DNA of 35,637 bases, from the IMG/VR virus record IMGVR_UViG_3300031700_000004, positions 1 to 35,637 of that record; one strand, written 5' to 3'. This document shows, piece after piece, positions 1 through 35,637 of the stretch. This DNA comes from a virus. How positions within the stretch are numbered: the stretch's first letter is position 1; each line of letters begins with the position of its first letter. Both the position numbers and the translations under genes were made by a program. The notes under the pieces were generated by a model, which worked only from the letters and a program-made list of their open reading frames with translations, did no database searches and was not told the origin of the DNA.

Positions 1-215
1 GCAGTTGCACCAGCAAGCGCAAAATGGTGGTTTGCAAGCCCCAATCCCGCCAACACGGGAGTTATTTGAAAGTGACCCAATTGGTTACATGGAAGAAAAG
101 CTCAAGTATGACGAGGGTAAGGCACAATACGACCAAAATATGTACCAACTTCAGAATGTGCAAAATCAGCGCGCGCAGGCTCAACAAGCGGCTCACCAAG
201 CCTACCTTCAAGAGC
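1..215. repeat. Terminal redundancy, left copy (circular closure)
   Basis: These 215 bases match 35423-35637 except at two positions: base 85 is T here and G at 35507, and base 88 is C here and T at 35510. Both changes are silent (Gly and Tyr codons of the scaffold gene). The repeat lies inside one open frame that continues across the join. It is therefore best read as the overlap of a circularly closed assembly of a mixed population, not as a physical terminal repeat. Confidence 0.9.
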
Positions 216-565
216 AAGCACAAGTGTTGACGCAGTTCATTCCTGAAATTGCCGATCCTCAAAAGGGTGAAGCAATTAAAAACGCATTGGTTGATACCGG
301 TGTTTCTTACGGGTTTACGCCTGAAGAGATGCAGAATGTAACCGATGCTAGATATGTGCGCGCGTTGAATGACGCCCGTAAATATCGTGAGCTGGTATCA
401 AAGCGCAAATCAGCACAGTCCAAGGGTGAGAAAGCCCGGCCTGTGGTAAAAGCTGGCGCGAAAAAACGGCAAGACGGAAATGCTGAAACTCGTAGAAAAG
501 CGCAGACGCGCTTGCAGAAAACAGGTTCAGATGCAGACGCATTAAGCCTGATGTTTAAACAGTAA
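2..565 (+). CDS. Scaffold (capsid assembly) protein, 3' part
   Basis: This is the C-terminal 187 codons of the gene that begins at 35010. The overlap joins them in frame into one protein of about 325 residues. This half is rich in Gln, Ala and Glu, predicted helical and coiled-coil, and ends in a very basic stretch (roughly the last 60 residues, many Lys/Arg). Phage scaffolds commonly have such a tail, which docks on the inner face of the coat protein. The capsid gene follows after 20 bp and the portal gene lies upstream, the usual portal-scaffold-coat order. No protease motif is visible, so scaffold is preferred over a maturation protease. The role comes from composition and position, not from a recognised catalytic or fold signature. 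Confidence 0.85.
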   Translation, partial: QLHQQAQNGGLQAPIPPTRELFESDPIGYMEEKLKYDEGKAQYDQNMYQLQNVQNQRAQAQQAAHQAYLQEQAQVLTQFIPEIADPQKGEAIKNALVDTGVSYGFTPEEMQNVTDARYVRALNDARKYRELVSKRKSAQSKGEKARPVVKAGAKKRQDGNAETRRKAQTRLQKTGSDADALSLMFKQ

Positions 566-585
566 GTCTTTGAAAGGACACTCTA

Positions 586-1542
586 ATGGCCCAGCCAACC
601 AACCTATTTGATACCTACGATTCTGTAGGCATCAGGGAAGACCTAAGCGATATGATCTACAATGTAGACCCTAGCGCCACACCGTTTTACTCCAAGTCGA
701 GCAAGACAAAAGCAAAAAACACTCTCGTTGAGTGGCAAACTCAAGCATTGCGCGGTTCGCAGGTAAATGCTCACATCGAAGGCGACTCAACATCCGCCGA
801 TGCTGTGACTCCAACTGTACGCCTTGGCGCACGCACACAGATTTTCAAAAATGCTGTAGTCGTGTCCGATACGGATGAAGCCGTTGACAATGCAGGCCGT
901 GCCAAAGAATTGGCATACCAAACTTTGCTCATCGCTAAAGAGCAAAAATTGGACATCGAAAAGGCTCTGTTTGCTAACCAAGGCAACGTAGGCGGAAGCA
1001 ATGTTCTTGCCCGTAAAACTGGTGGTGTACCATCATGGTTGATTACTAACGTAAACTTTGTTTCAGCCAGTTCAGGTGCAAACCCAACTGGCGACGGCTC
1101 CAACGCTCGTACAGACAGTGGCGCTCCAACTGCATTTACGCAGGCCAAGTTTGACGACGTTATGCAGTCAATCTGGGAAGAGGGCGGCAAGCCAGATACT
1201 TGCTATCTCTCAGCATTTCAGATGAATGTTGCTTTGGGCTTCACTGGTAACAACAACCAGCGTTCAGCAGTACAAGCTGGCGACGAAACTGTTGTTAAGT
1301 CACTCGCAGTTTATGTGACACCTTGGGGTACAGTGCAGTTTATGCCTTCTCGCGAAAACCGCAGCCAAGACGTCTTCATTTTGCAGGACAACATGTGGGA
1401 ATGCGCAGTATTGCGTGGAACTAAGAATGTTGCACTTGCCAAAAATGGCGACAACACAACTCGTCAAGTCACAACCGAATTGGCTCTTTGCTCTAAGAAC
1501 GAAAAAGCAAACGGCGCGATTTACGACAACACAACTTCGTAA
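586..1542 (+). CDS. Major capsid protein (SU10-type, DUF5309-like)
   Basis: This 318-residue protein forms the icosahedral shell. Its N-terminal motif (TYDSVGIREDLSDMIYNVDP, about residues 10-29), followed by TPFYSKSSKTKAKNTLVEWQ, is typical of the SU10-like/DUF5309 coat family, an HK97-fold group common in short-tailed phages. The length is normal for that family and no cleaved delta domain is evident. The start has a clear ribosome site (AAAGGA, 7-base spacing) 20 bp after the scaffold stop. A strong hairpin follows the stop, as expected where coat message must be more abundant than distal messages. The family call is from recognition of the N-terminal pattern; the gene order supports it. 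Confidence 0.92.
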   Translation: MAQPTNLFDTYDSVGIREDLSDMIYNVDPSATPFYSKSSKTKAKNTLVEWQTQALRGSQVNAHIEGDSTSADAVTPTVRLGARTQIFKNAVVVSDTDEAVDNAGRAKELAYQTLLIAKEQKLDIEKALFANQGNVGGSNVLARKTGGVPSWLITNVNFVSASSGANPTGDGSNARTDSGAPTAFTQAKFDDVMQSIWEEGGKPDTCYLSAFQMNVALGFTGNNNQRSAVQAGDETVVKSLAVYVTPWGTVQFMPSRENRSQDVFILQDNMWECAVLRGTKNVALAKNGDNTTRQVTTELALCSKNEKANGAIYDNTTS

Positions 1543-1552
1543 TATACTAAGT

Positions 1553-1577
1553 AAAGGGGCGGCTTTGTCGCCCCTTT
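1553..1577 (+). terminator. Hairpin terminator after the capsid gene
   Basis: There is a perfect 9-bp stem, AAAGGGGCG (1553-1561) with CGCCCCTTT (1569-1577), and a 7-base loop. It begins 10 bp after the coat stop codon. The T run is short (three T), so it probably acts as a partial terminator or an mRNA 3'-end stabiliser within the late operon. Confidence 0.75.
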
Positions 1578-1596
1578 AACTCAACCGGAGAATGAC

Positions 1597-1788
1597 ATGA
1601 AAAAAGTTTTAGTTGTAGGCTTCAAGATACACACGTCTCTTGGAAAGCTGGTCAAAGATGACATAGCAGAGCTGCCCGACGCAGAGGTTGAAACCCTCCA
1701 GCGCGTCCGTCCAGATGCACTTAAAGTGCTTGGTGACGTTAAGCCAGCTCCCGCACCCGCCCCCACTAAGCGCGCCAAGGCCGTATAA
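1597..1788 (+). CDS. Small virion-region protein of unknown function
   Basis: This 63-residue basic protein is not recognised. The N-terminal half contains a short hydrophobic strand (KVLVVGF) and a Glu/Asp-rich helix. The C-terminus is a Pro/Ala linker (PAPAPAP) ending in a Lys/Arg patch, like small DNA- or capsid-associated phage proteins. It starts after CCGGAG with good spacing, directly behind the capsid terminator. The next gene begins 3 bp after its stop, so the two are cotranscribed. A head-completion or decoration role is possible from position, but nothing in the sequence shows it. Confidence 0.7.
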   Translation: MKKVLVVGFKIHTSLGKLVKDDIAELPDAEVETLQRVRPDALKVLGDVKPAPAPAPTKRAKAV

Positions 1789-1791
1789 GAC

Positions 1792-2079
1792 ATGGCCAAA
1801 ATTTCAGAAACCATTAGCTTTGAGCATGACAACATGGTCATTAAGCAACGCCACGACGTTAGCCAAGCGCTAAAAGACGCGGAAATGGCCAAAGCCTCTG
1901 GCGTAGGCATGTCTGGGGAAAACCGACTTGTCGGCTTCTTAGACGGCGCTGTACTTGCCACATGGCTAAAGGAAGCTGGTGTATCATGGTCTGATACAGA
2001 AGCCGCCAAGGAAGTGGTCAAGCGCAAGATGATGTCTGGGGACTTTTCCAAATTCCGTGTTTGGGAAGGCAGTTACTAA
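1792..2079 (+). CDS. Conserved-looking small phage protein, unknown function
   Basis: This 95-residue protein is mixed alpha/beta and soluble, with no membrane segment. It begins MAKISETISFEHDNMVIKQR and carries a helical middle (DVSQALKDAEMAKASG) and a C-terminal helix followed by FRVWEGSY. The composition looks like a real folded protein. It lies between capsid and lysis genes with almost no spacing, and its stop is 1 bp from the next start. I do not recognise a named family. Position suggests a minor head protein, but a lysis-associated role is equally open. Confidence 0.7.
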   Translation: MAKISETISFEHDNMVIKQRHDVSQALKDAEMAKASGVGMSGENRLVGFLDGAVLATWLKEAGVSWSDTEAAKEVVKRKMMSGDFSKFRVWEGSY

Positions 2080-2080
2080 A

Positions 2081-2314
2081 ATGGAAATGGACGCAATCTT
2101 GAATTTACTTTTTGCCGGAGTAATCAGCGGTCTTGGCTGGTGGATTAAAACACAGAAAGAGGAGCTTGATCGCGTCCGTATCCTACTTAATAGAACCCGC
2201 GAAGAAATGGCCAAAGAATACGTTACCAAGTCTGACAGCAATCAAGTTCTTTTGCAGATAATGAGCAAATTCGACAAGCTGGAAGAGAAGATTGACAAGC
2301 TGATGGCGAGGTAA
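2081..2314 (+). CDS. Small membrane-anchored coiled-coil protein
   Basis: This 77-residue protein has one N-terminal membrane segment (about residues 5-22, AILNLLFAGVISGLGWWI). A charged helix with heptad-like spacing runs to the C-terminus (FDKLEEKIDKLMAR at the end). The start at 2081 is preferred because GGGAAGG lies 11 bases upstream. A longer frame from 2057 would overlap the previous gene without a ribosome site, and an ATG at 2087 would be further from it. It heads the lysis cassette. The architecture would suit a spanin-like or holin-modulating protein, but no family is recognised and that is inference. Confidence 0.72.
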   Translation: MEMDAILNLLFAGVISGLGWWIKTQKEELDRVRILLNRTREEMAKEYVTKSDSNQVLLQIMSKFDKLEEKIDKLMAR

Positions 2315-2315
2315 C

Positions 2316-2489
2316 ATGCTCTGCGTTTTGGTTTTTCTATCTTGGGGTCATACTTGGATTGATGGGTCAAATCAACTATCCAAATACTGCTACTATGATT
2401 GCCAAGGCAAAAAGAATGGCAGTTGGTACGATAAGGTTTACCGGGTATCCCCGAATTATAATTGCCCAGTAAGGATTGTGTTCGCATGA
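2316..2489 (+). CDS. 57-residue Cys-containing small protein in the lysis cassette
   Basis: This short gene fills an otherwise unexplained gap. It starts 1 bp after the previous stop, has GAGG four bases before its ATG, and ends with a TGA overlapping the next ATG (ATGA). The product has a hydrophobic N-terminus (MLCVLVFLSWGHTW) and a Tyr/Cys-rich body with cysteines at about residues 3, 25, 29 and 50. This looks like a membrane-inserted or exported peptide, possibly disulphide-bonded. The tight spacing on both sides is the main evidence that it is translated. Its role is unknown; an envelope or lysis accessory is the obvious guess. Confidence 0.68.
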   Translation: MLCVLVFLSWGHTWIDGSNQLSKYCYYDCQGKKNGSWYDKVYRVSPNYNCPVRIVFA

Positions 2490-2962
2490 TTGATCCGTTT
2501 ACCGCATTTGCAGTAGCCCAATCTGCCGTTTCGGCAATTAAAAAGGGCATCCAGCTAGGCAGGGATATCGGCGGCATCTCCAACGACTTGGCCAAATTTG
2601 CTGGCGCACTTTCTGACATTAATTTTGCGCATAAGCGCAGTGAAAATCCGCCGTGGTACGCCGTACTATTTGGAGGCTCTGGCCCAAGTGCGATGGACAT
2701 CTTTGCTAAGAAAAAACAAGCGGAGGCCATGCGTGCTGAGATTAAACAATATATTCAATTCGGCTTTGGCCAATCTGCGTGGGATGAGCTTCTGGCCATC
2801 GAAGGCAGGGTTCGCAAGGACCGCCAGAAAACTCTGTATCGCAAGGCGGAAATACAACAGACAATTCTGGAGTGGACTTTGGGCATTCTGGTGGTGGTAT
2901 CAGGATTTGGTGTCTTTGGCGTGGGCGTTTATTATTTCGGCAAAAAGCAAGGGAAATGGTAA
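2486..2962 (+). CDS. Membrane protein with C-terminal anchor, lysis/virion region
   Basis: This 158-residue protein starts MIDPFTAFAVAQSAVSAIKK, a pattern I associate with conserved proteins of aquatic phages, though without a known function. The body is helical (Gly/Ile-rich first third, Ala/Lys/Glu-rich middle). One strong membrane segment sits near the end (about residues 129-150, LGILVVVSGFGVFGVGVYYF), followed by a short basic tail. The start overlaps the previous stop (ATGA) and the stop overlaps the next start (TAATG), so it is translationally coupled on both sides. An upstream in-frame ATG at 2462 lacks a ribosome site. A lysis or DNA-delivery role is possible. Confidence 0.75.
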   Translation: MIDPFTAFAVAQSAVSAIKKGIQLGRDIGGISNDLAKFAGALSDINFAHKRSENPPWYAVLFGGSGPSAMDIFAKKKQAEAMRAEIKQYIQFGFGQSAWDELLAIEGRVRKDRQKTLYRKAEIQQTILEWTLGILVVVSGFGVFGVGVYYFGKKQGKW

Positions 2963-3159
2963 TGGCAACTAAACTAGATGAATGGAAAGTATTGCCCCGG
3001 CTAATGATGCTGGCGGTGACAGTATTAACGTATCAGGCGGTTCATTGGTTTATGTCGCTACCTGATCCTAGCATTGCTCAGTCAGGGCTTGTTAGCGTCT
3101 GCATGGGCGCGCTAACAGGGTGCTTCGGCATATGGATGAACGGTAAGGAGGTAAAATAA
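2962..3159 (+). CDS. Two-segment small membrane protein, holin-like
   Basis: This 65-residue protein has two likely membrane segments (about residues 12-31 and 41-58), joined by a short polar turn (LPDPSIAQS), and a charged C-terminus (MNGKEVK). It overlaps both neighbours by one base (TAATG) and sits immediately before a three-segment holin-type gene. Size and topology fit a class II holin or antiholin partner. No sequence family is recognised, so the assignment rests on topology and position. Confidence 0.72.
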   Translation: MATKLDEWKVLPRLMMLAVTVLTYQAVHWFMSLPDPSIAQSGLVSVCMGALTGCFGIWMNGKEVK

Positions 3160-3545
3160 TGTTTCAAACTTTACTAGGCCCAATTGCAAATATCGTCGGG
3201 AGCATCGTAAATGGTAAGATGGAGCAGAAGGCCGCCGAAACTAAAGTCAAGATTGCGAAAGCTGAAGCTCAAGCCCAGATCATGCTGTCACAGGCCACCT
3301 CTGAGGCCGATTGGGAAAAGGTCATGGCAGAAGGGTCACGCGATAGCTGGAAAGATGAGTGGCTTACCGTGTTGTTTTCAGTGCCTTTAATTCTAGCATT
3401 CTTCGGTGAATGGGGCCGGGTCATCGTAGCCCAAGGCTTTGCCGCGCTGGATGTTATGCCAAGCTGGTATCAATACACGCTTGGCGTAATCGTAAGCGCC
3501 AGCTTTGGCGTTAGGTCTGCAACTAAATTTTTTGGGAAGAAATGA
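3159..3545 (+). CDS. Probable holin (3TM/GTA-holin-like)
   Basis: This 128-residue protein has a helical N-terminal half rich in Lys, Glu and Gln. Hydrophobic segments follow at about residues 67-84 (LTVLFSVPLILAFFGEW region) and 103-122, and the N-terminus itself is hydrophobic. The WKDEWLTVLFSVPLI...WYQYTLGVIV...FG layout is characteristic of the three-segment holin family found in gene transfer agents and many phages. It would form the inner-membrane lesion that frees the endolysin. The endolysin starts 2 bp downstream, which strongly supports the call. A strong ribosome site (AAGGAGG) precedes the ATG. Confidence 0.8.
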   Translation: MFQTLLGPIANIVGSIVNGKMEQKAAETKVKIAKAEAQAQIMLSQATSEADWEKVMAEGSRDSWKDEWLTVLFSVPLILAFFGEWGRVIVAQGFAALDVMPSWYQYTLGVIVSASFGVRSATKFFGKK

Positions 3546-3546
3546 C

Positions 3547-4170
3547 ATGAGCGACGCAATGAAAAACCTGCAAGCCAAAATCAGCGTTGGCGCTGATGGT
3601 GCGTTTGGGCCAAATACTGCTAAAGCCATCGCCAAGCATTTCAACCTGTCGCCTGAACGTGGCGCGCATCTTATGGGGCAAGCTCACCATGAAAGCGGTG
3701 GCTTTAAGCGTACCCGTGAGGGGCTGCATTATTCAACGCCGGAACGGATCATGGCTGTGTGGCCGTCGCGCTTCCCTACCGTTGACAGTGCCAAGCCATA
3801 TGCGCGCAATCCGTCAGGTCTGGCCAACAAGGTTTACGCTGACCGCATGGGCAACGGCAATCAGGCATCGTGCGAAGGCTCGCTATATTGTGGCAGAGGC
3901 TTTCTGCAACTCACAGGCAAATCAAATTATCGCAGCTTTGCATCCGACATGGGCATCCCCGAAGTTATGACCGATCCGGACCTAGTTGCCAGCACATACG
4001 CGTTTGAGACTGCTCTGTGGTTTTTCCGCACCAATGGCTTGTTTAAAATAGCTGAGACGGGTGTTGATGAGGAGACGATCCGCAAAATCACTAAACGCGT
4101 CAACGGTGGCTATCACGGTCTTGATGATCGGATTGAGCAAACCAATCAAATCTATGGATGGCTTAGCTAG
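3547..4170 (+). CDS. Endolysin, GH19 (chitinase-fold) muramidase/lysozyme
   Basis: This 207-residue lysin is predicted to cut peptidoglycan glycan strands. The GH19 signature is clear: HHESGGF with the proposed catalytic Glu at residue 49, and the family motif YCGRGFLQLTGKSNY at about residues 114-128. The first 35 residues (VGADGAFGPNTAKAIAKHF) resemble a truncated peptidoglycan-binding repeat. No signal peptide is present, so release through the holin is expected. The ATG at 3547 follows GGGAAG. An in-frame ATG at 3505 lies inside the holin gene and is not favoured. Fold-family assignment is confident; the exact bond cleaved is not shown. Confidence 0.92.
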   Translation: MSDAMKNLQAKISVGADGAFGPNTAKAIAKHFNLSPERGAHLMGQAHHESGGFKRTREGLHYSTPERIMAVWPSRFPTVDSAKPYARNPSGLANKVYADRMGNGNQASCEGSLYCGRGFLQLTGKSNYRSFASDMGIPEVMTDPDLVASTYAFETALWFFRTNGLFKIAETGVDEETIRKITKRVNGGYHGLDDRIEQTNQIYGWLS

Positions 4171-4181
4171 GCTAGCCAACC

Positions 4182-4556
4182 TTGCAGGATCAAGCCGCAA
4201 GCGCAAATGTCGGAAGGGCGGGAGAATATCTCGCCCTGTCTCAGTTGTCCCTCGCTGGCTATTTCTGCACCCTTGCGCCTTCGCAGGACCATGACGCGTA
4301 TATACAGATGGATACACGCATACTGACTTTGCAGGTCAAGACGTCATCAAAAATCAGGCACCAGAAATATCAATTCTTCACTAAGCAAAGCGAAATCCGG
4401 CAGAGGTCTGACGTTTACGCATTCGTGTCGATGGACCTTAATAAGATTTTCTTCTGCCGTGGAGATGACCCAATAATCAGGCCAAGCTCAACGCACTTGG
4501 ATGCTGAATTATTTGAGCCGGGTAGTATGCAAGAAGTTTTATCTTCGTTCGATTGA
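4182..4556 (+). CDS. PD-(D/E)XK-like small nuclease
   Basis: This 124-residue protein has the layout of the restriction-endonuclease fold: a helix with Glu15 (GRAGEYLALS), an acidic residue at Asp38 (DHDAY), then strands leading to LQVKTSSK (Gln51, Lys53). The Gln in place of Asp/Glu before Lys occurs in some active members but could mean altered activity. It is the last gene of the rightward operon, 11 bp after the endolysin. The only start available after the upstream in-frame stop is TTG at 4182, with no good ribosome site, so translation may depend on coupling. Host-DNA degradation, homing or packaging help are possible and cannot be separated here. Confidence 0.72.
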   Translation: MQDQAASANVGRAGEYLALSQLSLAGYFCTLAPSQDHDAYIQMDTRILTLQVKTSSKIRHQKYQFFTKQSEIRQRSDVYAFVSMDLNKIFFCRGDDPIIRPSSTHLDAELFEPGSMQEVLSSFD

Positions 4557-4568
4557 TTTGGCTTTGCT

Positions 4569-4590
4569 AAGTAATATCGCAGTATTACTT
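4569..4590. terminator. AT-rich palindrome at the convergent operon junction
   Basis: There is a perfect 8-bp inverted repeat, AAGTAATA (4569-4576) with TATTACTT (4583-4590), and a 6-base loop. It lies between the end of the rightward late operon (4556) and the end of the leftward early operon (4630). It is symmetric, as a bidirectional stop would be. The stem is AT-rich and lacks a long T tail, so termination strength is uncertain. Confidence 0.5.
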
Positions 4591-4629
4591 GTCTCTCTAA
4601 AATATACCTAAGTGCGCCCCCAGTATCTT

Positions 4630-4854
4630 TTAACTATTCGGCCTCGCCAATGGCCGGATGCTGCTTGACGGCATGTCAGTTCGCTCACATTGCGCCATGC
4701 TGTCTCTGGATTGCGACAGGATGACGGGATAGATTGCATCAATGGCCACTGAACATGTCTGCATGTCCTTGAAGTAGACAGTTGACGTGGCCTCATAGGA
4801 GGTAACGCCACTGTTTACGGTGTATGTCAGTATTAGTGCTGCCCAGTAAGTCAT
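4630..4854 (-). CDS. Small membrane or exported protein, end of early operon
   Basis: This 74-residue protein has a short hydrophobic N-terminus (MTYWAALILTYTV) that could be a signal or anchor. Two cysteines (about residues 34 and 56) lie in a helical, polar remainder. Its ATG overlaps the stop of the upstream regulator gene (ATGA), which is the main evidence for translation. No family is recognised with confidence. It is the last gene of the leftward operon, 40 bp from the palindrome at the junction. Confidence 0.62.
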   Translation of the reverse strand: MTYWAALILTYTVNSGVTSYEATSTVYFKDMQTCSVAIDAIYPVILSQSRDSMAQCERTDMPSSSIRPLARPNS

Positions 4855-5615
4855 CGTTCATCCTCAAATGGTGAATGGAATGCCTCGATAGGCTGCTTGC
4901 AGAACACCCAGCGCCATTGCGGCTTAGTCTGGTCCTTGATTTCCACATAATCGCGCACCCGGTGTATTTTTTCAGCTAAAACCAATTTCTTCAAATAGCT
5001 GGCTGTGCGTGGGATACTATCCCCAAGCAACTCAGCGGCGTCCGCTACGGTAACGCGCTGGTCATCGCTCAGCATGCCGATAAGTTTCTCACCTTGCGCT
5101 ATGCCATACGCCTTACGCCTGCTAGCTATTTCAAGCGCGCCCTTGTGCATCGTGCTTTGCCGTGGCTTCATCGACGGCAATGGCCCACGGTTTTTTAGTT
5201 TGTATTGCAGCCGCTCAAACTCAAGAATGCAATGGCCGTAAGTTATCTCGTATCGCTTATACTTGTCAGTGACGCCCTGAAGGCTTGCCTTTAGTCTGCC
5301 TTCGGGAGAGCGTTTAAAGCGGATTTCAGCCTCTCTAGCAGCACGCTCTGCTCCTGTAGCCTCTGCTGCAAGTTTGGCCTCTTCAAGGTGTTCGGCTCGC
5401 TCAGCATGATCGAGTTCACTCTCTCGAGCCTCCGGATATACTTCATTATTTTTTCCATGCCTTACCTTTCTGGCTAAAGTTATACCTAATTTTTTTGCGA
5501 TGCGGTGGACCGTTGAATTGGAAATGTGCAGCAATTCTGCAATCTCGCCCTGACACATATTCATCTCAGCGCACTTGATGAGATGATCTATTGTGGCGTC
5601 TGAAGTCTTGGTCAT
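4851..5615 (-). CDS. Two-HTH DNA-binding protein, probable transcription regulator
   Basis: This 254-residue protein has a helix-turn-helix at about residues 20-45 (MCQGEIAELLHISNSTVHRIAKKLG), similar to those of resolvases and Trp-repressor-like proteins. A charged Glu/Arg/Ala helix follows (about 65-115), and a second, winged-helix-like domain lies at about 185-226 (VTVADAAELLGD...TASYLKKLVLAEKIHRV). The start at 5615 has a strong GGAGGAAG site and overlaps the preceding stop; an upstream in-frame ATG at 5657 lacks one. It is near the end of the early operon, so it may switch on the late promoter or shut off early genes. That role is inference. Confidence 0.78.
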   Translation of the reverse strand: MTKTSDATIDHLIKCAEMNMCQGEIAELLHISNSTVHRIAKKLGITLARKVRHGKNNEVYPEARESELDHAERAEHLEEAKLAAEATGAERAAREAEIRFKRSPEGRLKASLQGVTDKYKRYEITYGHCILEFERLQYKLKNRGPLPSMKPRQSTMHKGALEIASRRKAYGIAQGEKLIGMLSDDQRVTVADAAELLGDSIPRTASYLKKLVLAEKIHRVRDYVEIKDQTKPQWRWVFCKQPIEAFHSPFEDER

Positions 5616-5779
5616 TCGTCTTCCTCCATAGGCTCTACTTGGCCTGTTCCTGCGCAATTATCGCATTCAGTTGTTTCTGTGTCTGGAAAGCCATAATCAT
5701 TGTTAAGGCTTTGCGTGACAAACGTCTCGCGTTCCTGTGATCCAGTGCCATTGCACTCAGGGCAATCAATCCATTCCAT
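5612..5779 (-). CDS. 55-residue twin zinc-knuckle (DnaJ-like) microprotein
   Basis: This small gene sits exactly between two others: its ATG overlaps the HNH gene stop by one base (TAATG) and its stop overlaps the regulator start (ATGA). The product starts MEWIDCPECNGTGSQ and carries two CxxCxGxG motifs, CPECNGTG at about residues 6-13 and CDNCAGTG at about 39-46. This is the metal-binding repeat of the DnaJ cysteine-rich domain, here free of any J domain. The rest is acidic. Such mini-proteins probably bind one zinc through the paired motifs. The function is unknown; a chaperone-cofactor or partner-binding role is plausible. Confidence 0.82.
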   Translation of the reverse strand: MEWIDCPECNGTGSQERETFVTQSLNNDYGFPDTETTECDNCAGTGQVEPMEEDE

Positions 5780-6081
5780 TACTCTTCTCCTTTAGCTGCA
5801 TCTATGTGGTGTTTGTTTGCGTAAGTGTGGATGGCGTGGCAGTTGGCGCACAACACCTCACACTTTTCCATTTCGGCCACGACGTTTTTCATTACGCCTT
5901 TACTGGCTAACTTTGAAACACTCATAACCTTATCTGAAGGGTCCAAGTGGTTAAAATGTAAAGCCACAGGATGCTCAGCGTAGCCGCAGCGATTGCAGCC
6001 TGCATTAATTTTAAAATTGTCTACAAATGCCCTAATTTTTGCCGCGCGCTCGACGGCCAATTGCTGCGCCCTGCTACGCAT
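5779..6081 (-). CDS. HNH endonuclease
   Basis: This 100-residue protein has a canonical zinc-stabilised HNH fold: CNRC at residues 29-32, the HFNHLDP core (His42, Asn44, His45) and CANCHAIH at 78-85. The metal-binding cysteines are all present. The N-terminus is basic (SRAQQLAVERAAKIRAF). It overlaps the primase stop by one base (TAATG) and the next start by one base, so it belongs to the replication operon. Phage HNH proteins of this size act as homing endonucleases, packaging nickases or host-DNA cutters. Location away from the terminase, with no interrupted neighbour gene, makes replication or homing more likely than packaging. Confidence 0.88.
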   Translation of the reverse strand: MRSRAQQLAVERAAKIRAFVDNFKINAGCNRCGYAEHPVALHFNHLDPSDKVMSVSKLASKGVMKNVVAEMEKCEVLCANCHAIHTYANKHHIDAAKGEE

Positions 6082-7982
6082 TACGAAACATCCTTACATT
6101 TACCGTCTTTATCAGTGAACCAAACGAAACCCTCGTTCTGCACCAAATGTCCTGCGCCAATCAACGCTTCAATAGACTGCTTATATGTAGAGCGCGGATT
6201 TGCCACTGAGGACACTTTGCCAACAAAGTGATCCTTCACTGTCTCCTCAGAGATAACCCAAAAGGTGCGTGGCTCAGGCCAGCCGGGGCCACCCGGATTT
6301 GGATTGCCTATGCCCTCGCCGCGCAATTGCGTAAACACCTTGCGAATAAGCAACTGGTTCTTGCCCTTGATGCGTGGCTTGTTAGCTTCCTCAATCTCAC
6401 TGTCTGACGCCTTGTGGATGGTACAGGTTGTTACAGCATCGCCGTCCTCATCTATGCCAAGCTCAATCACGTTTAGCTTGAACGAGAATAGCGTACCCGT
6501 CTCCATGTCGCGCTGCTTGGTTGCCCTTGCCGTGCGCATCCCCGTGACTTCATCGTGGTCTAACTCAATCTCTGTGTCGGTTGCCGCGCGTAAACTTGAG
6601 TGGCCGCGCGCTCCCGCTGCTTTATCTTTTCCGGAGTGATGCACCACTGCCAAGCTGGCACTTGTTATCTCGCGCAGCTTATCGCAGTTGCCAATAAACT
6701 TGGTCATGTCTTCCGGGGAGTTTTCATTGCCGCCAGCCATAGATCGGCTGAGCGTGTCCACAACAATAAACTTAACTTGTCCGTGCTTGCGCGACACCTC
6801 ACGGCATAGCTTTTCCAATATAACCATGTCCACGTCGCCATCAAGCAAGTTTACCGGCAAAGGTCTAACGGCAAGCTTAACGTCCTTGTGTTCAGGGTAC
6901 TGTCGGCTGAGAGCCACAACCCGGTTGTGCATGCCCATGCCGCCTTCTGTGGCGAGATACAAAACTGATCCGCCAATGACTTTATGGCCGTTCCATTCCT
7001 GCCCGGCAGCAATATGCCAAGCCATGTCTAAAGCAAAGAATGACTTGCCCACGTTGGACGGGCCATAGATCACAGACATCTGCCCGTCGCCCAACCAGCC
7101 CTTAACAAGGTAGTTGCGGCTGAGTTGCGGTATTGCCTCACCCGGCATGAAGATTTGATCCATCACGCTTTGCACTGTCAGCGCCTTGCGTGTCGCATCA
7201 GGGCCTTGGTTGACCCACATGTCGGAATAGTCCCAGCCATCATTCTCAGGCATGATGTACTCAACGCCCAACTCAGAGAATGCGCGCTCACACTCTTTGC
7301 GGCCAGCGTCGTCATTATCCCCGGCAATAACAAATTCTGTGTCGGGCTTAGCTTGTTGCAGGTTGTCTACAACCGCCAAGATATTGCCAGCGTTCAGTGC
7401 GAAGACGCAGGGCTTCCCTGTGGCTTCATGCACTGTGGCAGAGGTTGCCCAGCCCTCTGCGATATATGCAAAATCACGAATAGGCCCACCAATCACACTA
7501 AAGTTACCGATCACCGGGAGCTGGTAGGAGAATTTCTTCTTGCCATCTGCGTCGATAAACTGCGCGCCAACGCGCTTGCCCTTCACGTCAATGATTGGGA
7601 TTGCCAATGTGTCGCCGTCAATCTTGGCGTTGTGAAGCTTCAGGCGCTTCTTTTCGAGATACGGGTGACTGCTCATAGCGTCACGCTCAGGCCATTCAAC
7701 ATCTCGTCTCACCTCCACTGTCGGCGTGTGTCCCGGCTGTGGCCAGAGTGACATATCGCGCAGCCTATCCTTGATTGATTTATAGTCGTTGCACTTGCGG
7801 CAATTGACCATAACTTCGCCTTGAAATTCTTTAATCCAAAATCTGTCTGTGCCTGAACAAGATGGGCATGGGCCATGAAACTCGCCTTGCGACGTTTTCT
7901 TTAGCTCAAGATTGCTAATAATTGTTTGACCAAATTCGCTCCAACGTGCGTTTGGAAACTTGCTCTGTGTTAAGACTTTCAT
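6081..7982 (-). CDS. TOPRIM primase-helicase fusion (RepA/AAA_25-type)
   Basis: This 633-residue protein is the likely core of replication. In order: a zinc ribbon (Cys39, Cys42, Cys61, Cys64), a TOPRIM catalytic domain (IAEGWATS with Glu176; GDNDDAG at 221-227), and a RecA-like helicase (Walker A GPSNVGKS at 307-314; Walker B FIVVDT with Asp409; VVHHSGKD at 447-454). It would prime and unwind the fork as a hexamer, like T7 gp4 but with a RepA-like ATPase. The start at 7982 is chosen because AAGGA lies 8 bases upstream. An in-frame ATG at 8054 falls in a hairpin and lacks a ribosome site. No polymerase gene accompanies it. Confidence 0.93.
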   Translation of the reverse strand: MKVLTQSKFPNARWSEFGQTIISNLELKKTSQGEFHGPCPSCSGTDRFWIKEFQGEVMVNCRKCNDYKSIKDRLRDMSLWPQPGHTPTVEVRRDVEWPERDAMSSHPYLEKKRLKLHNAKIDGDTLAIPIIDVKGKRVGAQFIDADGKKKFSYQLPVIGNFSVIGGPIRDFAYIAEGWATSATVHEATGKPCVFALNAGNILAVVDNLQQAKPDTEFVIAGDNDDAGRKECERAFSELGVEYIMPENDGWDYSDMWVNQGPDATRKALTVQSVMDQIFMPGEAIPQLSRNYLVKGWLGDGQMSVIYGPSNVGKSFFALDMAWHIAAGQEWNGHKVIGGSVLYLATEGGMGMHNRVVALSRQYPEHKDVKLAVRPLPVNLLDGDVDMVILEKLCREVSRKHGQVKFIVVDTLSRSMAGGNENSPEDMTKFIGNCDKLREITSASLAVVHHSGKDKAAGARGHSSLRAATDTEIELDHDEVTGMRTARATKQRDMETGTLFSFKLNVIELGIDEDGDAVTTCTIHKASDSEIEEANKPRIKGKNQLLIRKVFTQLRGEGIGNPNPGGPGWPEPRTFWVISEETVKDHFVGKVSSVANPRSTYKQSIEALIGAGHLVQNEGFVWFTDKDGKCKDVS

Positions 7983-8018
7983 TATATGTTTCCTTACTAA
8001 CTGCCTAGTGGCTCCAGA

Positions 8019-8087
8019 TTTATGCCCCGGTGTTAACTGAACCCGCCGGGGCATAAGTTCTTAGACTTGACACCGTGTCGTGTCTAA
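8019..8087 (-). promoter_or_regulatory. Two dyads between SSB and primase-helicase genes
   Basis: The first dyad is a perfect 11-bp inverted repeat, TTATGCCCCGG (8020-8030) with CCGGGGCATAA (8046-8056) and a 15-base spacer. The second spans 8061-8087: 13-base arms matching at 11 positions around one central base, overlapping the SSB stop codon. Neither is followed by a T run on the minus strand. An mRNA structure that limits read-through, a processing site, or an operator for differential SSB/helicase expression would fit. Confidence 0.65.
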
Positions 8088-8728
8088 AAAGGTATTTCGT
8101 CCTCAAAAGCAGCATTGGACAAAGCAGCCGGGGCAGATGTAGCCATAGCAAACGGATCGTCAACCTCCGGCTTAGACAGTGTTGTGGCGCTTGCGGTAAA
8201 ACCACCCGACACGGCAGTAAACGGATCATCCTGACCCTGCATCTCTGCAAGCTCAAGCACCTGAACCGCGCGTAACCTAAGCGACACGCCGTTAATGCTG
8301 CCAGTGTTGTATGGAACAACCACCACGGCAACGTTGCACTTGCTGCCAGTTGTTAGCATGAAGTCGTCGGCCAGCTTATTGCGCGCCGCGTCAACCTGCT
8401 TCGGTGGCTGTGTCTTGTCTCCGCCATAAGCGCCCTTCAGCTTACACTTGCCTACGACTTCGCCATCGTCGTTGCGCTTGTATGGCAGCATTGCTGGCTT
8501 GTCTGGCCATTTGCGCTTTACGTCAAGCGCGGACGCATTCTTGTAAGCTTCCATGCACAGGTTGTGCAATTCCTTTGCCTTGTCATCCGACATTACAAAA
8601 GACATTTCGTATGCCGCACCATCATCCAACGGATCGCATTTGACGCTCTTATTGTCGTAAGTGTCAAATTTGTACGTTGCATTTAGTCGAGGGTAACGGG
8701 CAGTAACGTCTGTTATCATATGTTGCAT
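8084..8728 (-). CDS. Single-stranded DNA-binding protein (T7 gp2.5/DUF2815-like)
   Basis: This 214-residue protein is predicted to coat single strands and promote annealing. The N-terminal two thirds read as an OB-fold core (NATYKFDTYDNKSVKCD near the start; SINGVSLRLRAVQVLELAEM at about 140-160). The C-terminus is disordered and ends EDEIPF, the acidic aromatic tail by which SSBs contact polymerases and helicases. The general layout matches DUF2815/gp2.5-type proteins. The ATG at 8728 has AAGGA 8 bases upstream. It lies between a RecE-like exonuclease and the primase-helicase, giving a compact recombination-replication unit. Confidence 0.85.
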   Translation of the reverse strand: MQHMITDVTARYPRLNATYKFDTYDNKSVKCDPLDDGAAYEMSFVMSDDKAKELHNLCMEAYKNASALDVKRKWPDKPAMLPYKRNDDGEVVGKCKLKGAYGGDKTQPPKQVDAARNKLADDFMLTTGSKCNVAVVVVPYNTGSINGVSLRLRAVQVLELAEMQGQDDPFTAVSGGFTASATTLSKPEVDDPFAMATSAPAALSNAAFEDEIPF

Positions 8729-8774
8729 TATGCAATTCCTTCTATTTTGTGCAGCACCCCTGCACTGGGATTAG

Positions 8775-9572
8775 TTAAAACGCGGTTTCACTGTCCATCC
8801 AAGCTGGCAGATGTATCGTGCCAAGGTCGGGCCAGTTTGTGCCGTATTCGTCATTATCTTGAGCCTGCTTAATGTCTACTAGCGTTGCCATCATGCGGTT
8901 GTGAGCGTGGCGCAGGTACATCTCAGATAGCTCGTAGCAAGCTGTAACGTGAGGGCTGTCTTTTTCCACACAGACGAATATAAAGTTATCCACCCGCACT
9001 TTGTTAAGCTTCAAAACGTGCATGTAAAACGCGGCTTGAATGTCATACCCAAACGTCCGAACAGCGCGGTCAAAGCCACGCGGCGATGCGTCCTGACATG
9101 TCTTGACGTCCAGCACGATGCCAGCCTCCCGCAAAAGACCATCTGGACGAGTTTTCAACTCAATGTCAATGTCGGGGTCTGTGGCGAAGAACGAAGCTTC
9201 TGCCAGCAAATCAGGATTGGTGAGCAAGTGGTTTGCCATGTTGTTGTTCATACAGGCGTCAGTCATGCTGTTGGCTAAATCGTAATCAGCCTCAGTAAGC
9301 AAAATCTTGCCTAAAGTGTCGGCTTCATCTTTAAGCTCAGTCCAAGCCTTGCCGCGCCGTGTCTCAGGGCCACGAATAACTAGGCCCTTCTCAGGCTCAA
9401 GCAGCATGGCGTGGACTGCGCTACCCAGATCAAAGGCGTGGCTTTCCTTGCGCACTTGCCCCTTCCAGTGTGCCAAGCTTTTGCTGGCGACTGTCTTAAC
9501 AGATGAAGAGCCAAGCGCAGGATGCGCGTGATACTCTTCATTGGACATGTCTTCAGATTTAATTATTGTCAT
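8775..9572 (-). CDS. RecE-like 5'-3' exonuclease, PD-(D/E)XK family
   Basis: This 265-residue protein resembles the nuclease domain of exonuclease VIII (RecE; DUF3799-type). Key features are NEEYHAHPALGSSSVKT at the N-terminus, FDLGSAVHAMLLEP (His54), TRPDGLL with Asp144, LDVKTC with Asp155 and Lys157, and the downstream YDIQAAFY helix (Gln179). All catalytic positions of the family are present. It would resect double-stranded ends for strand annealing by the adjacent SSB. It starts inside the end of the upstream gene (14-base overlap) with GAAGGAAAG as ribosome site. Confidence 0.9.
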   Translation of the reverse strand: MTIIKSEDMSNEEYHAHPALGSSSVKTVASKSLAHWKGQVRKESHAFDLGSAVHAMLLEPEKGLVIRGPETRRGKAWTELKDEADTLGKILLTEADYDLANSMTDACMNNNMANHLLTNPDLLAEASFFATDPDIDIELKTRPDGLLREAGIVLDVKTCQDASPRGFDRAVRTFGYDIQAAFYMHVLKLNKVRVDNFIFVCVEKDSPHVTACYELSEMYLRHAHNRMMATLVDIKQAQDNDEYGTNWPDLGTIHLPAWMDSETAF

Positions 9573-9858
9573 TTGCTTTCCTTCTTTTTTTAGCTGCCGC
9601 TGCCATTTTCTTGTATTTAGCTCTGTATTTTTTACTGCAATCTAATAGAGCGCCTGAAGCATCACCGCAAATATCGCCAAGAATATCCATGTGGTAAACG
9701 TCATCACCAACAAGGCCCTCTTCAAGAATTAAGCAAGCCTCCACGCTATTCTCGTTTACTACCACCAAGCCAACAATCTTTAGGTGTCGCGGCAATTCGC
9801 AATCGCCAAACTCAATCACCTCCTCAAGGTCAACCTTTGCTTCCCAATCGTATTTCAT
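9559..9858 (-). CDS. Small early protein, unknown, with basic tail
   Basis: This 99-residue protein is not recognised. The first 70 residues are acidic and beta-rich (KVDLEEVIEFGDCELPRHLK; a strand LKIVGLVVV). The last 25 are Lys/Arg/Ala-rich (KKYRAKYKKMAAAAKKRR), giving a strongly bipolar charge as in nucleic-acid-associated small proteins. The ribosome site is among the best in the window (AAGGAGGG, spacing about 5). It directly precedes and overlaps the exonuclease. A role as exonuclease partner or modulator is a positional guess. Confidence 0.75.
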   Translation of the reverse strand: MKYDWEAKVDLEEVIEFGDCELPRHLKIVGLVVVNENSVEACLILEEGLVGDDVYHMDILGDICGDASGALLDCSKKYRAKYKKMAAAAKKRRKANDNN

Positions 9859-9961
9859 ATTACCCTCCTTCTATCGTTTAATCATTCATTGCATATGCAA
9901 AATATATTAACAAGTATAAAGCACAACTAAACTAAAAAAAATGATCCAGTTGCGCTTTGCC

Positions 9962-10492
9962 CTAAACCACCTCGATAAAGTTATCGGCTTTTTCAGCCCA
10001 CAGGATAAACGTGAATTGCTTATCATTGGCTGAGCCATAAACTTCAGCCTTGGCAATCTTTCCAGCGGTAAACAAACGCATTGCGCTATTTCCTACGGCC
10101 TTTTCACCAAGCCCGGCTTGCTGGGCAAGCTCCTGAGTGGAATAATATCCACCAAACTGGATCAGCTTTAAAATCTCACTGTCAACTTGAGAGCGCGTCA
10201 AATCATCATCTCCATCGTAAAACTCATTTAAATGTTCGGCGTCACGAACCGCCACAACTTGATTAATAGGCACATCTTTTCCGCTATATAAACGCACCGC
10301 CTGCCACGGCGTACCGCGAGCTGACTTGTCGGCAAAATTAGGAACCAGCAAAGCTTTAATCTTATCGCCGGGTTGTAGGGTGTAGCCCTCAGCTACATGG
10401 ATCGGGATAAAAACTTGCTCGTTGCTTATCGTATCGCAGGCAAAGCAAAATCCGTGAGGATGCGAGTTCGTGATAATAATAGTGTTTTCCAT
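9962..10492 (-). CDS. Predicted OB-fold plus winged-helix early protein
   Basis: This 176-residue protein looks two-domain. Residues 1-70 are beta-rich and resemble a cold-shock/OB barrel (GFCFACD, EQVFIPIHVAEGYTLQPGDK, KALLVPN: alternating strands with a typical QPGDKI turn). Residues about 103-165 read as a winged helix (QVDSEILKLIQFGGYYSTQE, LAQQAGLGEKAVGNSAMRLF, then a two-strand wing). An acidic linker (YDGDDDL) joins them. The start at 10492 follows AGGAAGAG; an upstream in-frame ATG at 10588 lies inside the neighbour gene. A nucleic-acid-binding regulator or replication adaptor is likely, but no named family is recognised. Confidence 0.75.
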   Translation of the reverse strand: MENTIIITNSHPHGFCFACDTISNEQVFIPIHVAEGYTLQPGDKIKALLVPNFADKSARGTPWQAVRLYSGKDVPINQVVAVRDAEHLNEFYDGDDDLTRSQVDSEILKLIQFGGYYSTQELAQQAGLGEKAVGNSAMRLFTAGKIAKAEVYGSANDKQFTFILWAEKADNFIEVV

Positions 10493-10506
10493 TGTCTCTT
10501 CCTTGT

Positions 10507-11010
10507 TTAAAATTTCAAACCGGACATACGCCCGGCGTACCAAAGCCGCTCCAGCGAGTTTAGCTCGTCTTGATCCATAGCCATGCACGGGCCATAGCCT
10601 AAGTCCACTTCTTTAGCCTTATCCATAAACAAAGCATGAGAGGCGTAACCAACGACATTCATTTTATTAAGCTCAATCTGACAGACCAGCACAGCGCAGT
10701 CTGCTTTGAACGACTGCTTGTCCTTAAACAAAAGCCTGCCATTTTTATGGAACGTGGCCTTAACGTCTATCGAAATATCGTCCAGCCAAATGTCGCGCCC
10801 ATCGTCAACGCCAACCGCGTGCTGGTGTTCCAAATTAAAAACCCTAGACACGGCAAGCTCTGCCTTAACGCCCAGCAAATCTAAATCTTGCTGGCTTTTA
10901 ACCTGATCGCGGCGCTGATTAACAATTCCAGAGGCTCTAGCAAGCTGCCAACGCATAGCCGCAGCCTGATTGCATTGCGACATCTCCTTGGGTGATAATT
11001 GGACTAGCAT
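10507..11010 (-). CDS. PD-(D/E)XK-like nuclease, early operon
   Basis: This 167-residue protein has a helical N-terminus (SPKEMSQCNQAAAMRWQLA), then LGVKAELAVSRVF with Glu51. An acidic strand follows (GRDIWLDD, Asp77/Asp78), and then ISIDVKATFHKNG with Asp82 and Lys84. This is the E...D...DxK layout of restriction-fold nucleases acting on DNA. The last third has a strand-helix pattern (CAVLVCQIEL) consistent with the fold. It has an excellent ribosome site (AAAGGAG). Its 5' end overlaps the preceding small gene by 74 bp. Host-genome breakdown, recombination or defence evasion are all possible. Confidence 0.78.
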   Translation of the reverse strand: MLVQLSPKEMSQCNQAAAMRWQLARASGIVNQRRDQVKSQQDLDLLGVKAELAVSRVFNLEHQHAVGVDDGRDIWLDDISIDVKATFHKNGRLLFKDKQSFKADCAVLVCQIELNKMNVVGYASHALFMDKAKEVDLGYGPCMAMDQDELNSLERLWYAGRMSGLKF

Positions 11011-11158
11011 TTACTTCTCCTTTAATGTTAGGTGCGCCGGGGCCAATACCCCTATAAAACCCCGGCGCGGTATTAGTCTGAGCATTCTCCGCAATACCCA
11101 CTAATGCGGGGCCATACATTCCGACCAAAAATGTCGGCTTACGCTCAGACCAATTCAC
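10937..11158 (-). CDS. Possible small early protein with GTG start
   Basis: This 73-codon frame starts at a GTG that overlaps the upstream stop (GTGA). It fills the 144-bp gap before the nuclease gene, then overlaps that gene by 74 bp in another frame. The first 45 residues look protein-like (Gly/Pro-rich, PTFLVGMYGPALVGIAEN). The remainder resembles out-of-frame translation. No ribosome site is visible, so expression would depend on coupling. It is retained because otherwise this tightly packed operon has an unexplained gap, but it is one of the weaker calls. Confidence 0.42.
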   Translation of the reverse strand: MNWSERKPTFLVGMYGPALVGIAENAQTNTAPGFYRGIGPGAPNIKGEVNASPIITQGDVAMQSGCGYALAAC

Positions 11159-11448
11159 TTGTCGCTCTTGTCGGCGACTTTAGTTAAAAAACGATTTGCG
11201 TCATTAATCGCGCCTGCCATACCGGCAAGCTTTTCAATCTTCTCATTTTGGAGAAATTCATCATCCGCATCCTCCATAGCCTGCAAAACAGAATTTAAAA
11301 TGCGCTCACGCTGTTCGTGGGTATCGACAAAACCATCCAGCAAAACGCAAATTGTTGAAGCTAACTGAATGTCTGTCATGTTTTCGGGAAGGTCCATCAT
11401 GAATGTGTGGACGGTATCGGCCAGCCTGCCATTTAATTTGCGGCTCAT
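11155..11448 (-). CDS. Small helical early protein, unknown
   Basis: This 97-residue, acidic, almost entirely helical protein is not recognised. It has long amphipathic stretches (HEQRERILNSVLQAMEDADDE; IEKLAGMAGAINDANRFLTK) and no membrane segment. Its ATG overlaps the upstream stop (TTATGA). Size, acidity and position at the head of the early operon are typical of phage proteins that bind and redirect host enzymes, but there is no specific evidence for a target. Confidence 0.7.
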   Translation of the reverse strand: MSRKLNGRLADTVHTFMMDLPENMTDIQLASTICVLLDGFVDTHEQRERILNSVLQAMEDADDEFLQNEKIEKLAGMAGAINDANRFLTKVADKSDK

Positions 11449-11729
11449 AATTCTACCCCCTGCTCCTCACGCTCAAGCGCAATATTAATAATGGATCGGT
11501 GAATGCCCGTGTCACCTTCAAGGTCTAAGCCCTCACGCATCAAGGCGTTATGAACCCTACGGCGCGCAGCAATTGACGCTTTGCACAGCCTAGCCTTCTG
11601 AGGATGCTTCTGGCTCCAAAAATAAGCCACGCCCATGTAATCAGATGAACCCACAAATAAGCGGTCAATCTCGCTAATTTTGCAAAGAGCGGTAAACGAA
11701 ACGCCGCCCAGCTTCACCTCAATGCTCAT
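11445..11729 (-). CDS. Small early protein, basic, unknown
   Basis: This 94-residue protein begins MSIEVKLGGVSFTALCKISE, followed by a basic helical centre (KHPQKARLCKASIAARRRVHNALMREG) and an acidic C-terminus (LEREEQGVEL). The centre could contact nucleic acid. The ATG at 11729 lies within the end of the preceding gene, with GGTGA 6 bases upstream. A GTG in frame at 11738 is an alternative with poorer spacing. I do not recognise a family. Confidence 0.7.
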   Translation of the reverse strand: MSIEVKLGGVSFTALCKISEIDRLFVGSSDYMGVAYFWSQKHPQKARLCKASIAARRRVHNALMREGLDLEGDTGIHRSIINIALEREEQGVEL

Positions 11730-12183
11730 CGACTTCACCGTCCCAAGTTATGCCATGCTCTTCAAACTTTTTCATTTGATGCTGGTTTGGCTTGGTGTCG
11801 AAAAAATGGTGCATTTTGCCGGAGACATTGTCGAACTGCTCAACGTCGCGCATACTTAAACGTGGGTATTCACTCTCAAGCTCATCGACGACTTTGCTAC
11901 ACATCTTCATAACTTTGCTTTTGTCTTCGCATTCGCTGGTGTCCCAGTTGTATTTACTTTTGAGTAAATAATATGCCTGAGAAAAATCAACAACGTCATC
12001 ATATAGCAGGCGCAGCAAATTATTAACGCTCTCAGCTAAGCTGCAAGCAGACCACCGCAAACTATTTGCAGCGTCTAGCTCATCCTCTTCTAGCTCAGAT
12101 ATAACGTCAGCACGGTCAAGATAGCGCTGCTTGATATTTTCCCAGCGCTCAGCGGTGTCCCATGTGTCATGTATATTTGTCAT
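11719..12183 (-). CDS. First gene of the leftward early operon, acidic helical protein
   Basis: This 154-residue strongly acidic protein (VISELEEDELDAANSLRW; YDDVVDFSQAYYLLKSKY) has no membrane segment or recognised motif. It is the promoter-proximal early gene and so probably among the first phage proteins made, a position often used for host-takeover or anti-defence proteins. The ATG at 12183 has GGAG 6 bases upstream. In-frame ATGs at 12195 and 12225 are disfavoured because the first lacks a site and the second lies in the promoter region. The leader resembles that of the genes at 14862 and 15153. Confidence 0.73.
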   Translation of the reverse strand: MTNIHDTWDTAERWENIKQRYLDRADVISELEEDELDAANSLRWSACSLAESVNNLLRLLYDDVVDFSQAYYLLKSKYNWDTSECEDKSKVMKMCSKVVDELESEYPRLSMRDVEQFDNVSGKMHHFFDTKPNQHQMKKFEEHGITWDGEVDEH

Positions 12184-12311
12184 GTTAATCTCCATTGTTT
12201 GTGTTTCGTCCCTAAGTATTCGCATAAATAAAAGATATGCACAACACCTAATTCACTTGAAGTACATATTTTTAATATATATAAGTAAAACAACAGAAAA
12301 AGGAGAATATC
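12184..12311. promoter_or_regulatory. Divergent early control region
   Basis: This 128-bp AT-rich gap separates the leftward operon from the rightward regulator gene. It holds a good rightward promoter (12257-12285). For the leftward operon only weak candidates are visible, for example TTGTGC, an 18-base spacer and AATACT on the minus strand. A small dyad, ACTT-G-AAGT, overlaps the rightward -35 box. Its position suits an operator bound by the ribbon-helix-helix protein encoded just downstream; that binding is inferred. Confidence 0.7.
12257..12285 (+). promoter_or_regulatory. Sigma-70-type promoter for the RHH-RuvC group
   Basis: TTGAAG (12257-12262), a 17-base AT-rich spacer and TATAAG (12280-12285). 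Expected transcription start near 12292, giving a leader of about 20 bases that carries the AAGGAG ribosome site of the next gene. Confidence 0.68.
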
Positions 12312-12473
12312 ATGGGCGACAAGAAACGTTTAATTCAATTTAGTGATATAGCGGATAAAGCTATTTCAGATGCAGCGCTGAAACTTGGGCTGAGTTTCAG
12401 CGCGTTTTGCCGTAGCGCTGCGCTAGAAAAGGCCAGCACTATAGTAGAGCCTAAACAACCGGCAGTAGATTAA
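12312..12473 (+). CDS. Ribbon-helix-helix (Arc/CopG-like) regulator, 53 residues
   Basis: This small gene is missed by length cut-offs but well supported: AAGGAG 6 bases before the ATG, a promoter just upstream, and a stop overlapping the RuvC start (TAATG). The product reads MGDKKRLIQFSDIADKAISD, then ALKLGLSFSAFCRSAALEKA. A short basic strand (KKRLIQFS) is followed by two helices with a central turn, the Arc/MetJ/CopG fold that binds operators as a dimer through the strand. It sits in the divergent region and probably represses its own and/or the leftward promoter. The fold call is by pattern; the target is inferred. Confidence 0.78.
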   Translation: MGDKKRLIQFSDIADKAISDAALKLGLSFSAFCRSAALEKASTIVEPKQPAVD

Positions 12474-12943
12474 TGCTGATATATGGATGCGACCCCGGTT
12501 TCACGGGTGCAATCGCGCTATATTGGACTGATACGGGCAAGCTAGAAGTCCACGATATGCCGGTAATGAAGAATACAAAAGGTAAGGCGATTATCAATTC
12601 TCCTTACCTTTTGGACATCCTGCAAAATGAAGCAGATGAAAAGTGCATGTGCTTATTGGAGCAGGTGTCGGCCATGCCGGGTCAAGGTGTGTCTAGTATG
12701 TTCCGCTTCGGCGAAGGCTACGGCATGCTGCAAATGGCATGCGCGGCAAACAAGCTGCCAACGCAGTTTGTGACGGCTGCAAAATGGAAAGGATACTTTG
12801 GATTAAACCGGGATAAAGGTGTAAGCCGGGGCTTGGCTATGCAGCGCTTTCCAGAATATGCCGGGCTATTTAGCCGGGTAAAAGACGATGGAAGGGCCGA
12901 AGCGGCTCTGATTGCGCTTTACGCGGCAGAGAATATGGTTTGA
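12473..12943 (+). CDS. RuvC-like Holliday junction resolvase
   Basis: This 156-residue protein has the RNase H-like fold of RuvC-type resolvases. The first strand carries Asp7 (IYGCDPGFTGAIAL), the second acidic residue is Glu63 (CLLEQVSAMPGQG), and the C-terminal pair is Asp138/139 with Glu143 in KDDGRAEAALIALYAAENM. All four acidic positions are present. The length is near that of bacterial RuvC. It would clear branched DNA before packaging. It is translationally coupled to the RHH regulator and is followed by the AT-rich iteron region. Confidence 0.92.
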   Translation: MLIYGCDPGFTGAIALYWTDTGKLEVHDMPVMKNTKGKAIINSPYLLDILQNEADEKCMCLLEQVSAMPGQGVSSMFRFGEGYGMLQMACAANKLPTQFVTAAKWKGYFGLNRDKGVSRGLAMQRFPEYAGLFSRVKDDGRAEAALIALYAAENMV

Positions 12944-12962
12944 GGGTTTTGGGTGGGATTAT

Positions 12963-13055
12963 TAATTGTATTAATTGTCTTTGATAAATTAATACAATTA
13001 CTTTCAATGGTTTAGGGTTTGCGATTAATACAATTACTGATTATTAATACAAATT
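12963..13055. repeat. Iteron-like repeats (TTAATACAATTA), candidate origin
   Basis: A 12-bp unit TTAATACAATTA occurs exactly at 12989-13000 and 13025-13036 and, inverted, at 12963-12974. A fourth copy at 13044-13055 keeps the first nine bases. Shorter relatives continue at 13073-13113 within the adjoining palindrome. The 190-bp gap that holds them is very AT-rich and non-coding. Iterated binding sites beside an AT-rich stretch are the classic form of an initiator-dependent origin. An operator array for the RHH protein is the main alternative. Confidence 0.7.
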
Positions 13056-13075
13056 GGCCTATTCTTAGTATTTTG

Positions 13076-13118
13076 TATTATTAATACTATTTACCTTTAG
13101 GTAATAGTATTAATAATA
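13076..13118. repeat. 43-bp palindrome (19-bp arms)
   Basis: The left arm (13076-13095) pairs with the right arm (13100-13118) over 19 bp with a single unpaired T and a 4-base loop (TTTA). The arms contain the iteron core (TTAATACTA with TAGTATTAA), so the palindrome is itself two inverted iteron half-sites. It is AT-rich and lacks a T tail, so a terminator role for the RuvC gene is less likely than an origin or cruciform element or an operator for the next gene. Confidence 0.75.
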
Positions 13119-13133
13119 AATACGAAGGCGGAA

Positions 13134-13400
13134 ATGATGAATAAAGAAAAAGTTTGGGCTTGGGTTTTGCAGGAAATAGAAAGGGGCCGGGCGTTTGTCA
13201 GTCCTGCTGGCTCTCATGATGTGCCGGAGCCTATGCACTCGTTTGAAGATAGGTTGAACGCTTGTAAAGACATCGGCGAGCTGGAGGGTTTTGCAAACCG
13301 CCGGAAATTTGATCCAAGCCAACCAAGCTGGACGTTGGACGAACGCAACGCAATCTTGCGGCGCAAAATGGAAATGCAAAACAAAAGGAAGAAAAAATGA
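13134..13400 (+). CDS. Small protein of unknown function
   Basis: This 88-residue basic protein starts MMNKEKVWAWVLQEIERGRA and ends in a Lys/Arg-rich helix (RNAILRRKMEMQNKRKKK), suggesting nucleic-acid contact. No family is recognised. AAGG lies 5 bases before the first ATG; a second ATG follows immediately at 13137. It directly follows the iteron and palindrome region, and its stop overlaps the next start (ATGA). If the repeats are an origin, this would be a natural candidate for a small origin-binding accessory, but that is positional inference only. Confidence 0.7.
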   Translation: MMNKEKVWAWVLQEIERGRAFVSPAGSHDVPEPMHSFEDRLNACKDIGELEGFANRRKFDPSQPSWTLDERNAILRRKMEMQNKRKKK

Positions 13401-13669
13401 GTGAAGCAAAAAACACGCGGTCAGAGGTGCTGTCTATTGCCGGGGATTTAATTAACGGCGAACGGCAAAAACATTATGGCACGCCGCAAGATAATTTCGG
13501 AACGACTGCAAAAATGTGGTCAGCTTATCTTGATGCCGAAATAAGCGCTTCGGATGTTTGCCACCTTATGACGCTATTGAAAATTGCCCGGCTAAAACGT
13601 GGTCCGAATTGGGACAGCTCAATTGACGCCTGCGGATACATGGCGCTAGGGGCTGAATGTGCTGAATAG
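13397..13669 (+). CDS. DUF6378-domain protein
   Basis: This 90-residue protein matches my recollection of DUF6378: RQKHYGTPQDNFGTTAKMWS, a short turn with SASDVCHLMTLLKIARLKRG, then SSIDACGYMALGAE. The domain spans nearly the whole protein and is widespread in phages next to nucleotide-metabolism and replication genes. Its biochemical role is not established to my knowledge. It is translationally coupled (ATGA) to the preceding gene, and a terminator hairpin lies about 80 bp downstream. Confidence 0.85.
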   Translation: MSEAKNTRSEVLSIAGDLINGERQKHYGTPQDNFGTTAKMWSAYLDAEISASDVCHLMTLLKIARLKRGPNWDSSIDACGYMALGAECAE

Positions 13670-13749
13670 CTCTGGGGCTTGATCTAAGGCTGTTTTAAGC
13701 GCTATTAAGGCTGTGCGGGTATCAACCCTCCCAAACGCTCGCACAACTA

Positions 13750-13783
13750 GCCCAGCGCGCCTTAAAATGCGCTGGGCGATTTT
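13750..13783 (+). terminator. Rho-independent-type terminator
   Basis: There is a perfect 9-bp GC-rich stem, GCCCAGCGC (13750-13758) with GCGCTGGGC (13769-13777), a 10-base loop and then GA plus four T. It lies in the 128-bp gap after the DUF6378 gene. The rest of that gap shows no convincing gene. Read-through into the next small gene is likely because the T run is short. Confidence 0.7.
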
Positions 13784-13797
13784 GAAAGGCCGGGCGA

Positions 13798-13995
13798 ATG
13801 GCGTTTAAGATTGATTTGCGATTATTGCTTGAATGTGAGGACAACGACGACGCTGAAATTGAAACCGGGCTGTTGATTGATTATTGCGAAGAACGATTGA
13901 ACGAGACAACGCCGGAAAGGCTCATGCAAGCCCTTGCGGAGGTGCTTTGTGAGTTGCACGATAGCGAATTGCTCAAAGGTGATACAATCCATTAA
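13798..13995 (+). CDS. Small acidic helical protein, unknown
   Basis: This 65-residue, highly acidic protein (LLECEDNDDAEIETGLLIDY; ERLMQALAEVLCELHDSE) is probably all helical. AAAGG lies 8 bases before the ATG. It is an isolated gene between two hairpin terminators, so it may be expressed by read-through or from an unseen promoter. Strong negative charge in a short phage protein can indicate DNA mimicry, but there is no specific evidence for that here. Confidence 0.66.
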   Translation: MAFKIDLRLLLECEDNDDAEIETGLLIDYCEERLNETTPERLMQALAEVLCELHDSELLKGDTIH

Positions 13996-14027
13996 AAAGC
14001 CCGGCACAATGGCCGGGCGATTTGTTT
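13994..14027. terminator. Bidirectional terminator between convergent small-gene groups
   Basis: GCCCGGC (13999-14005) pairs with GCCGGGC (14012-14018) around a 6-base loop. AAAAA precedes the stem and a T-rich tract follows it, so both strands show a stem followed by T residues. It separates the rightward group from the leftward small-gene group. Confidence 0.78.
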
Positions 14028-14106
14028 ACATCATTGTGAGATTAAATATTATTGCCGCAAAAACCACGGCAAACATTCCAGCAATTTGCCAATCCTCTTT
14101 TTCCAT
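14026..14106 (-). CDS. 26-residue single-span membrane peptide
   Basis: This tiny gene's ATG overlaps the upstream stop (TAATG), with AGAGGA 9 bases before it. The product has a charged start (MEKEDWQIAG) and then one continuous hydrophobic segment (MFAVVFAAIIFNLTMM). It ends at the terminator. Membrane micro-peptides of this form occur in phages as lysis-inhibition or superinfection-exclusion factors, but the sequence gives topology only. Confidence 0.58.
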   Translation of the reverse strand: MEKEDWQIAGMFAVVFAAIIFNLTMM

Positions 14107-14360
14107 TATGCCACGTCCTCTTCGATGCAGACATCAGACGCCCACACTGCTAGGTCAACTGGGTTACCTGTTTTACTCCAAGCGCCTTTCAACTCAACAG
14201 GCGCAACACCATATTCAATAAGGTCATCATCAAAGTTGTCGCCTGCCATGATCAGGTGCGCTTCGTCATAGGTTAGCTGATAGCTACTGTTGGCCAGATC
14301 GTTCCACTGGTCCACAAGGTGTTGCGATTGGCTTTGCGTAATCGAGATGTGGATGCTCAT
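14106..14360 (-). CDS. Small protein, unknown, leftward accessory group
   Basis: This 84-residue acidic protein (DEAHLIMAGDNFDDDLIEYG; CIEEDVA at the end) is not recognised. Its composition is that of a soluble alpha/beta protein. The ATG at 14360 overlaps the upstream stop (ATGA) and has AAGGG 7 bases before it. A TTG in frame at 14378 is an inferior alternative. It belongs to a coupled group of small genes that also encodes a membrane micro-peptide. Confidence 0.72.
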   Translation of the reverse strand: MSIHISITQSQSQHLVDQWNDLANSSYQLTYDEAHLIMAGDNFDDDLIEYGVAPVELKGAWSKTGNPVDLAVWASDVCIEEDVA

Positions 14361-14590
14361 GCTGTTTCCCTTTCCCAAGTTATAATTGGAGCATCATTCA
14401 TGTGAATGAATAAAGCAGATTGGCCCGGCGCAATTTCGTAAAGGGCAAGGCAATCATATCCGCCCCAATCTCCAAAGCGCGTGTAAGTTTCGCGCCATCT
14501 GTCGCACTCTGCGGAGCTATCGCTTTCGAACATAACTTCCGGGCCATCTGTGGTTTCGCTGAAACCTAAAATTGCATATGTATCTGACAT
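14357..14590 (-). CDS. Small protein, unknown, leftward accessory group
   Basis: This 77-residue acidic protein begins MSDTYAILGFSETTDGPEVM. A beta-alpha-beta-like pattern follows (ESDSSAECDRWRETYTRFGD, then YDCLALYEIAPGQSALFIHM), compatible with a small ferredoxin-like fold. It is coupled to both neighbours (TAATG before, ATGA after). No family is recognised and there is no clue to function beyond its place in an accessory cluster. Confidence 0.72.
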   Translation of the reverse strand: MSDTYAILGFSETTDGPEVMFESDSSAECDRWRETYTRFGDWGGYDCLALYEIAPGQSALFIHMNDAPIITWERETA

Positions 14591-14862
14591 TATATTTCGC
14601 CCTTTTTGCCAAATGATCTAAAGCAGTAGCCATCATCGGAATTTACAAAAACCATGCCATCTTTTGTGTGGCCGCCTGTGTAGTCACCTTCCCAGCCAAG
14701 CTTTTCTGCAAGAGCCAAAGCAGCTTCCACATGGTTGGCCTCCGCATTCATAGAATAATCAGCGCTGAGCGTGACCGATGTATAATTTCCGGTGTGTGTT
14801 GCCTTATATCGTGAACCAAGGCGATTGGTTGGGCCTAGGTACTTTGTGATAATGATTTGCAT
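14590..14862 (-). CDS. Conserved-looking small protein (TKYLGPTNRLGSRYKA motif)
   Basis: This 90-residue protein begins MQIIITKYLGPTNRLGSRYK. This N-terminal pattern recurs in many small proteins of phages and plasmids, without known function as far as I can recall. The rest is a helix (NHVEAALALAEKLGW) and a Gly-rich strand region (DGMVFVNSDDGYCFRSF). The start at 14862 has GGAG 8 bases upstream; an in-frame alternative at 14919 lies in the leader. The 84-bp leader upstream carries a sequence shared with two other leftward genes. Confidence 0.76.
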   Translation of the reverse strand: MQIIITKYLGPTNRLGSRYKATHTGNYTSVTLSADYSMNAEANHVEAALALAEKLGWEGDYTGGHTKDGMVFVNSDDGYCFRSFGKKGEI

Positions 14863-14890
14863 TTGATTAACTCCATGTTTGTGTTGCGTC
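14863..14890 (-). promoter_or_regulatory. Shared leader element (copy 2 of 3)
   Basis: On the minus strand the leader reads GACGCAACACAAACATGGAG and then the start of the next gene. Nearly the same leader precedes the genes starting at 12183 (12184-12210) and, in shorter form, 15153 (15154-15175). CTCCATGTTTGT is identical in the last two (plus strand 14871-14882 and 15161-15172). It contains the ribosome site and may be a conserved translation enhancer or regulator target. Confidence 0.6.
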
Positions 14891-14946
14891 GTGGTCTTGG
14901 TCTTATCGAGACAGGCCACGTTGGACCTGCCCTATAAGGTCAAGGT

Positions 14947-15153
14947 CTAGCCAACGCTGAAACTATCAAGCTTCATTGGGCAACCATATGATCTAGCACG
15001 CTTACCAAAGCTAAACCATTCCTCTTCATGCCGCCAAACGACGTGGCCGCTATCAAGTATCTCAAAAACTCTCCGGTCAAGGCCGTCAAACTTTGGTTGC
15101 TCGATAAGGCCGCCAAAGCCTGTAGAAGATATTCCGAATTTTACATCAATCAT
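14947..15153 (-). CDS. First gene of the leftward accessory group, unknown
   Basis: This 68-residue protein (MIDVKFGISSTGFGGLIEQP; FEILDSGHVVWRHEEEWFSF) is beta-rich and near neutral. No family is recognised. The ATG at 15153 has GGAGAG close upstream, in a leader shared with other leftward genes. A promoter and a symmetrical dyad lie just upstream. Longer in-frame starts at 15207 and beyond fall in the promoter. It is separated by 84 bp from the next gene in the group. Confidence 0.7.
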   Translation of the reverse strand: MIDVKFGISSTGFGGLIEQPKFDGLDRRVFEILDSGHVVWRHEEEWFSFGKRARSYGCPMKLDSFSVG

Positions 15154-15178
15154 TGTTTCTCTCCATGTTTGTACCCTA

Positions 15179-15207
15179 TGTATATATATAGCATATGTGC
15201 AATGCAA
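15179..15207 (-). promoter_or_regulatory. Leftward promoter for the small-gene group
   Basis: On the minus strand TTGCAT (15207-15202) is followed by a 17-base spacer and TATACA (15184-15179). The expected start is near 15172, giving a leader of about 20 bases. The -35 box matches the consensus only in its first three bases. Confidence 0.55.
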
Positions 15208-15209
15208 TA

Positions 15210-15224
15210 GTGACGTTACGTCAC
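15210..15224. promoter_or_regulatory. Perfect 15-bp dyad, candidate operator
   Basis: GTGACGT-T-ACGTCAC is perfectly symmetrical about one central base and is flanked on both sides by CAATAG. It abuts the -35 box of the leftward promoter. The form suits a dimeric activator or repressor. Confidence 0.65.
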
Positions 15225-15301
15225 AATAGAATTAACCGTACCACAGCGCACCAATTCCACAATGCCACACGCAGCGCGACCGCGTATTGCATTCGCCTTA
15301 C

Positions 15302-15363
15302 ATGTGTCAAGATAGTGGCAACAATGTGTCAGGAATAAGGCAGGAATAAGGCAGGCAATAGGT
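15302..15363. repeat. Direct repeats in the pre-terminase region (8 and 11 bp)
   Basis: ATGTGTCA occurs at 15302-15309 and 15324-15331, 22 bp apart. It is followed by tandem 11-bp units: AGGAATAAGGC at 15331-15341 and 15342-15352, and a degenerate third, AGGCAATAGGT, at 15353-15363. There is no gene here. Helically phased repeats ahead of a small terminase gene are candidate protein-binding sites. Confidence 0.65.
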
Positions 15364-15391
15364 CAAGCCTTGGGGTATCTATGTACCACAG

Positions 15392-15422
15392 CTGTATTCT
15401 GTATACGGTATACGCAATACAG
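15392..15422. repeat. 31-bp dyad upstream of the terminase genes
   Basis: The arms CTGTATTCTGTATAC (15392-15406) and GTATACGCAATACAG (15408-15422) match at 13 of 15 positions about a central G. The region is non-coding. An operator or a packaging-recognition element would fit. Confidence 0.65.
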
Positions 15423-15464
15423 TGTTCGGTATTTGGTAGACGGTATGTGAAAATGCCCCCCCGG

Positions 15465-15495
15465 TCGACGTTTTCTGGGGTAGTGTTATTATTAT
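15465..15495 (+). promoter_or_regulatory. Possible late promoter
   Basis: TCGACG (15465-15470), a 19-base spacer and TATTAT (15490-15495). The spacer is long and the -35 box imperfect, so this is tentative. It is the best rightward candidate before the small terminase gene and lies between the 31-bp dyad and the 10-bp repeats. Confidence 0.3.
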
Positions 15496-15510
15496 ACCTC
15501 CCACAGACAC

Positions 15511-15550
15511 GAGCGCCACCGTGTGTCACCGTGTGTCACCGGGTGCCAAC
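15511..15550. repeat. Four 10-bp tandem units before terS
   Basis: Units are GAGCGCCACC, GTGTGTCACC, GTGTGTCACC and GGGTGCCAAC. The two central units are identical and the outer ones share the CCA core. The 10-bp period places each unit on the same helix face. This ends 66 bp before the terS start and is a plausible small-terminase or late-activator binding array. Confidence 0.68.
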
Positions 15551-15616
15551 CCCCGTACCCCCTTGCCTTACACCCCCTAAACAATGTAAAAAAAATATAA
15601 AATGGGAGTTCTACAA

Positions 15617-16117
15617 ATGGCAGGCAAACCTTTACGCAAGCGCATACTCGCAGACATCGCCAAGCGAGGCGGAGCAGACTACCTGTTTGACCAGCTCGCC
15701 TCTGGCAAGACACTGACCAAGCTTGCTGCTGAGTATGAGTGCAGCCGTGAGTATCTCAGCAAGTCCATCCACGCTATCCCTGAGTATTCTTCTGCCGTGT
15801 CAAAGGCGCGGCAAGCTGCGGCAGACGCGTTGGTTGAGCAGGGCTTGGAGATGGTTGACGCGCTAGACGGGGCCAGCACCACGTCGGAGATTTCGGCCAC
15901 GCGTGAGAAGGTTCAGTGGCGCAAGTTTATGGCTGGCTCGTATAATCAGGAGCGATACGGCAATCGGCCCCAGACGAATGTGACGATTAGCGTGAGCGAC
16001 ATGCACCTAGACGCGCTACGCAAGGTTAATTCCGATCTTGCTGCGATTGATGTTGAGGATCGCCAGCGTGAGTCCCGCGCGATTGACGCAGATTATGAGG
16101 ATGTCACAGATGACTGA
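15617..16117 (+). CDS. terS: Terminase small subunit
   Basis: This 166-residue protein is predicted to recognise phage DNA for packaging. The N-terminal third has a helix-turn-helix (SGKTLTKLAAEYECSREYLS, about residues 30-49), the usual DNA-binding domain of small terminases. A helical oligomerisation region follows (SKARQAAADALVEQGLEMVD), then an acidic C-terminus (DADYEDVTDD) that probably contacts the large subunit. The start at 15617 has GGGAG 8 bases upstream; an ATG at 15602 has none. It overlaps the large-subunit gene by 8 bp. The adjoining repeat-rich region is the natural place for its recognition site. Confidence 0.88.
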   Translation: MAGKPLRKRILADIAKRGGADYLFDQLASGKTLTKLAAEYECSREYLSKSIHAIPEYSSAVSKARQAAADALVEQGLEMVDALDGASTTSEISATREKVQWRKFMAGSYNQERYGNRPQTNVTISVSDMHLDALRKVNSDLAAIDVEDRQRESRAIDADYEDVTDD

Positions 16118-17510
16118 CGCCAATCCATTTGATGAATTTGTGCTGCGTTACCGCGATGATCCTGTTTTGTTTGTGCAGGAAGTGCTGGGCGCAACGCCAT
16201 ACGACTATCAGGCTGAGTTTCTTAACGCGCTGGCGAACGGCGAGCGTAAGATGTCTGTGCGGTCTGGCCACGGTACTGGCAAGTCAACAACGGCGTCTTG
16301 GGCGATGCTTTGGTACGTCATGCTTCGGTTTCCCAATAAGGTTGTGGTTACGGCACCCACGTCCGGCCAGTTGTTTGATGCTTTGTTTGCCGAGTTAAAG
16401 CGGTGGATTAATGAGCTGCCGGACCAGTTGAAAGTTTTGTTGACGGTTAAGTCCGACCGGGTTGAGCTAACTGCGGCTCCGTCTGAGGCTTTTATTTCGG
16501 CTAGAACGTCACGCGCTGAGACGCCCGAAGCACTTGCTGGGGTACACTCTGCGAATGTTCTGTTGGTTGTGGATGAGGCTTCTGGTGTGCCTGAGAAGGT
16601 GTTTGAGGCTGCTGCGGGTTCTATGTCCGGCCACGCTGCGACTACGATATTGTTATCCAACCCGACGCGTTCATCTGGTACGTTTTACGAAAGCCAGACG
16701 CGGATGGCAAGTAGTTGGTGGACACGGCGTTGGTCCTGCGTGGATAGCCCACTTGTGTCTGACGAGTTTGTTGATGAGATGCGTGCGAGATACGGTGAGG
16801 ATAGCAATGCTTTCCGCATTCGTGTTTTGGGCGAGTTTCCTATGGCGGATGATGACACGATTATTCCGTTTCACTTGGTTGAAAGCGCTATTCGCCGCGA
16901 TATTCAGGTTACGCCTGACCAGAAGCCTATTTGGGGCTTGGACGTGGCTAGGTTTGGTTCGGACAAGACTGCGCTGTGTAAGCGGTACGGCAATGTTGTG
17001 ACTGAGATTACGTCTTGGCAGGGCTTAGATTTAATGCAGACTGTTGGACGCGTTATGGCCGAATACGAGGGCTTATCGCCCTCTATGCGGCCCAGCGAGA
17101 TATTGGTTGACAGTATTGGTGTTGGCGGTGGCGTTGTGGACAGACTGCGTGAGTTGGGTGCGCCTGTGCGTGGGATTAATGTGGGAGAGGCTCCTGCTAT
17201 GGGAAATACTTACATGAATTTGCGGGCTGAGCTTTGGTTTAAGACTAAGGGATGGTTGGAGAATCGTTCGTGCAAATTACCGAATGACGATCAATTGCTG
17301 GCAGAGTTAACTGCAATTAGATTTTCGTTTACGCCCGGCGGCAAAATGAAGGCTGAGAGTAAGGACGACATGCGCAAGCGTGGGTTGAGGTCGCCGGATT
17401 TGGCTGATGCTTTATGTTTGACTATGGCGAGTGACGCGGCGACTGCGTTGTCCGGAGCTATGTCAAGTTGGAAGAAAGCTATTAAGCGTAATTTAAAAGG
17501 CATTGCATGA
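16110..17510 (+). CDS. terL: Terminase large subunit (ATPase-nuclease)
   Basis: This 466-residue packaging motor carries Walker A GHGTGKS (53-59), Walker B VLLVVDEASG with Asp155/Glu156, and a motif III-like SNPTRSSGTF (183-192). The RNase H-like nuclease has Asp278 (WGLDVARFGSDK), Asp334 (ILVDSIGVGGG) and Asp430/Asp433 (SPDLADALCL). Both domains look intact. It pumps DNA through the portal and cuts the concatemer. The start at 16110 is chosen because GAGG precedes it and it overlaps the terS end; earlier in-frame starts would lie deep inside terS. Codons end in T or G more often than in neighbouring genes. Confidence 0.96.
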   Translation: MTDANPFDEFVLRYRDDPVLFVQEVLGATPYDYQAEFLNALANGERKMSVRSGHGTGKSTTASWAMLWYVMLRFPNKVVVTAPTSGQLFDALFAELKRWINELPDQLKVLLTVKSDRVELTAAPSEAFISARTSRAETPEALAGVHSANVLLVVDEASGVPEKVFEAAAGSMSGHAATTILLSNPTRSSGTFYESQTRMASSWWTRRWSCVDSPLVSDEFVDEMRARYGEDSNAFRIRVLGEFPMADDDTIIPFHLVESAIRRDIQVTPDQKPIWGLDVARFGSDKTALCKRYGNVVTEITSWQGLDLMQTVGRVMAEYEGLSPSMRPSEILVDSIGVGGGVVDRLRELGAPVRGINVGEAPAMGNTYMNLRAELWFKTKGWLENRSCKLPNDDQLLAELTAIRFSFTPGGKMKAESKDDMRKRGLRSPDLADALCLTMASDAATALSGAMSSWKKAIKRNLKGIA

Positions 17511-17695
17511 AACCTATTCCATTTCATAAGCTATCGCCGAAGATGAAAAATATTCGTATGAATAATTGGATTAAGACATATATTGGTCGTGGGTTAGATT
17601 TAGAGGATGCGCAGTATGCTGCGAGGTGGCGCGCTGGGCATTGGAAGTTAAATGATAGGATGAAAAAAGTCATGGATGGCTTGGAAGATGTGTGA
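17507..17695 (+). CDS. Small basic protein after terL, unknown
   Basis: This 62-residue, very basic helical protein (MKPIPFHKLSPKMKNIRMNN; ARWRAGHWKLNDRMKKVM) is coupled to the large terminase by an ATGA overlap. The charge suggests nucleic-acid contact. No family is recognised. A packaging accessory is a positional guess. A 65-bp gap follows. Confidence 0.66.
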   Translation: MKPIPFHKLSPKMKNIRMNNWIKTYIGRGLDLEDAQYAARWRAGHWKLNDRMKKVMDGLEDV

Positions 17696-17760
17696 TATTG
17701 CCCCTGCGTGGCCTTTATAAAATAAATGTGTTACTGTGCTGAAAAATGAGGATTGATGAC

Positions 17761-17841
17761 ATGACGCCATGTAAAGGCTGCCCGACCCCTGCTGCTTGCA
17801 AGCGCGCTGGCACTTGCTTAAAGAAAAAATACGGGAAGTAG
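17761..17841 (+). CDS. 26-residue four-cysteine microprotein
   Basis: The product reads MTPCKGCPTPAACKRAGTCL plus a short basic end (KKKYGK). Cysteines at residues 4, 7, 13 and 19 would suit one tetrahedral zinc site. GAGG lies 9 bases upstream of the ATG, and the stop is embedded in the strong AGGAGG ribosome site of the next gene. I recall similar short CxGCxxPxxCKRAGxC peptides beside phage structural genes, without a known role. The cysteine spacing and charge make chance translation unlikely. Confidence 0.7.
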   Translation: MTPCKGCPTPAACKRAGTCLKKKYGK

Positions 17842-17850
17842 GAGGCTCAC

Positions 17851-18804
17851 ATGGGCATTTTTGATTTTTTAGCTACCGACAAGCAAATGGGTCGCCGTAA
17901 GAAGAAGTACGACCCGGATGATACATCTGATTTGGGCCTTGGCGGTTTAAAGTCTTTGCTTGGCACACGGGGCGCTGCTTCTAAAGATGCTCGCGGTGAT
18001 GCTATGATGTCTCAAACCGCAAATGATAAGCTGCCGGGTTATTTTAATCCAGAAACGCGCGAATATGTGCCGTGGTACGTTGATTTGTTTGACGGCGGCG
18101 GATTGAACCAGTCTGAGGGTTTGCTTGGCAAGGACGCGCAAGAGATACCAACTGCTGTCGGCTTGCTTGAAACTAATGGCGCACCCGTTCAGCGTGCGGC
18201 TCAGATGGCTCCGGGTATTGGTACTCAGCTTTCCGATATGGAGCGATTAAATCGTATGCCGGGCGTTGATCCACGTAATTTGGGTGGCGCTGAGGGTTAC
18301 GGTCCTATGGGCGTTGATCCACGTAATTTAGGTGGAGCTGAAGGTTATGGTCCTATGGGCGTTGATCCATATGGTAACTGGTCTGGAAATGAAGCTGGTA
18401 TGGGCGGAGGCGAAGTTATCTCTAACAGCCAAATGAACCAAGAAATGTATGGTTATGACTACCCAACTGAATTTAAGCTAGGCGCTGAGCCATCATCTCT
18501 ATTAAGTGTAGACCAGCCAATTTTTTCCGGCGAAGAAAAAGATGGTTTTATGGAACTTTCCCAACCGTCTGACCGTGCCATTCAGCGCAACATGCCAGCA
18601 TACCCTGCACAGGTTGCTGGGGTTGTCGGCACAGATGCTATGACGGGCAGGCAAGTAAATCCAATATCCCAAGCTAATGCGGCCGAGTTTCAAAGGTTTC
18701 GGGCGAAATTTGAGGATCTTCTTAGGCGCAATGGCCAATGGGGTTTCCTTGATAGGGAGGCGGATGCGTTTCAGGCTTTAAAAGCAAGTGGACAAAATTA
18801 CTAA
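17851..18804 (+). CDS. Putative virion protein with an internal tandem repeat
   Basis: This 317-residue protein is not recognised. It begins MGIFDFLATDKQMGRRKKKY. The middle is Gly/Met/Asn-rich and disordered-looking, including two perfect copies of a 16-residue unit (GVDPRNLGGAEGYGPM) and a truncated third. The C-terminus is a helical, charged domain (RFRAKFEDLLRRNGQWGFLD). It has the best ribosome site of the late operon (TAGGAGG) and lies between terminase and adaptor. A minor structural or ejected protein is the most likely role, inferred from composition and place. Confidence 0.75.
   Translation: MGIFDFLATDKQMGRRKKKYDPDDTSDLGLGGLKSLLGTRGAASKDARGDAMMSQTANDKLPGYFNPETREYVPWYVDLFDGGGLNQSEGLLGKDAQEIPTAVGLLETNGAPVQRAAQMAPGIGTQLSDMERLNRMPGVDPRNLGGAEGYGPMGVDPRNLGGAEGYGPMGVDPYGNWSGNEAGMGGGEVISNSQMNQEMYGYDYPTEFKLGAEPSSLLSVDQPIFSGEEKDGFMELSQPSDRAIQRNMPAYPAQVAGVVGTDAMTGRQVNPISQANAAEFQRFRAKFEDLLRRNGQWGFLDREADAFQALKASGQNY
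18262..18357 (+). repeat. 48-bp in-frame tandem repeat
   Basis: Two adjacent 48-bp units (18262-18309, 18310-18357) encode the same 16 residues with only a few silent changes. A third begins at 18358 and diverges after about 12 bp. The silent differences show the duplication is not brand new and that the peptide has been kept. Confidence 0.9.
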
Positions 18805-19424
18805 TGGCAATCACAACTTACGCAGAGCTAAAATCAACTATCGCAGGTTTTCTTAACCGCGATGACTTAACCGCTATAACTAGCGATTTCGTCACGCTGG
18901 CTGAATCCAACTTGGCTCGCGACATTCGCCATTGGCGGCAAGAAAAACGAAGCACGGCTGAGCTTGATACGCAGTATAGCGCAATCCCCGCTGACTTCCT
19001 GCAAGCTGTTAGGTTTTACATTACCAGCGGCGAGACACGCCCACTTGAGTTAATCTCGCAGTTTCAATTACTTGACCGCAAGTACACCAACTTTAACACC
19101 AGCGGCGAGCCTGCTTACTATGCGATTACTGCCGGTGAGATTGAAATTTATCCTGTACCAGATGGCACTTACACTGTTGAGCTGTATTACATATCTAAAT
19201 TGGCTGCGTTAAGTGACAGCAATACGAGTAACTGGTTGCTTGAGCATTACCCTGACGCATACTTGTATGGCTCGCTTGTACATTCTGCGCCATACTTAAA
19301 GGACGACGCTCGTTTGCAAATCTGGGCAGCTTTGTATCAAAGCGCAATTGATGCTATAAATGCAGAGAGCGAAAAATCGAAATTTGGCGGATCAGGCCGT
19401 CGTATGAAAATAAGGGCGTATTAA
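18804..19424 (+). CDS. Head-tail adaptor/connector protein (SU10-adaptor-like)
   Basis: This 206-residue protein has the pattern of short-tail phage adaptors, which form the ring under the portal: TYAELKSTIAGFLNRDDLTA, FVTLAESNLARDIRHWRQEK, a strand-rich middle (IPADFLQAVRFYI; PAYYAITAGEIEIYPVPDG; YTVELYYISKL), and a C-terminal helical segment (LLEHYPDAYLYGSLVHSAPY). This matches the SU10-type/P22 gp4-like family, consistent with the capsid type. The start overlaps the previous stop (TAATG). It is an unusually long way from the portal gene on the map (about 13 kb). Confidence 0.86.
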   Translation: MAITTYAELKSTIAGFLNRDDLTAITSDFVTLAESNLARDIRHWRQEKRSTAELDTQYSAIPADFLQAVRFYITSGETRPLELISQFQLLDRKYTNFNTSGEPAYYAITAGEIEIYPVPDGTYTVELYYISKLAALSDSNTSNWLLEHYPDAYLYGSLVHSAPYLKDDARLQIWAALYQSAIDAINAESEKSKFGGSGRRMKIRAY

Positions 19425-19425
19425 C

Positions 19426-19806
19426 ATGAGCTTTTCAGACACATTTGAAACCAAAGTTTTAACTTGGGTTTTTACCACAGGCACCGCGACACGCCCAACT
19501 GCGTGGTATGTTGCACTTTACACAGCCGCACCATCCGACCCCGGGGGCGGAACTGAAGTTTCTGGCGGCGGCTATGCAAGGCAGGCTGTTACGTTTACTG
19601 TTTCTGGCAACACTGCCTCAAACAATGCTGCAATTGAATGGCCAGTTGCTACGGCGGGTTACGGCACGGTTACGTATGTCGGCGTTTTTGATGCTGTTAC
19701 TAGCGGAACTTTGATTGCTTATGCAGCGCTAACGACGAGCAAGGCGATTGATACCGGCGATGTATTTAGGCTCCCATCTGGTGATCTTGACGTCACGCTA
19801 GACTAA
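19426..19806 (+). CDS. Tail fibre-type beta protein (TAxPxxxGxxxEVSGGxYARQ motif)
   Basis: This 126-residue beta-rich protein contains WYVALYTAAPSDPGGGTEVS followed by GGGYARQAVTF. I recognise this signature from a widespread group of small phage tail or fibre-associated proteins. The C-terminal half (YVGVFDAVTSGTLIAYAALT) is typical of the same group. No transmembrane segment or catalytic motif is present. It lies between adaptor and fibre genes and its stop overlaps the next start (TAATG). A structural role at the tail tip or fibre base is likely. Confidence 0.8.
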   Translation: MSFSDTFETKVLTWVFTTGTATRPTAWYVALYTAAPSDPGGGTEVSGGGYARQAVTFTVSGNTASNNAAIEWPVATAGYGTVTYVGVFDAVTSGTLIAYAALTTSKAIDTGDVFRLPSGDLDVTLD

Positions 19807-20471
19807 TGGCTGAATATCGCAGCGGTTACGGTAAAGCTACATACGGCTCGTATAACTACGGGCTGGATGGCTTTGTTACTGACGGCGCTGGCACGATTAT
19901 TATCACGACAACTACCGCAGCCGCATCGGTTCGCGTTAGATTAACTGCGTCAATTGTTGTTGGCGTATCTACAACATCGTCTGAAGCTACCAGAGTGCGT
20001 GAGGCTTCGGCGTCTAGCACGACTGCGGCGACAACTGCGTCATCTGCCCAGCGCGTGCGTGAAAGCGATGCAACTTCTGCTGGCGCTGCAACGGTTACGG
20101 CGTCTTGCATCCGTAAGCGGAATGCTTACAGTTTGATTACTGCGGCGGCTACTGTTAGTTCTGACATGGTTCGCGTTAGGCCAACTGCGGCAGAAATATC
20201 TGCTGCGTGTAGCGTGTCGGCCAATGCTGAAGCGATATATATCAGCAGTGCTGACATTGTTTGCGTTATAACATCTGTAGCAACGTGCAACCGTGTTCAG
20301 TCGAGTAGTGCTTTAATTAGCACTGTTCTGAGTACGACTTGCAGCGCTGTTAAGAAGTGGGAGCCAATACCTAACACACCTGAAGTTTGGACGCCTGTTG
20401 ATCCTGCAACGGAAATATGGCAGAGTGTTCCTAACGCACCGGGTAACTGGACCGCGCTTTCCCCACATTGA
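19806..20471 (+). CDS. Ser/Thr/Ala-rich repeat protein, probable tail decoration
   Basis: This 221-residue protein has a Gly/Tyr-rich start (MAEYRSGYGKATYGSYNYGL). About seven degenerate units of about 20 residues follow, each built around a VRVR/TRVRE/QRVRE-type core between Ala/Thr/Ser strands. It ends with Trp repeats (WEPIPNTPEVWTPVDPATEI, WQSVPNAPGNW). Beta-solenoid or stalk-like packing is likely. It is coupled to the previous gene. A tail stalk or host-attachment role is inferred; no family is recognised with certainty. Confidence 0.72.
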   Translation: MAEYRSGYGKATYGSYNYGLDGFVTDGAGTIIITTTTAAASVRVRLTASIVVGVSTTSSEATRVREASASSTTAATTASSAQRVRESDATSAGAATVTASCIRKRNAYSLITAAATVSSDMVRVRPTAAEISAACSVSANAEAIYISSADIVCVITSVATCNRVQSSSALISTVLSTTCSAVKKWEPIPNTPEVWTPVDPATEIWQSVPNAPGNWTALSPH

Positions 20472-20503
20472 CGGAATAAAGCGCTTTTCAGGAGAAGTAT
20501 AAT
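20454..20503 (+). promoter_or_regulatory. Hairpin and TATAAT box before the fibre gene
   Basis: GCGCTTT (20454-20460) and AAAGCGC (20478-20484), with a 17-base loop and four T after the stem, could be a weak terminator. A perfect TATAAT follows at 20498-20503, but TTGACG at 20468 is 24 bases away, which is too far for a normal sigma-70 promoter. Taken together this may be a regulated break ahead of the fibre cassette; the evidence is thin. Confidence 0.3.
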
Positions 20504-20531
20504 TCTGGCTAACGCCGCATAGGAGATTATT

Positions 20532-22871
20532 ATGGCTGATACAACGACAACGGCATATGGCTTAACGAAGCCAGAAATTGGCGCTTCCGAAGACACTTGG
20601 GGTACAAAGATTAACACTGATCTGGATACTTTGGATACGGTTGTAAACGCAATTGGCGGTAAGACTGCCGCTGCTACGTTGTCTTATGCAGATGCGGCCA
20701 AGATTGCGACGACATCTGGCGGTGTAACCGTTACGGGCCTGACAACAACAACTGACCTTACAGCCACTGGTACAACAACCTTAGCTGGCGCAAGCACGAC
20801 TGCTGACATAACCTTCGGTGACAACGACAAGGCTGTCTTTGGTGCTGGCTCAGATTTGGCTATTTACCATAACGGAGCAGATAGTTGGATTGCTAATAGC
20901 ACTGGTAATCTTAATATGCAGGTTACTGAAAACTCGTTTTTCCAAATATTAGACCCCGCTAGTAATAAACTGTTCAGGGCTAATGATGATGGTGATGTTG
21001 AACTTTATCACAACGGCTCCCAAAAACTCGCCACCACCGCCACAGGAATTTCAGTCACAGGCACTGTGACCAGCGATAATGCGGCTTTAGGTAATTTTGT
21101 TTACGCAGGTGAATCTGGCGGTCTTTATCTTGACGGAGGTTACTCTACTAGAATAACTTCAAGTAATTACGGTGCTGCAAATCAGGCTATGTTATTTTAC
21201 ACAGGCACTGGTTCTGGCACAGAAGCCATGCGCATCGACTCGTCAGGAAACGTGTTAATTGGTAAGACGAGTGCTGATGGTACTGGCTCAACAGGACATG
21301 ATATAAGAGCAACAGGTTTAGCATACCACACAGTTAATGGTGGTGCAGTTAAGGTATTAAATAGAACCTCCTCGGATGGAGAAATTCTTTCTCTAAGAAA
21401 AGACGGCACAACTGTAGGTAGTATTAGCTCTGGTGGAAATGCAATACAAATAGGTACAACTAATACTGGTCTATATTTTGCAGATAATATTGATAGCATT
21501 GCACCCTATGACATATCGGGCGGTTCTGTAAGGGATAATGCTATTGACTTGGGTTACTCTGGTGGTCGCTTCAAAGACGCTTACCTATCAGGCGGCACAA
21601 AGTATGGCTCTTCATCTGACTTCGGGCAAATCCGCAAAACTGGTGGCGAACTACAGATTGACAGCTACGGTACAGGCGGCGCTAGGAACCCCATCAAATT
21701 TACCCAGTACACAACAGAAGTCATGCGCATCGACTCGTCAGGCAAAGTGGGCATTGGGACAGCAAATCCGTTGTACCAGTTGGACGTGGGTAGCGGGTCA
21801 GGCAGTAATTCTATTAACATCTACAGCGGCTCCACAAGCACGAGTGCGTTGTACTTTACTGACAGTACGAGTGGAACAGGTTCATATGTAGGTAGGATAG
21901 GTTACGCTCATAGCATAGATTCTATGTTATTTAGCACCAACACCACAGAACGTATGCGCATCGACTCTTCAGGCAACTTGGGCATTGGGACGAGTTCGCC
22001 TAGTTCATTCAATGGTGGTGCAAACAACCTTGTAGTCGGCTCTGGCTCTGGTTCTGAAGGTATCACTATCTACGCTGACAATGCGTCCAACAGCGCAATA
22101 TTCTTTGCAGATACAGATAGCACCACAACAGGTCAGTTAAACTATCAGCACGCATCTAACGCTATGACGTTCCACACTAATGGCGGCTCAGAAGCCGCTA
22201 GGCTGGACAGCAGCGGTAACTTGCTGGTGGGTCGCACCAGTTCTTCTGGCTTTACAACAAGTTCTGGTTCAGCACATTTTCCTAATGGCTCAATATTTGC
22301 GACAGTAGACGGCGGTCAAGCATTGAACTTATCTCGCCTCACATCGGATGGCAGTATTGCAGGGTTCTACAAAAGCGGCACATCTGTAGGTAGTATTGGG
22401 ACTGGTTCTGGTCGGATACACATAGGTCAAGGCGACACAGGTCTTTCTGCAAGCGATACTTTTAACAGTATTATCCCGTGGAACACATCAACGAATGCAC
22501 AGCGTGACGCTGGTATTTCTCTTGGCGGTGCATCTGCTCGTTTCACCGACGCCCACTTCTCAGGCACAGTAAACGCAGCCAACTTCAACACCACCTCAGA
22601 CGCCACACTCAAGACCAACGTAGAGACGCTCACAGGCTCTCTGGATGCCGTTAAGTCCCTTCGTGGTGTCTCATTCGATTGGCTAGAGAGTGGCAACTCA
22701 GAGGTCGGTGTAATCGCTCAGGAGGTGGAAGCAGTTCTACCTGATGTAGTCAGCACTAACGACGAAGGCATTAAGTCAGTGAAGTACGGCAACATGGTCG
22801 CTGTTCTTATCGAAGCAATCAAAGAGCAGCAGCTTCAGATTGACGAACTCAAATCCAAACTAGGAGAATAA
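20532..22871 (+). CDS. Tail fibre with C-terminal S74 autocleaving chaperone
   Basis: This 779-residue protein is the probable receptor-binding fibre or spike. The N-terminal anchor ([20 protein letters not shown]) is a common virion-attachment module. The shaft has repeated units ending [36 protein letters not shown] and [10 protein letters not shown]. The last 93 residues are an intramolecular chaperone of peptidase family S74: TTSDATLK with the Ser689/Lys694 dyad, then [20 protein letters not shown] and a C-terminal coiled coil ([20 protein letters not shown]). The chaperone trimerises the fibre and then cuts itself off at Ser689. GGAG precedes the start. Confidence 0.92.
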
Positions 22872-22873
22872 TT

Positions 22874-23176
22874 ATGGCTGTAACATTTACATGGTCTGTA
22901 GCTAACCTTAAGCGCACAACAGCAGACGGCGGTGTGACAGTAGTCCACTGGCGCTGCGATGGCGTGGATGGGGAGGCTTCGGCTGGCTCATACGGCACAA
23001 CCTCATGCACACCTGACGCATCTGCATCTGACTTCATTGCATTCGATAGCTTAACTCAAGACACAGTTCTGGGTTGGGTCTGGGATACAGTCGTCCGTGC
23101 TGACGTTGAAGCAAGCATTACGGATCAGATCAACGCTGAGTTGAACCCAACGACTACCGCTGGGCTTCCTTGGTAA
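22874..23176 (+). CDS. DUF7936-like small fibre-cassette protein
   Basis: This 100-residue protein starts MAVTFTWSVANLKRTTADGG and continues VTVVHWRCDGVDGEASAGSY, a pattern common in fibre regions of marine phages (I associate it with DUF7936). The C-terminal half is acidic and helical (FDSLTQDTVLGWVWDTVVRA, then VEASITDQINAEL). Its function is unknown. It begins 2 bp after the fibre stop with AGGAG, so it is probably made with the fibre. Codons are C-rich like the end of the fibre gene. Confidence 0.8.
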   Translation: MAVTFTWSVANLKRTTADGGVTVVHWRCDGVDGEASAGSYGTTSCTPDASASDFIAFDSLTQDTVLGWVWDTVVRADVEASITDQINAELNPTTTAGLPW

Positions 23177-23206
23177 TCTCTACGCTAATAGTGAAGGAAC
23201 ACGAAG

Positions 23207-23554
23207 ATGGCGATTAAAGTAAACGGTACTACCGTTATTGATGACAGTAGAAACCTTGTAAATATTTTGAGTGGGGCTGGTGGTAGTACAACCTATGGTG
23301 ACGTTGGGACTTATTGTAATGGGGTTCGTTACAGCGGCACTCAACACGCAAAAGGCGATACTGTCGCAGGTAGTAATTTGGGTATTTACGAGATGGTTAC
23401 AGGGGACAATGTTACTCTCAATAGCAACGTAGGCATAAATATATCAGGTACAACCACTGGCAACACAAGTCTTTCGGGTACTTGGCGCTGGATGTCTGCA
23501 AGTACCCGAACTGGAACAATTTCTCGATGTGGTTTACTGGTAAGGATTTCATAA
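23207..23554 (+). CDS. Short fibre-like protein
   Basis: This 115-residue protein begins MAIKVNGTTVIDDSRNLVNI, a start shared with many phage tail fibre or collar proteins. The remainder is a small Gly/Thr/Asn-rich beta region ending WRWMSASTRTGTISRCGLLVRIS. It could be an independent short fibre or the remnant of a longer one after recombination, since typical proteins with this start are longer. AAGGA precedes the ATG. The stop overlaps the next start (TAATG). Confidence 0.75.
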   Translation: MAIKVNGTTVIDDSRNLVNILSGAGGSTTYGDVGTYCNGVRYSGTQHAKGDTVAGSNLGIYEMVTGDNVTLNSNVGINISGTTTGNTSLSGTWRWMSASTRTGTISRCGLLVRIS

Positions 23555-23967
23555 TGAGCATTACAATCACAGAAGTCCGCAATGCGGCATCACTTCAAGC
23601 CGACAACCTTCGCATGGATGTTGAGATTAACCACCCCAAGTTTGGCTGGATACCTTACACTCTTGACCCTGCTGACACAGACACAACTATCGACAACGAT
23701 GAAGTAATGGCTTTGATTGGTACAGACTTCGCAGCTTACGTTGCACCTACTCAAGCAGAGCTAGACGCATCTACAGCAGCACAGGTACGCAGTGAGCGTG
23801 ACAACATCCTAGCGACAGTCGTTGACCCACTGGTGTCTAACCCACTTCGCTGGGCTGACCTTACGTCTGACAAACAGGCTGAGTGGTCACAGTACAGGAC
23901 TGACCTACTGGGTGTGCCACAGCAGGCGGGTTTCCCAGCAGACATTACTTGGCCCACTAAACCATAA
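23554..23967 (+). CDS. Tail (fibre) assembly chaperone, Phage_tail_APC-like
   Basis: This 137-residue protein ends with a characteristic module: VRSERDNILATVVDPL, then LTSDKQAEWSQYRTDLLGVP and GFPADITWPTKP. This is the tail assembly chaperone pattern (PF16778-like). The N-terminal half is beta-rich (ITITEVRNAASLQADNLRMD; HPKFGWIPYTLDPADTDTTI). The start at 23554 is supported by AAGGA and the one-base overlap with the upstream gene; an in-frame ATG at 23482 lies inside that gene. It probably helps fold or attach the fibres encoded just upstream. Confidence 0.85.
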   Translation: MSITITEVRNAASLQADNLRMDVEINHPKFGWIPYTLDPADTDTTIDNDEVMALIGTDFAAYVAPTQAELDASTAAQVRSERDNILATVVDPLVSNPLRWADLTSDKQAEWSQYRTDLLGVPQQAGFPADITWPTKP

Positions 23968-23984
23968 CCTAAAAGGAGACTGTC

Positions 23985-24215
23985 ATGGGTAAAGATAAAA
24001 AGAACCTCATTACTGTCAACGACATTGAATATAACGTAGATGATTTTACTGATGCACAGAAGACTATGCTAAACCATGTAAGCGATTTAGATCGTAAGCT
24101 GGGTTCCGCACAGTTTAACTTGGATCAGCTTAACGTGGGCCGTGAGGCTTTTGTCGGAATGCTTGCAAGCTCGCTTGAAGCTCCAGCGGAAGGTGACGAT
24201 GAAACTGCCCATTGA
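23985..24215 (+). CDS. DUF6447-like small protein
   Basis: This 76-residue protein fits DUF6447: a short strand pair (NLITVNDIEYNVDDFTDAQK) followed by a coiled-coil helix (DLDRKLGSAQFNLDQLNVGR) and a hydrophobic end of the helix (EAFVGMLASSLEA). Such proteins recur beside fibre genes in marine phages and have no established function. AAAGGAG lies 6 bases before the ATG. The C-terminus overlaps the next gene by 17 bp. Confidence 0.82.
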   Translation: MGKDKKNLITVNDIEYNVDDFTDAQKTMLNHVSDLDRKLGSAQFNLDQLNVGREAFVGMLASSLEAPAEGDDETAH

Positions 24216-24423
24216 TAAACAGGCGCATTTCTTGGCGGGGGCGGCAATAGCTGCTTCCGTCACTTTGTATTCAACCCCGCTCTGGGGGTTTCTTGCATGC
24301 TGCTTGGCTGCTGTGGGGAAAGAAATCTACGACGCCACTGGACGCGGCACTCCTGACAAATGGGATGCGGTGGCAACTATAGTTGGCAGCGTTGTTATTA
24401 TGCCATACTTTGTGTTACATTAA
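24199..24423 (+). CDS. Small membrane protein (YfiM-like pattern)
   Basis: This 74-residue protein starts MKLPIDKQAHFLAGAAIAAS. It has two or three hydrophobic segments (about residues 10-40 and 57-74) and the motif GKEIYDATGRGTPDKWDAVA in between. DKxxHF...KEIYDxxG...D patterns occur in YfiM-type membrane proteins and many phage proteins of unknown role. The start at 24199 has AAGG and overlaps the preceding gene; an in-frame ATG at 24142 lies deep within it. It could affect the envelope during lysis or entry. Confidence 0.74.
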   Translation: MKLPIDKQAHFLAGAAIAASVTLYSTPLWGFLACCLAAVGKEIYDATGRGTPDKWDAVATIVGSVVIMPYFVLH

Positions 24424-24450
24424 ACCAAGCGCATACTGTGAGAGGCGACA

Positions 24451-25932
24451 ATGGCTTTAATTGATCTGAACATTCCCGCTGGCGTCTACAAAAACGGGAC
24501 GGACTTGCAAAGCATGGGTCGCTGGCATGATGCGAGCTTAATCCGCTGGGGCGACGGCGTTATGCGCCCAATCGGCGGTTGGCGTTTACGTTCATCAACA
24601 GCGGCCAACGCAACTCTTCGCGGCATGTTGACTTGGGTAGCCAATGACGACGTGCGCTGGATTTCTTCAGGTACATACGACAAACTTTACATTTGGACCG
24701 CACCCGGTGTGCGCTATGATATTACTCCTGCCGGTTTAACCGCTGGTAGAGAAGACGCCATTTCGTTTACTGGCTTTGGCGGCGGCACATACGGCAGTTA
24801 TGGCTACGGCATTGCCCGGCCTGACACAGTTCGCATTCAGCCAGCTACAAGCTGGGATTTAGAATCATGGGGCGAGTATCTTCTGGCCTGCAACGAAGAC
24901 GACGGCAAGATTTACGAGTGGCAACTCAACACAGCAGTGGTCGCGGCAGTTCTGTCTAACGCTCCAGTTAACAATCTTGGCTGCGTTGTAACTGAAGAGC
25001 GCTTCCTGTTTGCGCTTGGCGCTGGCGGCAATCCTCGCAAGGTACAATGGTCAGACAGAGAAAATAATAATCTATGGACGCCAGCCGCTACAAACGAAGC
25101 CGGTGATCTTGAGCTAAACACGTCCGGCGCGCTGATGAAAGGCATGACCGTTCGCGGCCAGACTTTGCTTTTAACAACGCGCGACGCCCACGTTGCCAAC
25201 TACATTGGCCCACCCTACGTTTACGGCATTGAGCGTGTTGGCACGTCATGCGGATTAGCTGCAAAGCAAGCTGCCGTTGTCGTTGACGCTGGCGCATTCT
25301 GGATGGGCGTTAATTCGTTCTACACATATCAAGGTGGCGCTGTGCAAGAGCTGCCGTGCGACGTGGCTGACTATGTGTTTAATGACATCAACAAAGGTCA
25401 GGTCAGCAAGGCGTTTGGCATGTCAAACTCAATGTTTGGCGAGGTAACTTGGTTTTACCCAAGTGCGGCGTCAACTGAGAATGACCGCTACGTCACATAT
25501 AACTACACAGAAAACACTTGGATGATTGGCAATTTGGCTCGCACGGCTGGCATTGACCGTGGCGCGTTCCGCCAGCCCATGATGGCTGACCCGGCAGACT
25601 ATAAGATATATGAGCATGAGATTGGCTTTGACTACGGCACGTTGACGCCGTTTGCTGAAACTGGGCCGTTCCGCATTGGCACCGGCGACCAAGTTATGAG
25701 CGTGACTGAATTGTTGCCGGATGAAAAATCGCAAGGCGACGTGAATGCTATCTTTAAGACGCGCTTTTATCCAAACGGCACGGAACGGTCATACGGCCCG
25801 TATTCTATGAGCAACCCAACATCGGTCAGATTTACTGGGCGTCAGGTTCGAATGCGTGTTGAAGGTGAGCGCTTGGCTGATTGGCGCGTAGGCATTAATC
25901 GGCTTGACGCTGTTGGCGGCGGTCGTAGATGA
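24451..25932 (+). CDS. Tail nozzle-like (tail tubular B/P22 gp10-like) protein
   Basis: This 493-residue protein has the repeated strand pattern of a beta-propeller: LNIPAGVYKNGTDLQSMGRW, RPIGGWRLRSS, WISSGTYDKLYIWTAPG, WGEYLLACNEDDGKIYEWQL, RNPRKVQWSD-like blades, and AGAFWMGVNSFYTYQGGAVQ. Proteins of this type form the nozzle below the adaptor in T7-, P22- and SU10-like tails. Length, position and the podovirus context support this. No enzymatic motif is seen. GAGAGG precedes the start, and the stop overlaps the next gene (ATGA). The family name is inferred from architecture. Confidence 0.75.
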   Translation: MALIDLNIPAGVYKNGTDLQSMGRWHDASLIRWGDGVMRPIGGWRLRSSTAANATLRGMLTWVANDDVRWISSGTYDKLYIWTAPGVRYDITPAGLTAGREDAISFTGFGGGTYGSYGYGIARPDTVRIQPATSWDLESWGEYLLACNEDDGKIYEWQLNTAVVAAVLSNAPVNNLGCVVTEERFLFALGAGGNPRKVQWSDRENNNLWTPAATNEAGDLELNTSGALMKGMTVRGQTLLLTTRDAHVANYIGPPYVYGIERVGTSCGLAAKQAAVVVDAGAFWMGVNSFYTYQGGAVQELPCDVADYVFNDINKGQVSKAFGMSNSMFGEVTWFYPSAASTENDRYVTYNYTENTWMIGNLARTAGIDRGAFRQPMMADPADYKIYEHEIGFDYGTLTPFAETGPFRIGTGDQVMSVTELLPDEKSQGDVNAIFKTRFYPNGTERSYGPYSMSNPTSVRFTGRQVRMRVEGERLADWRVGINRLDAVGGGRR

Positions 25933-26588
25933 CCCAGCAGAACCGTCCACCAGAGCCGCAGGATAAGGATTGGCAGACTTGGGGCCGACGCCTTATGTCG
26001 TACCTGTCTCAAACTCGCTCTGCGCTGGTTCAGCAAACTGGCGGTGAGAGTGCGGCAGACGATGGCACGATTATGTGGGACAGGGAAAACCTGTATCCGG
26101 TCGTAAGCAAAAATGGTGCTTGGGTTCAGATTGTGCTTGAAGACGGCCAGTATTCTGGCGGCATTACGGTGGATCAAACTGCGGCGGTTATTAATACGGC
26201 GTACGCTTTAACGTACACCGCTGAGATTTCGTCCGGTATTGCTAATGGCACTCCAGCATCTCGCATAGTTTTTGATGAAGCTGGCGAATACATGATTAGC
26301 TTCTCAGCACAGATTTCATCAACATCTGCTTCGACAGTAAACTTCTGGTTTTGGCCACGGGTTAATGGATCAGACGTTACCGGGTCAACAATGAAGAATG
26401 CGTTACACCAAAACGGGGCAACGCTGGTTGTTTCTCGCTCATCAATATTTGATCTTAACGCTGGAGATTACTTAGAGGTAATGTGGGCTGTGGATAGCAC
26501 CAGCGGTTTTCTCGACGCAACAGCCGCAACTGCGTTTGCGCCTGCCGCGCCGTCATCAACAATAGCAATTACGAGGTTGCATGGATAG
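25929..26588 (+). CDS. Tail-associated jelly-roll (C1q/TNF-like) protein
   Basis: This 219-residue protein has an N-terminal helix suited to tail attachment (DKDWQTWGRRLMSYLSQTRS). The C-terminal half resembles trimeric jelly-roll domains: SRIVFDEAGEYMISFSAQIS, NFWFWPRVNGSDV, FDLNAGDYLEVMWAVDSTSG. Domains of this kind occur in phage receptor-binding and decoration proteins. It starts in overlap with the nozzle-like gene. It may be a second adhesin besides the S74 fibre. The fold call is by strand pattern only. Confidence 0.75.
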   Translation: MTQQNRPPEPQDKDWQTWGRRLMSYLSQTRSALVQQTGGESAADDGTIMWDRENLYPVVSKNGAWVQIVLEDGQYSGGITVDQTAAVINTAYALTYTAEISSGIANGTPASRIVFDEAGEYMISFSAQISSTSASTVNFWFWPRVNGSDVTGSTMKNALHQNGATLVVSRSSIFDLNAGDYLEVMWAVDSTSGFLDATAATAFAPAAPSSTIAITRLHG

Positions 26589-26943
26589 CGAACTAGAGCG
26601 TTGCAGGACTTGGATTGAAGCTGCCTTGGGTTACTCAGGCGGCACTCACGACTTCATTGACGTGGCCGAAGGTATATACAAAGGCACCATGCAGTTGTGG
26701 CCAACGCCAAAAGGGTGCATAGTCACTGAAATTGTGGTATATCCACGGAAGAAGATTTTAAACGTGTTTCTTGGTGGCGGTGAATTGGACCAGATTTTGG
26801 ATATGCACGACGATGTAATAAAGTGGGCCAAAGCACAAGGTTGCGTAGCCCTAACCATGACTGGCCGCTTTGGCTGGAAGAAACCATTGAAGGCGCACGG
26901 TTGGGAAGCCCAGCATTCGTCATATGTTAAGGAGTTTGGCTAA
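26581..26943 (+). CDS. GNAT-like protein (T7 gp13-type position)
   Basis: This 120-residue protein shows an acetyltransferase-like order: CIVTEIVVYPRKKILNVFLG (paired strands with the turn), a helix (ILDMHDDVIKWAKAQGC), VALTMTGRFGWKK and a C-terminal strand (LKAHGWEAQHSSYVKEFG). A canonical acetyl-CoA loop is not obvious, so activity is doubtful. T7 and many short-tailed phages carry a similar degenerate GNAT-like gene just before their internal virion proteins, as here. It overlaps both neighbours. A virion-assembly role is therefore likelier than catalysis. Confidence 0.74.
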   Translation: MDSELERCRTWIEAALGYSGGTHDFIDVAEGIYKGTMQLWPTPKGCIVTEIVVYPRKKILNVFLGGGELDQILDMHDDVIKWAKAQGCVALTMTGRFGWKKPLKAHGWEAQHSSYVKEFG

Positions 26944-28586
26944 TGTCCAAAGGTGGATCAACGACTTCAGCAGTCACAATCCCAGAATACATTGAGGCCG
27001 CTGCCCAGCGTAACCTAAATAAAGCCGAGCGTATTTCGCAAATTGGCTACACACCGTATTATGGCCCAGACGTTGCGGCGTTTACGCCTATGCAGCAGGC
27101 TGGCTTTCAAAACACGGCTGACTTGGCCGGTGCTTACGGCATGGCAGCGCCATCTTCGCAGCAAGACATTTACGGCGGCATGGGGCCAGCAACAACTTAC
27201 GCTGGCGGCGTTCAGGGTTATTCCTCTGCACCAATGTTTGAGCAGTCGTTGCAATCATTAGCCCAAAATCGTCCCGGCCAAAAGTCTTACATTGATAGCT
27301 TCTTTATCGACCCGTACAGTGGTGGCGGTTCTGCTGGCAACTTTGCTCCGATTGATTACACTGGTTATCAGACCAATGCAGCAGCGGCTCGCGCTGGCGG
27401 CGGAGACGGCGGAGGTGCGGGAGCTGGTGGCGGCGGAAACTACGGAATTTCAGATCAAGCCGCTGACCCAAGTTTAGCTGCGCAACCCGATCCAGACATT
27501 TTTGGAAACACGCCTTCAAACATTCAAAATTCTCAGCAAATCCTTGGCACTGATCCGTCAAATCCAAATTACAACAACGCCTTTCAAGACGTTTACAATT
27601 ATCAGTCAGAGCAAGCCGCTAATGATCCATACGGCCAGTCAACTGGTTTTGGCATTACTTCAGACGTTGTTGCCGCAACAGGCGGCATTGGCGCTTGGCT
27701 ACCGGGGGCAAATGAACAAGCCAGCTCAATGATAACCAATCCCGCCGCTGGTATCACAAACACAGACATGGCTGGAACTGGCACCCAGATTATGAACGAC
27801 ATTGGTGAAGGCATTACAGGCTATGCTGCTAATACAATTCCCGGTCAAATTTTCCTTGGCAACTCTTACAATACTGGCGGAGCAAATAACCCAATCAAAA
27901 CTCCAACAGTTCAAGAAATGATTGTTAACGCGCCAAGCGGAATGACTTACCAGCCCGATACTGGCAGCTACTCCGGTGGAAGCGACAATGTTTACACAGC
28001 TCCAAGTTCTGGCGGCTCTGGCGGCGTTTTTTCCGGCGGCGGCTCAGACGGCATAGGAAACTTTGGCGCGGTGGGTGACTTCTTTGGCGGTATTGGCGAC
28101 GCAATCGGCGTTACCGATTACGCCAGCCAAACTCCAGCTCCGGCAGCTCCGGCAGCACCGGTTAGGCCATTGGCAAGCCCAAATCGGCCAGACAGTAGTG
28201 ACAGCGGCAATACAAGTGACACTGGCGGCGGCAAAGTTATCTGCGCCGCTATGAATAAGATGGGCTTACTGCCTGACGACATTTACGCGCTGGATTCGGA
28301 GTTTGGCCTAAAGGTCAACCGCGAAGACCCAATGCTAGGTGATGGTTATCGCCTGTGGGCCTTGCCGGTGTCTGAGTTTATTAAGAAAGACACGCTTGGT
28401 GCTAGAGCATTGCGCGCATTTTTGCTGCCGCTTACATTGGCTTGGGCAAAAGAAATGGCGCACCAGATGCGTCCAGACGACTATAAACCAAACTATGCTG
28501 GCAAAGTTATCATGGCCATTGGCCATCCAACTTGCCGCGCAATCGGCCACGTTTTCCTTGGTCGCCTAGTAAAGAAGGACGTGTAA
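26943..28586 (+). CDS. Large Gly-rich virion protein, probable ejection protein 1
   Basis: This 547-residue protein has an ordered N-terminus (IPEYIEAAAQRNLNKAERIS, YYGPDVAAFTPMQQAGFQNT). A long Gly/Asn/Ser/Pro-rich low-complexity centre spans about residues 140-430. A compact C-terminal domain follows (about 435-547) with VICAAMNKMGLLPDDIYALD and LGARALRAFLLPLTLAWAKE. The C-terminal domain recurs in large marine phage virion proteins. It is coupled to the GNAT-like gene (TAATG). By position it is the first of four proteins likely to be carried in the capsid and ejected with DNA. Confidence 0.78.
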   Translation: MSKGGSTTSAVTIPEYIEAAAQRNLNKAERISQIGYTPYYGPDVAAFTPMQQAGFQNTADLAGAYGMAAPSSQQDIYGGMGPATTYAGGVQGYSSAPMFEQSLQSLAQNRPGQKSYIDSFFIDPYSGGGSAGNFAPIDYTGYQTNAAAARAGGGDGGGAGAGGGGNYGISDQAADPSLAAQPDPDIFGNTPSNIQNSQQILGTDPSNPNYNNAFQDVYNYQSEQAANDPYGQSTGFGITSDVVAATGGIGAWLPGANEQASSMITNPAAGITNTDMAGTGTQIMNDIGEGITGYAANTIPGQIFLGNSYNTGGANNPIKTPTVQEMIVNAPSGMTYQPDTGSYSGGSDNVYTAPSSGGSGGVFSGGGSDGIGNFGAVGDFFGGIGDAIGVTDYASQTPAPAAPAAPVRPLASPNRPDSSDSGNTSDTGGGKVICAAMNKMGLLPDDIYALDSEFGLKVNREDPMLGDGYRLWALPVSEFIKKDTLGARALRAFLLPLTLAWAKEMAHQMRPDDYKPNYAGKVIMAIGHPTCRAIGHVFLGRLVKKDV

Positions 28587-28587
28587 G

Positions 28588-29715
28588 ATGGCTGGCGGAA
28601 CAGGTGTAGCTCAAATAACAAGCCCCGGTCGGTCAATTCCCGGTATGGCTCCAATATCGGCGATTGCTCGCCCCGGCGACTTTGCTTACGACCCGCAGGC
28701 ACAAAAAACGGGAGTATTGCCCGGCCCGCCTTCAAATATGCAGCCTCAATTTGATCCAAGCAAGTCTCAAATCAATGATTTTTTTCGGGGCCGCTCCGGC
28801 AATATGCAGGGTCAACCTTCGGTTGGCGCGTTTGAGCCAAACCTTCCGCCGGGTATGCAGGGCCAAGGTTTTTCATATGGACCGGACGGTCAGATGCAGC
28901 AGGGAATGCAACGGATACCGCAACAAAATCCAAATCTTTTTGACAACTCCAGTCGCCCAAGTTTTATGAATAATTTGGGCGCAGGCAAAGGCGGCGGCGG
29001 GCAACCTGCCATGCCGAGTAACCTTGCGGGCCAACCCCCGCAACAAGGCCAATACGCGCCAATGGCTCCACAGGGTCAGTTTAATGTAAACCAAGCATCC
29101 GCTGGTGCATTGCAGCAAGCTCTAGGCACAACCCAGCAAGCAATGCAGCGGCCAATCGACATTGGCGCTTATGCTAACCCATATGAAAATCAAGTTGTGC
29201 AGCAATCTATGCGTGATGTTGGCAGCGCTGCGAAAATGGGTCTTAATCAGCTTGATGCTCAAGCTGGTGCAGCCAAAGCCTTTGGCGGCTCACGTCACGG
29301 CATTGCGCAAGCAGAAACAATGAAGGGCTTTAACCAGCAGGCAATGGATCAAGCTGCCCAACTTCGGTCGCAGGGCTTCAACACATCATTGCAAGCTGCA
29401 ATGGCTGATCGTCAGGCTCGACTTGGTGCTGCGTCTCAACTTGGTAATCTTGGTCAGCAAGCGTTCGGCGTGGGTCAGACTATTCAAGGCAATCAACAAC
29501 AGCAAGGCTTGCTACAGCAAAGCATTCAGCAAGCGCTTATTGATGCTGCAAGGCAGCAATATGCTGGCTACACAGGCGCGCCAAATACTGCGCTTCAGGC
29601 TCCGCTGGCCGCGCTTGGCGTAACGCCAACGCCGCAAACCACAACCAACTCAATGCAGCCCGGCTTGTTTAATTATCTACAACTCGGCGCAGGCATGGTT
29701 GGCAGAAGTAAATAG
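28588..29715 (+). CDS. Gln-rich virion protein, probable ejection protein 2
   Basis: This 375-residue protein has a disordered Pro/Gly/Gln-rich first half (GMQGQGFSYGPDGQMQQGMQ) and a helical second half (AMQRPIDIGAYANPYENQVV, LNQLDAQAGAAKAFGGSRHG, GLLQQSIQQALIDAARQQYA). The YANPYENQVVQQSM...GSRHGIAQAE pattern recurs, in my recollection, in marine podovirus structural proteins. AAGGA lies 8 bases before the ATG. Gln/Ala-rich helical proteins in this position usually are internal virion proteins that form the DNA-ejection channel. Confidence 0.78.
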   Translation: MAGGTGVAQITSPGRSIPGMAPISAIARPGDFAYDPQAQKTGVLPGPPSNMQPQFDPSKSQINDFFRGRSGNMQGQPSVGAFEPNLPPGMQGQGFSYGPDGQMQQGMQRIPQQNPNLFDNSSRPSFMNNLGAGKGGGGQPAMPSNLAGQPPQQGQYAPMAPQGQFNVNQASAGALQQALGTTQQAMQRPIDIGAYANPYENQVVQQSMRDVGSAAKMGLNQLDAQAGAAKAFGGSRHGIAQAETMKGFNQQAMDQAAQLRSQGFNTSLQAAMADRQARLGAASQLGNLGQQAFGVGQTIQGNQQQQGLLQQSIQQALIDAARQQYAGYTGAPNTALQAPLAALGVTPTPQTTTNSMQPGLFNYLQLGAGMVGRSK

Positions 29716-29727
29716 GAGTTTAGTAAG

Positions 29728-31002
29728 ATGGTCATGAAGCTAGAAGAGCAAGACATGATGGGCAATGCCCAAGCGAACCAGCCTCGCAGCGGGTTGCTTG
29801 GCTTGTTTGATAAAGCAATGAAGACCAATGACGAAACTGGCCTTAGCCCATTGCAAAACTTTGCCGCGGCTCTTGACCCTATGATCCTGCCGGACCTTCG
29901 CGGGGGCCAAGCAATACGCCAGCAAGGCGTTCAGCGTGTTGGCACAATGTCTAAGAATAAGACTGTTGATATGCTGCGTAAGCAAGGTCGGAACGACCTA
30001 GCTGACGCTGTAATGAATGGCACTATCGGCGCTAAAGAAGCGTTCGGAGTTATGCAGGGTGAGAAGGCTGCGGATACTGCGTTCCAGCGGCAGAAGGATT
30101 TGGCTGCGTATCAAGCCGGATTTAAATCACCCAAAGCAACAGGAAGAACGGTTAGCGCGGAACAGCTTAGAAAATTATTCCCCGACACTAAAATAGAAGA
30201 TGGCCTATATAATCTAAAGCCTGACGGCACAGCAAGCAAAGTTGGTGGAGGCGGTGTGACAGTAAATACTGGCGATATCGGCGGTGGTAATTACGTTTAT
30301 GGAGCAAAAGCAGGACTTAATGCTGGATGGCAGCTTGATAAGCGCACAGGAATAGCAAGTGTTATTCCTGGTGGGCCAGCAGATATAGACAGCGCAGCTT
30401 CTGCCGAATCTAAAGATGCTAAGACACAGGATCAATACGAAAAGGATTTAACATTCTTTGCAACTGGCGATAAAATCTTAAATGCAATTAATGAAAAAAC
30501 ATTTATACCAGCCACTGGAACCGCAGCGGCTATGTGGAGCGCAGTACCGAGTCTTGGCCAATTTCAGAAAGACGTGCAAGAAGATTTCGCTCAGCTACAA
30601 GCCCAAATGCAAATGGCTGCATTGCAGAATTTAAGAGAAACCAGTCAAAATGGGTCTTCTGGTTTGGGGCAACTGACCGATGCAGAAAGAACAGCAATTG
30701 GTAAAGTTAAAAACAACTTAACCAATCTTAAAAGTGAAGCTGCTGCCGCTACTTCCGTCAAATCGGCGATGTTATTAAAAGCTTACTTTGAGGGTGGACT
30801 ATTTGACCCCGCCATAAATGGATACAGGGTTGCTAGTGAGTCTGAGCTTTCGGCAATGGTAAACGGAATAAATCCTTTTGGAAGCCCAAAAGGGCCTCAG
30901 ATAACAAGTGATTTTAACCAATTTCTTCCAAAATATGTTGCGCCTCAAGAAACTGCTCCAGTTAAATTAACTCCGCAGCAACTAATGGAGAAGTATAAAT
31001 AA
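29728..31002 (+). CDS. Probable ejection/internal virion protein 3
   Basis: This 424-residue protein has an N-terminal region with SGLLGLFDKAMKTNDETGLS and FAAALDPMILPDLRGGQAIR, a central Gly-rich segment (VGGGGVTVNTGDIGGGNYVY) and a helical C-terminus (FAQLQAQMQMAALQNLRETS; GLGQLTDAERTAIGKVKNNL). The C-terminal pattern resembles DNA-transfer proteins of other short-tailed phages. TAGGAG precedes the start by 9 bases, and the stop overlaps the next start (TAATG). No enzymatic motif is visible. A role in DNA ejection is inferred from composition and position. Confidence 0.77.
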   Translation: MVMKLEEQDMMGNAQANQPRSGLLGLFDKAMKTNDETGLSPLQNFAAALDPMILPDLRGGQAIRQQGVQRVGTMSKNKTVDMLRKQGRNDLADAVMNGTIGAKEAFGVMQGEKAADTAFQRQKDLAAYQAGFKSPKATGRTVSAEQLRKLFPDTKIEDGLYNLKPDGTASKVGGGGVTVNTGDIGGGNYVYGAKAGLNAGWQLDKRTGIASVIPGGPADIDSAASAESKDAKTQDQYEKDLTFFATGDKILNAINEKTFIPATGTAAAMWSAVPSLGQFQKDVQEDFAQLQAQMQMAALQNLRETSQNGSSGLGQLTDAERTAIGKVKNNLTNLKSEAAAATSVKSAMLLKAYFEGGLFDPAINGYRVASESELSAMVNGINPFGSPKGPQITSDFNQFLPKYVAPQETAPVKLTPQQLMEKYK

Positions 31003-32684
31003 TGGCTGATTATACTTTTGAGCAATATATGAGCGCAGCCCAAAAGGCAGATGCGGCTGGTGATGAGAATGCTGCCCGGCAACTTGTGCAGGCGGCAAAA
31101 GGTCTTCAGCAAGTCTCTTCTGACGCTGAAGCAGGAATAGTTCGACGCACAGACTTGCCACAGATTGGTCCTGATCCTTTAGTCTCGGGACTTGGCCGTG
31201 GATTTAAAAGTGTTTTGGAACTTCCAGAACTTGCCGGAAGAGCCGCATATCGTGGTGGACAAGAGCTATTCCAACTTGCTGGTGGCGAAGTCAAAAATGA
31301 AATGCCTATACTTAAAAGCAATACTGGCGCTGCATTAACTCGCGGCGCAGAGGCTTTGGGTATTAATGATGCTCTCAACTACAGGGGCGATACTCGCGGC
31401 GAAAAAGTAATTGGAAGCATTGGCGAGTTTTTATCGCCAGCCGGAGCAATCGGGAATTTAGCTAAATTAACAAAAGCAGCGACGGGTGGCGGCAAAATTT
31501 CAAATGCAATGTCTCTTGCTTCAGATAAAGCTGGTATGTTGGCAGCGGCTACCTCTGGCGCTGGTAGCGAGCTTGCAGGTCAGGCTACTGAAGGAACCGC
31601 TGCTGAGCCTTACGCGCGATTTGCAGGTGCAATGATTAGCCCTACTATCGCCGCTCGCACAGCAAATGTTTTAGTCGGAAAACCATATAACACTTTTATT
31701 AAGCCCAGAGCTTTGGCAAAAGAGTTGTCAGATGAATTAAGCATTAATAATGAAGGCGTAACTAACGCCTTAGCTAACGCATTCACAAACCAGACTTCAG
31801 CTTCTCAGCGCGTACTTAAAAACGTCTCATATAAAGCGGCGGATGAGGCGGGAGATGTTTTTACTCAAAAAGACCTAGTTAACCTTTTCTCTAAAATTGA
31901 TGACAATTTGCACTCTGGTGCAGGTGGAACTGTTAGGTTTGATCCAGCAGAATTTTCAGGTGACAAGCACATACAAAAAGCTCTAAACGCAATATTTGAG
32001 AAAACTCAAAACCCAAGCACCTCCTTAATTCAGATGGACAATTTGCGATCATCTTTACGCAATATTGCCGCGTCAGGAACTGAAGGCGCAAAAAAATTAG
32101 ACCCTAGAGTTTTATCAATGGTTCGTGAAATAGATGACTTAATACAAGCGAAAGCTGTAGGTTCGCCAATATTAAACGTGGCTAGGCTTGCTAGTATGCG
32201 AACAGCAAAGCTTGAAATGATGGAGAGCATTTTAAAAGGCAGTAAGCTAAGCGGTCCAAAAGCTTATGTTAAAGCATTGGAAGATATTCTTGAAAACCCA
32301 AGCGCAGCAAGTTATTTTAATGAGTCTGAAATTAAAGCAATGCAAGCAATAGTTTCTGGCAAAATAGATGAAAAGATTTTGCGCGGATATTCAAAACTTT
32401 CACCCTTTGGAAAAGATGGAGCCGGAAGCACTGCAAGTCTTGCTATTAACTTGGGTCTTATTGGCGGTGGTAGTTATGGCGCAGGCGTATCCGGAGGGTT
32501 AGCTTTAGGAGGAGTAACGGCAGGGTCAATTATTGCAAAACCTATTTCTGGCGCAGTAGTTCGCAGCCAAATCCAAGATTTAAAACGTGCAATTGCAATG
32601 GGTTCGCCTACAACTAAATTTGACCCTAGTACATTGCCTAGAGTCGCCGCACTTCCCGGTCAATTTACAGAGGACCAGCAATAA
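31002..32684 (+). CDS. Probable ejection/internal virion protein 4
   Basis: This 560-residue protein begins with a TPR-like helical pair (FEQYMSAAQKADAAGDENAA RQLV). It has Ala/Gly-rich helices and ends with a hydrophobic Gly-rich stretch (about residues 485-525, SLAINLGLIGGGSYGAGVSG and AGSIIAKPISGAVV) that could insert into a membrane. No lytic transglycosylase motif is seen. Base usage is more AT-rich than in the adjacent portal gene. Coupled to genes on both sides by one-base overlaps. A membrane-spanning conduit component fits the composition. Confidence 0.77.
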   Translation: MADYTFEQYMSAAQKADAAGDENAARQLVQAAKGLQQVSSDAEAGIVRRTDLPQIGPDPLVSGLGRGFKSVLELPELAGRAAYRGGQELFQLAGGEVKNEMPILKSNTGAALTRGAEALGINDALNYRGDTRGEKVIGSIGEFLSPAGAIGNLAKLTKAATGGGKISNAMSLASDKAGMLAAATSGAGSELAGQATEGTAAEPYARFAGAMISPTIAARTANVLVGKPYNTFIKPRALAKELSDELSINNEGVTNALANAFTNQTSASQRVLKNVSYKAADEAGDVFTQKDLVNLFSKIDDNLHSGAGGTVRFDPAEFSGDKHIQKALNAIFEKTQNPSTSLIQMDNLRSSLRNIAASGTEGAKKLDPRVLSMVREIDDLIQAKAVGSPILNVARLASMRTAKLEMMESILKGSKLSGPKAYVKALEDILENPSAASYFNESEIKAMQAIVSGKIDEKILRGYSKLSPFGKDGAGSTASLAINLGLIGGGSYGAGVSGGLALGGVTAGSIIAKPISGAVVRSQIQDLKRAIAMGSPTTKFDPSTLPRVAALPGQFTEDQQ

Positions 32685-34765
32685 TGGAACTTAAACCAAA
32701 ATCACGCAGCGAAGTCGAAGGCATTGTCCAAACTGCAATCTCTGACGCGGTAGACTTTGTTGAAAGCGAAATCAGCCAAGACCGGATCAAGGCTCAGCGC
32801 TACTACGACGGCGAGGTTGATCTAGGTTACGAGGATGGCCGCAGCAAAGTTGTAGCCACGAAGGTTCGTGACACAATCCGTGCGGTAAAGCCAAGCCTGA
32901 TGCGAATTTTCCTTAGCACGGCCAAGCCAGTGGAATATGTGCCGCACGGCCCAGAAGACGTAGCAATGGCTGAGCAAGCCACTGAGTTTATGCACCATGA
33001 GTTTACCCGGCTAAACGGCTATCGGGTTATGAATGACGCCTTCCAAGATGCGCTGGTCAAAAAGCAAGGCATCGTAAAAGCATACTGGATGACTTACCCA
33101 GAGGCAGAGATTTACACATTCACTGACCTGTCAGACGACGAATATACTTACCTTATAGACGATGACGACGTGACTGTAATTGAGCATAGCGTTGAGCTTT
33201 CTATTGAGCTGGACGAAATGGGCATAGAGATGGAAATGCCGATCCACAGCGCAAAATTAAGCCGCCAGAAAGAAAAGGGCGAGCTGTGCATTGAGAGCGT
33301 TCCGCCGGAAGAGTTTTTCGTAAACAGTGACGCTCGCAGCCTGAAAGATGCGTACATAGTTGCGCACAGAACTGACATGCGCGCTGGCGATTTAATCGCT
33401 ATGGGCTACGATCCAGAGGTTGTATTGGACTTAGACAGCTTTGAAGATGGCTCAGACATGACCGACGCCGAAGTGCAAGAGCGGCGCGGCTATAGCATGG
33501 ATACGTCGGACGAGGATATGCAAGACCCAGCAATGCGCAATGTCGCCGTGACAGAGGCTTACATGCGGATTGACGTGGACGGCACTGGCATTCCAGTTCT
33601 TCACAAAATCACATGCGGTGGCACTGCATACGAAATGCTGGACTTTGAACCATGCGATGAGTTGCCGTTTGCCAAGTTTGAAATCGACCCAGAACCACAT
33701 ACATTCTATGGCCGCTCACTAGCTGAGATTGTTATGGATGACCAAGACGCGGCAACATCTGTACTGCGCTCAATTCTTGACAACGTAGCCATGACGAACA
33801 ACCCTCGCTTGGGCATTGTTGAGGGTGCGGTTAACATAGACGACGTGCTAAACAACGAGATTGGCGCAATCGTAAGAATGCGCGCACCCGGCTCAGTCCA
33901 AGAATTAACCGTGCCATTTACTGCCGGTCAAACACTTGGCGCACTAACATACTTAGATAGCCTCGTAGAGACGAAGACAGGTGTGTCACGGGCCTCAATG
34001 GGCTTAGACCCGGGAGCAATGCAGTCTACAACTAAGGCCGCTGTGCAGGCCACTGTGCAGTCGGCAGCGGGTCAAGTTGAGGTTATGGTTCGCAACCTTG
34101 CAGACGGAATGCGTGACTTGTTTGGCATTATGCTGCGCTTGATGAGCAAGAATGTTGACGAAGAGCAGATGATGCGGATGAACGGCACGTTTGTGCCGGT
34201 TGACCCACGGGTCTGGGATTCAAGTTTTGATGTTGCCATCAACGTCGGACTTGGCACTGGCCGTGAAGAAGAAAAGATCATGGCGCTAGGCCAAGCACTG
34301 CAAATGCAGATGACAGTTTACCAAACTTACGGGCCGATGAACGGACTGGTCAGCATGACTAATATCCGCAACACATTGGCCGACCAGTTGGCCATCTCTG
34401 GCATTCGCAACGCTGATCGTTACTTTGCGCCGATTACGCCAGAGATTGAAATGCAGATGCTTCAACAGCAACAGCAGGCTCAAGCTCAGCAAGGTCAAGC
34501 AGCCGATCCAAATGCCGCATTCTTGCAGGCTGAGCAAATAAAGGCTCAAGTTAAGATGCAATCTGACATGGCTAAGTTACAGCTTGATGGCCAGAAGGCA
34601 GCGGCCAGCGATGACCTAAAGCGCGACCAGATGGCGCAAGATTTGCTGGTAGATGCAGCTAAAATCTACGGCGAATATGGCACATCGGTTGATGTTGCTC
34701 GCATCCAAGCTGAGCAAGATAAAATGCGAATGATCGGCGGCATGGCTCAAGGAATGCCGCAATGA
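32684..34765 (+). CDS. Portal protein
   Basis: This 693-residue protein is a typical large portal of short-tailed phages. It has an N-terminal helical region (DFVESEISQDRIKAQRYYDG), the conserved stretch VRDTIRAVKPSLMRIFLSTA, then GIVKAYW, the wing (SVPPEEFFVNSDARSLKDAY) and PHTFYGRSLAEIVMDDQDAA near the crown. It ends with a Gln-rich helical barrel (from about residue 585). Twelve copies would form the DNA gate contacted by the terminase and adaptor. It overlaps the small gene at 34762 (ATGA) and precedes scaffold and coat. Confidence 0.93.
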   Translation: MELKPKSRSEVEGIVQTAISDAVDFVESEISQDRIKAQRYYDGEVDLGYEDGRSKVVATKVRDTIRAVKPSLMRIFLSTAKPVEYVPHGPEDVAMAEQATEFMHHEFTRLNGYRVMNDAFQDALVKKQGIVKAYWMTYPEAEIYTFTDLSDDEYTYLIDDDDVTVIEHSVELSIELDEMGIEMEMPIHSAKLSRQKEKGELCIESVPPEEFFVNSDARSLKDAYIVAHRTDMRAGDLIAMGYDPEVVLDLDSFEDGSDMTDAEVQERRGYSMDTSDEDMQDPAMRNVAVTEAYMRIDVDGTGIPVLHKITCGGTAYEMLDFEPCDELPFAKFEIDPEPHTFYGRSLAEIVMDDQDAATSVLRSILDNVAMTNNPRLGIVEGAVNIDDVLNNEIGAIVRMRAPGSVQELTVPFTAGQTLGALTYLDSLVETKTGVSRASMGLDPGAMQSTTKAAVQATVQSAAGQVEVMVRNLADGMRDLFGIMLRLMSKNVDEEQMMRMNGTFVPVDPRVWDSSFDVAINVGLGTGREEEKIMALGQALQMQMTVYQTYGPMNGLVSMTNIRNTLADQLAISGIRNADRYFAPITPEIEMQMLQQQQQAQAQQGQAADPNAAFLQAEQIKAQVKMQSDMAKLQLDGQKAAASDDLKRDQMAQDLLVDAAKIYGEYGTSVDVARIQAEQDKMRMIGGMAQGMPQ

Positions 34766-35004
34766 CAACAGAAATACGCATAGAGGCAGATGATGCCCGT
34801 CGTTTAAAACACGACACTGCTTTTCAGCAGTTTGTGCAGAGTGTGCGCGAAAATCAAATGCAGATTTTCGCAAACAGTGGTGCGGCTGACGTAGCTGCCC
34901 GTGAAGAGGCACACGCAATTATGCGTGCGCTAAACCAGATCGAAGTGACGCTTGACGCTGCCCTTGCAGCAGAGACACTTTTGGATCGCAAACAGAGGAA
35001 GTAG
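34762..35004 (+). CDS. Small helical protein between portal and scaffold, unknown
   Basis: This 80-residue protein is almost wholly helical (DDARRLKHDTAFQQFVQSVR; ADVAAREEAHAIMRALNQIE; ALAAETLLDRKQRK). The F-x2-FV motif with REEAH-x3-RALN recurs, in my recollection, in small proteins beside portal genes in several phage groups. It overlaps the portal gene by 4 bases and the scaffold starts 5 bp on. A scaffold or portal accessory role is plausible. Confidence 0.75.
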   Translation: MTTEIRIEADDARRLKHDTAFQQFVQSVRENQMQIFANSGAADVAAREEAHAIMRALNQIEVTLDAALAAETLLDRKQRK

Positions 35005-35009
35005 TACCG

Positions 35010-35637
35010 ATGGAATCGACTACCCTAGACGCAGCAGTAGAAAGCCTGTTGGCACCCTCAGAAAATAATTCTGGCGGAGATAATCTTGATGAAGCCGTAA
35101 ACTCAATGATTGAGCCTGATGACGATCAATCTGAAGAAGTTGAGCTTGCAGACGAAGATCAAGATGACGTTGAGGCATCCAGCGACGATGATTATGATGA
35201 TGCCGAAATTGACGACGAAGACCTAGTAGAAGCACCGGCTGAAGACACCAACCTTATCTCCGTCAAAGTTGACGGCAAGGAAGAGCGATGGACACTGGAT
35301 CAGTTAAAGCAATCTGCTGCGGGACAAGCGGCAATTAATAAGCGGTTTCAAGAAGTTGCTGAAGCGCGAAAGCAAATTCAGCAACATGCAGCCGCATTGC
35401 AACAGCAACAGCAACAAGTCATGCAGTTGCACCAGCAAGCGCAAAATGGTGGTTTGCAAGCCCCAATCCCGCCAACACGGGAGTTATTTGAAAGTGACCC
35501 AATTGGGTATATGGAAGAAAAGCTCAAGTATGACGAGGGTAAGGCACAATACGACCAAAATATGTACCAACTTCAGAATGTGCAAAATCAGCGCGCGCAG
35601 GCTCAACAAGCGGCTCACCAAGCCTACCTTCAAGAGC
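35010..35637 (+). CDS. Scaffold (capsid assembly) protein, 5' part
   Basis: The frame starts at ATG 35010 with AGAGGAAG about 9 bases upstream and runs off the window after 209 codons. It continues at base 2 of the window through the terminal overlap, for about 325 residues in all. This half begins METTT-like (MESTTLDAAVESLLAPSENN) and is extremely acidic, with dozens of Asp/Glu over about residues 25-80. It then turns to SVKVDGKEERWTLDQLKQSA, AGQAAINKRFQEVAEARKQI and a poly-Gln coiled coil. An acidic front half with a basic tail is typical of scaffolds. Confidence 0.86.
   Translation, partial: MESTTLDAAVESLLAPSENNSGGDNLDEAVNSMIEPDDDQSEEVELADEDQDDVEASSDDDYDDAEIDDEDLVEAPAEDTNLISVKVDGKEERWTLDQLKQSAAGQAAINKRFQEVAEARKQIQQHAAALQQQQQQVMQLHQQAQNGGLQAPIPPTRELFESDPIGYMEEKLKYDEGKAQYDQNMYQLQNVQNQRAQAQQAAHQAYLQE
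35423..35637. repeat. Terminal redundancy, right copy
   Basis: Matches bases 1-215 except at 35507 and 35510 (both third-codon, silent). Trimming one copy gives a circular genome of 35,422 bp. Confidence 0.9.

Follow-up and report, generated by a model that had tools for sequence, protein, structure and literature searches.

The AT-rich gap at positions 12944-13133 of the window (the whole 35,637-nucleotide stretch of viral DNA that was analyzed) is probably, at a likelihood of about 0.8 judging from sequence comparisons, a replication origin bound by the self-loading primase-helicase of this marine phage itself. To our knowledge, few replication origins have been identified in polymerase-less phages; in the present case, both the putative origin and its predicted reader are recognizable from sequence alone in about 100 contigs and in cultured Roseobacter phages. 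The gap has a GC content of 25% and, as is typical of iteron origins, consists of noncoding DNA with several short direct repeats. Three exact copies of a 12-mer, one of them inverted, and a fourth, partial copy had been reported in the initial annotation, and all four are present among the following features of the gap:

12957-12976, minus strand: left iteron block of two inverted units (TATTAATTG TATTAATTG); nearly all relatives have two inverted units in this position
12963-12974, minus strand (inverted): exact copy of the 12-mer TTAATACAATTA
12989-13000, plus strand: exact copy of TTAATACAATTA
13002-13023, plus strand: putative conserved origin core TTTCAATGGTTTAGGGTTTGCG, common to arrays with unrelated iterons
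13025-13036, plus strand: exact copy of TTAATACAATTA
13044-13055, plus strand: partial iteron TTAATACAAATT, with 2 mismatches to TTAATACAATTA
13076-13118, no strand assigned: palindrome, a hairpin core (TACC TTTA GGTA) with iteron half-sites on either side; many relatives have equivalents that differ in stem sequence
13081-13092: partial copy of TTAATACAATTA with 2 mismatches
13102-13113, minus strand: partial copy of TTAATACAATTA with 1 mismatch

With at most 2 mismatches allowed, TTAATACAATTA has 12 matches in the whole window versus 3.4 expected, a number reached by none of 100 shuffles. The 43-bp palindrome was also correctly recognized at first, and the 19-bp arms ascribed to it are approximately right: 16 perfect outer pairs, compared to a longest arm of 11 bp among 200 shuffles of the gap, are followed by a TACC/GGTA inner stem shifted by one extra T. 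Chance repeats in AT-rich spacer DNA, or a transcription terminator, would suit the low GC content but have a negligible probability, because just 2 of 1000 shuffles of the gap itself that preserved dinucleotides had three copies of a 12-mer, no terminator-like site was found in the gap, and the layout is kept in many loci. A search of the gap for Rfam families found none, the sole sub-threshold match being to a miRNA family (E = 0.08).

A search of IMG/VR with the RuvC-like protein encoded upstream of the array identified 55 loci, and in nearly all of those that reach far enough (about 50 relatives) the DNA 3' of the RuvC gene is organized alike: two inverted units come first, then a short conserved core, then direct units (three to four, with a period of about 9-10 bp), and finally a palindrome with a central hairpin. 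Conservation of the 12-mer in relatives had been suggested as a check: the repeats are not absent from close relatives, where the architecture of the array is kept although its letters differ. The unit sequence varies between phages and is nearly uniform inside each array (TTAATAC mixed with TTCATAC, TTCATAC with TTATTAC, TTATGAT alone, TTAGTAT, and others), such that all units switch together, a concerted change that requires a DNA-binding partner changing alongside. The short core, which the initial annotation did not include, is TCAATGGTTTA in the window (13004-13014), between the left and right repeat blocks, and TCAATGGGTTA in relatives, with the consensus TCAATGG(G/T)TTA; it was found with at most one mismatch in 25 of 62 unique arrays and in no shuffled array. 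Being common to arrays with unrelated iterons, the core must serve some common function, and it is conceivably a site of strand opening (unwinding) or primer start.

The genes relevant to the identity of the DNA-binding partner are the following:

6081-8054, minus strand: Toprim primase/RepA-type helicase, the proposed initiator (Pfam Toprim_3 and AAA_25; match to RSF1010 RepA, 1g8y)
6084-6413, minus strand: predicted C-terminal winged-helix domain of the primase-helicase, residues 548-657 (AlphaFold; Foldseek matches to winged-helix folds with E above 0.001)
6186-6200, minus strand: predicted start of the recognition helix, N619-P620-R621-S622-T623, the residues that covary with the iterons
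12312-12473, plus strand: ribbon-helix-helix (RHH) protein, excluded as specificity reader
12473-12943, plus strand: RuvC-like resolvase (PHROG 1770), upstream of the array, which does not track the iteron type
13134-13400, plus strand: small protein, encoded just 3' of the array in both of the gene arrangements described below

Each neighboring protein family was compared between array types and then, as a control, on the same genomes. In the same-clade test, comprising five genomes with TTATGAT arrays and six with TTAATAC arrays, seven residues of the primase-helicase separate the array types, and all seven are located inside nine positions near the C terminus (GKVSSAANPRST versus GKVTTASNKSQV, that is, SSxAxPRST versus TTxSxKSQV). 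The other testable proteins have no separating column, except for one C-terminal residue of RuvC that is written by the DNA of the array itself. Between loci L028 and L009, 80 of approximately 1900 bases differ, and 26 of the 80 fall in two 60-base bins that cover the recognition helix. The changes of iteron type number at least five on a tree of the primase-helicase core versus nine on a tree of RHH plus RuvC, and the sites of the array and the recognition helix are about 7 kb apart with recombining genes between them. Four well-supported independent switches in the tested clade are all concordant, for which a sign test alone gives p = 0.125. Among 67 unique loci, the distances between helices and between iterons are correlated (r = 0.66), with a partial r of 0.43 after removal of rest-of-domain divergence that was matched in 0 of 999 permutations, in a Mantel test that removes shared ancestry in part, not fully. 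An unsupervised scan of all columns ranked R621 best (0.48), followed by S622 and N619. The AlphaFold model built with 26 sequences (pLDDT of 89.6 for the C-terminal 110 residues) has the order helix-strand-helix-helix-strand-strand with a third helix that starts at P620, and thereby places the covarying residues where the recognition helix of a C-terminal winged helix begins; Foldseek with this domain returned weak, generic winged-helix matches, none of them below E = 0.001. The helix tips and the repeats with which they occur are:

NPRS(T/V): TTAATAC/TTCATAC/TTATTAC
NPRSS: TTTATAC
NHRSA: TTCATAC
NPSSI: TTAGTAT
NKSQV: TTATGAT
NP(S/T/A)QT: TATTAGT-like
NPHST: TAATAGT
NPDSA and NKTSA: TTTGTAG
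xPQQT: ACGG/ACCG-containing
NKRST: TTCCGAC

The primase-helicase is most likely, on this covariation, the protein that reads the repeats. Of the three initiator candidates named at the outset, it is the one singled out, and the OB/winged-helix protein (encoded at 9962) and the protein encoded at 13134 are eliminated as specificity readers, since near-identical copies of each accompany different iterons. RuvC, SSB, the exonuclease, both terminase subunits and others were rejected for having no separating columns. DUF6378 was rejected as well: it has six separating columns, yet these are unclustered, come from a comparison of only four versus four sequences, and lie outside the same-clade set. 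It is very improbable that the RHH protein encoded two genes upstream uses the array as an operator or centromere-like site; RHH proteins bind short repeats and the gene is close, but the sequence of the repeats does not track that of the RHH protein, which is identical in L013 (TTAATAC) and L019 (TTATGAT) and has no column that separates the types. A packaging or resolution site for the terminase small subunit or the RuvC-like resolvase is equally improbable. Phages carry packaging sites in repeats, and the palindrome adjoins the gene of a Holliday-junction resolvase, but neither the terminase small subunit nor RuvC tracks the iteron type, and several relatives offer a better candidate packaging site, a separate array of different repeats that precedes the gene for the terminase small subunit (L195:5240-5560, L127:4440-4710, L193:4560-4790, L189:4990-5240). 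These second arrays were considered as possible counter-examples and set aside on account of their separate location before the terminase small-subunit gene. The same terminase-upstream region of L158 (9650-9770) contains CTAATA units like that phage's own iterons.

Searches of IMG/VR with the C-terminal domain of the primase-helicase produced 79, 80 and 80 locus entries, which overlap, and also found the cultured Roseobacter phages CRP-811, CRP-821, CRP-823 and CRP-831; in all, more than 100 related phage sequences were compared, mostly metagenomic contigs. Relatives were sought in cellular genomes and plasmids, and none were found. In distant relatives, including the four cultured phages, the array is located directly 3' of the primase-helicase gene, whereas in the clade of the window it is 7 kb away from that gene, behind RuvC. 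The arrays of some relatives are weak by the k-mer criterion, and the k-mer label TAGCGAA of one KPQQT locus was rejected as an iteron because it is a coding repeat within the downstream gene. In 62 locus entries, not all from different contigs, a homolog of the 13134 protein is encoded 144-695 nt past the primase-helicase stop codon; it is beside the array in both arrangements, and so the array and the 13134 gene stay together. The 13134 protein is possibly an accessory factor. In the window, an HNH-like gene (5779-6081) abuts the stop codon of the primase-helicase gene, where distant relatives have the array, and this gene may be a trace of the event that displaced the array. An alternative in which the primase-helicase binds the array as an operator, autoregulating the 13134 operon or the replication genes, rather than as a replication start, is unlikely, although less so than any other alternative considered here. 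The array is immediately upstream of the 13134 gene, in relatives these remain neighbors, and promoter-like matches within the array are weak and not above chance. Against the operator, the array of relatives is downstream of the primase-helicase gene and not in its promoter; the sequence of inverted block, core, direct block and hairpin is an origin-like layout; and a primase-helicase as reader points to replication.

The reading of the gap as an iteron origin, put forward initially, is upheld as far as the repeats, the conserved architecture and the covarying primase-helicase are concerned, and its origin activity, like binding, ring assembly, unwinding and priming, is inferred from these. 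With the recognition helix of the C-terminal winged helix as its point of contact, the primase-helicase would bind iterons of about 9-10 bp; RepA-type rings, probably one for each repeat block, would assemble around the core and unwind it; the primase-helicase would prime and a host polymerase would extend. The palindrome would supply extra iteron half-sites, and the hairpin between them may serve to load or prime the second strand. Cumulative GC skew, which had been expected to change at the array, has its minimum at 12256-12295, a divergent gene junction. In CRP-831 and CRP-811 the skew likewise turns at the divergent junction (8.7 and 9.0 kb, respectively) and not at the arrays, which are at about 3.9 and 4.4 kb of their records; thus, the skew follows gene orientation and neither supports nor excludes an origin.

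The proposed initiator combines features of several known systems. The alpha protein of bacteriophage P4 unites primase, helicase and C-terminal winged-helix origin binding in one polypeptide, and the primase-helicase of the window resembles it in having a primase, a helicase and a predicted C-terminal winged helix in one chain. P4 alpha relies on an SF3 helicase, and its ori and crr are distinct sites; the window protein instead matches AAA_25 and RSF1010 RepA, no sequence match to the solved P4 alpha domain was found, and P4 alpha is not among the Foldseek matches listed. The RSF1010 replicon employs a RepA helicase, a RepB primase and an iteron-binding RepC, with iterons and hairpins at its origin. 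The likeness extends to iterons with a hairpin and to the helicase domain (residues 323-486 match RepA 1g8y, E = 2.9e-7), but the three separate proteins of RSF1010 correspond to one fused protein here, and no RepC was identified. The Rep of SaPIs and the Cch2 of SCCmec, self-loading initiator helicases with a C-terminal DNA-binding domain as is proposed here, bind through that domain to iterons directly downstream of their own genes (PMC7581432). The iterons are likewise directly 3' of the helicase gene in most distant relatives of the window, but not in the window itself, where the HNH-like gene occupies that place and the origin is behind RuvC. The helicases of SaPI Rep and Cch2 are of the DUF927 or D5/Primase_Cterm kind, and the primases of SaPIs are of the AEP type (PMC7581432), in contrast to the Toprim primase fused to an RSF1010 RepA-type helicase here, to which Pfam assigns Toprim_3 and AAA_25. 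In PLE, the satellites of Vibrio cholerae, a RepA domain and the origin covary and replicate only as matched pairs, and diversification of the origin has been tied to attack by an origin-directed nuclease (PMC8263062). The predicted DNA-binding domain and the iterons described here also covary and are swapped as a pair, a specificity that is experimental in PLE; PLE differs in being a satellite rather than a tailed phage, with a RepA_N-type initiator, semi-palindromic iterons of about 30 bp, and no helicase or primase. Similarly, the iterons of close relatives among geminiviruses differ and match residues in the iteron-related domain of Rep (PMC12548392 and references), but these are rolling-circle single-stranded DNA viruses of plants with an unrelated protein.

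Initiators matched to their iterons, and covariation of the two, are already known (SaPI, P4, PLE, geminiviruses); what is new is that a single chain combines a Toprim primase with a RepA-type helicase and a winged helix, how far this arrangement has spread among marine tailed phages, and how large the natural recognition series is. A search of the open-access literature found no earlier report of the system, and iterons go unmentioned where the cultured CRP phages are described (PMC12629253). CRP-831, CRP-811, CRP-823 and CRP-821 (L136-L138, L255) differ in their structural genes (tape measure, major tail protein) and possess the same cassette of primase-helicase and array, and so the replicon moves between phage types. 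A broader proposal, offered at even odds, is that many marine tailed phages carry a portable replicon cassette in which the fused Toprim primase/RepA-type helicase/winged helix is its own initiator and a helix tip of three to five residues is exchanged together with the iteron array, even across a distance of 7 kb. The outcome would be a protein-DNA code that can be read and a set of replication incompatibility groups, with origin-targeting rivals as a conceivable driving force. The roughly 20 natural recognition-helix tips, most of them with a legible iteron array, constitute a data set for a winged-helix DNA recognition code, and the phages offer a testable system for why origins diversify, as demonstrated for the PLE satellites facing an origin-directed nuclease (PMC8263062).

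Three other repeats were noted. In L256 (MW202879.1), the repeats GGAGATACC and TCGAAGATACC are located 3' of a repA gene (3301-5508, minus strand) whose RepA-like product differs in its C terminus; the phage has a related terminase, and L256 is possibly an independent instance of the layout in which the repeats follow the gene. The ORF at 17851-18804 in the structural region of the window contains an in-frame tandem repeat, GPMGVDPRNLGGAEGY, at about 18261. The two ends of the window (1-215 and 35423-35637) overlap by 215 bp with 2 mismatches, and the genome is therefore probably complete and either circular or terminally repeated.
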